A stretch of 49,016 bases of DNA, taken from the NCBI GenBank assembly GCA_017467805.1, contig JAFUKJ010000004.1, positions 1 through 49,016 on the forward strand. The letters are read 5' to 3'. The stretch is from Lachnospiraceae bacterium. Its GTDB lineage: Bacteria; Bacillota; Clostridia; Lachnospirales; Lachnospiraceae. Shown here one piece after another: positions 1-49,016 of the stretch. Within the stretch, counting starts at the first letter, position 1, and every line of letters begins with the position of its first letter. The position numbers and the translations under genes are program-made. The notes beneath the pieces were generated by a model. It was not told the DNA's origin, searched no databases, and worked only from the letters and a program-made list of their open reading frames with translations.

Positions 1-1
1 A

Positions 2-1612
2 AAGAACGCAATTTGTCTCCAGTTACCAATCGGTAAGGAAGATGAGTTCAAGGGAATTATCGACTTATTCGAGATGAAGGCATACATCTACAACGATGAT
101 AAGGGTGATGATATCACTGTTACAGACGATTTAGGTGCTATGGCTGATGAGGCTGAGTTATATCATGCTGAGTTAGTAGAGAAGATCTGCGAGTTAGACG
201 ATGAATTAATGATGATGTATCTTGAGGGTGAAGAGCCTTCAGTTGAGCAGTTAAAGGCTGTTTTAAGAAAAGCAACTTGTGAGTGCCAGTGTATTCCTGT
301 TTGCTGTGGTACATCTTACAGAAATAAGGGCGTACAGAAGTTACTTGATGCTGTTATCGAGTATATGCCAGCTCCTACAGACATCCCAGCTATTAAGGGT
401 GTTGATATGGAGGGTAACGAGATCGAGAGACACTCATCTGATGATGAGCCATTCTCTGCTTTAGCATTCAAGATTATGACAGACCCATTCGTAGGTAAGC
501 TTGCTTACTTCCGTGTATATTCAGGTACAGTGAACTCAGGTTCATATGTATATAATGCAACAAAGGATAAGAAGGAGCGTGTTGGACGTATTCTTCAGAT
601 GCATGCTAATAAGAGAGCAGAGCTTGATAAGGTTTACTCTGGTGATATCGCAGCAGCAGTAGGTTTCAAGTTCACTACAACAGGTGATACAATCTGTGAT
701 GAGCAGCATCCAGTTATCCTTGAGTCTATGGAATTCCCAGAGCCAGTTATCGAGCTCGCTATCGAGCCTAAGACAAAAGCTGGACAGGGTAAGATGGGTG
801 AGGCTCTTGCTAAGCTTGCAGAAGAGGATCCTACATTCCGTGCTCATACAAATCAGGAGACAGGTCAGACAATCATCGCTGGTATGGGTGAGCTTCACCT
901 TGAGATTATCGTTGACAGACTTCTCCGTGAGTTTAAGGTAGAAGCTAACGTTGGTGCACCTCAGGTTGCATACAAGGAAGCTATTACTAAGGAAGTTGAT
1001 ATTGATAGTAAGTACGCTAAGCAGTCAGGTGGACGTGGACAGTACGGTCACTGTAAGGTTAAGTTCAGTCCTATGGATGCTAACGGTGAAGAGTTATTCA
1101 AGTTCGAATCAACAGTAGTTGGTGGTGCTATTCCTAAGGAATATATCCCAGCTGTTGGTGAGGGTATTGAAGAAGCTACTAAGGCTGGTATCCTTGGCGG
1201 ATTCCCTGTAGTTGGTGTACACGCTAACGTATATGACGGTTCATACCATGAAGTTGACTCTTCAGAAATGGCATTCCACATTGCAGGTTCTCTTGCATTC
1301 AAGGAAGCTATGCAGAAGGCATCACCTGTACTTCTTGAGCCTATCATGAAGGTAGAGGTTACTATGCCAGAAGAGTACATGGGAGATGTTATCGGTGATA
1401 TCAACTCTCGTCGTGGACGTATCGAGGGTATGGATGACCTTGGCGGTGGTAAGATCGTTCGTGGTTTCGTTCCACTTGCTGAGATGTTCGGTTACTCTAC
1501 AGACTTACGTTCTAAGACACAGGGACGTGGAAACTACTCAATGTTCTTCGATAAGTATGAGCAGGTTCCAAAGTCAGTACAGGACAAGGTACTTGCAGCT
1601 AAGGCTAAATAG
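2..1612 (+). CDS. fusA: Elongation factor G (3' part, 5' end outside window)
   Basis: EF-G is the ribosomal translocase GTPase. The reading frame is open from base 2, and the first visible residues ([18 protein letters not shown]) fit the middle of the G domain. About 165-170 N-terminal residues (P-loop, switch regions) are therefore upstream of the window; 536 residues are visible. Domain II, the domain IV signature GGRGQYGH and the domain V stretch [18 protein letters not shown] are all present, and the C-terminus ends normally in AAKAK. Codon use is strongly biased, as expected for a highly expressed gene. An ATG at 74 opens this frame inside the gene but is not the true start. tuf follows after 178 nt, as in a standard str operon. 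Confidence 0.98.
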
Positions 1613-1633
1613 TATTTTTAAATATTAAAATAT

Positions 1634-1657
1634 CCTGCACTTCTTAGGGAGTGCAGG
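1634..1657 (+). terminator. Hairpin after fusA, weak or processing element
   Basis: CCTGCACT (1634-1641) pairs perfectly with AGTGCAGG (1650-1657) around an 8-nt loop. The following bases are TATATATAG rather than a T-run, so this may be a partial terminator or an RNA processing/stability hairpin between fusA and tuf. Confidence 0.4.
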
Positions 1658-1683
1658 TATATATAGAGCAGGTAAAATTCTGC

Positions 1684-1712
1684 TTGAAAAACTTACTGGT
1701 TTTTTATATAAT
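1684..1712 (+). promoter_or_regulatory. tuf promoter
   Basis: TTGAAA (1684-1689), a 17-nt spacer and TATAAT (1707-1712) make a near-consensus housekeeping promoter, giving tuf a 5' UTR of about 70 nt. tuf can thus be expressed independently of fusA. Confidence 0.75.
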
Positions 1713-1790
1713 CAAACTAGTTGAGTAAAAACGTTTTATATTTATGAAACCAATATTATTTTTATATCAAATTTAAGGAGGACTTCAAAA

Positions 1791-2978
1791 ATGGCAAAGG
1801 CTAAATTTGACAGAACTAAACCACATTGTAACATTGGTACAATCGGACACGTAGACCATGGTAAGACAACTACTACAGCAGCTATCACAAAGGTTTTAGC
1901 TGAGAGAGTAGCAGGTAATGAGAAGGTAGATTTTGAGAATATCGATAAGGCTCCAGAAGAGAGAGAAAGAGGTATCACAATTTCTACAGCTCACGTTGAG
2001 TACCAGACAGAGAAGAGACATTACGCACACGTTGACTGTCCAGGACATGCTGACTATGTAAAGAACATGATCACAGGTGCTGCTCAGATGGACGGCGCTA
2101 TCTTAGTAGTAGCTGCAACTGACGGTGTTATGGCTCAGACAAAGGAGCACATCCTTCTTTCTCGTCAGGTAGGTGTACCTTACATCGTTGTATTCATGAA
2201 CAAGTGTGATATGGTAGACGACCCAGAGTTATTAGAGTTAGTAGAGATGGAAATCTCAGAGCAGTTAGAGGAGTATGAGTTCACAGATTGTCCAATTATC
2301 CGTGGTTCAGCTCTTAAGGCTCTTGAGGATCCAAACGGCGAGTGGGGCGACAAGATTATGGAGTTAATGAGCACAGTTGATGAGTTCATTCCAGATCCAG
2401 AGCGTGCTACAGATAAGCCATTCCTTATGCCAATCGAGGATATCTTCACAATCACAGGCCGTGGTACAGTTGCTACAGGTAGAGTAGAGCGTGGTGTTCT
2501 TCATGTAAATGAGGAAGTTGAAATCGTTGGTATCAGCGAGGAGACAAAGAAGACTGTATGTACAGGTATCGAGATGTTCAGAAAGCTTCTTGATGAGGCT
2601 CAGGCTGGTGATAACATCGGTGCTCTTCTTCGTGGTATCCAGAGAACAGAGATCCAGAGAGGACAGGTTCTTTCTAAGCCAGGTACAGTTAAGTGCCACA
2701 AGAAGTTTACAGCTCAGGTTTACGTTTTAACAAAGGAAGAGGGTGGACGTCATACTCCTTTCTTCAACAACTATAGACCTCAGTTCTACTTCAGAACAAC
2801 AGACGTAACAGGTGTTTGTGAGTTACCAGCAGGTACAGAGATGTGTATGCCTGGCGATAACGTTGAGATGACAATCGAGCTCATCCATCCAATCGCTATG
2901 GAGCAGGGTCTTACATTCGCTATCCGTGAAGGTGGACGTACAGTAGGTTCAGGCCGTGTTGCTACAATCATCGAGTAA
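1791..2978 (+). CDS. tuf: Elongation factor Tu
   Basis: EF-Tu delivers aminoacyl-tRNA to the ribosome as a GTP complex. The protein is 395 residues, normal for the family. Visible GTPase motifs are GHVDHGKT (19-26), DCPGH (82-86) and NKCD (137-140), followed by the beta-barrel domains with [13 protein letters not shown]. The start is set by AAGGAGG about 10 nt before the ATG. It has its own promoter upstream and a strong terminator downstream, so it is separated transcriptionally from the following lipoprotein gene and from the S10 operon 38 kb away. Confidence 0.99.
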
Positions 2979-3014
2979 TACGATAGCTGTAGGCTAAGTA
3001 TATAAGTAAATATT

Positions 3015-3053
3015 ACCCATGGGAATGCATGCATTCCTATGGGTTTATTTTTT
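3015..3053 (+). terminator. Intrinsic terminator after tuf
   Basis: A 14-base arm starting ACCCATGGGAATGC (3015-3028) pairs with 3031-3044, with one G-U pair, and is followed by TTATTTTTT. It closes the fusA-tuf transcription unit. Confidence 0.9.
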
Positions 3054-3101
3054 GGAATAATTTAATTTACATAATAAAGAGACATAATTGAGGAGTATCA
3101 G

Positions 3102-4274
3102 ATGAAAAGAGTAAGAGTAGGGCTTGCTGCAGTATGCATATGCTTAGCGTTAACAGCATGTGGAAATCAAGCAGAAGATGTGAATATTGTAGATGAAACA
3201 ATAGCATTAAGTGGAGGCGAAGCAGTAGAAAGTTTTATTTCTACAGATGTTGCAGAGAGTGAAGAAAGTGTAGAAGAGGAAACAACAATTGAGGAGAGCG
3301 AAGAATTAAGAATCGTTAATTATGAAGCAAAGCTAGAAATATTGGAAGCAAAGTGGTATGACGGTATAATACAGGTTAATGATGTACTTGTTCAGTTGCC
3401 TATTAATTTCAATGATTTGATTGCACTTGGTTTTGATTATGAAATAGAGGGAATTGCTAAAGATGCTGAGCTTGAGGAATATACAGACTACACTGTATAT
3501 TATTATTTTGGAGGAGAAAAGCTATTTAGTAGCGAAATATCTTGTAGAATAGGTAAAGGACATACTATAGCTGGTTTGAATCCAGAAATTACTACGATTG
3601 ATATTGAACCAGAAAATTTGTCGGATACGGTAAAGGATACATTCGATATTTATATACCAGGTGGAATGAAGATGGGAGACTCAGACTCGTGGATTAAGGA
3701 AGAGTATGGTGAGCCTACAGCGTTTAATGGTATTGAAGTAAAAAATTATATATACGAAATGGGAACTGATTCTCCAATAGGGTTAACGGTTCGCGTTGAT
3801 TCAAATACCAAGAAAATTACAGGATATTCAGTAAGCAGAAGAATAGGAATTAATAATATGGAAGATATTGCAAGTATGTATTATTTCCTTTCTTCATCAG
3901 CAAGTTTAAGATTAGATTATTTTAAATCATATGAACTTAGTTGGGGTGGAAGATATTCATTATTTAGATATGCAGACAGTGTATATGGAGTTCATTTGAA
4001 TGCCAATGCGACAACCTCTGATTTGTATGTTGAAACAGTAGGAGATTTATGCTATCAGGTTACAGGGGATGATGGTATATTTAGAGAGATTAGAACCTAT
4101 GCAGGAGCTGATGGATTGCAGGACGGTTTTTCTTTTGTCGTAATTGATGGTAAGAAGATGATGACAGGACAGATTTGTTTTGAAAATATATCGCAGGATA
4201 TAGCGGAAGATTATACAGCAATGTTCCTGGATATGGTAACTAATATGGTAAATTCTATGAAGATAGAGAAATAA
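3102..4274 (+). CDS. Putative lipoprotein, function unknown
   Basis: The 390-residue product begins with a basic n-region, a hydrophobic stretch and the lipobox LTAC, with the lipidated cysteine at position 20, so it should be anchored outside the cell membrane. A Glu/Ser/Thr-rich linker (about 25-75) follows, typical of a tether across the cell wall. The remaining globular part is not one I recognise. The start is supported by GAGGAG upstream of the ATG. A possible weak promoter (TTGGAA 3052-3057, 17 nt, TAAAGA) overlaps the tuf terminator region. It appears monocistronic, with terminators on both sides. It may belong with the other extracytoplasmic proteins of this accessory block, but the sequence gives no direct function. 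Confidence 0.85.
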   Translation: MKRVRVGLAAVCICLALTACGNQAEDVNIVDETIALSGGEAVESFISTDVAESEESVEEETTIEESEELRIVNYEAKLEILEAKWYDGIIQVNDVLVQLPINFNDLIALGFDYEIEGIAKDAELEEYTDYTVYYYFGGEKLFSSEISCRIGKGHTIAGLNPEITTIDIEPENLSDTVKDTFDIYIPGGMKMGDSDSWIKEEYGEPTAFNGIEVKNYIYEMGTDSPIGLTVRVDSNTKKITGYSVSRRIGINNMEDIASMYYFLSSSASLRLDYFKSYELSWGGRYSLFRYADSVYGVHLNANATTSDLYVETVGDLCYQVTGDDGIFREIRTYAGADGLQDGFSFVVIDGKKMMTGQICFENISQDIAEDYTAMFLDMVTNMVNSMKIEK

Positions 4275-4276
4275 AT

Positions 4277-4312
4277 CAAAGGCGAGGCGGAGAGATACCG
4301 ACCTCGCCTTTG
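4277..4312 (+). terminator. Intrinsic terminator after the lipoprotein gene
   Basis: CAAAGGCGAGG (4277-4287) pairs perfectly with CCTCGCCTTTG (4302-4312), an 11-bp GC-rich stem. The downstream T-run is short and interrupted. Confidence 0.7.
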
Positions 4313-4342
4313 TTGGTTATTATAGGGATAAATTCTTAAAAA

Positions 4343-4412
4343 TGCATTTCATTACTCAAAAATGCATCTTACCATGCAAACTATTGCTGCTTTTTTATAT
4401 TTCATTTATAGT
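4343..4412 (+). promoter_or_regulatory. Tandem LytTR-type boxes plus promoter of the hydrolase-LytTR-DUF3021 operon
   Basis: Two direct repeats, TGCATTTCAT (4343) and TGCATCTTAC (4363), lie 20 nt apart. The second begins 21 nt upstream of a -35 element TTGCTG (4384-4389), which is followed by a 17-nt spacer and TATAGT (4407-4412). LytTR proteins are known to bind paired direct repeats about two helical turns apart. The same motif and geometry recur at 29950-30020 before the other LytTR operon, so autoregulation by the operon's own LytTR protein is the likely reading (inference). Confidence 0.7.
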
Positions 4413-4444
4413 CATCGTATTAACGAAAGGGAAGGTGATTATAT

Positions 4445-5563
4445 ATGAAGATTGAAAAGAGAAAGCATAAAGTGTGGTTCATAATCGGGGGAATTTTATT
4501 GTTACTAATAATTGTAATTATAATGATACCAAAGATTCTGTTTACAGATTATGAAGGACTTCCAACTACAGGTCCTTACGAGGTAAAGCAGGTAGCGACA
4601 ATTCTTGTGGATGACGAGAGGGTGGAAACCTTTGAAACAGATGGCTCGAATCGTGAAGTTCCGATATATTTTTATTATCCTGACGTGGAAGAGAGCAGTG
4701 AGAAGAGTTTTCCGTTAGTAATCTTCTCTCATGGAGCATTTGGATATTATCAGAGCAATACATCTACATATATGGAGTTAGCCAGTCATGGCTATGTGGT
4801 CATCAGCTTGGACCATCCGTACCATTCATTTTTTACCAAGGACACAGATGGGAAGACGATTACGGTTAATCCCGAGTTTATGCAAGAGGTGATGTATATT
4901 AATGAGGATGGTACACCAGAGGAAGAGATTATAGAGCTGTCACATCAGTGGTTGGATATTCGAGTGGCGGATATGAGTTTTGTGCTCGATAGTGTGAAAA
5001 AAGCAAATATGACAAGTGAGTTATTGGCAGATACATGGTTTTCTACAGATGATGCAATAAGACAAGAGCTTCTCAGTGTATTAACAATGATTGATACAGA
5101 AAAAATTGGTTTGATGGGACATTCTCTTGGTGGTGCGGCTAGTGTGACGATGGGGCGAACCAGAGATGATATTGACGCTGCGATTGATCTTGATGGCTCT
5201 ATGCTTGGTGAGGAGTTCGGCTATGAGAATGGAGAATTCATATTGTATGAAGAGGCTTATCCCGTGCCGTTGCTATTCTTAAGCAATGAAGCGCACCATA
5301 TGATGAGGAGCGAGGTGAAAAGTCTGGATGTGACCCATGTGTTGCTTGAAAACGCAGTTGACAGTAAGTATACTTATTTCAAGGGTAGTGGACATATGAA
5401 TTTTACAGATTTACCACTTTATTCTCCGATTCTTGCTTCACTTTTAGGAGTGGGAGAAGTGGATGCCGAGGAATGTATTATTACGATGAATGAAGTCATT
5501 TTGGAGTTTTTTAACGGTTATTTAAAGGATGAAGATATTGTGACGATAAAGGAATGTTACTAA
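4445..5563 (+). CDS. Membrane-anchored alpha/beta hydrolase
   Basis: The 372-residue protein has a basic N-terminus and one transmembrane segment (about 10-30), then an extracytoplasmic hydrolase domain. The oxyanion-hole motif SHGAFGY (about 95-101), the nucleophile elbow GHSLGG (225-230, Ser227) and a C-terminal SGHMNF with His317 support a serine hydrolase related to the dienelactone hydrolase / platelet-activating-factor acetylhydrolase group. The substrate is unknown. AAGGGAAGGTG precedes the start. It heads an operon in which the LytTR regulator begins 2 nt after its stop and DUF3021 follows, so the hydrolase is probably the regulated output of that signalling pair. Confidence 0.88.
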   Translation: MKIEKRKHKVWFIIGGILLLLIIVIIMIPKILFTDYEGLPTTGPYEVKQVATILVDDERVETFETDGSNREVPIYFYYPDVEESSEKSFPLVIFSHGAFGYYQSNTSTYMELASHGYVVISLDHPYHSFFTKDTDGKTITVNPEFMQEVMYINEDGTPEEEIIELSHQWLDIRVADMSFVLDSVKKANMTSELLADTWFSTDDAIRQELLSVLTMIDTEKIGLMGHSLGGAASVTMGRTRDDIDAAIDLDGSMLGEEFGYENGEFILYEEAYPVPLLFLSNEAHHMMRSEVKSLDVTHVLLENAVDSKYTYFKGSGHMNFTDLPLYSPILASLLGVGEVDAEECIITMNEVILEFFNGYLKDEDIVTIKECY

Positions 5564-5564
5564 G

Positions 5565-6008
5565 ATGGAAATCAAATTATTAAGAATTGCAAAAGGGCAG
5601 CCTGAGCAGATAGAGATACGTTGCCATGAAATAACAGAAGAGGTTCGGGAGATTGTAACCTTTGTAAAGACCAGGCAGGGACAGTTAACTGGTGTACAGG
5701 AAGGGAAGCAGTATGAGGTTCCTGTTTTAGATGTTTGTTACATTGAAGCAGTGGATAATAAGGTGTTTCTTTACACGCAGAAGCAGGTCTATGAGACCAG
5801 ACAAAAGCTATACGAGCTAGAGGAACTTTTGAAGGAAAAATATTTTCTTCGCGTATCCAAGTCTCTTCTTTTGAACCTAATGAAAGTGAAGTCAATTAAG
5901 CCTGCCTTAAATGGTCGCTTCTTGGCGATTTTACAGAGTGGTGAGGAAATTATTATTTCCAGAAAATATGTGCAGGAACTGAAAAACGCATTGAAGGGTG
6001 GTATCTAG
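5565..6008 (+). CDS. LytTR-domain DNA-binding regulator (copy 1)
   Basis: The 147-residue protein has a short N-terminal extension and a LytTR DNA-binding domain over roughly 45-147. The characteristic stretches YIEAVDNKVFLYT, FLRVSKSLLLNLMKVKSI and GEEIIISRKYV are visible. There is no receiver domain, so it is not a classical response regulator. It sits between the hydrolase and a DUF3021 membrane protein. LytTR/DUF3021 pairs are a recurrent Firmicutes cassette, and by analogy with LytTR regulatory systems such as HdrRM and BrsRM the membrane partner may hold the regulator inactive. It is paralogous to the protein at 31952. The likely targets are the repeats at 4343-4372. Confidence 0.93.
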   Translation: MEIKLLRIAKGQPEQIEIRCHEITEEVREIVTFVKTRQGQLTGVQEGKQYEVPVLDVCYIEAVDNKVFLYTQKQVYETRQKLYELEELLKEKYFLRVSKSLLLNLMKVKSIKPALNGRFLAILQSGEEIIISRKYVQELKNALKGGI

Positions 6009-6010
6009 GA

Positions 6011-6451
6011 ATGCATGGAAAAGAATTTACAATAGATTTGATTAGAACATTTTTTACAGTAGTAACATTGGTTAATGTAGCAATACTTGTGATGGGGCTG
6101 TGGTTTGCACCAGACATCCAATTTGGTTATGAGGCCTTTGAGGCGCCTTTGATTTATGGTGCTGTAGGTACCTTGCCGAATATTGTAATGTATTCTAAGA
6201 AAGAATTATCAGTAAAAGCACTTTTTGTGCGAAAGGTGCTTCAGTTTATCTTGATTGAAGTATTAGTTCTTTTTGCAGCATTTTACGGAGCAGAGGTATA
6301 TTGGCAGCAACCAAAGATTATAGTGAGTGTTGGCATCAGCATTTTCCTGATATATGTTGTTGCAAGCATAATAGATTGGATACAAAACTATGTTACAGCA
6401 AAAAGAATGACCGATGAGTTGGTGAAGTTTCAGGAACGTGTGAGAGGATGA
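6011..6451 (+). CDS. DUF3021 family membrane protein (copy 1)
   Basis: The 146-residue protein has four predicted transmembrane helices (about 12-32, 45-63, 75-95 and 103-123) and a charged C-terminal tail ending in VKFQERVRG. This matches DUF3021 proteins encoded next to LytTR regulators. It starts 2 nt after the LytTR stop, so the two are probably translationally coupled. It may sense an envelope signal or act as a membrane-bound inhibitor of its LytTR partner. That role is inferred from analogous systems; nothing in the sequence identifies the signal. Confidence 0.88.
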   Translation: MHGKEFTIDLIRTFFTVVTLVNVAILVMGLWFAPDIQFGYEAFEAPLIYGAVGTLPNIVMYSKKELSVKALFVRKVLQFILIEVLVLFAAFYGAEVYWQQPKIIVSVGISIFLIYVVASIIDWIQNYVTAKRMTDELVKFQERVRG

Positions 6452-6482
6452 GATAACTTTTTAAGAGTGTCTCATAAGACAA

Positions 6483-6511
6483 TTGACAATAAATAAAATG
6501 TATATTATACT
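6483..6511 (+). promoter_or_regulatory. Strong promoter of the 6.5-kb leader RNA
   Basis: TTGACA (6483-6488), 17 nt, TATACT (6506-6511): a near-perfect housekeeping promoter placing a transcript start near 6518, about 170 nt before the next start codon. Confidence 0.8.
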
Positions 6512-6517
6512 ATCAAC

Positions 6518-6662
6518 TATTTGAAAACATGTTGAAAGATTATAAACAAATACACAAGAAAACAGAATATAAGTCATCGGGGGATTTACAATCGCAATTG
6601 TAATATCGGGAAAGATGTCGAGTGCGCTCGGTTATTGAAAAATAATCGGGGGCACTTTTTTT
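6518..6662 (+). ncRNA. Structured leader RNA ending in an intrinsic terminator (candidate attenuator or riboswitch)
   Basis: A roughly 145-nt transcript is defined by the promoter upstream and a terminator. The terminator arm AGTGC..CGGTTATT (6621-6636) folds on 6641-6656 with a GAAA tetraloop, one G/G mismatch and seven T residues (6656-6662). Upstream, TTACAAT (6586-6592) pairs with ATTGTAA (6597-6603), enclosed by CATC (6575-6578) and GATG (6614-6617), leaving a purine-rich internal loop. CGAG/CTCG (6619-6622 / 6627-6630) competes with the terminator stem. I could not match it to a known riboswitch class. The genes it would control are now damaged. Confidence 0.55.
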
Positions 6663-6690
6663 GTGTAAAAAAACGAAAGGAGCAATAACC

Positions 6691-7032
6691 ATGAAAATCA
6701 TTACGATTAGTCGAGAATTTGGAAGTGGAGGACGAGAGCTTGGAAAGCGTCTGGCAGATGAACTTGGAATACCTTGTTATGACCATGAAATCATTGATAT
6801 GGTCGCAGAAAAACACGGATTTGATAAGAACTATGTTGCACATATTTCTGAAAAAGAAATGGTATGGAGAATGAAGCAGGTTGATAGGGAGCGTGCCGCA
6901 TATCGCGAACTGTTTACTGAGGAAACATGGGGAGATAAAGAATCCTATCATTTATGTATTAATACCTCTGGAAAAGAGATAAAGACTTTAGTACCTGCTA
7001 TTGCAGAATATGTACAAATCTGGTTTAACTAG
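6691..7032 (+). pseudogene. Cytidylate-kinase-like protein with a large internal deletion
   Basis: The 113-residue product begins exactly like the cytidylate-kinase-like family (MKIITISREFGSGGRELGKR, with the P-loop region) and ends like it too (WGDKESYHLCINTSGKEI followed by a helical tail). Normal members are about 200 residues. Roughly 85 central residues, including the nucleotide-binding core and the region before the DRERAAYRELFT segment, are missing between about residues 56 and 60. The frame is kept, so a short protein could be made, but kinase activity is unlikely. The start follows AAAGGAG. It lies behind the 6.5-kb attenuator-like leader and before a truncated MATE gene, and both seem to be decaying. 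Confidence 0.7.
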
Positions 7033-7053
7033 AAGAGATACGAGGAGAAAATT

Positions 7054-7554
7054 ATGGAATTATCAAGAAGAAAAAGATTTTCAATAATGTGGCGCCTGCG
7101 ATTTTGGCAAATGCATGTGTGTTTCTATTTTCAGTTGTACACGGTATTTTCGTAGGTCAGGGAGCTGGAATGCAGGCACTTGGTGCAGTAAACCTTGCAT
7201 TGCCTTTTGTATTGATTGTTCAGGCACTTAACGCTATGGCAAGTATTGGTGGAGTTACGATTACTGCTATCCGTTTTGGACGAGGTGATAAGGAAGGTGC
7301 GCAGAATGCTTTTATGCATGCAGTTACGATTAACTTTATCGTGGGCTGTTTGGTTACATTAATTGGTTGTGGCTTGACAAGTCCTGTTTGTCGATTGCTG
7401 GGGGCGACGGATAGCTACTTAGAGCTTGCAAAGGACTATGTATTTTGGTGGAGCCGTTGTATGGCATACTTTTGGTATCTATGAGGTTCTTGTGTTGATT
7501 GTAGCTATAATAATTAAGAAGATTTCGGAGCGAAAAGGGATTGTATACAAGTAA
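7054..7554 (+). pseudogene. Remnant of a MATE-family efflux transporter
   Basis: An ATG at 7054 with GAGGAG upstream opens MELS, but the frame is lost within about 10 codons. The MATE-like sequence (FNNVAPAILANACVFLF, then the segment containing GQGAGMQALGAVNLALP) continues in another frame to 7484. Sequence resembling a MATE C-terminus (GIYEVLVLIVAII, then KISERKGIVYK) is found in a third arrangement up to a stop at 7552-7554. MATE proteins are about 450 residues with 12 membrane spans; only about four N-terminal spans and the tail remain. The gene thus has a 5' frameshift and a large internal deletion. Confidence 0.8.
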
Positions 7555-7574
7555 GATAGTACATAAGTCTAGTA

Positions 7575-7583
7575 TGCTATAAT
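7575..7583 (+). promoter_or_regulatory. Extended -10 promoter element before the flavin-binding-like gene
   Basis: TGCTATAAT (7575-7583) is a consensus extended -10 about 80 nt upstream of the ATG at 7663. No convincing -35 is present. Confidence 0.45.
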
Positions 7584-7662
7584 AAAGATGATTTAGTATA
7601 CAAAGTTAGGTTTGGGTAGTACAATAATTCTATGGATACAATATGATTCAAAGGGGATAACT

Positions 7663-8091
7663 ATGGAAAAAATAACACAGGAAGCTTCCAATATCATGAA
7701 GGAACGTTTTGGAAAGGATAACATTATTGCATTGGCAACTGTAGATAAAGATATGCCAGCAGTACGAAACGTGAATGCTTATTATGAAGATGGAGCGTTT
7801 TATATTATTACATATGCATTATCCAATAAGATGAAACAGCTTGAGAAGAACAATAAGGTTGCTATAGCAGGCGATTGGTTTACCGCTCATGGAAAGGGAA
7901 TAAACCTTGGATATTTCGAAAAAGAGGAGAATAAGGCAATCGCCGATAAGTTGAGACAAGCCTTTGCGGAGTGGATTAATAACGGACATAATAACTTTGC
8001 GGATAAGAATACATGTATTTTATGTATTGAACTAACAGATGGTGTGTTGTTTTCAAATGGCACGCGTTATGAGATTGATTTTACAAAATAG
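7663..8091 (+). CDS. Pyridoxamine 5'-phosphate oxidase-like flavin-binding protein
   Basis: The 142-residue protein fits small split-barrel FMN-binding proteins of the PNPOx-like family: MKERFGKDNIIALATVDKD, then PAVRNVNAYYEDGAFYIITY and SNKMKQLEKNNKVAIAGDWF. These proteins usually bind FMN or F420 or act as small reductases; the substrate is unknown. The ATG at 7663 is preferred over an upstream GTG (7612) because AAAGGGG precedes it and the family begins here. It is monocistronic, with its own extended -10 element upstream and a strong terminator downstream. Confidence 0.85.
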   Translation: MEKITQEASNIMKERFGKDNIIALATVDKDMPAVRNVNAYYEDGAFYIITYALSNKMKQLEKNNKVAIAGDWFTAHGKGINLGYFEKEENKAIADKLRQAFAEWINNGHNNFADKNTCILCIELTDGVLFSNGTRYEIDFTK

Positions 8092-8104
8092 AGGGTAGTC
8101 TTGA

Positions 8105-8135
8105 AGAGCCTGTCGAGAAATCGGCAGGCTCTTTT
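8105..8135 (+). terminator. Intrinsic terminator
   Basis: A 12-bp stem (8105-8116 with 8121-8132, one T-G pair) has a GAAA tetraloop and core AGAGCCTG/CAGGCTCT, and is followed by TTTT. Confidence 0.85.
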
Positions 8136-8291
8136 GGCGAGAATAAGTTGACATAATTCGATAATAAGATAAACTTAACGTTGTGAGAAAACTATGAACA
8201 CAAAATTTATTAATAAATTTAAAATATTTTGTAACGAATCGAAGAATCATTGGACTTAATTATATAAGAACACAAAAGAGGAGGTGAAACC

Positions 8292-8783
8292 ATGGATATG
8301 AAGAAGGTCTGCGAAGAGTATTATCAGACAGTGTACGGTTATTTGATAACCATTACGGGTGGCAATTATGATTTGGCTGAGGAGCTGACGCAGGAAACCT
8401 TTTATCGAGCGATAAAGAATGCGGGGATGTTTAGAGGAGACTGCAAGATGTCTACTTGGCTATGCCAGATTGCAAAGTTCAGTTTCTATCAGCATTTGGA
8501 TAAGAAAAAACGTAGAAAAGAAGTATCCATGGACACCGCCATTGAGCAGGCAGCAGAGCAACAGTTGGAGAAAGAGTATATTTCCAATGAGCAGAAGCTG
8601 GAAATCTATAAGAGGATTCAACAGTTGGAAAGTCCGACCAAAGATGTTTTGATGCTTCGTCTGTCTGGAGAGTTAAGCTTTCGTGAAATAGGTGAAATCT
8701 TAGGAAAGACAGAGAATTGGGCGCGAGTAACCTTCTACCGTGGAAAACAGATGTTGGGAAAGGAGCTTGGCAAAGATGAATGA
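8292..8783 (+). CDS. ECF-type RNA polymerase sigma factor (copy 1)
   Basis: The 163-residue protein has sigma region 2 (YDLAEELTQETFYRAI, then STWLCQIAKFSFYQHL) and a C-terminal region 4 helix-turn-helix (LSFREIGEILGKTENWARVT). The length is typical of extracytoplasmic-function sigma factors. GAGGAGG lies just before the ATG. A possible self-recognised promoter, TGTAAC (8230-8235) with GGAC 16 nt later, resembles ECF -35/-10 sites, but this is tentative. Its stop overlaps the next gene (a zinc-finger anti-sigma candidate) by 8 nt, indicating translational coupling. Confidence 0.93.
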   Translation: MDMKKVCEEYYQTVYGYLITITGGNYDLAEELTQETFYRAIKNAGMFRGDCKMSTWLCQIAKFSFYQHLDKKKRRKEVSMDTAIEQAAEQQLEKEYISNEQKLEIYKRIQQLESPTKDVLMLRLSGELSFREIGEILGKTENWARVTFYRGKQMLGKELGKDE

Positions 8784-9102
8784 AAAATATAATGTATGCG
8801 ATATTGTCCTTGACCTGCTTCCGTTATACATCGAACAGAGGACTTGTAAGGAAAGTGATATCTACATTGAGAATCATCTAGAAGTATGTGAAGAGTGTAA
8901 AGAAGTATATCAGCTTATGAGAGAAGATCTATCATTACAGCTTAATAAATGTGACTCAAGAAAGAATGAGAATAAACACAGGAGAAAACACTGGCGTAGG
9001 ATATTGGCGAAGATATTATTGGTGTTGTTAGGAATAATTGGATACGCATGTCTTATGATAGGAATTATAGTGTGGGTATTCTTGTATCTGGATGGGATTT
9101 AG
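8776..9102 (+). CDS. Zinc-finger anti-sigma factor candidate A (zf-HC2, one TM)
   Basis: The 108-residue protein has an N-terminal zinc-binding anti-sigma module with HLEVCEEC (H-x3-C-x2-C) around 38-45 and a single C-terminal transmembrane segment (about 80-105). This is the usual architecture of membrane-anchored anti-sigma factors that hold an ECF sigma factor. The ATG at 8776 is chosen over the upstream in-frame ATG because it follows AGGAG and overlaps the sigma gene by 8 nt. A second similar gene follows immediately, so either could be the cognate inhibitor. Confidence 0.85.
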   Translation: MNEKYNVCDIVLDLLPLYIEQRTCKESDIYIENHLEVCEECKEVYQLMREDLSLQLNKCDSRKNENKHRRKHWRRILAKILLVLLGIIGYACLMIGIIVWVFLYLDGI

Positions 9103-9113
9103 GAGGAAATGAG

Positions 9114-9416
9114 ATGGAAAAGCCAACTTGTGAAGTGATGCAGGACTTATTGCCTTCCTATTGTGATGGCGTAACTTGCGATAGTGTTTCAGAAATGTTA
9201 CGAGAGCATTTAGAGGGATGTATGAGATGTAGATGTAAATATCAAGAAATTAAACTACAAAGAGAGCAGGAGTTTAGGGAAGAGATTTCCAAAGGACAAA
9301 AATTTAAGGAGAAGTTAAAGGGGCTTCGATATTACATGATAGGAATTGTAATAGGATTCTTGGGACCAATTGTGTGTTTGGCGCTTTGGTTGTTGTATAT
9401 ATGTTATATGGTATAA
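9114..9416 (+). CDS. Zinc-finger anti-sigma factor candidate B (zf-HC2, one TM)
   Basis: The 100-residue protein again has a zf-HC2-type motif, HLEGCMRC (about 38-45), preceded by MQDLLPSYCDGV, and a hydrophobic C-terminal span (about 74-98). The start at 9114 is set by AGGAGG 6-10 nt upstream. It is similar in layout to the preceding protein, suggesting a tandem duplication. Having two anti-sigma candidates for one sigma factor is unusual. The following gene begins within about 35 nt. Confidence 0.8.
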   Translation: MEKPTCEVMQDLLPSYCDGVTCDSVSEMLREHLEGCMRCRCKYQEIKLQREQEFREEISKGQKFKEKLKGLRYYMIGIVIGFLGPIVCLALWLLYICYMV

Positions 9417-9451
9417 CAGCGAGAGGAGAGGCTATTAGGGAGAAGGAACAG

Positions 9452-10114
9452 ATGAAGGGCAGATGGAAAGTTTTAATTGGAATGATTATAGGAGTAGTTA
9501 TAAGCTTAATTACGTTATGCACAGTAGCTATTATTTTATTTTTCATTTTTATCAGTGGTGGTTCGGCAGAGATTGTGAAGGATAGTAACAAATATGAAGA
9601 AACGATTGCAGGATATCACAATTTGCACTCAGGTTTGATTACGTTTCCAGAGATAATACCGCAGAGTGCAAGGGATATTGATTTTTATTCTTATTATCGT
9701 GAACCTCTGGGAGCACCAGTTGTGGAGATATTTTTACAGTGTACCTACAATGAGGAGGATTACCATGCAGAGCTTCAGCGATTGGAGCATGCACAAAAGA
9801 CATTTAAATATGGAACAAAAGTAACCAATCTCATGAAAGAGGAAGATGGTCGCTATCCATATACTGCATATATTGCGATAGATGGTTTTGAGAATTCTTA
9901 TGAATATGCAATGCTTACAGGAGAGAGACAGATTACATATATTCATACGGCATACAAGGAATCAGGAGATTTAAAAAAGATTTCAACCAGTTTCATACCA
10001 TCGGACTTTGATAGTCGTATGTATGAATTAAATGAAGCAGAAGCATTCAATATATATCTGGAAGATATAACGGTGGTTGATGGTGAAATCTGGGGCTGGT
10101 ACTGTGATTATTGA
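9452..10114 (+). CDS. Membrane-anchored protein of unknown function, paralogue 1
   Basis: The 220-residue protein has one N-terminal membrane span (about 7-35) and an extracytoplasmic domain. It is clearly paralogous to the next gene product: both share FLQC-YNEEDY-AE, then YIAIDG..SYEYA.L.GERQITY and a conserved NIYL near the end. This copy lacks the last ~90 residues of its paralogue, ending at GWYCDY. The start at 9452 is chosen for GAGAAGGAAC upstream and for leaving a sensible signal-anchor; an in-frame ATG at 9374 would overlap the previous gene. Function is not recognisable. Its place in an ECF operon suggests a role in the sigma-controlled envelope response. Confidence 0.7.
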   Translation: MKGRWKVLIGMIIGVVISLITLCTVAIILFFIFISGGSAEIVKDSNKYEETIAGYHNLHSGLITFPEIIPQSARDIDFYSYYREPLGAPVVEIFLQCTYNEEDYHAELQRLEHAQKTFKYGTKVTNLMKEEDGRYPYTAYIAIDGFENSYEYAMLTGERQITYIHTAYKESGDLKKISTSFIPSDFDSRMYELNEAEAFNIYLEDITVVDGEIWGWYCDY

Positions 10115-10146
10115 ATTTAGTGGTTGTGGATATAAGGAGAGTGAAG

Positions 10147-11097
10147 ATGAAAAAGAAAAAAATTTTGATTGGAATTATCATTGGACTAGTATTAAGTTTT
10201 ATTACTATATCGGCACTTATAGGTGTTTTTATGATGTTTTTTATATGGGGAGGGCCACCAGATGTCACGACCAATATAGAAAAGTATCAAGAAAAAATAT
10301 TTGCGGATAATAATGTAAAGACAGGATTTATTGTATTTCCAGAGGAAATAGCTAAGAACGCGGATAATGTAGATTTCTATTATACTTATCAGGATACATG
10401 GAATGTGCCTACATTGGAGGTGTTTTTACAATGTTCATATAATGAGGAGGACTATCAGGCAGAGATTAAGCGTTTGGAAAATACAAAAAAGAGCTATGGT
10501 TCTAGAGTGTGCACGTTGCAAAAAGAAGAAGTGGGACGATTTCGTTATCCTGTATATATTGCGATAGATGGTTATTGGGATTCTTATGAATATGCATTAT
10601 TAAGTGGCGAAAGACAGATTACATATGTGTATACAGCATGTAAAAGTTCTGATAGTTTAAGGAAGATAGAGAGTGATTATTTACCGTCTAATTATGACAG
10701 TCAGATGGAAGAATTTACTGGTGCAGAGGGATATAATATTTATTTGAAGAGCGTTGATACAATAAATGGTGAGGTTGTTGGCTGGCAGGAGGATAATACA
10801 AGGGATGAAGTGGTAGATGTGCTGCAATATCATCCGATTAGTGTTGGTTATAATCGTGTAGGTGTATGTACTTGTTTGGACGAGCAGGACACGGAGATTA
10901 TTCAGTATTGTTATTATACTTATTATGACAGTATGCAGGATTCTATCACAGGATTTCCAGAAGAAATACAATTCCCAGAGTTGGAAGGGTATGAATATAA
11001 GGGGATTGCCTTAAAGAAGGACAAGACATGCTTTCAAGTAACCTACTACGACGGTGAAGTAGAAAAAACTTTGGAGTATGAGATTCCAGAAGTGTAG
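10147..11097 (+). CDS. Membrane-anchored protein of unknown function, paralogue 2
   Basis: The 316-residue protein begins MKKKKILIGIIIGLVLSF, a signal-anchor, followed by GGPPDVTTNIEKYQEK and a domain shared with the preceding protein (FLQCSYNEEDYQAE, YIAIDGYWDSYEYALLSGER). It then has an extra C-terminal ~90-residue domain (from about GWQEDNTRDEV to EIPEV) absent from paralogue 1. The start follows AAGGAGAG. An alternative start at 10111 is less likely, as it lacks a ribosome site. It is the last gene of the ECF operon. No terminator is visible; a strong new promoter begins 2 nt after the stop. Confidence 0.75.
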   Translation: MKKKKILIGIIIGLVLSFITISALIGVFMMFFIWGGPPDVTTNIEKYQEKIFADNNVKTGFIVFPEEIAKNADNVDFYYTYQDTWNVPTLEVFLQCSYNEEDYQAEIKRLENTKKSYGSRVCTLQKEEVGRFRYPVYIAIDGYWDSYEYALLSGERQITYVYTACKSSDSLRKIESDYLPSNYDSQMEEFTGAEGYNIYLKSVDTINGEVVGWQEDNTRDEVVDVLQYHPISVGYNRVGVCTCLDEQDTEIIQYCYYTYYDSMQDSITGFPEEIQFPELEGYEYKGIALKKDKTCFQVTYYDGEVEKTLEYEIPEV

Positions 11098-11098
11098 T

Positions 11099-11127
11099 TT
11101 GACGTGGTACAATTATTGTGCTATTAT
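11099..11127 (+). promoter_or_regulatory. Strong promoter of the 11.1-11.6 kb structured segment
   Basis: TTGACG (11099-11104), 17 nt, TATTAT (11122-11127). It starts 2 nt after the preceding stop codon and leads to AGGAGG (11149-11154) and a 12-codon ORF. Confidence 0.75.
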
Positions 11128-11159
11128 TTAGAAAATAAAAGAAATTATAGGAGGATTTT

Positions 11160-11198
11160 ATGACAAGCATTGTAAGAAAAGAGGATTCTGCAAACTAA
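11160..11198 (+). CDS. 12-codon ORF with strong ribosome site (leader peptide or truncated gene start)
   Basis: AGGAGG at 11149-11154 is spaced 5 nt before ATG 11160, which encodes MTSIVRKEDSAN and stops. The initiation signals are as good as those of real genes here, yet the peptide is tiny. It may be a leader peptide for the structured RNA that follows, or the surviving start of a gene interrupted by that segment. I cannot choose between these from sequence alone. Confidence 0.35.
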   Translation: MTSIVRKEDSAN

Positions 11199-11600
11199 AT
11201 AGTTGCAGTGCAGACAGTTTTTCACTAGGGATTTGTACCCTTTTACAGGTGGAGTCTGCCCTGACATTGGCAAGTAGGTATTGCCTATGTTTTCGTCTTA
11301 TATGCTATATGTCGATAGACATCATGCTGGCCGGATGGCCATAGCCATATCGGAATCACGAAGTGATTATGATGTCTTATATTCTCATAGTAGTAGATTA
11401 GTATTGGAGTAATCTATGTATAAATGGAGGCATGGCTGGTAAGCCGTGCCTTATTCTTTTACAAGAATAAGGCATATTACATGGATGCGCACTCGCATGT
11501 AGTGAATATGTCGCATGCGACCATGCTCGGCGCAAGAGTTTTGCATGCAAAACTATTTAAAAGTGCTTTGGGACGAAACGACTGTCTTTTGGTTGCAGAA
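11199..11600 (+). ncRNA. Highly structured non-coding segment, class unknown
   Basis: This roughly 400-nt stretch has no credible gene but many helices. GCAGAC/GTCTGC (11210-11215 / 11254-11259) encloses an AGGG/CCCT hairpin, and GGCAA/TTGCC lies at 11269-11285. A three-way junction is closed by GACATCAT/ATGATGTC (11318-11325 / 11369-11376) and contains TGGCC/GGCCA and AATCAC-GAA-GTGATT. A perfect 12-bp hairpin (11447-11458 / 11463-11474) competes with GGCATGGC/GCCGTGCC (11429-11450). An 18-nt perfect palindrome is at 11537-11554. It could be a large ncRNA, a long leader of mutS2-like, or a dispersed genomic repeat. Confidence 0.45.
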
Positions 11601-11660
11601 TCGTAAAAGGATTTATTTAGAAAACAAATATAACTTTTAATTGCAATAGGAGACAGAACA

Positions 11661-13556
11661 ATGAATCAGGAAGAAAGAATTTTAGAATTTAACAAAATAA
11701 AGCAGTTATGGCAGGAGTACGCCCTTACACAGAAGGCGAAGCAGATGATTGAGGAGACAAGTCCTTTTTTATCGGAATTGGAATTGACTGCCAAATTAAG
11801 AGAAACTACAGAAAGCAGACAGTTACTGGAGAAGTGTGGAAATCCCCCACTTGTATCGCTGAATGGTATGGATGAAATCCTGATGATTGCATCCAAGGGT
11901 GATTGTCTAGCACCATATCAGCTAGAGATTGTAAGAACAGCACTTACAGCGGTCAGAAGATTGATGGATTATCTGGAGAGCGGTAAGGGCTATGATAATT
12001 CATTGGCTTATTATGTGGAGAATCTGGATGATTTAGATGACTTGAAGGATGAAATAAGCCGAGCCATTTATAATGAAACAGTAGCAGACCAGGCATCTGC
12101 TAAGCTACAGGATGTTCGAAGAGATATTCAGCGAAGTGAAGAGAAGATGCGTGAGAAGGCAGAGCAGGTGATTCGAAGTAATAAGGAATGCATGTCGGAT
12201 AGCTTTAGCACGTTTAGAAATGGTCATGTTTGTATTCCTGTAAAGAAGGAGTATAAGTTTAGAATTTCAGGTAGTGTGATTGATAAATCATCTACGGGCA
12301 ATACACTTTTTATAGAGCCGGTAGCATCAGCAAAGTATTATGAGGAGTTAGTACAGCTTCGCATCGAAGAAGAGGATGAAGTAAGAAGGATTCTTTATAC
12401 ACTTACTGTAATGGTGGATACCTATGCAGAGGTAATTCGAGAGAATATTCGAATCATGGAGAAGCTGGACTTTGCATTTTCCAAGGGAAAGTTAAGTCTG
12501 CTCTATGATGGTGTAGAACCGAAGATGATTCAGGAAAGAGCCATTCGACTCACGGATGCAAGGCATCCTCTATTAGATAAGGCAACCTGTGTACCGCTGC
12601 AGTTTTCTATCGGAAATGGTGTACAAGGAATTGTAATCACAGGACCGAATACAGGAGGTAAGACTGTAGCAATTAAGACAGTGGCTTTATGCTGTATGAT
12701 GGCACAGTGCGGCTTGCATGTTCCTTGCCTGGAGGCTGAACTATGTATGTGTAGCAATTTCTTATGTGATATTGGAGATGGACAGAATCTGTCGGAGAAT
12801 TTATCAACCTTTTCGGCGCATATTACGAATGTGCTGGATATTCTGAAAAGAGTTAACACAGAGAGTCTGGTAGTGATGGATGAGCTAGGCTCTGGTACTG
12901 ACCCGCAGGAGGGTATGGGAATTGCAGTGGCTATCTTAGAGGAACTTAAGAAAAGTGGAGCTCTTTTTCTGGTAACCACCCATTATCCCGAGATTAAGGT
13001 CTATGCAGAGAAGGAGGAAGGAATCCTCAATGCTAAGATGGCATTTGATGCCGAGAATCTAAAGCCTCTTTATCAGATGGTGATTGGTGAGGCAGGAGAA
13101 AGCTGTGCGCTGCATATTGCAAAGCGTCTTGGAATGCCTGCGGGTATGCTTCGTCGTGCTATGAAGGCTGCATATGGTGAAGAAAGAGCAGATGTTTTGA
13201 AGGATACAGAGGAGACCTTGCAGAGGCAGACAAATCCACGCATTGCCAAGCATAAGCCTGTGAAGAAGCAGAAGGAAATCAACTTCCGCCTTGGCGATAG
13301 CGTGATGATTTACCCTGATAAGAAGATAGGGATTGTTTGTGAGGAAGCCAATGATAAGGGAACCTTGAGAGTGCAACTTCAGGGAAAGAAAATTTGGATT
13401 AATTATAAGAGGGTGAAGCTGTTGGTGGCAGCACAGGAGCTATACCCTGCGGATTATGATTTTTCGATAGTATTTGATACGGTAGAAAATCGTAAATTGC
13501 GTCATAAGATGGAGCGAAAATATGTAGAGGGCGATGTGATTCGCTACGAAGAATAA
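11661..13556 (+). CDS. MutS2-like DNA-binding ATPase lacking the Smr nuclease domain
   Basis: The 631-residue protein shows a MutS lever/clamp region (coiled-coil at about 140-190), then the MutS ATPase with Walker A GPNTGGKT (328-335), the segment DIGDGQNLSENLSTFSAHI and Walker B LVVMDELGSGTDPQEG (about 402-417), followed by TTHYPEIK. This matches MutS2 rather than MutS1, since no mismatch-recognition domain is present. Typical MutS2 is about 780 residues with a C-terminal Smr domain, which is missing here. The tail instead has a KOW-like stretch (FRLGDSVMIYPDKKIGIV). It may act on recombination intermediates or stalled ribosomes as MutS2 relatives do, but without Smr it should not cut. The AEC transporter gene follows 24 nt later. 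Confidence 0.85.
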   Translation: MNQEERILEFNKIKQLWQEYALTQKAKQMIEETSPFLSELELTAKLRETTESRQLLEKCGNPPLVSLNGMDEILMIASKGDCLAPYQLEIVRTALTAVRRLMDYLESGKGYDNSLAYYVENLDDLDDLKDEISRAIYNETVADQASAKLQDVRRDIQRSEEKMREKAEQVIRSNKECMSDSFSTFRNGHVCIPVKKEYKFRISGSVIDKSSTGNTLFIEPVASAKYYEELVQLRIEEEDEVRRILYTLTVMVDTYAEVIRENIRIMEKLDFAFSKGKLSLLYDGVEPKMIQERAIRLTDARHPLLDKATCVPLQFSIGNGVQGIVITGPNTGGKTVAIKTVALCCMMAQCGLHVPCLEAELCMCSNFLCDIGDGQNLSENLSTFSAHITNVLDILKRVNTESLVVMDELGSGTDPQEGMGIAVAILEELKKSGALFLVTTHYPEIKVYAEKEEGILNAKMAFDAENLKPLYQMVIGEAGESCALHIAKRLGMPAGMLRRAMKAAYGEERADVLKDTEETLQRQTNPRIAKHKPVKKQKEINFRLGDSVMIYPDKKIGIVCEEANDKGTLRVQLQGKKIWINYKRVKLLVAAQELYPADYDFSIVFDTVENRKLRHKMERKYVEGDVIRYEE

Positions 13557-13580
13557 TTTTGACAGAAGGAAGAGAGAACC

Positions 13581-14519
13581 ATGGAAAACCTGATTATATC
13601 ATTTAATGTTGTATTACCATTATTCCTTTGCATGGCACTGGGATATTTCTTAAAGAGAATCAAGCTGTACGATGATGCAACTCTTAAGACAATCAACAAG
13701 CTTGTCTTTAAGGTATTCTTACCAATTTATCTTTTTAAAAGTGTATATTCGACAGATTTGTCAGCGGCATTTAATGGGAAATTGATTCTATTTGCAGTGA
13801 TAGGGTTAGTGGCGTGGTTCCTCCTTCTGATGCTGATTGTTCCGATGATGGAAAAGGAAAATAGCAAGAGAGGAGTCATGGTACAGGCAATGTTTCGAAG
13901 TAACTTCGTACTGTATGGTTTGCCTGTGGCTACTTCGCTTTGTGGAGAGGAGAATATTGGAGCAACTTCTCTGTTAATTGGTATTGTTGTACCGATTTTT
14001 AATGTGCTTGCAGTGATTACACTGGAAACCTTTCGAGGCGGAAAGCCAAGTGTGAAAAAGATGGCGAAGGGAATTGCAACGAATCCACTGATTATTGCAT
14101 CAGTGATAGGTATTGCCTTCTATTTCCTGAATATTAAGCTGCCATCAGCGGTAGAAAAGACTGTAACGGATTTGAGCAGAGTGGCGACACCGCTGGCGCT
14201 TGTGGCACTTGGCGGAGAGTTTAAGTTTAGTAAGATAAAGGGAAATTTGAGGCAGCTGATTATTTCCGTGATTGGAAAATTAGTTGTAAGTCCATTGATT
14301 ATTGTAGCAGTAGGAATTATGCTGGGATTTCGTGATGAGACATTGGTTCCTGTTTTATTGATGTCTGGAGCGCCTGCGGCAGTATCCTCATACACCATGG
14401 CCCAGCAGATGGGGGGAGACGGCGAGCTTGCAGGAGAAATTGTGATATTTACTACAGGAATATCCATTTTAACGATTTTCCTGTGGGTGTTTGGACTAAA
14501 GCAGTTGGGATTTATTTAA
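13581..14519 (+). CDS. AEC (auxin efflux carrier) family transporter
   Basis: The 312-residue membrane protein has about ten hydrophobic spans in two five-helix halves. Its N-terminus (MENLIISFNVVLPLFLCMAL, then GYFLKRIKL) and the C-terminal SGAPAAVSSYTMAQQMGG motif are typical of AEC transporters. Family members move organic anions such as malate or other small acids; the substrate here is unknown. GAAGGAAGAGAG precedes the ATG. It is 24 nt after the MutS2-like gene and is followed by a terminator, so the two may be co-transcribed, though no functional link is evident. Confidence 0.88.
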   Translation: MENLIISFNVVLPLFLCMALGYFLKRIKLYDDATLKTINKLVFKVFLPIYLFKSVYSTDLSAAFNGKLILFAVIGLVAWFLLLMLIVPMMEKENSKRGVMVQAMFRSNFVLYGLPVATSLCGEENIGATSLLIGIVVPIFNVLAVITLETFRGGKPSVKKMAKGIATNPLIIASVIGIAFYFLNIKLPSAVEKTVTDLSRVATPLALVALGGEFKFSKIKGNLRQLIISVIGKLVVSPLIIVAVGIMLGFRDETLVPVLLMSGAPAAVSSYTMAQQMGGDGELAGEIVIFTTGISILTIFLWVFGLKQLGFI

Positions 14520-14536
14520 TAATAAGGTATTTGATG

Positions 14537-14576
14537 GGTAAGGCATACGACAAGAAATGCCTTACCTATTTGTTTT
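14537..14576 (+). terminator. Intrinsic terminator after the AEC gene
   Basis: GGTAAGGCAT (14537-14546) pairs with ATGCCTTACC (14557-14566), a perfect 10-bp stem, followed by TATTTGTTTT. Confidence 0.85.
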
Positions 14577-14628
14577 AGTAAAAAATAAACTAATTCACAA
14601 AAAGTTAACACAAATATATAAGGAGTTA

Positions 14629-14637
14629 TGCTATACT
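14629..14637 (+). promoter_or_regulatory. Extended -10 promoter of the twin ABC operon
   Basis: TGCTATACT (14629-14637) is an extended -10 element 30 nt upstream of the ATG. TTAACA (14605-14610) is a possible -35 but the 21-nt spacing is too long. Confidence 0.5.
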
Positions 14638-14666
14638 TTGTATAGGTATTATTATGGAGGCAGAGT

Positions 14667-16940
14667 ATGCAAAAGACGAGAATTAGATTAGACAACATAA
14701 GTAAGAGCTACTATTCCGAAACGGCGGTTACACAGGCACTTCGAAAGATTAATCTGTCTTTCAGTGAGGGTGAGTTTGTTGCGATTACAGGTGAGAGCGG
14801 TAGTGGTAAATCCACGCTGTTAAATATTATTGGTGGTATGGATTCCTTTGATGATGGTGAGATGTATATTGATGGGGAGCCGACCTTTCAGTATGATGAC
14901 CAGGATTGGGAGGATTACAGGCAGAAGAAGATTGGTTATGTATTTCAGGATTACAGTCTGATTGGGCATTATTCGGTGCTTGCAAACGTTGTGAGTGCTT
15001 TGATGATTATGGGTTATGAGAGAAAGGAAGCAAGAAAGGTTGCCAAAGAGTATCTGGCACAGGTAGGGCTTTCGGATTATATCAGGCATAGGGCAAACGA
15101 ACTTTCCAGTGGTCAGAAGCAGAGACTTTCGATTGCAAGAGCCTTGGCGAAGAATACAGGTATTATCGTAGCGGATGAGCCTACGGGTAATTTGGACAGC
15201 GAGACAGGAGAGCAGATTATTCGATTGCTGAAGGAGCTTTCTAAGACTAGACTGGTAATTATGGTTACGCATAATTTTGAGCAGGCGCAGGACTATGTGA
15301 CGAGAAAGATTAGAATTCATGACGGCGAGCTGATTTCCGATGTGCAGATGAATCAAGAGGCAGTAGGCGAGGTAACGTCAGCAAGTGGGGATGTGCAGGT
15401 TGTGACGACAGGAACGGTGGATGCCAATATAAGTGGTTTCAAGGGCTGGTTTGAGCGCTTTAGGAAGCAGTCCAAGCTGGCATTATTTTTTGCGCGTAAG
15501 AATTGTTTAACCCTACCTGGAAGAAGCTTGCTTTTTACGATGTTTTTATTGGTTGTCAGTGTGGTATCTTTTTTGTTTATCGGACAGCTCTATATGAATG
15601 CGGACGATATTTTTACGAAGGAATATTCTCAGAAGGGCTTCTATAAGGCAAATGCCACTAGACTTGTGGTAAAGAAGGAGGATGGCACGACCTTTACAGA
15701 TGAGGATTTGCAGGCTGTTTCAGATGTGAATAATGTCCTTGTTGTGGATTCCTGTGATTTTGCAAATGATATTAATTACTATATCGAAGAGGATAGAGAT
15801 TACGAATATCTTTATGGCAGACGAATCAGAGGTGAGGGAGAGAGTAAGGTGGTTTCTTTCTTAAATGAGAGCCATTTTTTGATGTCGACTGACTGCATTG
15901 ATGAGAGTGACCTGACAGCAGGAAGACTTCCTGAGACGAGAAATGAGATTGTTTTGTATGCAGAGGATTCTTCCGTGATTGGTGAAGAGCGCTTATGCTA
16001 TTTCACGGCTGCAAATATATGGGATGTTAGCGAGTATTATCAGACCAATCTTGTGGTAACGGGTATCTTGAAGAATCCGACAGAGCAGGTTTATTTTTCA
16101 AAGGAGTTCTGTAATATGCTTTCCATGAATATGGATTCAGGTGTATACAGATTGTATTATAACTACGACTATACCAAGGAAGATTATAAGCAGAAGCCTG
16201 AGGTAGTGCCAGTGGTTGCAGATGACTTAAAGGGTAATTTGGTGCGAGTTTCTCATAAGTTTGAGGTTCCAACAGTAGGCTATGTGACCTTCCATTTTCA
16301 GGATAGGGATGAAGAGGGCAACTTAGAGGAAGAGGCGATAGAGTTAGATGTGCGTGTGCTTCCTGAGACTAATTCATCAACAACGGATTTCATGGAGGTA
16401 AGCGAGGAGTTCTTCTATACCTATTATTCCAAGGAAGTGAAGCAGATTTCCGTTTATATTACAAGCTATGCTAAGACGGATGAGGTAATTAAGGCATTGG
16501 CGGATAAGGGCTATCTTGCAATGAGTACCTATCGTACCAGTGTGACAGAGTATGTGGAGTCACTGGTGTCAGAGAGACTGATTATCATTGCAATTTCGGC
16601 TGGCGTTTTGGTGGTGCTTGCTTTTGCACAGATTCTTATATTAAGGTCTTTGATGAAGATTCGTATTAAGGATTTCTTTGTATTGAAGTTCATTGGTATG
16701 AAGCTGCAGGTAATTAAGAAGATTAGCTATTTTGAGTTTGGTATTTATAGTGGAATTGCGATGGTGATTACCGTAATTGCTATGTGGGTGCTTCGCTATT
16801 CGGGTGTGGATATGATACGCGATATGATGTGGTACTATGAGTTTGGCGCATATGCTTTCTTTGTGCTTTATAATCTGGTACTGTCAGCGTTGACCGTTGC
16901 AGCATTTAATCATTTACTGAAAGGACGGTTGAACGCATGA
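14667..16940 (+). CDS. MacB-like fused ABC transporter, ATPase plus permease (partner 1)
   Basis: The 757-residue protein joins an N-terminal ABC ATPase to a MacB/FtsX-type permease. Walker A GESGSGKST is at 42-50. The signature reads LSSGQKQR instead of the usual LSGGQ, and Walker B is VADEPTGNLDSE. One membrane span (about 288-308) is followed by a large extracytoplasmic domain of about 320 residues and three C-terminal spans (about 635-750). This topology belongs to mechanotransmission-type transporters for peptides, antimicrobials or lipoproteins. AGGCAGAG precedes the start. It overlaps the next gene by 4 nt (ATGA), and the two halves probably form a heterodimer. No two-component system is adjacent. 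Confidence 0.9.
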   Translation: MQKTRIRLDNISKSYYSETAVTQALRKINLSFSEGEFVAITGESGSGKSTLLNIIGGMDSFDDGEMYIDGEPTFQYDDQDWEDYRQKKIGYVFQDYSLIGHYSVLANVVSALMIMGYERKEARKVAKEYLAQVGLSDYIRHRANELSSGQKQRLSIARALAKNTGIIVADEPTGNLDSETGEQIIRLLKELSKTRLVIMVTHNFEQAQDYVTRKIRIHDGELISDVQMNQEAVGEVTSASGDVQVVTTGTVDANISGFKGWFERFRKQSKLALFFARKNCLTLPGRSLLFTMFLLVVSVVSFLFIGQLYMNADDIFTKEYSQKGFYKANATRLVVKKEDGTTFTDEDLQAVSDVNNVLVVDSCDFANDINYYIEEDRDYEYLYGRRIRGEGESKVVSFLNESHFLMSTDCIDESDLTAGRLPETRNEIVLYAEDSSVIGEERLCYFTAANIWDVSEYYQTNLVVTGILKNPTEQVYFSKEFCNMLSMNMDSGVYRLYYNYDYTKEDYKQKPEVVPVVADDLKGNLVRVSHKFEVPTVGYVTFHFQDRDEEGNLEEEAIELDVRVLPETNSSTTDFMEVSEEFFYTYYSKEVKQISVYITSYAKTDEVIKALADKGYLAMSTYRTSVTEYVESLVSERLIIIAISAGVLVVLAFAQILILRSLMKIRIKDFFVLKFIGMKLQVIKKISYFEFGIYSGIAMVITVIAMWVLRYSGVDMIRDMMWYYEFGAYAFFVLYNLVLSALTVAAFNHLLKGRLNA

Positions 16941-19393
16941 TAAGGATTCAGAATTTACATAAATATTATAATAAAGGGAAAAAGAACGAGGAGCATGTTT
17001 TAAACGACATTAATCTGGAGCTTGGAAGTACTGGCTTGGTTTGTATTCTAGGTGAAAGCGGTTCAGGTAAGACAACACTCTTAAATGTGCTTGGCGGTTT
17101 GGATACCTTTACAAGCGGTGAGTTGGATATTAATGGCGAGGGGCTTGCAAAGTATGAGCCAAAGCGCATGGAGAATATCAGAAATGACCATTTTGATTAT
17201 ATTTTCCAGAACTATTACCTGTTGCAGGATTATCCTGTGGCATATAATGTGAAGCTGGCGTTGAATCGTTTTGACCTTACAGAAGAAGAGAAGGATGCGC
17301 GAGTTGATTATGTACTGGATATGCTTGGCATGAAGAAGTACAAGAAGAAACTGGTATCTAAGCTTTCGGGCGGTCAGCAGCAGAGAGTTTCTATTGCAAG
17401 AGCCTTAGTAAAGGCGCCTGATATTATTCTTGCGGATGAACCAACAGGCAATTTGGACGAGGAGAATACGATTCGTACCATGAGCATTCTAAAGGCAATT
17501 TCCAAGGAATGTCTGGTAGTACTGGTTTCTCATGAGAGAAGAATTGCGCAGTTTTTCGCAGACAGGATTATCGAGATTCGTGATGGTAAGATTATAAAGG
17601 ATGAGAAGAATACACCGTCCTCTACTTATGAGAGAAGTGATGATGCAAATATTTATCTTAAAGAGATGGATTGTGAGTCTCTTGGTAATGAGTATGCTAA
17701 TTTTAAGGTATACACAGGTAAGTGCGAGGAGCCAAGAGAGATTAAGCTGAGCTTTGCATGGAAGGATGGAAAGCTTTATATTAAGAATCATATGGGTTGC
17801 GACGTGTTTTTGACAGGCGCAAGGGAAGGCGTGGAGATGTTGGACGAGGAGCGTCCGAAGCTTGATTTGGATATGATAGATAAGTTTTCTTATGATTTGC
17901 CAAAGCTTAAGAGCAAGGGGAAGTCTAGGCTTCCATTTAAGGAAATCTGGCGTATGGCAACAGAGAATATCAGGCTTATGGGTAAGAAGCAGGCATTTGT
18001 CATGGCAATCCTTATGGTTACAGCGGTGCTGTTATCGGTGACCTTGGCGGAGTTTGTGAATACGGTTTCCATTAAGGAAGAGTCCATTGTAGAGACGGAT
18101 TCTCATTACATACGACTTGATTTTACGAAGGTTTCCTCGGTGCGTGTAACGAAGCAGAGGCTTCAGATTTTGGAATATGCATGGAAGTACCTTGATGGTA
18201 ATGAGTATGGAGAGGTTGTTGCGATTCCAAAGGCTGGAATTTATTTAAGAGGCTTTGGCTATGAACAGATGTCAAATCTTCTACAGCGTTTGAAGGGCTT
18301 TTCTTATGCTACAACAAGTCACTTGAGTGAAGAGGATTTAGTGTATGGAAGAATGCCAAAGAAGCGCACGGAGATTGTGCTGGATATCAGAATAATTGAG
18401 CAACTGATGGAGTCTCAGGGTGTGGTTGCTTCACTGTATGATGGTGTGGAGGACTATATTGGTGCTATTCTTACTGTGGCTTCTCATTCCATTGATATGG
18501 AGGTTGTAGGTATTTGCGATACGAACCAGCCCAATATTTACTGCTCACAGAACCTCCTGCTTGGTTTTAATACAAAGGCATATCAGGTAGGAAGTGTAGA
18601 TGAACTCAAGGCTGAATTCCCAGGTGAGTATGACAGTCTGGTGCTTGCAGATGACGAAGTCCTCATGCGTGAGGGGATGTATGAGTCCAAGGGTATTGAG
18701 GGCGAGTACACATTACATATAGGTGATGACAGTGAGCATACCTATAAGGTGGTGGGTACCATTCCTGATTCTATGGGCGTAGATTATATATTAAACAATC
18801 AGGGCTGTCTGAATGTAAAGAATATTATGATTTATGATGGCAAGTTCTGCTACATCTATATAGAGGATGGTGGAGATGCCCAAGCGGCGATGGATTATTT
18901 TGTTGAGAAGGGCAATGTGGCAGAGTATGCTGGTGCCTTTTTGATGGAAGCGTCAGTTCCATATGAGCAGGAGATTGCTACATATAAGGAAGCACACACG
19001 GTTAATCTGAGTACCAAGAATTTGATTGCGTTAGTCGGAGCATTTTTATCTATGCTGATGGTTTATTTCACGGTGAAGTCCAATGTGGCATCGAGAAGCG
19101 AGGAACTTACGGTATATCGTTTGATAGGAATAGATAAGAGCAGTATTTTGAAGGCGTATGTGCTTGAGATGGTATTGGTAACCTGCTATACCTCTCTTCC
19201 TGCGGTATTGATTACAAGCGGTATTATCAAGTTTGTTGGCTCAGTTCCGTCATTGGAGATTGATATGCTTCTTCCGTGGTGGGCAGTAGTGGCATTGTTA
19301 GCAGTGATATATGTGTTACACGCAGTGATTAGTGCAGTAACGGTGCGTGGAATTATTTCCAAGCCGCCTGCAACACTGGCGGTGAAAGAGTGA
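16937..19393 (+). CDS. MacB-like fused ABC transporter, ATPase plus permease (partner 2)
   Basis: The 818-residue protein has an N-terminal ABC ATPase (Walker A GESGSGKT at 39-46, signature LSGGQQQR, Walker B LADEPTGNLDEE) and a connecting domain. It then has a span near 350-375, an extracytoplasmic region and three C-terminal spans of the FtsX type. The catalytic motifs are canonical here, whereas partner 1 has an altered signature, suggesting asymmetric ATP sites in a heterodimer (inference). The start overlaps the end of partner 1 in an ATGA arrangement. Downstream is the 53-nt repeat array, with no classical terminator between. Confidence 0.9.
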   Translation: MIRIQNLHKYYNKGKKNEEHVLNDINLELGSTGLVCILGESGSGKTTLLNVLGGLDTFTSGELDINGEGLAKYEPKRMENIRNDHFDYIFQNYYLLQDYPVAYNVKLALNRFDLTEEEKDARVDYVLDMLGMKKYKKKLVSKLSGGQQQRVSIARALVKAPDIILADEPTGNLDEENTIRTMSILKAISKECLVVLVSHERRIAQFFADRIIEIRDGKIIKDEKNTPSSTYERSDDANIYLKEMDCESLGNEYANFKVYTGKCEEPREIKLSFAWKDGKLYIKNHMGCDVFLTGAREGVEMLDEERPKLDLDMIDKFSYDLPKLKSKGKSRLPFKEIWRMATENIRLMGKKQAFVMAILMVTAVLLSVTLAEFVNTVSIKEESIVETDSHYIRLDFTKVSSVRVTKQRLQILEYAWKYLDGNEYGEVVAIPKAGIYLRGFGYEQMSNLLQRLKGFSYATTSHLSEEDLVYGRMPKKRTEIVLDIRIIEQLMESQGVVASLYDGVEDYIGAILTVASHSIDMEVVGICDTNQPNIYCSQNLLLGFNTKAYQVGSVDELKAEFPGEYDSLVLADDEVLMREGMYESKGIEGEYTLHIGDDSEHTYKVVGTIPDSMGVDYILNNQGCLNVKNIMIYDGKFCYIYIEDGGDAQAAMDYFVEKGNVAEYAGAFLMEASVPYEQEIATYKEAHTVNLSTKNLIALVGAFLSMLMVYFTVKSNVASRSEELTVYRLIGIDKSSILKAYVLEMVLVTCYTSLPAVLITSGIIKFVGSVPSLEIDMLLPWWAVVALLAVIYVLHAVISAVTVRGIISKPPATLAVKE

Positions 19394-19502
19394 TAGGAAA
19401 GCAAGTGACAGTGGAAGTGTCTTTTGTCTGTTGGCAAGGATATGGAAGGTGTTGCTTGCTTTTTTGTACTTCAGCGTGGGGTAATCAGTGCGAGGACTGT
19501 TG

Positions 19503-19820
19503 TACTACGGCGGAAAAAGGAAGAAGGTGCCAAAATATCCGTAGTGAGGGAAGTGTACTACGGCGGAAAAAGGCGATGAGGTCAAAAATATCCGTAGTAA
19601 GGGAAGTGTACTACGGCGGAAAAAGGAAGAAGGTGACCAAATATCCGTAGTGAGAGAAGTGTACTACGGCGGAAAAAGGAAGAAGGTGCCAAAATATCCG
19701 TAGTGAGAGAAGTGTACTACGGCGGAAAAAGGCGATGAGGTCAAAAATATCCGTAGTAAGGGAAGTGTACTACGGCGGAAAAAGACTATAAGGTAGAAAT
19801 TATCCGTAAATGATGATGGA
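19503..19820. repeat. Array of six 53-nt tandem repeats with internal inverted repeats
   Basis: The string TACTACGG recurs at 19503, 19556, 19609, 19662, 19715 and 19768, exactly 53 nt apart. Each unit contains TACTACGGCGGAAAAAG, a short variable part, and ATATCCGTAGT, so the ends are inverted repeats (TACTACGG / CCGTAGTA) that can form a hairpin within a unit or across the unit junction. Two subtypes occur: A (GAAGAAGGTGCC or GTGACC) and B (GCGATGAGGTC), in the order A-B-A-A-B, with a degenerate sixth unit. 53 is not a multiple of 3, so the array is not coding. The 109 nt before it (19394-19502) show nothing I can assign. Confidence 0.92.
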
Positions 19821-19896
19821 GAAGCAGGGGAGTAATATGTTAGAATATAATATAAACGAAAAGGTAGTGGGATGATAGGCGTATAGGGGGAAAGAT

Positions 19897-20313
19897 ATGA
19901 TTGTAATAGTAGCAACAGATGACAAGCAAGGTATGATGTTTAATAATCGGCGTCAGAGTAAGGATAGCGAATTAAGAAAAGATATATTGTGTGAAGTTGG
20001 AAAATGTAAATTGTGGCTGAATGCGTATAGTTTTGGGCAGTTTGAAGAAGAATTGGAGAAAAATGTGTGCGTCGCCGAAGACTTTGTGGATAAGGCAGGG
20101 GCGAGGGAATACTGCTTTGTGGAAAATCTTTCTTTGCAAGAGTATGAGGAACGCATAGAAGAACTGATTCTGTATAAATGGAACCGAGTATATCCAAGTG
20201 ATTTGAAGTTTGATATTGATTTGAGTAGTGAAAGCTGGCAGATGGCATCAACAGTGGATTTTGTGGGTTCGTCTCATGATAAGATTACCAAGGAGGTATG
20301 GAAGCGTGTGTAG
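19897..20313 (+). CDS. Conserved hypothetical protein (misnamed ribonuclease Z in some databases)
   Basis: The 138-residue soluble protein begins MIVIVATDDKQGMMFNNRRQ, with a central YCFVENLSLQEYEERIEELI, then LYKWNRVYPSD and an ending VGSSHDKITKEVW. I recall similar proteins being common in Lachnospiraceae, sometimes labelled ribonuclease Z without a metallo-beta-lactamase fold; none of the RNase Z metal motifs is visible here. The function is unknown. TATAAT at 19846-19851 is a plausible -10. Its stop overlaps the start of the nuclease gene by 8 nt, so the two are probably translationally coupled. Confidence 0.75.
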   Translation: MIVIVATDDKQGMMFNNRRQSKDSELRKDILCEVGKCKLWLNAYSFGQFEEELEKNVCVAEDFVDKAGAREYCFVENLSLQEYEERIEELILYKWNRVYPSDLKFDIDLSSESWQMASTVDFVGSSHDKITKEVWKRV

Positions 20314-21457
20314 AGGGATAGAGAAGTTGAAATTAGGTTTATTGCTTGTGGCAGGAGTTGTAACATTAGTAGGATGTGGTGCAGAGGTTAGCACACCAGC
20401 GGCAGAGAGTTCAGTTGTTAAAACGGTAGAAGACACTGAAACGATAGTTGAACAGATGATAGAAGAGAGTTTTGTATCTGTAAGTGAGAATGAAACTACG
20501 GATATAGAATCAGATATAGATAATGAATCACAAGTGGAACTTCAAGATAGCACAGTAGCGCTTAGCGAAGAAATCGGAATTATCTCAGGTAATGTAGATA
20601 CTGTGATAACGGAAGAGTTCCCGGCATACGTAGGAGAGCCTTTCATTGTACTCAATAATAACATTCCACTCTTCGCAGAGGCAGAGCTTATCGCAACTTC
20701 CTTCGAGTATTATAGCCCACTAGATTCGCTAGGCAGATGTGGAGTGACCTATGCTTGTATCGGAACAGATATTATGCCAACAGAGGAGCGAGGTAATATT
20801 GGGCAGATAAAGCCGACCGGCTGGCATACGGTTAAGTATGAAGGTATAGACGGCAATTATTTATATAATCGCTGTCATTTGATTGGTTATCAGCTGACAG
20901 GCGAGAATGCTAATGAGCAGAATCTCATCACAGGCACTCGCTCCATGAATGTAGATGGTATGCTGCCTTTTGAAAATATGGTGGCAGACTATGTGAAAGA
21001 GACAGGTAATCATGTATTGTATAGAGTGACTCCGATATTTGAGGGGGATAACCTTTTGGCAACGGGCGTGCAGATGGAGGCTATGTCTGTAGAGGACGAA
21101 GGCGCAGGTATACTCTTCCATGTATTTGTCTATAATGTGCAGCCTGGTATTGTTATCAATTATGCGGATGGCAGCAGTTGTGTAGGAGAAACAGTTACAC
21201 AGGCGACTGTGACAGTACCTAATGCAGAGGTGGCAGACCAGCCTGACAATGAAGTGGAGGTCACAACACCAGTTGTTGAACAACAAGATATAGTTGTAGG
21301 AACGGACTATATCTTGAATACAAATACAGACAAATTCCATTATCCTGATTGTCGTTCAGTGAAACAGATGAAAGCGAAAAATCGTAAGGAGTATACAGGA
21401 ACAAGAGAAGAGTTAATTGCACAGGGGTATGACCCTTGTGGAAATTGTGAGCCTTAA
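20306..21457 (+). CDS. Secreted DNA/RNA non-specific endonuclease lipoprotein
   Basis: The 383-residue protein starts at GTG 20306, set by AAGGAGG 9 nt upstream, and carries a lipoprotein signal with lipobox LVGC (Cys24). A Glu/Ser/Thr-rich linker follows, then a non-specific nuclease domain with the catalytic segment YNRCHLIGYQLTGENANEQN and NLITGTRSMN, matching EndA-type His-Asn nucleases (NRCH in place of DRGH). The C-terminus has a zinc-binding module, FHYPDC (His, Cys) and DPCGNC, common in surface nucleases. The enzyme probably degrades extracellular nucleic acid for nutrients or uptake. An upstream in-frame ATG (20228) lies inside the previous gene and would bury the signal peptide, so it is rejected. 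Confidence 0.88.
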   Translation: MCRGIEKLKLGLLLVAGVVTLVGCGAEVSTPAAESSVVKTVEDTETIVEQMIEESFVSVSENETTDIESDIDNESQVELQDSTVALSEEIGIISGNVDTVITEEFPAYVGEPFIVLNNNIPLFAEAELIATSFEYYSPLDSLGRCGVTYACIGTDIMPTEERGNIGQIKPTGWHTVKYEGIDGNYLYNRCHLIGYQLTGENANEQNLITGTRSMNVDGMLPFENMVADYVKETGNHVLYRVTPIFEGDNLLATGVQMEAMSVEDEGAGILFHVFVYNVQPGIVINYADGSSCVGETVTQATVTVPNAEVADQPDNEVEVTTPVVEQQDIVVGTDYILNTNTDKFHYPDCRSVKQMKAKNRKEYTGTREELIAQGYDPCGNCEP

Positions 21458-21496
21458 TATAGGAATACAGCCTCAAATAGAGAATGCTAAAAAATA

Positions 21497-21586
21497 AATC
21501 CTCCAAGCTTTTATATGTTTCCTTCTTGATAGACAGCTAATAAACGGTTTATCAAGAAGGGCGTAGTAAAGAGCGTGGAGGATTTT
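21497..21586. terminator. Bidirectional nested terminator between the nuclease and GH28 genes
   Basis: CCTTCTTGATA (21521-21531) pairs perfectly with TATCAAGAAGG (21550-21560), nested in an outer stem AATCCTCCA/TGGAGGATT (21497-21505 / 21576-21584) followed by TT. A-rich and T-rich flanks suit termination from both convergent genes. Confidence 0.65.
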
Positions 21587-21587
21587 A

Positions 21588-22805
21588 TTATGTTTCTAAA
21601 ATGGATACATTTTTTGTACAAAGATTTTCAGCGCAATCGCAGACAATACCACCCATGAGTTTCACCGAATCCAACACGATATTCTTAAGATAAAGCTCTG
21701 GTAACCCACGCATTTCTAATGCAAGCTTACGACTGGTTCCGCTAATATCATGTAGATGAATATCAGAGAATTCGGGTACGGCATTGGACTTAGGAACGAC
21801 AGTGCTATAAGGGTAAAACATGCTGATTTGAACAGCCTCTTCCAGAATATCGTCTAAGGTAATATGTTCAAACCATACATTTTTCACATAACCGCCACGA
21901 CCACGCATAGATTTTAGGCGTAGTCCCTGATTGGTTCCGAATACATGGCAGTCTGTTGCATAGATATTATTGACTCCGCCTGACATACCACTGCCGATTA
22001 CAATGGCACCATGTCCAGCACGCATTCTGCAATTATAAATCACAACATTTTCACACGGTTTTGCAACACGCCAACCATCTTCATTCATTCCAGAGTTAAT
22101 CGCAATACAGTCATCTCCAGTAGAAAAATCGCAGTCTTCAATCCATACATTTTTGCAGGAATCAGGATTAAGTCCGTCTGTATTTGGACCAGTTGTATTT
22201 ACAGTGATACCCTTGATTCTTACATTTTCACAGTATACGGGATGAAGGGTCCACTGAGGTCCTTCTTCTATTGTGAAGTCTTCCCAGATTACATTTTGAC
22301 AGTTCACAAATTGAATAAAGGACGGTCTGAGAGCAGCATCTACAGTACCATAAACACGGCTCTCCACAGGAATATGATTACTTTCAGCATAGCATAGCTC
22401 ATTAGCTGCATCCTGCTGAAGCTTCTTCCAATGCCACCAGGCTTGTCCTGAACCAACAAACTTACCATTGCCTGTTATGGAAATATTATGGCAGTCCTTT
22501 GCATAAAGCAAAGGGGAATAATTATAGCATTCCATTCCCTCCCAGCGTGTGAATACAACAGGGAGATAGTCCTTTATCTTGTCACTGAAAGTAATGACAG
22601 CATCCGTATCTAAGTGCAGATGGATATTGTTGCTTAAGTGAAGAGGTCCGCAGGACCAATTGCCAGAAGGAACGAGAACCGTTCCTCCACCTGCCTGTGC
22701 GCAGGCATCAATTGTTTTTTGAATAGTGTCATAATCTGCTACTGAAAAAACACCATTTGGAAAATGATTTTCCCAATCCGTCGGTATTTCAAAAGGTATA
22801 TTCAT
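21588..22805 (-). CDS. Glycoside hydrolase family 28 (polygalacturonase-like)
   Basis: The 405-residue parallel beta-helix enzyme has the GH28 signatures NTD (208-210), GDD (230-232), GHG (264-266) and RLK (296-298), which include the catalytic aspartates and the substrate-binding His/Arg/Lys. It should hydrolyse galacturonic-acid-containing pectin fragments. There is no signal peptide, so it acts in the cytoplasm on imported oligosaccharides. The start at 22805 is supported by GGGAGG 7 nt upstream; it overlaps the stop of the GH2 gene by one base (TAATG), showing tight coupling. An upstream start within the GH2 gene is less likely. Confidence 0.92.
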   Translation of the reverse strand: MNIPFEIPTDWENHFPNGVFSVADYDTIQKTIDACAQAGGGTVLVPSGNWSCGPLHLSNNIHLHLDTDAVITFSDKIKDYLPVVFTRWEGMECYNYSPLLYAKDCHNISITGNGKFVGSGQAWWHWKKLQQDAANELCYAESNHIPVESRVYGTVDAALRPSFIQFVNCQNVIWEDFTIEEGPQWTLHPVYCENVRIKGITVNTTGPNTDGLNPDSCKNVWIEDCDFSTGDDCIAINSGMNEDGWRVAKPCENVVIYNCRMRAGHGAIVIGSGMSGGVNNIYATDCHVFGTNQGLRLKSMRGRGGYVKNVWFEHITLDDILEEAVQISMFYPYSTVVPKSNAVPEFSDIHLHDISGTSRKLALEMRGLPELYLKNIVLDSVKLMGGIVCDCAENLCTKNVSILET

Positions 22806-24472
22806 TACTTCGCCTCCCAGTTTGTGAACCAATCCTTTACAACATCATAGGCTTCCTTAGGTCTGCGGTACTCGTCTACGACACCCTTGTTATTATGGCT
22901 TCTTGCTCTAGTTGCAAACCAACCACCCTCTTCGGTTACACGACAGTCGGCAAACTGCCAGATAAAGATACCGCTAAGACGGTCATCTCTACGATACACT
23001 TCAAAGTTTTCCACAAGGATATCTACCTGACGTTCTTCGCTCCATTTGCTGTGACCTCTGTCACGGTAACCATGGATGGCGGCAGCTCCAAATTCGCTGA
23101 CAATGATAGGCTTGCCTGCACCACCAGCGGTTGCTATCCAGTCCATTTCATCATTGTGTCGTCCAAGGACAGGCACGTCCTGATACCAGCCTGAGTAGAT
23201 ATTGAAGGAAACAACATCTGGTAAATCAAGACATACATCTGTAAAATGCATGCGTGTAGCAAAGGTGGTTGGTCTTGTCATATCCAGTGACTTAATCTGC
23301 TCAAATTGCTTGCGATACATTTCGCGTCCCTCAGGTGTTTCACTGGCACATTCATTCAAGATTCCCCAGATGAAAATGGATGGATGATTGTAATGGTTGG
23401 TAATCATCTCATCAATACAGTCTTTACACTGTTCTTCGAAGTGAGGGTTCTGCATTTCTTCAAGAGATAATCCTCTTGCGTGATTTTCTTCCCATACCAG
23501 AATACCGCGTTCGTCGCAAAGGTCTAGAAAACGCTCATCGTTTGGATAATGACAGGTCCTGACAGCATTTGCCCCCATATCCATCATCATATCAAGGTCC
23601 TGTGCCATAAGCTGCGGTGGAATGGCACATCCGATGACACCGTAGTCTTCATGACGGTTAAAGCCCTTCAGGAAAATGGATTCACCGTTTATCAACAAAC
23701 GATTATCTTCCCAAGTCACCTCGCGGAATCCAACACGTTCCCGTAAATCATCAACAGCCTGTTCTCCTGTAAACAGCTTTGCTTCCAGCATATAAAGCTT
23801 AGGATTTGCAGGATTCCATGGAGTAACATTCTCAAAGGAAGCGGTAAGAACCACCTTTTTGAGTTGGTTTGCTTCCAGTAAAATATTCTTTTCTGATATT
23901 TCCATTTCAGCTAGTCTGCAAATGAGGTCTGTATTCGTTGGAATATCTAAGAGATTTCTAAGCCATACTTCAATATAACCCGTCCATGAAGAACCTTCTG
24001 TTTTCGGAGTAAAGAGAATATTTTCTATATAAACATCGCCGATTTCCTCCAAAGCAATAGGGCGTGTGATGCCGCCATAGGTATAGTAATCGTTTGGTAT
24101 ATGCAATGCAGAATGTTCGCCGAAAGAATTATCTACCTCAATACGAATGGTATGCTCACCTGGCTGTACATTCTTGATAATACCTGAAAATGGCGTAAAT
24201 GCATTGTAGTGATGAACCACGAATACGTCATCAAAGTATACGTCAGCAGTGTGACTAACCCCTTTGCACACAAGACGAAGATTTGTAGGATTACTAATAT
24301 ATACTTTTCTAGTGTAGCTTCCTTTGCCACGGTATTTGATTAACTGTGGATGCTGTTCCCAGCAGCCTGGCACAGCCAAAGAAAAGCTTTGGCCATCCTC
24401 TGTGACAAAGTCCCACATGTCGTCTAATTCCTGCTGTTTACGAATTCTATGTTCTTCAAATAAACGAATCAT
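22805..24472 (-). CDS. Glycoside hydrolase family 2, probable beta-glucuronidase
   Basis: The 555-residue protein has the three-domain GH2 layout (jelly roll, immunoglobulin-like, TIM barrel). Catalytic residues are the acid/base Glu374 (ILNECASE) and the nucleophile Glu460 (IIVSEFGAAA). The N-x-K motif that contacts the glucuronate carboxylate in bacterial beta-glucuronidases is visible as Asn527/Lys529 (HNNKGVVDEYRRPK), so glucuronidase is favoured over beta-galactosidase. No signal peptide. The start at 24472 follows AGAGAGG; an upstream in-frame ATG (24589) lies beyond the promoter region. Paired with GH28 and a divergent AraC regulator, it likely serves pectin or glucuronoside use. There is no sugar transporter at this locus. 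Confidence 0.85.
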   Translation of the reverse strand: MIRLFEEHRIRKQQELDDMWDFVTEDGQSFSLAVPGCWEQHPQLIKYRGKGSYTRKVYISNPTNLRLVCKGVSHTADVYFDDVFVVHHYNAFTPFSGIIKNVQPGEHTIRIEVDNSFGEHSALHIPNDYYTYGGITRPIALEEIGDVYIENILFTPKTEGSSWTGYIEVWLRNLLDIPTNTDLICRLAEMEISEKNILLEANQLKKVVLTASFENVTPWNPANPKLYMLEAKLFTGEQAVDDLRERVGFREVTWEDNRLLINGESIFLKGFNRHEDYGVIGCAIPPQLMAQDLDMMMDMGANAVRTCHYPNDERFLDLCDERGILVWEENHARGLSLEEMQNPHFEEQCKDCIDEMITNHYNHPSIFIWGILNECASETPEGREMYRKQFEQIKSLDMTRPTTFATRMHFTDVCLDLPDVVSFNIYSGWYQDVPVLGRHNDEMDWIATAGGAGKPIIVSEFGAAAIHGYRDRGHSKWSEERQVDILVENFEVYRRDDRLSGIFIWQFADCRVTEEGGWFATRARSHNNKGVVDEYRRPKEAYDVVKDWFTNWEAK

Positions 24473-24549
24473 AATAAATACCTCTCTCTTAAAATTAATG
24501 TTGTACTGTTCTAAAAAGTCTGAATTATAACTTGAATATACTCTGTAAA

Positions 24550-24611
24550 TTACTACAAAACAATGGTGTAAGGTGCTATAATATGTCAAAAGGTAATGCT
24601 ATAAATGACAT
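24550..24611. promoter_or_regulatory. Divergent control region between GH2 and AraC genes
   Basis: On the plus strand TGCTATAAT (24574-24582) is a consensus extended -10 for the AraC gene. A separated inverted repeat ATGTCA (24583-24588) / TGACAT (24606-24611) lies just downstream and may be a regulator site. On the minus strand a TTGTTT-17-TATATT pair is a possible GH2 promoter. The operator assignment is inference. Confidence 0.5.
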
Positions 24612-24641
24612 TTTGAAACAAAAAGAAGAGGAGACGAGAAT

Positions 24642-25463
24642 ATGAAGCAGTTAGATATGTTAAGTCATTCGTTTTCAAATATTTCCATAACCATCAGACT
24701 TCATCTGATGTGTAAGCATGAGAAGGGTTGGAATGAGAGTAAGACAAAGGTATATCACACGCTGTGGTGTATGCAGTCAGGAAGCTTGCGCATAGAAATG
24801 AATGATAAGGTGTTTGAGGTGAAGGAAGGGGATGTTGTATTATTCTACCCTGGAGATACATATCGCGCGTATTCATCAGAGGATTGCGCATTTCTAGTCT
24901 ACTTCTTTGCTTTGGAAACAGGAAATAGTCTGGATTTTTTCAAGAATCTGAATTGGGCAGGTGTGTATAGTGATGAGAAACTGGCAAAGAAGTGCAGACA
25001 ACATTGCGAGCAGTATCTTGAACGTTTAGGTGCTGGAGTATCAGTAGGTTTGCTACTGTACTCTTCGTTCTTTGCATTTCTGGCAGAGGTACTGGAATTT
25101 CAGGAGAATTGTTGTCATTTTTATGATGTGATGGCATCGGCACAGGATAGCGTGATGCAATCAGTCGTGGACTATATGAAAGAACACTATACAGCAGACC
25201 TTTCTGTGGCTGAGCTTGCTAAGCTTGCTGATATGAGTGAGAAGTATTTTATTCGTCAGTTTCATTTTCATATGGCGGTTACGCCAAAGCAATATTTAGT
25301 AGAGCTTAGAATGAAGCATGCTTTGGAGCTGCTTTCGGGAAGTAAAAAATCCATAGCAGAGATTGCGGAAGAGTTGGGGTACTCAGACCAGTATTGCTTT
25401 TCAAAGGCATTTCGGAAGTATTACGGTGAGGCTCCCAGTGTATTTAGAAAAAATATTATGTAA
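24642..25463 (+). CDS. AraC-family transcriptional regulator
   Basis: The 273-residue protein has an N-terminal cupin-type sensing domain (SLRIEMNDKVFEVKEGDVVL, then FYPGDTYRAY, about 50-85) and a C-terminal double helix-turn-helix. The latter spans about 175-270, with LSVAELAKLADMSEKYFIRQ and AEELGYSDQYCFSKAFRKYY. This is the usual form of sugar-responsive AraC activators. AGAGGAG precedes the ATG. It is divergent from the GH2-GH28 operon and most likely controls it in response to a uronic-acid sugar. No terminator separates it from the BlaI promoter 9 nt downstream. Confidence 0.93.
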   Translation: MKQLDMLSHSFSNISITIRLHLMCKHEKGWNESKTKVYHTLWCMQSGSLRIEMNDKVFEVKEGDVVLFYPGDTYRAYSSEDCAFLVYFFALETGNSLDFFKNLNWAGVYSDEKLAKKCRQHCEQYLERLGAGVSVGLLLYSSFFAFLAEVLEFQENCCHFYDVMASAQDSVMQSVVDYMKEHYTADLSVAELAKLADMSEKYFIRQFHFHMAVTPKQYLVELRMKHALELLSGSKKSIAEIAEELGYSDQYCFSKAFRKYYGEAPSVFRKNIM

Positions 25464-25471
25464 ATAATGTG

Positions 25472-25530
25472 TTGACATATTGGTTTACAAGGTGTAAACT
25501 TCAAATACAAGCGGTTTACACCTTGTAAAC
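25472..25530 (+). promoter_or_regulatory. Promoter with mirror-image BlaI operators (system 1)
   Basis: TTGACA (25472-25477), 17 nt, TAAACT (25495-25500). Operator 1, GTTTACAAGGTGTAAAC (25483-25499), covers spacer and -10. Operator 2, GTTTACACCTTGTAAAC (25514-25530), is its exact reverse complement, 14 nt downstream. BlaI/MecI/CopY repressors are known to bind TACA..TGTA dyads, so autorepression is strongly suggested. Confidence 0.85.
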
Positions 25531-25609
25531 TTATGCTGCGAAGACAGATGCCCATATGAGTCGAAATAGCACAGGTATGGGAGTTTATATGAGAGAGGAG
25601 AGTATAGAT

Positions 25610-25969
25610 ATGTCAGAGTACAGATTGGGAGAGATTGAAACACAGTTTGCAGATTTGATTTGGGATAATGAGCCGCTGGCTTCGGGAGAGCTGGTGAAGC
25701 TTGCCGCTGAGAAGTTAAGCTGGAAGAAGTCAACGACCTATACGATTTTAAGAAGATTATGTGAGAAAGGAATCTTTCAGAATCAGGATGGAGTAGTAAC
25801 TTCGTTAATTAGTAAGGAAGAATTACAGTCGGCGCAGAGTGAAAAGTTTGTGGAGGATACCTTTGCAGGCTCACTTCCTCAGTTCTTAACGGCTTTTTCA
25901 AGAAGAAAGAAGCTGTCGAAACAGGAGATTGACGAGATTCAAAGATTTATCGACGAGAATAGGGGGTAA
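25610..25969 (+). CDS. BlaI/MecI/CopY-family repressor (system 1)
   Basis: The 119-residue winged-helix repressor begins MSEYRLGEIETQFADLIWDN and has the recognition region LVKLAAEKLSWKKSTTYTIL and the wing near RRLCEKGIFQNQDGVV. A C-terminal dimerisation tail follows (FVEDTFAGSLPQFLTAFS, where BlaR1-triggered cleavage usually occurs nearby). The start at 25610 is chosen for GAGGAG 9 nt upstream; two upstream in-frame ATGs lack a better site. It lies 5 nt before the BlaR1-like gene. Twin operators sit in its promoter. It is closely similar to the repressor at 32998. Confidence 0.93.
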   Translation: MSEYRLGEIETQFADLIWDNEPLASGELVKLAAEKLSWKKSTTYTILRRLCEKGIFQNQDGVVTSLISKEELQSAQSEKFVEDTFAGSLPQFLTAFSRRKKLSKQEIDEIQRFIDENRG

Positions 25970-25974
25970 GCGGT

Positions 25975-28257
25975 ATGCAGTTGCAGGATATATTTTTACA
26001 ATTTGTAAATATGAGCCTTATGGCAGCAGTCATTATCGTTGCTATATTGGGAATCAGAATGCTGATGAAGCGCGCTCCAAAGTTATTTTCATACATGTTA
26101 TGGGCGATTGTACTGTTCAGACTTCTATGTCCTGTATCCTTTTCTACGGAATTTTCCGTGTTTAATGCATTGGATATGAGTGCGTCCAAGGAGGGCAGAG
26201 TAGAGATTATTACGGATGGCATTATCTATGTGGAAGATAAGGTAGTGAAGCTGGATACAGTTGAAACGGCATATACCACAAGCGAATCTAAAGAAAGCCT
26301 TTCGGCAGTGCAGTCAGAAGATGCATTTTTACCTACGGTTATGGCAGAAGACGATGTGATAGCAGATGCAATGAATGAGGCTGTAGTGCAGAAGGCGAAG
26401 AATACGAAAGAGTCTGAAGTTAACCTGACTATATGGTTGGCGGGAATTTGGCTGGCAGGAGTCGTAGTAATTTGTATTTATAGCATTGTGCAGATGCTGA
26501 TACTTCGCCGTAACCTGATTGGTGCAGTTCCTTATAAGGAAAATATTTATTATGCGGACCACATTTCATCACCGTTTGTATTAGGTGTTATCAGACCTAA
26601 GATTTATGTACCGTCTTCCATTGAAAAGAGCGAGTGGGACTACATCATCATGCATGAGAAGTATCATATCCGCAGAGGTGACCACATTGTGCGTATTTTG
26701 GCTTTCTTGGCATTGTGTGTGCATTGGTTTAATCCTTTGGTGTGGATAGCTTTTATTCAGTCAGGAAAAGATATGGAAATGTCCTGTGATGAAGCGGTTA
26801 TGAGACAGATGAAGCAGGATATTAGAGCAGAGTATTCGGAGTCACTTTTGCGACTTGCTACAGGCAGAAGATATATGACTGCTATGCCATTGTCTTTTGG
26901 AGAGGGCGACACCAAGGGGCGTGTGAAGAATGTGATGCGCTACAAGAAACCGACTGCTTGGGTAATGGTTGGTGCATTGGTATTATGTGTTATTGCGGTA
27001 GTAGTACTTGGGGGTAATCCATTAAAGGAAGAGCAGGAGACAGTGTTACAGGAGCAGCAACAAGAAGAGCAGATAGAGGAAGTAGCTTCAGCGGACGCAG
27101 TTTACGTATTAGCGGATATGGATTTAGAGCCAAGTGAGTTGATATCGGTGACAGAGCAGAATTTGAGAGAAAACTCAATTACTACGGAGCCTCTAAGCTC
27201 ATATGAGGCAGGAGAGAAGGGCTTTGCAATAGAAATATTTAAACTGAGTGAAATGTGGATGATGGATGAAGCACAGTATTATTATCCAAGCCATGAAGAC
27301 CAGCTAAGGATGTGGGAGCTGCTTAAGGGAATTGGATGGACTGTGGACGATGAGACAAAGCCTTGGCTTTCCATGAAAGAGACTGGATGGAAGATTCGTT
27401 GTAATCAGCAGACCTATATGGTCTTTGAGGGCGGCTATATTTACTGGGAAAAGGTTGACTATGGTGTAGAGACCGTTAGATACTTTGGACAGTCTATAGA
27501 GTTATGTGAGATGATAGAACAGGAGCTTGCTCTTAGGGTGAGATATAAACCTATTGACCCGACGCAGATAAAAGGAATTACACATCTGAGCATATCAGAT
27601 TTTGAGAATCATGGGTTTGGTGAGAAGTCGATATCTGACCCTGAGACACTGGCATTGTTTGAACGCTGGTTTCAGGATGCTGAGTATATTTGGGGTGGCG
27701 TTGACTGTGAACTGACAACTCTCCATCTTTGTTTCGAAGATGGAATGCTGAATCTTGCGCTTGCCACCGATGGAAGCCCTGTCTTTGCAATCAATGGTGT
27801 ATTCTATAACTTCTGTCCTATGGAGTACAGGGAGAGAGGCGACTGGGATATGGAAGACTTTAAGATGTATTTTGAGCCGATTCCTGAGCAGGTAAAAGGC
27901 GAAGCAAAGAATTATGTACAGGAATGGTTTAATCCAGATGGAGAAGTCTATTCTGACTGGCGAATCGAAGATATGAGATATGCATACACCTATGATGATT
28001 TTGAGGGCAAGAAGCTTCATATCTACCGCTTCAACTTTGAATGCCTTGCTAAGAATCCTGATGAAATATTACTTGCAGGTGGAATGTCGATAGACGAGGA
28101 AGGCTGGGTAGTACCAGAATATCCGAATAGTAATTATCTGGTGTTTGAGGTGCAGGGGGATAAGTTAATCTATTTGACACATATATTTGAAAATGATTGT
28201 TTCCCGGGAGATGAGCTCTTTACGAGTGATTTAAAACAAAGACTAAATATGGAATAA
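25975..28257 (+). CDS. BlaR1/M56-family membrane metallopeptidase sensor (system 1)
   Basis: The 760-residue protein has N-terminal membrane spans and the M56 zinc-protease core with HEKYH (227-231, the HExxH motif), followed by VHWFNPLVWIAF and MEMSCDEAVM. A last span lies near 320-345. The ectodomain (about 350-760) has an acidic/Gln linker and no penicillin-binding motifs (no SxxK/SxN/KTG), so it should not be a beta-lactam sensor. No beta-lactamase gene is nearby. By family analogy, ligand binding outside triggers cleavage of the adjacent BlaI repressor. A strong terminator follows. Confidence 0.9.
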   Translation: MQLQDIFLQFVNMSLMAAVIIVAILGIRMLMKRAPKLFSYMLWAIVLFRLLCPVSFSTEFSVFNALDMSASKEGRVEIITDGIIYVEDKVVKLDTVETAYTTSESKESLSAVQSEDAFLPTVMAEDDVIADAMNEAVVQKAKNTKESEVNLTIWLAGIWLAGVVVICIYSIVQMLILRRNLIGAVPYKENIYYADHISSPFVLGVIRPKIYVPSSIEKSEWDYIIMHEKYHIRRGDHIVRILAFLALCVHWFNPLVWIAFIQSGKDMEMSCDEAVMRQMKQDIRAEYSESLLRLATGRRYMTAMPLSFGEGDTKGRVKNVMRYKKPTAWVMVGALVLCVIAVVVLGGNPLKEEQETVLQEQQQEEQIEEVASADAVYVLADMDLEPSELISVTEQNLRENSITTEPLSSYEAGEKGFAIEIFKLSEMWMMDEAQYYYPSHEDQLRMWELLKGIGWTVDDETKPWLSMKETGWKIRCNQQTYMVFEGGYIYWEKVDYGVETVRYFGQSIELCEMIEQELALRVRYKPIDPTQIKGITHLSISDFENHGFGEKSISDPETLALFERWFQDAEYIWGGVDCELTTLHLCFEDGMLNLALATDGSPVFAINGVFYNFCPMEYRERGDWDMEDFKMYFEPIPEQVKGEAKNYVQEWFNPDGEVYSDWRIEDMRYAYTYDDFEGKKLHIYRFNFECLAKNPDEILLAGGMSIDEEGWVVPEYPNSNYLVFEVQGDKLIYLTHIFENDCFPGDELFTSDLKQRLNME

Positions 28258-28259
28258 CC

Positions 28260-28296
28260 AAAAAAGCTTGCGAGAAAAAATTTCGCAAGCTTTTTT
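28260..28296 (+). terminator. Intrinsic terminator after BlaR1 system 1
   Basis: A perfect 14-bp stem, core AAGCTTGCGA/TCGCAAGCTT (28260-28273 / 28283-28296), is flanked by A6 and T6 and may work in both directions. Confidence 0.93.
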
Positions 28297-28345
28297 GTAG
28301 CCTTTTACAAATATGAATTGTATTATCAATGAGGGGGGTGACGAG

Positions 28346-28828
28346 ATGAGTCAGGAATCATTGTGCGCAGATGATTGGGAAATAATTAAGAAATATTCGG
28401 ATATGGTATACCGCATGGCATATTCTTTGCTCAAAAATAAGTATGATGCGGAGGATATCCATCAAGAGGTTTTTGTGCAGTATATGCGGAAAAGACCGCA
28501 GTTTGAAGGTGTGGACCATGAAAAAGCATGGTTCTTACGCGTAACGATTAATCTATGCAAAAACAATTGGAAGACAGCATGGAAGCGTAAGGTGGTCAGC
28601 CTGATGGACGAGGGCTATGAAGAGGTGATAGAGCTGCCAAATCATGAGTTGATAGATACAGTAAATCAGCTCCCAAAGAAATACAGAATGGTAATTCATC
28701 TGTTTTACTATGAGGAATTATCAATACAGGAAATTGCAGAGATACTGAATAGCAAGCCTTCCACAGTCAGAACATGGTTAACCAGAGCGCGTGCCAGCTT
28801 AAAGAGATTATTAGAGGAGGATTCATAA
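28346..28828 (+). CDS. ECF-type sigma factor (copy 2)
   Basis: The 160-residue protein has sigma region 2 (YSDMVYRMAYSLLKNKYDAE, then DIHQEVFVQYMRK) and region 4 (MVIHLFYYEELSIQEIAEIL followed by NSKPSTVRTWLTRARASLKR). The start at 28346 is preferred over an earlier ATG (28313) because GAGGGGGG lies just upstream. Its stop overlaps the next ATG by one base (TAATG), a sign of translational coupling with the DUF4179 partner. The upstream terminator separates it from the BlaR1 gene. A clear ECF autopromoter was not seen. Confidence 0.93.
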   Translation: MSQESLCADDWEIIKKYSDMVYRMAYSLLKNKYDAEDIHQEVFVQYMRKRPQFEGVDHEKAWFLRVTINLCKNNWKTAWKRKVVSLMDEGYEEVIELPNHELIDTVNQLPKKYRMVIHLFYYEELSIQEIAEILNSKPSTVRTWLTRARASLKRLLEEDS

Positions 28829-29910
28829 TGTTTGACGATACATATTTCAAAAGCGCCTATCAAAAGGCGTATGATAGCATTACTCCAGACAAGGCATGTT
28901 TAGACAGGTTAGAAGAATATAAAGAGAACAAAATAAAAGGGAGAGTACTGTATCAAATGATGCGCCCTGTAGTTGTGGCAGCAGGCGTATTTGTACTGAT
29001 ATCAGCGGTTTCACTGCCTGTAGTAGCAAGGTCCATTCCTGGCGTATACGATACAATTGCAAGGATTGCCCCAGGCTTAGCAGAGTATATCCTGCCGACG
29101 CAGGTAAGCTGTACCAGTCAGGGAATTACCATGCAGGTAGAGGCAGTTCATGTGAATGATAAAAATGCAGAGGTAATTGTGTCATTTGCGGATGCAGAGG
29201 GAAGCGACAAGGATTTGATTAGAGGTGCAGTGGATTTATATGACAGCTATCATCTGAAAAGCTACAGCTCATATAGTAATGTAGGGGGATGCACCTTCTT
29301 GGAATATGATGCCGAGGCAGACAAGGCCTATTTTAAGGTAGATGTATGGACTGATGGAAGTTTTCGACAGTCTAAGTTATCATTCAGAACCCGTCAATTA
29401 TTGCTTAATAAGTCAGATGAAAAGAAGTGGCTTGACCTTAGTGATATTGTGATAAATCCTGCCATGAAAAAAGTAGAAATGAATGGAGGGGGAGGAATGC
29501 CAGGAACTCCATTATATGAGCAGTATTTCGGTGAGTTTTTTTCTTCGACGGAGAGATTGACGCAGGTTCTGGATCTTCAGCAGATAGATGAAAGCATGAT
29601 GAAGGAGCTTACGATTACAGGAATTGGCTATGCAGACGGAATTCTTCATGTGCAGTGCTGTAGAGGTGATTTTGCAGAGGCAGACCGTCATCTGGAGCTT
29701 TATATAGTGGATGCAGACGGAACGGAAAGACATAATGATTTATCCATAGGCTGGCAGGAGGAAGTGAACGGAGAAAGAGTTCTTATGGATGAGCTTTTAT
29801 TCCAAGTAGATGAGAGCGAATTGGCAGACATACAAATGTATGGAATTTTTCATATCATAGATGGAAGTATGAAGGGTGACTGGGAGGTTACTTTTAGTAT
29901 TGAAAATTAG
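28828..29910 (+). CDS. DUF4179-type membrane protein, probable anti-sigma factor
   Basis: The 360-residue protein has a ~47-residue cytoplasmic N-terminus (FKSAYQKAYDSITPDKACLD), one membrane span (about 49-68) and an extracytoplasmic domain beginning ARSIPGVYDTIARIAPGLAE. This is the arrangement of DUF4179 proteins, which are commonly encoded directly after ECF sigma genes in Clostridia and act as transmembrane anti-sigma or sensor proteins. AGAGGAGG precedes the start. The two genes form a closed operon ended by a terminator at 29926. The signal sensed is unknown. Confidence 0.85.
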   Translation: MFDDTYFKSAYQKAYDSITPDKACLDRLEEYKENKIKGRVLYQMMRPVVVAAGVFVLISAVSLPVVARSIPGVYDTIARIAPGLAEYILPTQVSCTSQGITMQVEAVHVNDKNAEVIVSFADAEGSDKDLIRGAVDLYDSYHLKSYSSYSNVGGCTFLEYDAEADKAYFKVDVWTDGSFRQSKLSFRTRQLLLNKSDEKKWLDLSDIVINPAMKKVEMNGGGGMPGTPLYEQYFGEFFSSTERLTQVLDLQQIDESMMKELTITGIGYADGILHVQCCRGDFAEADRHLELYIVDADGTERHNDLSIGWQEEVNGERVLMDELLFQVDESELADIQMYGIFHIIDGSMKGDWEVTFSIEN

Positions 29911-29925
29911 CAACTTACGGGAAAG

Positions 29926-29950
29926 GGATGTGCTTTGCACATCCTTTTTT
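29926..29950 (+). terminator. Intrinsic terminator after the sigma-DUF4179 operon
   Basis: GGATGTGC (29926-29933) pairs with GCACATCC (29937-29944) around a TTT loop, followed by T6 (29945-29950). Confidence 0.88.
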
Positions 29951-30020
29951 GCATCTTACATCTCCCCAAATGCATCTTACAAGTACCCCTATTGTATTTA
30001 AAATTCAAACAATATATACT
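29950..30020 (+). promoter_or_regulatory. Tandem LytTR-type boxes plus promoter of the ABC-LytTR-DUF3021 operon
   Basis: Two identical direct repeats TGCATCTTACA start at 29950 and 29971 (21 nt apart). The second starts 21 nt before a -35 element TTGTAT (29992-29997), followed by 17 nt and TATACT (30015-30020). The first box overlaps the terminator T-run. Same box and geometry as at 4343-4412. Confidence 0.75.
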
Positions 30021-30072
30021 GCAAACATCAAAGAAAACAACTTGCAGAACACAAGAAGGGAAGAAAATTGAG

Positions 30073-30987
30073 ATGAGCGAAATTATTAAAGTAAACAATT
30101 TGAAAAAGTATTATAAAGAGACAAAGGCAGTTGATGATATCAGCTTCTCAGTAGAAAAGGGAGAGCTATTCGGATTCCTAGGAGTGAATGGAGCAGGAAA
30201 GACCACAACAATCAGCATGTTGTGTACACTGCTTGAGCCGACAGACGGAAAGGCAGAGATAGCGGGCTTCCAATTAGGGAAAGAGGATGCTGAAATCAAG
30301 AAGCGTATCGGTGTAGTTTATCAGGATAACTGCTTGGATGATATTCTGACAGTGAAGCAGAACTTAATGTTAAGAGGTGGCTTGTATGAGGAAAATACAA
30401 AGAAGATAAAGCAGAGAGTAGAGCAGCTTTCAGAGATTCTTGATTTAAAGGATATTCAGAATCAGAAGTTTGGAATGCTTTCAGGCGGTCAGAAGAGAAG
30501 GTGCGAGATTGCAAGAGCGCTGATGCATACACCTGAGATTTTATTCTTAGATGAGCCGACCACAGGTCTTGACCCAGCATCAAGAAAGAGTGTGTGGGAG
30601 ACAGTAAGCAAGCTGCAGCAGGAGATGGGTATGACAGTATTCCTGACAACTCACTATATGGAGGAAGCGGCAAGAGCAAATCATATTGGCATCATGCAAA
30701 AGGGGCATTTGATTGAGTATGCGACACCAAGTGAGTTGAAGACACAGTATGCAAAGGATAAGTTGCTTCTATTCCCAAAGGAGTCACAGATAGAAGAAAT
30801 CCTTCTCAGATTAAATCAGACAGAGCAGGCTTACAAAGTAAAAGAAAATCATATTCAGGTACAGCTTGCATCTACCATTGCTGCATTGCCGATTATGGAG
30901 CAGGTAAAGACCTTGGTAAATGGTTTCGAAGTGGTACAGGGTAATATGGATGATGTATTTTTGAATGCAACACAGGAAACAATGTAA
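30073..30987 (+). CDS. ABC transporter ATP-binding protein
   Basis: The 304-residue ATPase has Walker A GVNGAGKTT (37-45), signature LSGGQKRRCE, Walker B ILFLDEPTTGLDPASR and an H-loop TTHYMEEA. The C-terminal ~80 residues form the extra domain typical of DrrA/NatA-like exporters. The start at 30073 is preferred over an upstream in-frame ATG (29935) that lies inside the promoter region. The ABC-2 permease follows 40 nt downstream, then LytTR and DUF3021. It likely powers export of a drug, peptide or lipid. Confidence 0.93.
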   Translation: MSEIIKVNNLKKYYKETKAVDDISFSVEKGELFGFLGVNGAGKTTTISMLCTLLEPTDGKAEIAGFQLGKEDAEIKKRIGVVYQDNCLDDILTVKQNLMLRGGLYEENTKKIKQRVEQLSEILDLKDIQNQKFGMLSGGQKRRCEIARALMHTPEILFLDEPTTGLDPASRKSVWETVSKLQQEMGMTVFLTTHYMEEAARANHIGIMQKGHLIEYATPSELKTQYAKDKLLLFPKESQIEEILLRLNQTEQAYKVKENHIQVQLASTIAALPIMEQVKTLVNGFEVVQGNMDDVFLNATQETM

Positions 30988-31027
30988 GGAATTATTATAA
31001 GACGACAGAAAAGAGAGGCAAAAGGGC

Positions 31028-31933
31028 ATGAATAAATTAGTATGTTTGACAAAGAGAAATTGTGCGGTATTTTTAAAGGATAAGGCAGCGGTATTTTATT
31101 CGCTGTTATCTATGATTATTGTATTAGTGTTGATGGGTGTTTTTCTTGGCGACATGAATGTGTCAGCAGTAACAAATATTCTGAATCAGTATGGTGGTGT
31201 GAGAGATGAAGTGATGGATAGTGCAAATGCAAAGGTACTTATATCATACTGGACATTATCAGGACTTATGGTAGTGAATGCATTGACAGTTACTTTGACA
31301 GTGCTTGGAACTATGGTTACAGATAAGACTGGAAACAAGTTAAAGAGCTTCTACACTGCACCTGTAAGCAAGTTTGTTGTAGCATTATCTTATATTGCAT
31401 CGGCAGTCATCATTGGATTTTTATTCTGTACACTGACATTGGCAGGTTATATACTTTATATTTATATGAACGGTGGAGCTGTTTTAAGCGCAGGCGCACT
31501 CTTAAAGGTTATGGGATACACACTCGTTAATGTAACAATTTTCTCTATCGTAATGTATTTGTTTGCCTTGATTGTAAACAGCTCTAGTGCTTGGAGTGGT
31601 ATTGCGACAATCGTGGGAACCTTGGTGGGCTTTTTTGGAGCAATCTATGTACCTATAGGAAGTCTGCCAGAGCAGGTTGCAGCAGCATTAAAATGTTTCC
31701 CAATTCTTCATGGAACTTCTCTTATGCGTAAGGTGATGTGTGAACAGGCAATGGCAGACACTTTTACAAATGTACCGGCACAGGTACTTGATGTGTATCG
31801 TGAAGAGATGGGAATTGATATTCTTATGAATGAAAGCTTGATTAGTGATGAACTACAGTTATCATTTATGGTAATTTGTGGTATGATAGCTTTGGTTGTC
31901 ATTGCGGTAACCACAAAGAAAAAGCAGATGTAG
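31028..31933 (+). CDS. ABC-2 type permease
   Basis: The 301-residue membrane protein has about six spans and the ABC-2 pattern: an N-terminal cytoplasmic stretch, span 1 near 20-40, a loop, then spans in the segment from SGLMVVNALTVTLTVLG to the C-terminus (about 275-295). IYVPIGSLPEQVAAALKCFP is a typical ABC-2 re-entrant segment. AGAGAGG precedes the start. With the preceding ATPase it forms an exporter whose substrate cannot be read from sequence. It lies 18 nt before the LytTR gene of the same operon. Confidence 0.9.
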   Translation: MNKLVCLTKRNCAVFLKDKAAVFYSLLSMIIVLVLMGVFLGDMNVSAVTNILNQYGGVRDEVMDSANAKVLISYWTLSGLMVVNALTVTLTVLGTMVTDKTGNKLKSFYTAPVSKFVVALSYIASAVIIGFLFCTLTLAGYILYIYMNGGAVLSAGALLKVMGYTLVNVTIFSIVMYLFALIVNSSSAWSGIATIVGTLVGFFGAIYVPIGSLPEQVAAALKCFPILHGTSLMRKVMCEQAMADTFTNVPAQVLDVYREEMGIDILMNESLISDELQLSFMVICGMIALVVIAVTTKKKQM

Positions 31934-31951
31934 TAAGGCAGGACAGTGTGA

Positions 31952-32410
31952 ATGAAGGTTACAATTATGGACCCGCTGGTGGGAGAAGAGGAAGAGATTA
32001 TTATTAAATGTGCAAATTTAAGTGATACTGCGCTGGCGCTGATTAGTGAGTTAAAGAAGAACGATGGCGCTAGAGGAAAGGCTACTCATAGATTGCATGT
32101 TTATCTTGAGGGCGAGATACATCTTATTGAGCCGACAGCAGTTTATTATTTTGAATATGTGGACCAGAAGGTATTTGCGTATTGTAAGGAAAATGTTTAT
32201 GAGATTAAGAAAAAGCTGTATGAGCTGGAAGAAATCTTACCAGGACAGGATTTTATCCGTGTTAGCAAGTCCAGTATTTTGAATCTGGATAAGATTAGCA
32301 GCTTGGCACCTGCCTTTGGCGGACGTTTTGAAGCAAATCTGAAAAATGGTGAGAAAATCATTATTTCCAGACAGTATGTGAATGCTTTGAAGGAAGCATT
32401 GGGATTATAA
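31952..32410 (+). CDS. LytTR-domain DNA-binding regulator (copy 2)
   Basis: The 152-residue protein is a paralogue of the regulator at 5565. It has a short N-terminal part, then a LytTR domain (about 50-150) with AVYYFEYVDQKVFAYC, DFIRVSKSSILNLDKISSL and GEKIIISRQYV. There is no receiver domain. It is encoded between the ABC permease and DUF3021. It probably binds the tandem TGCATCTTAC boxes at 29950-29981 in its own promoter region (inference from the shared geometry of the two operons). Confidence 0.93.
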   Translation: MKVTIMDPLVGEEEEIIIKCANLSDTALALISELKKNDGARGKATHRLHVYLEGEIHLIEPTAVYYFEYVDQKVFAYCKENVYEIKKKLYELEEILPGQDFIRVSKSSILNLDKISSLAPAFGGRFEANLKNGEKIIISRQYVNALKEALGL

Positions 32411-32433
32411 ATGGAAAGGCTAGGGTGATTGAG

Positions 32434-32889
32434 ATGATAAATTGGAAAAAGACAATTGGCAATATGTTGCATCACTATATGATAATTACATTTGCTGTGC
32501 TTGTCGTGACAGCGCTTTATATTACTTTTCTTGTGTGCGATGGGATTCAGTTTGGTGTTGAAATATTGTGGCAGATACTTCTGGTATCTTTTGTGTGTTC
32601 ATTGAGTGAGTTGTTCTTTGGAATGCCAGAGGGAAAAGAGTACAGTAAAAGACAGTGGATTGTCAGATGGGTATTGTGTTATATCTATGTGAATGTGGTA
32701 GTGCTGGGCTGTGGATTTTATTTTGGGTGGTATTTGCCTGATAGTATGCCTATGGTAGTTGGAATGCTGCTTTGTATTGCTGCGGTGTATTCATTTGTGT
32801 ATGGTGTGATATATTTTATGGATGTGAAGACTGCTGAACAGATGAACCAGAAGCTTCAGGAGCGAAAACGCGCTTCTGATGAAGAATAA
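32434..32889 (+). CDS. DUF3021 family membrane protein (copy 2)
   Basis: The 151-residue protein has four predicted spans (about 14-34, 44-60, 73-95 and 103-125) and a charged tail (MNQKLQERKRASDEE), like the DUF3021 protein at 6011. The start at ATG 32434 follows AGGG at 8 nt; a GTG at 32425 is a possible alternative adding three residues. It is the last gene of the exporter-LytTR operon. No terminator is visible before the next promoter (32907). As for copy 1, a role as membrane partner or inhibitor of LytTR is by analogy. Confidence 0.87.
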   Translation: MINWKKTIGNMLHHYMIITFAVLVVTALYITFLVCDGIQFGVEILWQILLVSFVCSLSELFFGMPEGKEYSKRQWIVRWVLCYIYVNVVVLGCGFYFGWYLPDSMPMVVGMLLCIAAVYSFVYGVIYFMDVKTAEQMNQKLQERKRASDEE

Positions 32890-32906
32890 AATATATAGAA
32901 TTGGAA

Positions 32907-32959
32907 TTGACATGGCATTCTACAGGGAGTAGACTATAATTGAGTCTACTGGAAGTAGA
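32907..32959 (+). promoter_or_regulatory. Promoter with mirror-image BlaI operators (system 2)
   Basis: TTGACA (32907-32912), 17 nt, TAGACT (32930-32935). Operator 1 is TCTAC-AGGGA-GTAGA (32919-32933), operator 2 TCTAC-TGGAA-GTAGA (32945-32959). The outer flanks GCATTCTAC and GTAGAATGC make the pair an imperfect mirror image. The layout equals that of system 1 but the half-site is TCTAC rather than GTTTACA. Confidence 0.78.
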
Positions 32960-32997
32960 ATGCTATTTTTATTATACGAAAGATTTGGAGGTATCTT

Positions 32998-33354
32998 ATG
33001 GCGGAGTATAAGCTGGGTGAAATTGAGATGAAGTTTGCGGAGATTATATGGGAGAATGAGCCATTATTATCACGCGATTTGGCAAAGCTGTGTGAAGAAA
33101 GATTAGAGTGGAAGAAGTCTACGACCTATACCATTTTGCATAGAGTATGCGAGAGAGGATTATTTCAGAATGAGAACGGAACGGTAACTTCATTAGTAAG
33201 TAAAGAAGAATTTCTTGCAAAAAGAAGCGAGATATTTGTGGAGGATACCTTTGAAGGTTCACTGCCTAAGTTTGTAGCGGCATTTACTTCTAACCGCAAG
33301 TTAAGCGAGCAGGAGATAGAGGAACTACAGAGGATTATAGATCAGAGTAAATAG
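32998..33354 (+). CDS. BlaI/MecI/CopY-family repressor (system 2)
   Basis: The 118-residue winged-helix repressor begins MAEYKLGEIEMKFAEIIWEN and closely follows the repressor at 25610 (LEWKKSTTYTILHRVCERGL, then FQNENGTVTSLVSKEEF and FVEDTFEGSLPKFVAAF). GGAGG is 6 nt before the ATG. It is encoded 13 nt upstream of its BlaR1-type partner. Its recognition helix region differs from system 1 in a few residues (for example CEERLEWKK against AAEKLSWKK), which could go with the changed operator. Confidence 0.94.
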   Translation: MAEYKLGEIEMKFAEIIWENEPLLSRDLAKLCEERLEWKKSTTYTILHRVCERGLFQNENGTVTSLVSKEEFLAKRSEIFVEDTFEGSLPKFVAAFTSNRKLSEQEIEELQRIIDQSK

Positions 33355-33367
33355 ATGGGGAGGCAAT

Positions 33368-35926
33368 ATGGAAGGATTTTTAGTTCAGCTTGGTACGATG
33401 AGCGTGCAGGCGGCATTGATTATAGTGGTTGTATGTGCAATCAGAGCATTATTTATGAAGGGACGCATTTCGCAGAAGTATATTATGCTGTTGTGGATAA
33501 TCCCTTTCTTTTTCATGGTGTTTCCTTGGAAAATCAGCAGTCCGATAGGCTTTTGGAGAGCAGAGACTGTGGTGGAGCAGTATCAATATGAGGTGCATAA
33601 GTATAGTGGAATGCAGATGGAAGTACAGGATATGGTTAAGCCGCAGGTGCAAGATGTGCAGACTGTGAATCAGGAGGAAGCACAAAAGCCTGTAACAGCG
33701 ACACTGAATCTTGATTCGGCGAAGTCATATTCAGAGGAAGAATTGATTGTAAATTCTTTATTCGCAGTATGGCTTGCAGGTGTTGTGGCAGTACTTTGCT
33801 ATATGCTGATTTCCACCCTAAAGCTTAGGAAACGTCTGGTGTGCAGTGTTTGTGAGCAGGGCAATATTTACCTTGCAGAGGATATTTCACTACCGATGGT
33901 GTTTGGAGTGGTAAGACCTCGTGTTTATTTGCCAATCAGTATGGATGTTGAGCATAGAAGCTATGTATTAGCCCATGAGCAGACGCATATTATGAGAAGA
34001 GACCCATTAAAGAAGCTCCTTGCTTTTCTGATTGTGGGAGTGCATTGGTTCAATCCGTTGGCATGGGTAGCTTTCGTTCTGTTAGAGCGTGATATGGAAA
34101 TGGCGTGCGATGAGGAGACAGTTAAGAGACTGGGAGAAGAGTCAAAGAAAGCGTATGCAAGCACACTATTATGGATTTCAGCAGGCAGAAATGCAAAAGG
34201 CTACAGACTTGGTGTGCCGCTTGCTTTCGGCGAAGTAGATACCAAGCAGAGAATTAAGAATGTCCTGACCAACAAGAAGACAATGCAGGTGGTTGCCATT
34301 GTTGTTATTTTAGTGTGCGTAGCTTTAATGGCAGTTTTTTTAACAAAACAGGAAGCCGTTATGAATGATGGTAGTGCTACATTGGAGATTGTACAGGTAG
34401 AGGATAGTGTAAGTGAGGAAGTATCTGAGACAGCATTAGAGCCACAGCAGATAGAGATAGTGACAGCCAAGGTTACAGAGGATATGATTGGCGGAGCAGA
34501 TGGTATGAATCTGGTGTATGCAGATGAGGAGCGTCTGATTTGTCGTGATTATAATGCGTTGTATGTATATGATTTAAAGGACCTTCAGATGCTTCATCAG
34601 ATTGCATTAGAGCCTATCGGCTGTCAGTATACACAGGGGGACTGGTACTGTCAGGTGCGTGCGACGGTAGATGGTTTGAAGGTTTATCTGCATCCACAGA
34701 TGACAGAAGAACTGTACATATATGATGTGGAAGATAATACATTATGGAAGCAGATATATGATTTTAAGAATGCTTCCTTATGGGATCAGCCACAGGTTTT
34801 GGAGGGGATTTCCTTCTTTGATGAACTGCTCCTCAGAAGTGATTACATAGAGAACGATTATACAGTCTTTCAGGATGTGTATTGTCTGGAAATGGAAAAA
34901 GGTTCATATGGATATCTTCATTGCGGAAGCGGTATGTTGATAGACACAGCATGGGTAGTACGCGATGCTAATGGGCAGGAAATATTTACCAATTTATTTA
35001 AAGAAAATGAGGTGCAGACTCAGGAAGCGTCCGATGTTGCGGACCTTGGAGAATTTACCATGGATATGCTGATTGAAATTTGTGATTCAGAAACTGTACA
35101 GGATGTGTTTCAAGGACTGGTATGGGAGGACGGTTTGTGTTATAGTAATTTTAGTAAGAACCTGCTGGAGGAATCTTTGACTTGGGCATATTTTTGTGAG
35201 ATGTCATACAAGGGGAAGCAGTACCGTATGCAGATTTCTTACTGGAAATCGGAGACGGCAGCAGATTATGGCAAACAGGCCGATGAACTGGATGCTATCT
35301 ACTTGACAGAGATGGCATCAGATGACGGGATATTGCTGTATGACTGTGAGCCAGAGCGTTTTACTGTGAATACAGATATCAGGGAATTCCTTGAGAGACG
35401 ATACGATATTAGAGATTACATGACTTTAGAGTTGCCAAAGGGCGTTACTTTGGGCGACTATCAGATATATAACAACGACATATTTAGTGGCTGTTTGATG
35501 TATGGAGATTATGAGGAAACAGTTCATGGAGAATGGACACCGCAGTCATGGTACGCATTGGGAGGCGTAGGTGTTTTGGAGGCAAAAGACCATCCAATAT
35601 TGACCTTTGAGAATGAGAGACTGGCAGATGTTATTTGGCTTATGAACCATGGTGGATTAGAAGGTGAAGGAGAATACTTAGAGGGTTGTGATATGCAGGC
35701 GATTCTCTTTGAAGCATTCTTTGACACATTTACGATTCCTGAGTGGGAGGAGTACAAGGAGAAATATCCTGATGCATCAGAGGAACAGTCAACTTCTGAA
35801 TATTGGTATGTGTTCTTTGGGGAACCTGATAGTGAGATGATTTATACTGTATATCTCAATCAGGAACACTTTACGAAGGAGGATGCGATTGCACTTGCAA
35901 GAACTGTTCGCTTCGTAAAGAAGTAG
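33368..35926 (+). CDS. BlaR1/M56-family membrane metallopeptidase sensor (system 2)
   Basis: The 852-residue protein has N-terminal spans, the M56 protease motif HEQTH (203-207) with VHWFNPLAWVAF and MEMACDEETV, and a last span near 300-325. A ~520-residue ectodomain follows. It shows no penicillin-binding motifs; part of it (around 375-470) has short repeated strand-like stretches (LYVYDLKDLQMLHQIALEP, LYIYDVEDNTLWKQIYDF) suggestive of a beta-propeller or other repeat fold. It differs from the ectodomain of system 1. GGGGAGG precedes the start. A lipoprotein gene follows 30 nt later. Confidence 0.88.
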   Translation: MEGFLVQLGTMSVQAALIIVVVCAIRALFMKGRISQKYIMLLWIIPFFFMVFPWKISSPIGFWRAETVVEQYQYEVHKYSGMQMEVQDMVKPQVQDVQTVNQEEAQKPVTATLNLDSAKSYSEEELIVNSLFAVWLAGVVAVLCYMLISTLKLRKRLVCSVCEQGNIYLAEDISLPMVFGVVRPRVYLPISMDVEHRSYVLAHEQTHIMRRDPLKKLLAFLIVGVHWFNPLAWVAFVLLERDMEMACDEETVKRLGEESKKAYASTLLWISAGRNAKGYRLGVPLAFGEVDTKQRIKNVLTNKKTMQVVAIVVILVCVALMAVFLTKQEAVMNDGSATLEIVQVEDSVSEEVSETALEPQQIEIVTAKVTEDMIGGADGMNLVYADEERLICRDYNALYVYDLKDLQMLHQIALEPIGCQYTQGDWYCQVRATVDGLKVYLHPQMTEELYIYDVEDNTLWKQIYDFKNASLWDQPQVLEGISFFDELLLRSDYIENDYTVFQDVYCLEMEKGSYGYLHCGSGMLIDTAWVVRDANGQEIFTNLFKENEVQTQEASDVADLGEFTMDMLIEICDSETVQDVFQGLVWEDGLCYSNFSKNLLEESLTWAYFCEMSYKGKQYRMQISYWKSETAADYGKQADELDAIYLTEMASDDGILLYDCEPERFTVNTDIREFLERRYDIRDYMTLELPKGVTLGDYQIYNNDIFSGCLMYGDYEETVHGEWTPQSWYALGGVGVLEAKDHPILTFENERLADVIWLMNHGGLEGEGEYLEGCDMQAILFEAFFDTFTIPEWEEYKEKYPDASEEQSTSEYWYVFFGEPDSEMIYTVYLNQEHFTKEDAIALARTVRFVKK

Positions 35927-35956
35927 TAATTATGAAGTTAAGTCAGAGGATAATAG

Positions 35957-37588
35957 ATGAAGAGAATAGTGTGGAAAGCAGGGAAGAAGCAGGCAGTTGT
36001 GGCTGCATGTGTTGTAGTGGGAGCAGCACTTACAGCGTGTGGTGTTGGTTCTACTGAGGATAAGGTAGAAAGTACAGGAAATGAAATAGAAGAGACAATA
36101 AGCTCTGTTGTTGATGCAGAGGAAAGCGAAGTGCAGCAGACGAGGACAGAAAGCGCTGTGATTACAGAGTCACAGATGGAAGCTGCAAAGGAGGAGTTGA
36201 AAGAAAGCCGCAAGGAGCAAAAAAAGTGGTTGGCAGGTGAGCTTGCAGGCACATGGGGAGAGAATCGCTATACCCAGACTTTGCAGGAGCGAGTGAAGAA
36301 TAATGGAGTTACTGATTATTTGACATTTGCTTATGAAGATAAGGCGGCTTATGATTCAGCCATTGTGGTGGCGGGTGAGAAGACGGCAGAAGGTATTAAG
36401 GGAAGCGTTTGGTATGTAGTGTATCCAGGCGGCGGAGAGCTGTTAGAGCAGAATGTTACTATCAGTGGAGAGACTTTGGCTTGCATTCAGAATGCAAGGG
36501 AATGTGCAGTTTTTCTTAATTTCGCAAGAAATGGCGTAGAAGAAGGCAGAATCTTAGGTTTGGATGATACTTCCACTTGGGAACTGTTGGAAGGTGTAAC
36601 AGGTGTTAAGAATGTTTTGGAAGATGCGACCATTGAGGTAATTTCTCCAGTGGAGACAGAAGCTGGAACTGCGACGGTAAGATACCATTATGCACTTGAG
36701 GAGAGGACGCTTACAAAGCTGGAAACCAATGTGTTGGAAGGTGAAGATTATCTGGCATCAGTGGATTTGGATAAGCTGCCTTGGGCGCAGGAGGCATTTC
36801 ATGCATCTACAGTATCGCGTGAAAGTTGGGATAATCCTAGTATTATTGGCGAACAGTATACACCAGATGATATGGAGGCTGAGATTTTAAAAGGCTTGTT
36901 GCCTGATTATTCGGAGCGCTGGCAGGATTGGTCGGTAGATTATTGGACAAAATGGGATTCAGAGAGTTGCTACTATCAGATATTTCAGATAGAGGAAACA
37001 GAATCCTTCTCTGTGTATGGAACCTATATTGACAGCAGGATGATTATTGAAACCTTTGATAATTCCTATGTTCAGATTAATAGCTATTTTACATCTAATT
37101 ATGGTACGCAGCCTCAGGTAATGGAGATGGATTTTGACCAGGACGGTAGTTTAGAGCTTGCAATTATCACATTGACAAAGCACGGTACGGGTGTATGTAT
37201 AGATGATATTTGGATGGTTGATAAGGCTGGTGACGGTAAGTGGTATGTTTATGAGCTGCAGTATGACTGGTATCAGATATTGGACGATTTATACGATTAT
37301 CAGGATACGGAACAGGGACTTGCACTTGTAATAAAGGATGAAGTAGTGGCAGTGTATTCGGAGGTTTCGTCTGAGCTTTCGGAGAAGTATGGCGTTGGAA
37401 ATCATATCTATTTCGAATTTGCAGATGAAAAGATAATATTACGGACGTTGTTTCAGGTATACACAGAGGATATGATGATGCCTATTTATAGTGGCGGTTA
37501 TCTGGTAGCAGAGCTTGGATATCAGGGCGAAGGTGAGTGGAATATCCAGGATTATGCATACGAGAGTGATACGTGCGATTGGTATTGA
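35957..37588 (+). CDS. Putative lipoprotein of the BlaI/BlaR1 system 2 operon
   Basis: The 543-residue protein has a signal peptide with lipobox LTAC (Cys28), a Glu/Ser/Thr-rich linker and a charged helical stretch (about 75-95, KEELKESRKEQKKW). A globular ectodomain follows. Near residue 395 the segment MDFDQDGSLELAII resembles calcium-binding DxDxDG loops of FG-GAP/VCBS-type proteins. The function is unknown. Its position right after a BlaR1-type sensor suggests it assists ligand sensing or is the regulated output. The enzyme I gene begins 19 nt after its stop. Confidence 0.85.
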   Translation: MKRIVWKAGKKQAVVAACVVVGAALTACGVGSTEDKVESTGNEIEETISSVVDAEESEVQQTRTESAVITESQMEAAKEELKESRKEQKKWLAGELAGTWGENRYTQTLQERVKNNGVTDYLTFAYEDKAAYDSAIVVAGEKTAEGIKGSVWYVVYPGGGELLEQNVTISGETLACIQNARECAVFLNFARNGVEEGRILGLDDTSTWELLEGVTGVKNVLEDATIEVISPVETEAGTATVRYHYALEERTLTKLETNVLEGEDYLASVDLDKLPWAQEAFHASTVSRESWDNPSIIGEQYTPDDMEAEILKGLLPDYSERWQDWSVDYWTKWDSESCYYQIFQIEETESFSVYGTYIDSRMIIETFDNSYVQINSYFTSNYGTQPQVMEMDFDQDGSLELAIITLTKHGTGVCIDDIWMVDKAGDGKWYVYELQYDWYQILDDLYDYQDTEQGLALVIKDEVVAVYSEVSSELSEKYGVGNHIYFEFADEKIILRTLFQVYTEDMMMPIYSGGYLVAELGYQGEGEWNIQDYAYESDTCDWY

Positions 37589-37607
37589 GAAAACGGAGGG
37601 GAATGCA

Positions 37608-39281
37608 TTGGAGTGTATTCAGGGAAAATGCATAGTTGGCGGAATTGCAGTAGGAAGAATAGAGATTTATAAAGAGAAACAGATTGCGATTACTTATATC
37701 AGAGCAGAAGATGTTACGTCTGAGCTTACCCGCTATGAGAAGGCTTGTGCTGTGGCAATAGGGCAACTGCAGGATTTGTATGAAAAGGCTGTTTGCGAGC
37801 TTGGAGAGTCAGAAGCACAGGTGTTTGCAGCTCAAACTATGTTTTTGCAGGATGAGGAATATCATGCTTCTGTAAAAGGCTGGATAGAAGGAAAACATAC
37901 TAATGCAGAGTATGCAGTAGATAAGACTGGCAAATGGTATGCACAGAAGCTTCAGCAGCTAAATGATGAATATATGCGGGAAAGAAGTCAGGATGTGAAG
38001 GATGTTTCAGATAGAGTTCTTTCTATATTAATAGGAGATTTGTCAAAGAGTGTAGTTTCTTCACGAAGAGATGCTTCGGTGCCTGCGGCATCAGAGTGCG
38101 GGATATGTGAGGGAACCCGAATGGAAGAGAAGATTGTGTTCGCCAAGGATTTAACACCTGGTCAGACCATGCAAATGGATAAAGCATATGTGCGTGGGTT
38201 CGTGACAACGACAGGGTCAAAGAATTCCCATGCGGCAATATTGGCAGGTGCAATGAATATTCCAGCGGTATCGGGTATAGAGATTAGGCAGGAGTGGAAT
38301 GGGAAGCTGGCAGCAGTCGATGGATTGAATGGCAAGGTGTATATAGAGCCTGATGAGCAAACCTTGGAAATTCTGTCCATGCAAAGTAAAGCAGTAGAAC
38401 AAAGACGCATACAGTTAGAGGAACTTAAGGGTAAGAAGACTATAACAAAGAGTGGTAAAACGGTAAAGTTGTATGCTAATATTGCTGGGAAACAGGATGT
38501 TGCGGCAGTATTAGAGAATGATGCCGAGGGAATTGGGCTTTTTAGAACGGAATTTTTGTATTTAAATAGAAATGATTATCCCACAGAAGAGGAGCAGTTC
38601 CTTCTATATAAATATGTAGTGGAAGCGATGCAGGGAAAGCCTGTTGTGATTAGAACGATGGACATAGGTGCTGATAAGACGGTGGATTATATGGGCTTAG
38701 CTCATGAAGAGAATCCAGCCTTGGGATATCGTGCAATCCGCATTTGTCTGACACGTAAGAATATATTTCGAGTTCAGCTTCGTGCCATATTGCGTGCGGC
38801 AGTATATGGAAGGGTGCGAATCCTTTTGCCGATGATTATTTCGGTGGATGAGATTAGGGACACCAGAGAACTGTTGGATGAGGTTCGGGAAGAATTGCGT
38901 TCGGAAGGATACAGATGTGGGGAAGTACAGCTTGGGGTTATGATAGAGACACCAGCAGCAGTTATGATTAGTAAAGAGCTTGCAGAAGAGGTGGATTTCT
39001 TTAGTGTTGGTACCAATGATTTGACGCAGTATACTTTGGCGCTAGACAGACAGAATGCTGAATTGGATGTATTCTATAATCCGTATCATCCCGCGGTATT
39101 GCGAATGCTTGAAATAGTGATTAGTAACGCGCATGAGGCGGGAATTGAAGTGGGAATCTGCGGAGAGTTAGCTGCCGATGTGCAGATGACAAAAGCATTG
39201 GTAGAAATGGGAATTGATGAATTATCAGTAGCACCTACGAAAATATTGCAATTGAGAGATTTGATTTGTCAAATTAATTAG
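37608..39281 (+). CDS. ptsI: PTS phosphoenolpyruvate-protein phosphotransferase (enzyme I)
   Basis: The 557-residue enzyme I transfers phosphate from PEP to HPr. The N-terminal HPr-binding region is followed by the phospho-accepting His208 in TTGSKNSHAAILAG, the PEP-binding GIGLFRTEFLYLNR, VVIRTMDIGADK and the C-terminal active-site Cys in GICGELAAD. The likely start is TTG 37608: GGAGGGG lies 6 nt upstream and the N-terminus (MECIQGKCIVGGIAVGRI) fits the family. An upstream ATG at 37515 in this frame lies inside the lipoprotein gene. No ptsH is adjacent. The close spacing places it in the BlaI/BlaR1 system 2 operon. Confidence 0.92.
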   Translation: MECIQGKCIVGGIAVGRIEIYKEKQIAITYIRAEDVTSELTRYEKACAVAIGQLQDLYEKAVCELGESEAQVFAAQTMFLQDEEYHASVKGWIEGKHTNAEYAVDKTGKWYAQKLQQLNDEYMRERSQDVKDVSDRVLSILIGDLSKSVVSSRRDASVPAASECGICEGTRMEEKIVFAKDLTPGQTMQMDKAYVRGFVTTTGSKNSHAAILAGAMNIPAVSGIEIRQEWNGKLAAVDGLNGKVYIEPDEQTLEILSMQSKAVEQRRIQLEELKGKKTITKSGKTVKLYANIAGKQDVAAVLENDAEGIGLFRTEFLYLNRNDYPTEEEQFLLYKYVVEAMQGKPVVIRTMDIGADKTVDYMGLAHEENPALGYRAIRICLTRKNIFRVQLRAILRAAVYGRVRILLPMIISVDEIRDTRELLDEVREELRSEGYRCGEVQLGVMIETPAAVMISKELAEEVDFFSVGTNDLTQYTLALDRQNAELDVFYNPYHPAVLRMLEIVISNAHEAGIEVGICGELAADVQMTKALVEMGIDELSVAPTKILQLRDLICQIN

Positions 39282-39309
39282 AATAGTTGTTGGTTAACAT
39301 AAAAATATG

Positions 39310-39338
39310 TTGATACTTGTAAAAAATAGTTGTATCAT
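39310..39338 (+). promoter_or_regulatory. Promoter of the small membrane protein gene
   Basis: TTGATA (39310-39315), 17 nt, TATCAT (39333-39338), about 35 nt before the ATG at 39373. Confidence 0.65.
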
Positions 39339-39372
39339 TAAAGTGCAATATTTTTTTAGAGGGAGAGTAACA

Positions 39373-39735
39373 ATGGATAATAATTTTAATCAGGAACAGT
39401 CTTATCAGGGATACTCACAGGAGCAACAGCCATATCAGCAGCCTATGCAGGACTTCGCAAGAGTTCAGCAGCCATATGAGACAGCTTATACAGAAGAGCC
39501 AATTACATTTGGTGATTGGATGCTCACAAAGCTCATCATGTGTATTCCAATTGTTGGTTTGGTAATGATGTTTGTATGGGCATTTGGTGATGGCAAGAAG
39601 AGTAAGTCTAATATTTTTAAGGCAGAATTGGTATGGATGCTAATTTCAATCGTGCTTAGTATTATTGTGATGATTGTATTTTTTGCTTTCTTTGCAGCAG
39701 TAGCATCTGAAATGGGTACATATTCTTATTATTAA
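39373..39735 (+). CDS. Small membrane protein with Gln/Tyr-rich N-terminus
   Basis: The 120-residue protein begins with a Gln/Tyr/Ser/Pro-rich cytoplasmic stretch (about 1-40, e.g. QSYQGYSQEQQPYQQPMQ) followed by two membrane spans (about 54-74 and 87-112). I recognise no catalytic domain. Similar short proteins with glutamine-tyrosine-rich tails and a DUF4234-like or zinc-ribbon-free membrane part are common in Clostridia. The ATG at 39373 is chosen over an upstream in-frame ATG (39307) because GAGGGAGAG precedes it and the promoter lies between the two. A terminator shared with the convergent methyltransferase gene follows. Confidence 0.75.
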   Translation: MDNNFNQEQSYQGYSQEQQPYQQPMQDFARVQQPYETAYTEEPITFGDWMLTKLIMCIPIVGLVMMFVWAFGDGKKSKSNIFKAELVWMLISIVLSIIVMIVFFAFFAAVASEMGTYSYY

Positions 39736-39741
39736 AAGAAA

Positions 39742-39780
39742 ACTGTCGTATATACCGAAAGGTATGTACGACAGTCTTTT
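39742..39780. terminator. Bidirectional terminator
   Basis: A 15-bp stem (39742-39756 with 39761-39775, core ACTGTCGTA/TACGACAGT) has a GAAA loop and is flanked by AAAAGAAA and CTTTTTATTTT. It serves the small membrane protein gene and, from the other side, the rRNA methyltransferase gene whose stop it touches. Confidence 0.92.
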
Positions 39781-40640
39781 TATTTTGTCCAACGACCACT
39801 TGCACCGCAAGGAAGAACCAGTCCATTGCCAGAAACGGGAAGTCCGATTTCAGATGCTTCAACCTTACCGCCGAACTTTGGTACGATGGCAGTCTGCATC
39901 ATATAAGTTAATACAGCAGGCTGTAAGCCTGTAGTGTAAGAGTTGATAAGAAAGAATAACGGATCATCAGACAGAATCTGAGTTGTCAATTCTACGAATG
40001 GGAAAATCGCTTCTTCAATCTTCCAAATCTCACCCTTTGGTCCTCTTCCATAAGAAGGAGGGTCCATGATAATAGCATCATATTTATTGCCACGTCTGAT
40101 TTCGCGCTCAACGAACTTAACGCAGTCATCTACAAGCCAACGAATAGGCGCATCCTGCAAACCAGAGGAAACAGCATTCTCCTTTGCCCATGCTACCATA
40201 CCCTTAGATGCATCTACATGTGTAACCGCAGCGCCAGCCTTTGCAGCACTTAAGGTTGCACCGCCTGTATAGGCAAAAAGATTTAATACCTTAACAGGAC
40301 GTCCTGCATTGCGAATCAACTCAGAGAACCAGTCCCAGTTAGTAGCCTGCTCTGGGAAAAGTCCCGTATGCTTAAAGCTGAATGGCTTTAAGTTAAAGGT
40401 AAGCTCTCTATAATGAATGCTCCATTCCTGTGGCAGATTAAAGAACTCCCATTCACCACCGCCTTTGGCACTTCTGTGATAATGACCGTTTTTCTTACGC
40501 CAGCCAGCAGCAGTCTTAGGTGTATTCCAAATAACCTGCGGGTCTGGTCTTACCAAAAGGTAATCTCCCCAACGCTCTAATTTCTCACCGCTTGAGGTAT
40601 CTATTACTTCATAATCTTTCCAATTATCAGCTAACCACAT
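39780..40640 (-). CDS. SAM-dependent methyltransferase, RlmI/RlmK-like rRNA methyltransferase
   Basis: The 286-residue class I methyltransferase has the SAM-binding motif NLFAYTGGAT (120-129), an acidic HVDASKG strand end, and the catalytic-type DPPSYGRGPKGE (193-204). These match the RlmI/RlmK group, which methylates 23S rRNA cytosine or guanine. The N-terminal PUA domain of full-length RlmI is missing, but shorter forms are common in Firmicutes. AAGGAGAT lies upstream of the ATG (40640). It is on the minus strand, convergent with the small membrane protein gene and divergent from the S10 operon. Confidence 0.9.
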   Translation of the reverse strand: MWLADNWKDYEVIDTSSGEKLERWGDYLLVRPDPQVIWNTPKTAAGWRKKNGHYHRSAKGGGEWEFFNLPQEWSIHYRELTFNLKPFSFKHTGLFPEQATNWDWFSELIRNAGRPVKVLNLFAYTGGATLSAAKAGAAVTHVDASKGMVAWAKENAVSSGLQDAPIRWLVDDCVKFVEREIRRGNKYDAIIMDPPSYGRGPKGEIWKIEEAIFPFVELTTQILSDDPLFFLINSYTTGLQPAVLTYMMQTAIVPKFGGKVEASEIGLPVSGNGLVLPCGASGRWTK

Positions 40641-40719
40641 AACAATCTCCTTTGAATAGCTTCTATATTATAATATGAAAGCATTATAACATCATCGGAA
40701 GTGATAGGAAAGGATTTTC

Positions 40720-40749
40720 TTGACAGAAGCGCTTATTTCCTATTAAAAT
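40720..40749 (+). promoter_or_regulatory. Upstream promoter of the S10 operon
   Basis: TTGACA (40720-40725), 18 nt, TAAAAT (40744-40749). It lies about 370 nt before rpsJ. Confidence 0.6.
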
Positions 40750-40811
40750 AGACAAGGATAATGTAGCAAATAGTGGTTACGATTGTATCTAAAAAAAAAC
40801 ATAAAAATATC

Positions 40812-40840
40812 TTGCAAATAATACCACTATAAGATATACT
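40812..40840 (+). promoter_or_regulatory. Proximal promoter of the S10 operon
   Basis: TTGCAA (40812-40817), 17 nt, TATACT (40835-40840). It would give a leader of about 270 nt before rpsJ. Confidence 0.7.
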
Positions 40841-40846
40841 ACTAAT

Positions 40847-41115
40847 TGCTGTGGCATGATAGCGATGAAACGTGAGGTTGCTACCATTATGGTAGGTTTT
40901 CCGCGGAGCGAATGTCAAGTTAGGAAACTGGCGACAAGTCACTGTACAAAGCAAAAAGTCTACATATTGTAGAAACGACGTGAATGGAATGCAGACAATA
41001 GGGATGGGACTGTGTCCTTGCCTTGGTGTTGTATGCATGACACACACGGGAGAGTGTACAGTCACCGCTTGTCGTACTTAGAAATGAAAAGTGCGAAAAG
41101 GAGGCGACTTTTTTT
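40847..41115 (+). ncRNA. Structured 5' leader of the S10 ribosomal protein operon
   Basis: About 270 untranslated nucleotides separate the proximal promoter from rpsJ. Hairpins include CTACCA-TTA-TGGTAG (40881-40895). Two partly exclusive helices are GACTGT/ACAGTC (41008-41013 / 41058-41063) and TGTGTC/GACACA (41011-41016 / 41039-41044). The last hairpin AAAAGTGCG/CGACTTTT (41087-41095 / 41105-41112) holds the AGGAGG ribosome site in its loop and is followed by T-rich sequence up to the ATG. Such a leader is a likely site of autogenous control by a ribosomal protein; which one cannot be told from the sequence. Confidence 0.6.
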
Positions 41116-41433
41116 ATGGCAAGTCAGGTAATGAGAATTACATTAAAGGCTTATGATCATCAGTTGGTTGATGCATCTGCTAAAAAAATCATCGAAACAG
41201 TTAAGAAGAACGGATCACAGGTAAGTGGACCAGTACCTCTTCCTACAAAGAAGGAAGTTGTTACTATCTTGAGAGCGGTACACAAGTACAAGGATTCAAG
41301 AGAGCAGTTCGAGCAGAGAACTCATAAGAGACTCATCGACATCATCACACCAAATCCTAAGACTGTAGATGCATTACAGAGATTAGAGATGCCAGCTGGT
41401 GTTCACATCGACATCAAGATGAAGAATAAGTAA
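41116..41433 (+). CDS. rpsJ: 30S ribosomal protein S10
   Basis: The 105-residue protein has typical S10 sequence ([20 protein letters not shown], then [20 protein letters not shown] and [12 protein letters not shown]). It belongs to the 30S head and also takes part in NusB-linked antitermination. It opens the S10 cluster. Its ribosome-binding site sits in the loop of a hairpin just upstream, which could limit initiation. Confidence 0.98.
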
Positions 41434-41528
41434 GATTCGATGTTTTAACAAGTAAACCTCTACTAGCTAGTATGCATAGTCCTTGCGACTAGGCCGCTGT
41501 AGTAGAAAATATAATGGAGGTAAAAAGA
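41434..41528 (+). other. Hairpin-containing rpsJ-rplC spacer
   Basis: TCTACTA (41459-41465) pairs with TAGTAGA (41500-41506) and encloses a TAGTC-CTTGC-GACTA hairpin (41477-41491). There is no T-run, so it is a processing or regulatory structure rather than a terminator. Confidence 0.55.
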
Positions 41529-42212
41529 ATGAAAAAGGCTATATTAGCTACAAAAGTCGGAATGACTCAAATCTTCAATGAAGACGGTACATTAATTCCT
41601 GTAACTGTTCTTCAGGCAGGTCCTTGTGTAGTAACTCAGGTTAAGACAGAGGAGAATGATGGATACAAAGCTGTTCAGGTTGGTTTTGTAGACAAGAAGG
41701 ATAAGATTGTTAACAAGGATAAGGGTGGAAAGAAGGAAGTTATCCACAGACATGGTGTTAACAAGGCTTTGAAGGGACACTTCGAGAAGGCTGGAGTTTC
41801 TTCAAAGAGATATTTAAGAGAGTTTAAGTTTGAGAATGCAGAAGAGTATGCATTAGGAACAGAGATCAAGGCTGATATTTTTGCAGCTGGAGATAAAGTA
41901 GACGCATCTGCAATTTCTAAGGGAAAAGGATTCCAGGGCGCAATTAAGAGACATGGTCAGCACAGAGGACCTATGGCACATGGTTCTAAGTTCCACCGTC
42001 ATCAGGGTTCAAACGGCGCTTGTTCTTCACCAAGTAGAGTATTCAAGGGTAAGGGCATGCCAGGTCATATGGGTTGCGTAAAGGTAACAGTTCAGAATCT
42101 TGAGGTTGTAAGAGTAGACGCAGAGAAGAACTTACTTTTGGTTAAAGGTGCAGTACCAGGACCTAAGAAAGCTTTAGTAACAATCAAAGAAACCGTTAAG
42201 GTTAATGCTTAA
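41529..42212 (+). CDS. rplC: 50S ribosomal protein L3
   Basis: The 227-residue protein starts [20 protein letters not shown] and contains the loop [20 protein letters not shown] that reaches the peptidyl-transferase region. The ATG at 41529 follows GGAGG; an in-frame ATG 15 nt earlier overlaps that site and is rejected. L3 is an early-assembly protein of the large subunit. Confidence 0.98.
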
Positions 42213-42237
42213 TTAGGACGAAAGGAGGACCAATCAG

Positions 42238-42858
42238 ATGGCACAAGTATCTGTTTATAATATGGAAGGCAAGGAAGTTGAGAAGATCAACTTAAGCGAC
42301 GCTGTCTTTGGTGTAGAAGTGAATGAGCACTTAGTACACATGGCAGTAGTACAGCAGCTTGCAAACAATCGTCAGGGTACACAGAAGGCTAAGACACGTT
42401 CTGAAGTATCTGGTGGCGGAAGAAAACCTTGGAGACAGAAGGGAACTGGTCATGCAAGACAGGGTTCTACAAGAGCTCCACAGTGGACAGGAGGCGGTGT
42501 TGTATTCGCTCCAGTTCCAAGAGATTATTCTTTCAAGCTTAATAAGAAGGAGAAGAGAGCAGCTCTCAAGTCCGCTTTAACAAGCAGAGTTCAGGAGAAT
42601 AAGTTAATCGTTATCGACGAGTTAAAGTTTGATGAGATTAAGACAAAGCAGTTCGTTAAGGTTATGGAGAACTTACAGCTTACAAAGGCTTATGTTGTTC
42701 TTAACGAGAACGATGAGAAGGTTGTTAAGTCAGCAAAGAATCTTCCAAACGTACAGACAGCATTAACAAATACAATTAATGTTTATGACGTTATGAAGGG
42801 TGGCACAGTAGTTCTTACAAAGGATGCTGTTAAGACTATCGAGGAGGTGTACGCATAA
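42238..42858 (+). CDS. rplD: 50S ribosomal protein L4
   Basis: The 206-residue protein has the L4 pattern with the extended exit-tunnel loop ([20 protein letters not shown]) and the globular domain ending TIEEVYA. AAAGGAGG precedes the ATG. In gamma-proteobacteria L4 represses its own operon; whether it does here is unknown. Its stop overlaps the rplW start (TAATG). Confidence 0.98.
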
Positions 42859-43157
42859 TGGCAGATATTAAGTATTATGATGTAATCCTCAAACCAGTTA
42901 TCACTGAGAAGAGTATGGCTGGAATGGGCGAGAAGAAGTATACATTCTTAGTTCATACAGAGGCTAACAAGTCTCAGATTAAGGAAGCTGTTGAGAAGAT
43001 GTTCGAAGGTACAAAGGTTAAGAAAGTTAACACAATGAACATGGACGGCAAGAACAAGAGACGTGGTGCTGTAACAGGCCAGACAGCTAAGACTAAGAAA
43101 GCAATCGTACAGTTAACAGAGGATAGCAAGGATATTGAGATTTTCTCAGGACTGTAA
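42858..43157 (+). CDS. rplW: 50S ribosomal protein L23
   Basis: The 99-residue protein has the L23 sequence [14 protein letters not shown] and [21 protein letters not shown]23 sits at the tunnel exit and docks trigger factor and SRP. The ATG shares one base with the rplD stop, so translation is coupled. The 72-nt spacer to rplB contains a palindromic hairpin GCCGCTAGCGGC. Confidence 0.98.
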
Positions 43158-43229
43158 GAAGTAGCCGCTAGCGGCGAAGTAACTATACACAGACAAGTGT
43201 GATAATAAAATAGAAAAGGAGATATAACA

Positions 43230-44072
43230 ATGGGAATTAAGACATATAACCCATATACACCTTCCAGAAGAAATATGACTGGTTCAGATTTCTCAGAGAT
43301 TACAAAGACAACTCCTGAAAAGTCTCTTTGTACATCACAGAAGAAGAACGCAGGTCGTAACAATCAGGGTAAGATTACAGTTAGACACCACGGTGGTGGA
43401 CATAGACAGAAATACAGAATTATCGACTTCAAGAGAAATAAAGATGGTATCGCTGCAAAGGTTATCGGTATCGAGTACGATCCAAACAGAACAGCAAATA
43501 TCGCTTTAATCTGCTACGAAGATGGTCAGAAGGCATATATCCTTGCTCCAGAAGGTTTAACAGATGGAATGAAGGTTATGAACGGACCAGAGGCAGAAGT
43601 AAGAGTTGGTAACTGCTTACCACTTTCTGAGATTCCAGTTGGTACAATGGTACACAACGTTGAATTATATCCTGGTAAGGGCGGACAGTTAGTACGTTCT
43701 GCAGGTAACAGCGCACAGTTAATGGCGAAAGAAGGAAAATATGCAACACTTAGATTACCTTCAGGCGAGATGAGAATGGTTCCAATCGTATGTAGAGCAT
43801 CAATCGGTGTTGTAGGAAACGGTGATCACAACCTTATCAATATCGGTAAAGCTGGTCGTAAGCGTCACATGGGTATCAGACCTACAGTTCGTGGTTCTGT
43901 TATGAACCCTAATGACCATCCACACGGTGGTGGTGAAGGTAAGACTGGTATCGGTCGTCCAGGCCCATCTACACCATGGGGCAAGCCAGCACTTGGTCTT
44001 AAGACAAGAAAGAGCAAGAAGGCTTCTAACAAGTTAATCGTAAGAAGAAGAGATGGAAAAGCGATTAAATAA
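43230..44072 (+). CDS. rplB: 50S ribosomal protein L2
   Basis: The 280-residue protein has the L2 motifs [20 protein letters not shown] and the C-terminal segment [20 protein letters not shown], with the conserved His needed for peptidyl-transferase assembly. AAAGGAG precedes the ATG. The 3' end and the spacer hold two short hairpins (GCGATTA/TAATCGC and ATCAAATAA/TTATTTGAT), without a T-run. Confidence 0.99.
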
Positions 44073-44143
44073 TCGCTTCGGCAATCAAATAAGCATTGAT
44101 TATTTGATAAAACAGTTATCGATAATAAGGAGGAACAAACCTA

Positions 44144-44425
44144 ATGGCTAGATCATTAAAAAAGGGTCCATTCGCAGATGCAAGCTTACTTAAGAAAGTA
44201 GATGCTATGAATGCGGCTGGTAATAAATCAGTAATTAAGACATGGTCACGTCGTTCTACAATTTTCCCAGCATTCGTTGGTCATACAATTGCAGTTCATG
44301 ACGGAAGAAAACATGTGCCTGTATATGTAACAGAAGATATGGTTGGACACAAGCTTGGTGAATTCGTTGCAACCAGAACTTATAGAGGACATGGTAAAGA
44401 CGAGAAGAAGTCAAGAGTTAGATAA
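44144..44425 (+). CDS. rpsS: 30S ribosomal protein S19
   Basis: The 93-residue protein begins [20 protein letters not shown] and includes [20 protein letters not shown], standard S19. It binds 16S rRNA in the 30S head with S13. AAGGAGG lies upstream of the ATG. rplV starts 19 nt after its stop. Confidence 0.98.
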
Positions 44426-44444
44426 TTTGAAAGGAGGTTCAACC

Positions 44445-44843
44445 ATGGCTGAAAAGAAGAAATACAGCAGAACTAGTTATAAAAGAAAAAGAAATTTAGA
44501 AAATAGAGACACCAGACCATCAGCAAAGCTCTCTTACGCTAGAGTATCTGTTCAGAAAGCTTGCTTTGTATTGGATGCCATCAGAGGTAAAGATGTTCAG
44601 AGCGCATTAGCACTTTTACAGTACAACCCAAGATATGCTTCAAGCATTATCAAGAAGTTACTTGAGTCAGCTATTGCAAATGCTGAGAATAACAATGGTA
44701 TGAATGCAGAAAACCTTTATATTGCAGCATGTTATGCAGATAAGGGACCTACAATGAAGAGAGTAAGACCAAGAGCACAGGGTAGAGCTTATAGAATCGA
44801 GAAGAGAATGAGCCATATCACAATCGTGCTTGACGAGAGATAG
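44445..44843 (+). CDS. rplV: 50S ribosomal protein L22
   Basis: The 132-residue protein has a lysine/arginine-rich N-terminal extension ([20 protein letters not shown]) and the core [20 protein letters not shown], with the tunnel loop [20 protein letters not shown]. The ATG at 44445 follows AAGGAGG; an earlier in-frame ATG lies inside rpsS. The N-terminal extension is somewhat longer than in short L22 forms. Confidence 0.97.
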
Positions 44844-44853
44844 GAGGAAGAAG

Positions 44854-45510
44854 ATGGGACAGAAAGTTAATCCTCACGGCATAAGAGTCGGCGTTATTAA
44901 AGATTGGGATTCTAAATGGTATGCTGATGCTGAGTTCGCTGATTATTTAGTAGAAGACTACAACATCAGAAAGTACTTAAAGAAGAAATTATATAATGCA
45001 GGTGTATCTAAGATTGAAATCGAAAGAGCATCTGATAGAGTAAAGGTTATCGTTTTCACAGCTAAGCCAGGCGTAGTTATCGGTAAGGGCGGTGCTGAGA
45101 TCGAGGTAACAAAGAAAGAGCTTCAGAAGTTAACAGGAAAGAATGTTCTTGTTGATATCAAGGAGATTAAGAGACCAGACAGAGATGCACAGTTAGTAGC
45201 TGAGAATATTGCATTACAGCTTGAGAACCGTGTAGCTTTCAGAAGAGCTATGAAGTCTTGCATGGGTAGAACTATGAAGGCTGGAGCACTTGGAATTAAG
45301 ACTGCTGTTTCAGGACGTCTTGGTGGAGCAGAAATGGCTCGTACAGAGTTCTACAGCGAGGGTACAATTCCTCTTCAGACACTTAGAGCAGATATTGATT
45401 ATGGATTCGCAGAAGCAGATACAACTTACGGTAAGTTAGGCGTAAAGGTATGGATCTACAAGGGCGAAGTACTTCCTACTAAAGGAAACAAGGAAGGGAG
45501 CGATAAATAA
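44854..45510 (+). CDS. rpsC: 30S ribosomal protein S3
   Basis: The 218-residue protein begins [20 protein letters not shown] and carries the KH domain [21 protein letters not shown]3 lines the mRNA entry channel. The ATG at 44854 follows AGGAGG. The stop overlaps the rplP start by one base (TAATG). Confidence 0.98.
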
Positions 45511-45947
45511 TGTTAATGCCAAAGAGAGTAAAACGTCGTAAACAGTTCCGTGGTACAATGACAGGTAAAGCACAGAGAGGTAATACAATTACTTACGGTG
45601 AGTACGGTATTGTAGCAATGGAGCCTTGCTGGATTAGGTCAAACCAGATCGAAGCAGCCCGTATCGCTATGACACGTCATATTAAGCGTGGTGGTAAGGT
45701 TTGGATCAAGATCTTCCCAGATAAACCAGTAACAGCAAAACCAGCAGAAACACGTATGGGTTCAGGTAAGGGAACACTTGAGTACTGGGTAGCAGTAGTT
45801 AAGCCAGGCCGTGTTATGTTCGAAATCAGCGGAGTAGCTGAAGATGTAGCTAGAGAAGCGTTACGTCTTGCAACACACAAGCTTCCTTGTAAGTGTAAGA
45901 TCGTTTCAAAGGCAGATTTGGAAGGCGGTGCAGTAAATGAAAACTAA
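45510..45947 (+). CDS. rplP: 50S ribosomal protein L16
   Basis: The 145-residue protein begins [20 protein letters not shown], typical L16, and contains [20 protein letters not shown]. It is placed near the A site and the central protuberance. It overlaps rpmC by 11 nt. Confidence 0.98.
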
Positions 45948-46137
45948 TAAGTATGTAGAAGATTTAAGAGCAAAATCAGCTGCAGATTTATCTCAGGAAT
46001 TAGTGGCTGCAAAGAAAGAACTTTTCAATTTGAGATTTCAGAATGCAACTAACCAGTTAGATAATACAGCAAGAATTAAAGAGGTAAGAAAGAATATCGC
46101 TAGAATTCAGACTGTTATGGCTGCTAATAAGAACTAA
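45937..46137 (+). CDS. rpmC: 50S ribosomal protein L29
   Basis: The 66-residue two-helix protein contains [20 protein letters not shown], the L29 signature, and ends in [13 protein letters not shown]. It is translationally coupled by overlap with rplP and neighbours L23 at the tunnel exit. Confidence 0.97.
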
Positions 46138-46154
46138 GTAGGAGGAGAATGATC

Positions 46155-46409
46155 GTGGAAAGAAATTTAAGAAAAACACGTACAGGCAAAGTTGTTAGCA
46201 ATAAGATGCAGAAGACTATCGTAGTTGCTGTTGAAGATCATGTAAAGCATCCTCTTTACAACAAGATCGTTAAGAGAACTTACAAATTAAAGGCACATGA
46301 TGAAAACAATGAGTGCAACATTGGCGATACAGTTAAAGTAATGGAGACAAGACCTTTATCAAAGGATAAGAGATGGAGACTTGTTGAAATTATCGAAAGA
46401 GTAAAATAG
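46155..46409 (+). CDS. rpsQ: 30S ribosomal protein S17
   Basis: The 84-residue protein begins [20 protein letters not shown] when read from GTG 46155, which lies 9 nt after GGAGG and matches the family N-terminus. ATG 46149 in the same frame (adding two residues) is too close to the ribosome site. S17 binds 16S rRNA early in assembly. Confidence 0.96.
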
Positions 46410-46470
46410 TATTTTAGATTACGTATATAGTAATTAAAATCACAAAATGTGATTTGGAAGGAGATTTAGC

Positions 46471-46839
46471 ATGATACAACAGGAAAGCAGACTTAAAGTC
46501 GCTGATAATACTGGTGCTAAAGAGTTACTTTGCATCAGAGTTATGGGCGGTTCTACAAGAAGATATGCAAATATTGGCGATGTAATCGTTGCTAGCGTTA
46601 AAGATGCAACACCAGGCGGCGTTGTAAAAAAAGGCGATGTAGTAAAAGCTGTAGTTGTACGTTCCGTAAAGGGCGCACGTCGTAAAGACGGTTCTTATAT
46701 TAAATTTGATGAGAACGCTGCCGTTATCATTAAAGATGACAAGACTCCAAGAGGAACTCGTATTTTTGGACCGGTAGCAAGAGAGCTTCGTGAGAAACAG
46801 TTTATGAAGATCGTTTCCTTAGCTCCAGAAGTATTATAA
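46471..46839 (+). CDS. rplN: 50S ribosomal protein L14
   Basis: The 122-residue protein begins [20 protein letters not shown] and carries SLAPEVL at the C-terminus. It forms intersubunit bridges. The 61-nt spacer before it has a small hairpin AAATCAC/GTGATTT (46437-46455) next to the GGAAGGAG ribosome site. Confidence 0.98.
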
Positions 46840-46852
46840 GGAGGTGTCTTGA

Positions 46853-47158
46853 ATGTTAAAAATTAAGAAGGGCGATACTGTAAAGGTTATCGCTGGTAAG
46901 GATAAAGATAAAGAAGGCAAAGTGTTATCCGTAGATACAAAGAACAACAAGGTATTAGTTGAAGGCGTAAATATGGTTACAAAGCACGCTAAACCTTCTG
47001 CTGCAAACCAGAATGGTGGAATTATTCAGAAAGAAGCTCCTATTGATAGTTCTAACGTAATGTACGTTCACAAGGGAAAAGCTACCAGAGTCGGATTTAA
47101 GATGGATGGAGATAAGAAAGTACGTTTCGCTAAGGCAACAGGTGAAGTGATTGATTAA
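46853..47158 (+). CDS. rplX: 50S ribosomal protein L24
   Basis: The 101-residue KOW-domain protein begins [20 protein letters not shown] and contains [21 protein letters not shown]24 initiates assembly of the 50S subunit. AAGGAGGTG precedes the ATG, 13 nt after rplN. Confidence 0.98.
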
Positions 47159-47182
47159 TTCTAAGGAAGGAGGTCTAGACAG

Positions 47183-47722
47183 GTGAGTAGACTTAAAGAA
47201 ATGTATAAAAACGAGATCGTAGACGCTATGATCAAGAAGTTTGGATATAAAAATGTCATGGAAGTACCTAAGCTCGATAAGATTGTTATCAACATGGGCG
47301 TAGGTGAGGCTAAGGATAATGCGAAGTCATTAGAGTCAGCCGTTAATGATCTTGAGACTATTACAGGTCAGAAGGTTGTTACAACAAAGGCTAAGAAGGC
47401 CGTTGCTAACTTCAAGATTCGTGAGGGTATGGCAATCGGATGTAAGGTTACTCTTCGTGGAGAGAAGATGTATGAGTTCCTTGATCGTCTTGTAAACCTT
47501 GCATTACCTCGTGTACGTGACTTTAGAGGTGTTAATCCTAACGCATTCGACGGAAGAGGAAACTATGCACTTGGTATCAAGGAGCAGCTTATCTTCCCTG
47601 AAATCGAGTATGATAAGGTTGACAAGGTAAGAGGTATGGATATTATCTTCGTTACAACTGCTAACACAGATGAAGAAGCACGTGAATTGTTAACACAGTT
47701 CAACATGCCTTTCGCTAAATAA
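47183..47722 (+). CDS. rplE: 50S ribosomal protein L5
   Basis: The 179-residue protein reads from GTG 47183 (AAGGAGG upstream): [20 protein letters not shown], then [10 protein letters not shown] and the ending [12 protein letters not shown]5 binds 5S rRNA and contacts the P-site tRNA. Confidence 0.98.
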
Positions 47723-47740
47723 TTAAGGAGGTAAATTCGC

Positions 47741-47926
47741 ATGGCTAAAACATCGATGAAAATCAAACAGCAGCGTAAGCCTAAGTTCTCTACTCAGGAG
47801 TACAATCGTTGCAAAATTTGTGGCCGTCCACATGCTTACTTAAGAAAATATGGAATTTGCAGAATCTGCTTCCGTGAGTTAGCATACAAGGGTCAGATTC
47901 CAGGCGTTAAGAAAGCTAGCTGGTAA
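47741..47926 (+). CDS. rpsN: 30S ribosomal protein S14, zinc-binding short form
   Basis: The 61-residue protein has the zinc ribbon [20 protein letters not shown] (two CxxC pairs), marking the C+ short type S14 (also called rpsZ) usual in Firmicutes. AAGGAGG precedes the ATG. Confidence 0.97.
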
Positions 47927-48046
47927 GAACAAGTACATGTTATGTGTACAATATTAAGTATTAAATAAGTTTGTTTCGCTCAGCTTGCTTGAGCGAGCGA
48001 ACAACAAACTTTGTGTCACATAAATCCATAAGGAGGAAAAACTGAA
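47927..48046 (+). other. Long hairpin in the rpsN-rpsH spacer
   Basis: AAGTTTGTT (47967-47975) pairs perfectly with AACAAACTT (48003-48011). Stacked inside is TCGCTCA/TGAGCGA (47976-47982 / 47990-47996), leaving a 6-nt one-sided bulge (47997-48002). Only a short TTGTG follows, so it is not a terminator. It sits upstream of the S8 gene and could be a processing or autoregulatory element. Confidence 0.6.
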
Positions 48047-48448
48047 ATGACAATGAGTGATCCAATTGCAGATATGCTTACAAGAATTCGTAATGCGAAT
48101 ACTGCAAAGCACGATACAGTAGATGTTCCTGCATCAAAGATGAAATTAGCAATTGCACAGATTCTTTTAGATGAAGGATATATTAAGAAATTCGAAGTAA
48201 TCGAAGATGGTGTTTTCAAGACAATTCATATCACATTGAAGTACGGTGCTGATAAGAATGAGAAGATTATCACAGGCATTAAGAGAATCTCTAAGCCAGG
48301 TCTTCGTATTTACGCTGGTAAGGATGAATTACCAAAGGTTCTTGGTGGACTTGGTATTGCTATCATTTCTACAAACCATGGTGTTATCACAGATAAAGAA
48401 GCTAGAAAACTTCAGGTTGGTGGCGAAGTATTAGCATTCGTTTGGTAA
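48047..48448 (+). CDS. rpsH: 30S ribosomal protein S8
   Basis: The 133-residue protein begins [20 protein letters not shown] and ends [13 protein letters not shown], with the S8 [14 protein letters not shown] motif near the C-terminus. S8 is a central-domain assembly protein and the known autoregulator of the spc operon in E. coli. AAGGAGG precedes the ATG. Confidence 0.98.
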
Positions 48449-48517
48449 GATAATTACCTAACGAATCACTTCAATAACACAACCTAACCATTATTTCAAA
48501 TAATAGGAGGTACGGGC

Positions 48518-49016
48518 ATGTCACGTATAGGAAGAATGCCAATCGCGATTCCTGCAGGCGTAACTGTAGAAGTTGCAGAAAATAACAAAGTGACTGTAAA
48601 GGGTCCTAAGGGAACACTTGAGAGAGTATTACCTGCTGAGATGGAAATCAAGGTAGAGGGTTCAGAAATTACAGTAACAAGACCAAACGACTTAAAGAAG
48701 ATGAAGTCTTTACATGGTCTTACAAGAACATTAATCAACAATATGGTAGTAGGTGTTACATCAGGCTACGAGAAGAAGCTTGAAGTAAACGGTGTTGGTT
48801 ACAGAGCAGCTAAGGCTGGAAAGACATTAACATTATCTTTAGGATATTCACATCCTGTAGAGATGATTGACCCAGAAGTCGTTGAGACTGTACTTGAAGG
48901 ACAGAACATCATCATCGTTAAGGGTATTGATAAAGAAAAGTTGGCCAATTCGCAGCTGAAATCAGAGATAAGAGAAGACCTGAGCCATATAAGGGCAAGG
49001 GTATCAAGTATGCTGA
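48518..49016 (+). CDS. rplF: 50S ribosomal protein L6 (3' end outside window, apparent frameshift)
   Basis: The gene starts MSRIGRMPIAIPAGVTVEVA after AGGAGG and follows L6 closely through VNGVGYRAAKAGKTLTLSLG to KGIDKEK (about residue 141). After 48940 the frame yields unrelated LANSQLKSEIRE, whereas adding one base there restores VGQFAAEIRDKRRPEPYKG and GKGIKYA, the conserved L6 C-terminus. A single missing G next to GAAAAG/TTGG is the simplest explanation. L6 is normally essential or near-essential, so a sequencing or assembly error is more likely than a true mutation. Confidence 0.93.
   Translation, partial: MSRIGRMPIAIPAGVTVEVAENNKVTVKGPKGTLERVLPAEMEIKVEGSEITVTRPNDLKKMKSLHGLTRTLINNMVVGVTSGYEKKLEVNGVGYRAAKAGKTLTLSLGYSHPVEMIDPEVVETVLEGQNIIIVKGIDKEKLANSQLKSEIREDLSHIRARVSSML

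Follow-up and report, generated by a model that had tools for sequence, protein, structure and literature searches.

Two operons of a Lachnospiraceae bacterium with the anatomy of LytTR regulatory systems and paired half-sites upstream of a hydrolase gene and of an ABC exporter

Two operons of one contig, the first headed by a hydrolase gene and the second by the genes of an ABC exporter, are preceded by tandem boxes of similar sequence and similar placement. Are these boxes the operators of the LytTR proteins encoded in the same operons, and does their likeness make the two operons parts of one circuit? The window, i.e. the whole stretch of DNA analysed here, is 49,016 nt long (contig JAFUKJ010000004.1, positions 1-49,016, forward strand, assembly GCA_017467805.1, Lachnospiraceae bacterium); it belongs to a gut bacterium whose draft genome has 2,994,647 bases and is 95% complete. 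The elements around the two promoters, the boxes, -35 and -10 of the hydrolase operon being read from the sequence (the distal half-site also by pattern search), are the following:

4278-4311, forward strand: hairpin behind the upstream gene, hydrolase operon; its 10-bp stem (AAAGGCGAGG/CCTCGCCTTT) sets that gene apart from the operator
4343-4352, forward strand: distal LytTR half-site of the hydrolase operon, TGCATTTCAT (9-mer GCATTTCAT at 4344-4352)
4363-4372, forward strand: proximal LytTR half-site of the hydrolase operon, TGCATCTTAC (9-mer at 4364-4372), 20 nt from the distal one and 11 bp from the -35
4384-4389, forward strand: -35 of the hydrolase operon, TTGCTG
4407-4412, forward strand: -10 of the hydrolase operon, TATAGT, after a 17-bp spacer
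29926-29950, forward strand: terminator-like hairpin of the exporter operon, GGATGTGC-TTT-GCACATCC, with a T-run that extends into the first box
29950-29960, forward strand: distal LytTR half-site of the exporter operon, TGCATCTTACA (it reads ACATCTTAC in the relative G011)
29971-29981, forward strand: proximal LytTR half-site of the exporter operon, TGCATCTTACA, 21 nt from the distal one and 11 bp (9-mer register) from the -35
29992-29997, forward strand: -35 of the exporter operon, TTGTAT, with the same letters in G011
30015-30020, forward strand: -10 of the exporter operon, TATACT, after a 17-bp spacer, with the same letters in G011

On re-reading, the letters, positions and distances of both pairs given in a preliminary description of this DNA proved correct to the base: the distance from the start of the second box to the -35 is 21 nt in each operon, and the boxes are 20 and 21 nt apart. 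In a 9-bp register the hydrolase operator is GCATTTCAT-11-GCATCTTAC-11-TTGCTG-17-TATAGT (4344-4412) and the exporter operator GCATCTTAC-12-GCATCTTAC-11-TTGTAT-17-TATACT (29951-30020), so that the proximal half-site is the same in the two. Both have a terminator-like hairpin directly 5' and the first gene of the operon 3'; in G011 both arms of the exporter hairpin are changed and their pairing is largely kept. Upstream of the first exporter half-site, at a distance of 41 nt in the 9-mer register, there is a third box, GCAACTTAC (29910-29918); G011 retains GCAACTTA at this place, and three boxes in a row are also seen in the exporter operators of G014, G024 and G003. Directly 5' of the exporter system (28313-29910) are a gene for an ECF-type sigma factor and a DUF4179 gene, the latter below the Pfam cut-off (26.0 versus 30.1 bits) and possibly coding for the anti-sigma factor of its neighbour.

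The genes behind the two promoters were assigned as follows:

4445-5563, forward strand: PAF-acetylhydrolase-like serine hydrolase with one N-terminal membrane segment (PF03403, E 4.9e-25)
5565-6008, forward strand: LytTR regulator, 147 aa (PF04397, E 2.5e-26, the only family listed)
6011-6451, forward strand: DUF3021-like membrane protein, presumed inhibitor (PF11457, 17.7 bits versus a cut-off of 24.7, E 0.0042, match along the full length)
30073-30987, forward strand: ABC transporter ATPase (PF00005, E 6.5e-35)
31028-31933, forward strand: ABC-2 type permease (PF01061, E 9.6e-10)
31952-32410, forward strand: LytTR regulator, 152 aa (PF04397, E 1.8e-26, the only family listed)
32434-32889, forward strand: DUF3021 membrane protein, presumed inhibitor (PF11457, 29.6 bits, over the cut-off of 24.7)

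The hydrolase scores 88.3 bits against PF03403 (cut-off 20), and its GHSLGG motif, Asp248 and His317 are invariant in a 4-row alignment; the serine of GHSLGG, Asp248 and His317 would be the catalytic residues of the predicted enzyme. By sequence, its nearest PDB entries, all at 54 bits or less, comprise an esterase, PAF acetylhydrolases and cutinase-like enzymes. The enzyme is likely to face outwards, since a positively charged N-terminus is followed by one membrane segment and then by the catalytic domain. In both operons a membrane protein gene lies directly 3' of the LytTR gene. Both had been described as ending in a LytTR gene and a DUF3021 gene: for LytTR this holds in the two cases, both proteins passing the Pfam threshold, but for DUF3021 it holds strictly for the exporter operon only, because the product of 6011-6451 stays below the cut-off. 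The two LytTR proteins are 41% identical to each other, and in a Pfam search neither matched a receiver domain.

The genome has 15 LytTR genes, 7 in short frames (145-162 aa) and 8 in frames of 238-270 aa. Scanning of other short loci gave GCATCTTAC-13-ACCGCTTAC, 10 bp before TTGTAT, for C17, GTCACTTAT-12-GCAACTTAC, 11 bp before TTGCAC, for C42, and GCAACATAA-11-GCAACATAA with a weak promoter for C106; no convincing operator was found on scanning C72 and C101. In C101 (L023), a short LytTR-like gene lacks a membrane-protein gene immediately 3' of it; next to it are two small genes (2578-3147) that encode leaders of the double-glycine type and look, by eye, like bacteriocin genes.

Regulators of the AgrA/ComE type also carry a LytTR domain, and the direct repeats of AgrA are about two helical turns apart, as in the window; these regulators differ from the two window proteins, for which no receiver-domain match was obtained, in having a receiver domain and in working with a sensor kinase. 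The combination of a LytTR regulator and a membrane inhibitor encoded next to it defines the LytTR Regulatory Systems (LRS) of Zou et al. 2018 (PMC6193735), whose main text and Tables 2 and 3 are the basis of the comparisons below. There, the operator is a direct repeat of 9-bp units just upstream of the -35, in most cases with 12 bp between the units and in some with 11 or 13, and the repeats of the Streptococcus mutans LRS end 4-11 bp before that element. Four of the five S. mutans inhibitors carry DUF3021 or DUF2154, ABC transporter genes are linked to two of the S. mutans types, and cross-regulation occurs among the five systems, including systems with differing repeats. LRS are common; the authors wrote in 2018 that only those of S. 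mutans had been characterised. Both window operons combine a receiver-less LytTR protein, a membrane protein gene downstream of its gene and repeats 11 and 12 bp apart. Since this is the anatomy of LRS, with a reservation as to DUF3021 for the hydrolase operon, operators of this kind had been defined before; the preliminary description knew of none for DUF3021-linked LytTR proteins, a view that does not stand because repeats of such operons are listed in the 2018 article, which also demonstrates that HdrR binds and autoactivates.

The resemblance to individual systems of that article can be detailed. The SMU_1070c/1069c and SMU_433/434 types have, like the window operons, a LytTR protein that lacks a receiver domain and a small membrane protein encoded after it, and their repeats, GCAACTTAG-11-GCAACTTGA located 11 bp before TTGTCA for SMU_1070c and ACATCTTAT-12-ACCTCTTAT with a distance of 10 bp for SMU_433, are like the window operators. 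The likeness is one of architecture: one window operon has a hydrolase instead of a transporter, and the promoter spacers differ. Within Tables 2 and 3, the half-sites nearest in letters to those of the window are from Listeria lmo0984/lmo0985, a putative novel LRS of Table 3 (GCATCTTAG-12-GCATGTTAC, 10 bp before TTGTAG-16-TATAAT), the membrane protein of which is reported to be without obvious homology to those of S. mutans. HdrRM of S. mutans provides binding to two 9-bp repeats 12 bp apart (by EMSA), autoactivation and inhibition by the membrane protein; it differs by its half-sites (ACCTCTTAG/ACCACTTAA), by their distance to the -35 (8 bp) and by a membrane protein of the DUF2154 type (PMC6193735).

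To see how far the hydrolase operon is conserved, genome contigs were scanned with the 4-row hydrolase alignment, which gave 194 relatives; the best 80 of these 194 were studied. A LytTR gene is found at most 218 nt after the hydrolase gene in 77 of the 80, and in 76 of these 77 loci it is followed by a 141-178-aa frame with 3-5 predicted membrane segments. Of 16 aligned partner proteins of this kind, two from the window and 14 from the 76 relatives, 13 have a DUF3021 match at E<=0.01. The 80 loci are labelled Lachnospiraceae (51), Oscillospiraceae (12), Anaerovoracaceae (two) and five other families (one each), with 10 lacking a family; such labels can be erroneous for metagenome bins, and the loci do not count as independent of one another, many of them being from related metagenome assemblies. 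In many relatives (L189-L268) the operator is about 250 bp farther upstream of the hydrolase match than in the window; in G001 the extra stretch encodes an added N-terminal membrane region of the hydrolase, absent from the window copy, and the others are presumably alike.

Operators were counted in the 77 hydrolase loci with at least 400 bp of upstream sequence. A matrix was derived from 16 of the 25 published repeat pairs (PMC6193735, Tables 2 and 3); the nine pairs left out were the rows for Actinobacteria other than Corynebacterium, and for Roseburia, Chlamydia, archaea and Bacteroides. With this matrix, operator plus promoter scored at least 18 in 58 of the 77 loci, versus 1 and 1 in the reverse-complement and reversed controls. 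When the spacing was left free, pairs of GCATYTYR (letters taken from these loci and from the window) were found at exactly 20 nt in 69 of the 77, all other spacings from 9 to 60 nt together accounting for 3 loci and the reverse strand for another 3, at three different spacings. The boxes are thus conserved in orthologous operons, a point on which the preliminary description had staked its proposal. The exact pair at 20 nt is absent from 8 loci, among which L228 and L266 have near versions and L233 has a gap of Ns upstream. The half-sites are 11 bp apart in 66 of the 67 loci scoring at least 13.5 with the published matrix; across these 66 operators the two 9-mers, the -35 and the -10 are the best conserved elements, and position 4, which varies among the published half-sites, is T in 65 distal and 64 proximal half-sites. 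The 11-bp spacing is kept with A at position 4 in L266 and in G024 C48, and the alternative half-site GCATTTCA, as in the distal box of the window, recurs in related operons. The operator of this class reads mostly GCATYTYAC, its half-sites being 11 bp apart. Among the three hydrolase loci without a neighbouring LytTR gene, two have no pair; the third (L212, upstream of 5001) has a twin operator in an 11-kb locus where no LytTR gene was detected, and may be controlled in trans.

No hydrolase-linked LRS was found in the open-licence PMC literature; the words hydrolase, esterase and lipase are absent from the main text of PMC6193735, and its supplements may list one. The hydrolase-LytTR-DUF3021 operon looks like a new conserved type of LRS with a nearly invariant operator.

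For the exporter operon, a genus set of 15 rows was picked by LytTR likeness, the window's own included; an ABC signature is present about 1.4-1.5 kb upstream in 14, all but G023. An operator scoring at least 18 was found in 12 of the 15, with 12 bp between half-sites in 11 of them and 11 bp in one (G026); none at that level was detected for G062 (1.6 kb upstream covered), G011 (contig end) and G023. In each of these 12 operators except that of the window, position 4 is A or G in the two half-sites; those of G016 and G061 are identical. In the order-wide set, 8 of 20 operators were judged convincing, including those of G064 and G388 C3, which are barely over the controls, and excluding G124 (score 21.0, located 3.4 kb upstream, with unlike half-sites); seven have 12 bp between half-sites and one (G388 C3) has 11 bp, T at position 4 is seen in one half-site of G398, and the other 12 loci have no convincing operator. 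Here 'exporter type' means likeness of the LytTR protein, since an ABC signature lies upstream in just 7 of the 20 loci. The exporter-class operator usually reads GCARCTTAC with 12 bp (21 nt from start to start) between half-sites. Viral contigs scanned with the exporter LytTR protein gave 25 stretches matching the pattern and 0 relatives.

The relative G011 has a LytTR protein 95% identical to that of the window exporter operon. On another of its contigs, the exporter operator is kept as ACATCTTAC-12-GCATCTTAC-11-TTGTAT-17-TATACT within surrounding DNA that is about 84% identical, which adds to the conservation of the boxes. A search of this draft genome (96% complete) for the hydrolase gave no match.

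How the two classes relate to their regulators was examined with a quick tree of 121 LytTR proteins (SH-aLRT support only), which included 26 of the 77 hydrolase-linked ones and excluded the 55-aa frame of G005 C439; its C101 row has a very long branch. The hydrolase LytTR of the window has hydrolase-linked proteins as its neighbours, in starred sets of 11 and 27 rows. The exporter LytTR forms a starred set of 4 with those of G011, G014 and G024, nested in a larger exporter group that has a support of 91 and is unstarred, and the G388 C3 protein is placed beside the hydrolase clade. Operator class largely tracks LytTR clade. The 20- versus 21-nt spacing is best read as a class feature, since the hydrolase and exporter operons belong to different LytTR clades having their own usual operators; this clade-specific geometry seems to be new. 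The 'same tandem box' of the preliminary description is accordingly right for the half-site, which the two operators share, and not for the rest, i.e. two LytTR clades with different usual operators and spacings. Sharing of one operator by common descent was rejected, as the two classes differ in LytTR clade, in their usual half-site letters and in spacing. The half-site common to both operators is probably due to position 4 of the exporter operator having become T in this species and its close relative; that this T serves to match the hydrolase LRS is unsupported, since G011 also has T and yet gave no hydrolase match.

Both window regulators have V in an R-x-S-K-S loop. Of 115 rows pairing an operator with its regulator, the loop pattern failed to match 2, and another 26, of non-GCA type, were set aside. 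The remaining 87 comprise 63 with V or I in the loop and T in both half-sites, 4 with V or I and no such pair of Ts, 3 with the two Ts and neither V nor I, and 17 with neither feature. Only 2 independent pairs lie on supported branches, where the sign test is not significant, and an earlier screen by exact residue did not pick up the loop position. A single-residue rule linking this loop to position 4 may be taken as a lead only.

The pattern TGCATYTNA-N{9,12}-TGCATYTNA occurs in the window at the two operators only, with 0 matches in 100 dinucleotide shuffles, and the strict paired pattern finds only these two places in the 2,994,647-base genome (reversed control, 0). A looser search for GYATYTYR pairs gave 6 places in the same genome versus 1 in the control: besides the two operators, two are inside open frames and two (C66, C102) outside. 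The one in C66 (16165-16193, minus strand, L306) is a looser twin site, GCATTTCGT...GCATTTCA, outside open frames of more than 100 codons; a LytTR gene with the size of a response regulator gene is about 0.9 kb away. Pairs of RCANCTTR were found at 4 places of this genome versus 1 in the control, three in open frames and the fourth being the exporter operator; a search for GCATCTTA-N13/14-GCATCTTA in 7 relatives gave no match. In G021, two near-identical twin operators (L177, reverse strand, site 4877, and L178, site 4324) read TGCATTTYAT and TGCATCTTAT at 21 nt, then TTGAAY and TATCAT. They precede genes resembling those of a MATE efflux pump and an alpha-galactosidase (names given by eye), neither in a LytTR operon, and are likely to be trans targets.

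Letters alone have limits. Across 61 genomes the strict pattern has 15 matches, and since 9 of them are inside open frames and a tenth, 5' of the hydrolase gene of G001, overlaps the end of the preceding frame, the pattern by itself is no proof of an operator. With the published matrix, 35 of 76 LytTR loci of the genus reach at least 22, versus 3 and 2 in the controls, and 41 are below 22 (one match cut by a contig end, G009 C31, was left out). Taken singly, the hydrolase operator of the window does not stand out to this matrix: in a 4.5-kb scan it scored 19.2 versus 22.5 for the best reversed-control hit of the same stretch. What carries the case, as judged from sequence comparison, is the fixed 20-nt spacing before orthologous operons.

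From the above, we consider it very probable that the window holds two LRS, in each of which a membrane-restrained LytTR protein would bind the paired half-sites of its own operon and autoactivate the whole of it; the autoactivation site of the preliminary description thus receives strong support from comparison. In each operon the DUF3021-type membrane protein would keep the small LytTR protein inactive. Once a signal lifts this restraint, LytTR would bind the two direct-repeat half-sites, which by geometry should lie on the same helix face some 50 and 70 bp upstream of the transcription start, and would aid RNA polymerase, the -35 of the promoter being poor. The resulting positive feedback would induce the whole operon, including the membrane-anchored hydrolase or the ABC exporter. 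For both operons, binding, activation and inhibition are what we infer by analogy with the S. mutans systems.

Whether the two systems act on each other is a separate matter. A single cross-wired circuit, with each LytTR protein binding both operators and the hydrolase and exporter co-induced, seems rather unlikely, although the proximal half-site is identical, the two operators are the only strict matches of the genome and V in the loop of both regulators mostly goes with T at position 4. The spacing of 20 versus 21 nt follows the clade, and G011 has a T-type exporter operator yet gave no hydrolase match. Cross-regulation of LRS is indeed reported in S. mutans, but it links systems with differing repeats (PMC6193735), so that a shared half-site is unnecessary for it. 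Conversely, the likeness of the boxes needs no cross-talk, because there are two LytTR clades with their own operators and because G011 shares the exporter operator without a hydrolase match; cross-talk between the two operons is possible but unsupported, and we favour two operator classes whose half-sites coincide in this species. A bolder combination, in which the hydrolase LRS would be a distinct widespread class with the operator GCATCTTAC-11-GCATCTTAC-11-TTG-17-TATA driving an outward-facing lipid or ester hydrolase, and in which the exporter LRS of this species would have joined the same half-site through operator position 4 and one residue of the R-x-S-K-S loop to make one envelope response, is speculative and unlikely to hold as a whole.

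It is highly improbable that the boxes belong to other LytTR proteins, for instance the longer ones of 238-270 aa, with the adjacent LytTR acting elsewhere: operator class tracks the clade of the adjacent LytTR across species, and two of the three hydrolase loci without a neighbouring LytTR have no operator. What speaks for such an assignment is the number of candidates (8 of the 15 LytTR genes of the genome are in the longer frames) and the twin TGCAT operators of G021, which precede genes outside LytTR operons. The direction of control is unreadable from sequence, which leaves room for repressor sites; this is scarcely credible, as the repeats are wholly upstream of the -35 and HdrR activates from a closely similar geometry (PMC6193735).

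To conclude, two LRS with autoactivating operators of their own remain the preferred reading. The hydrolase-class operator is constant enough to be spotted by eye, which makes it a ready search handle and a clear binding target for an enzyme-linked class of LRS. The substrate of the hydrolase may point to the signal of the system, and the clade-specific operators would lend themselves, as a natural data set, to the study of how DNA is selected by LytTR domains.
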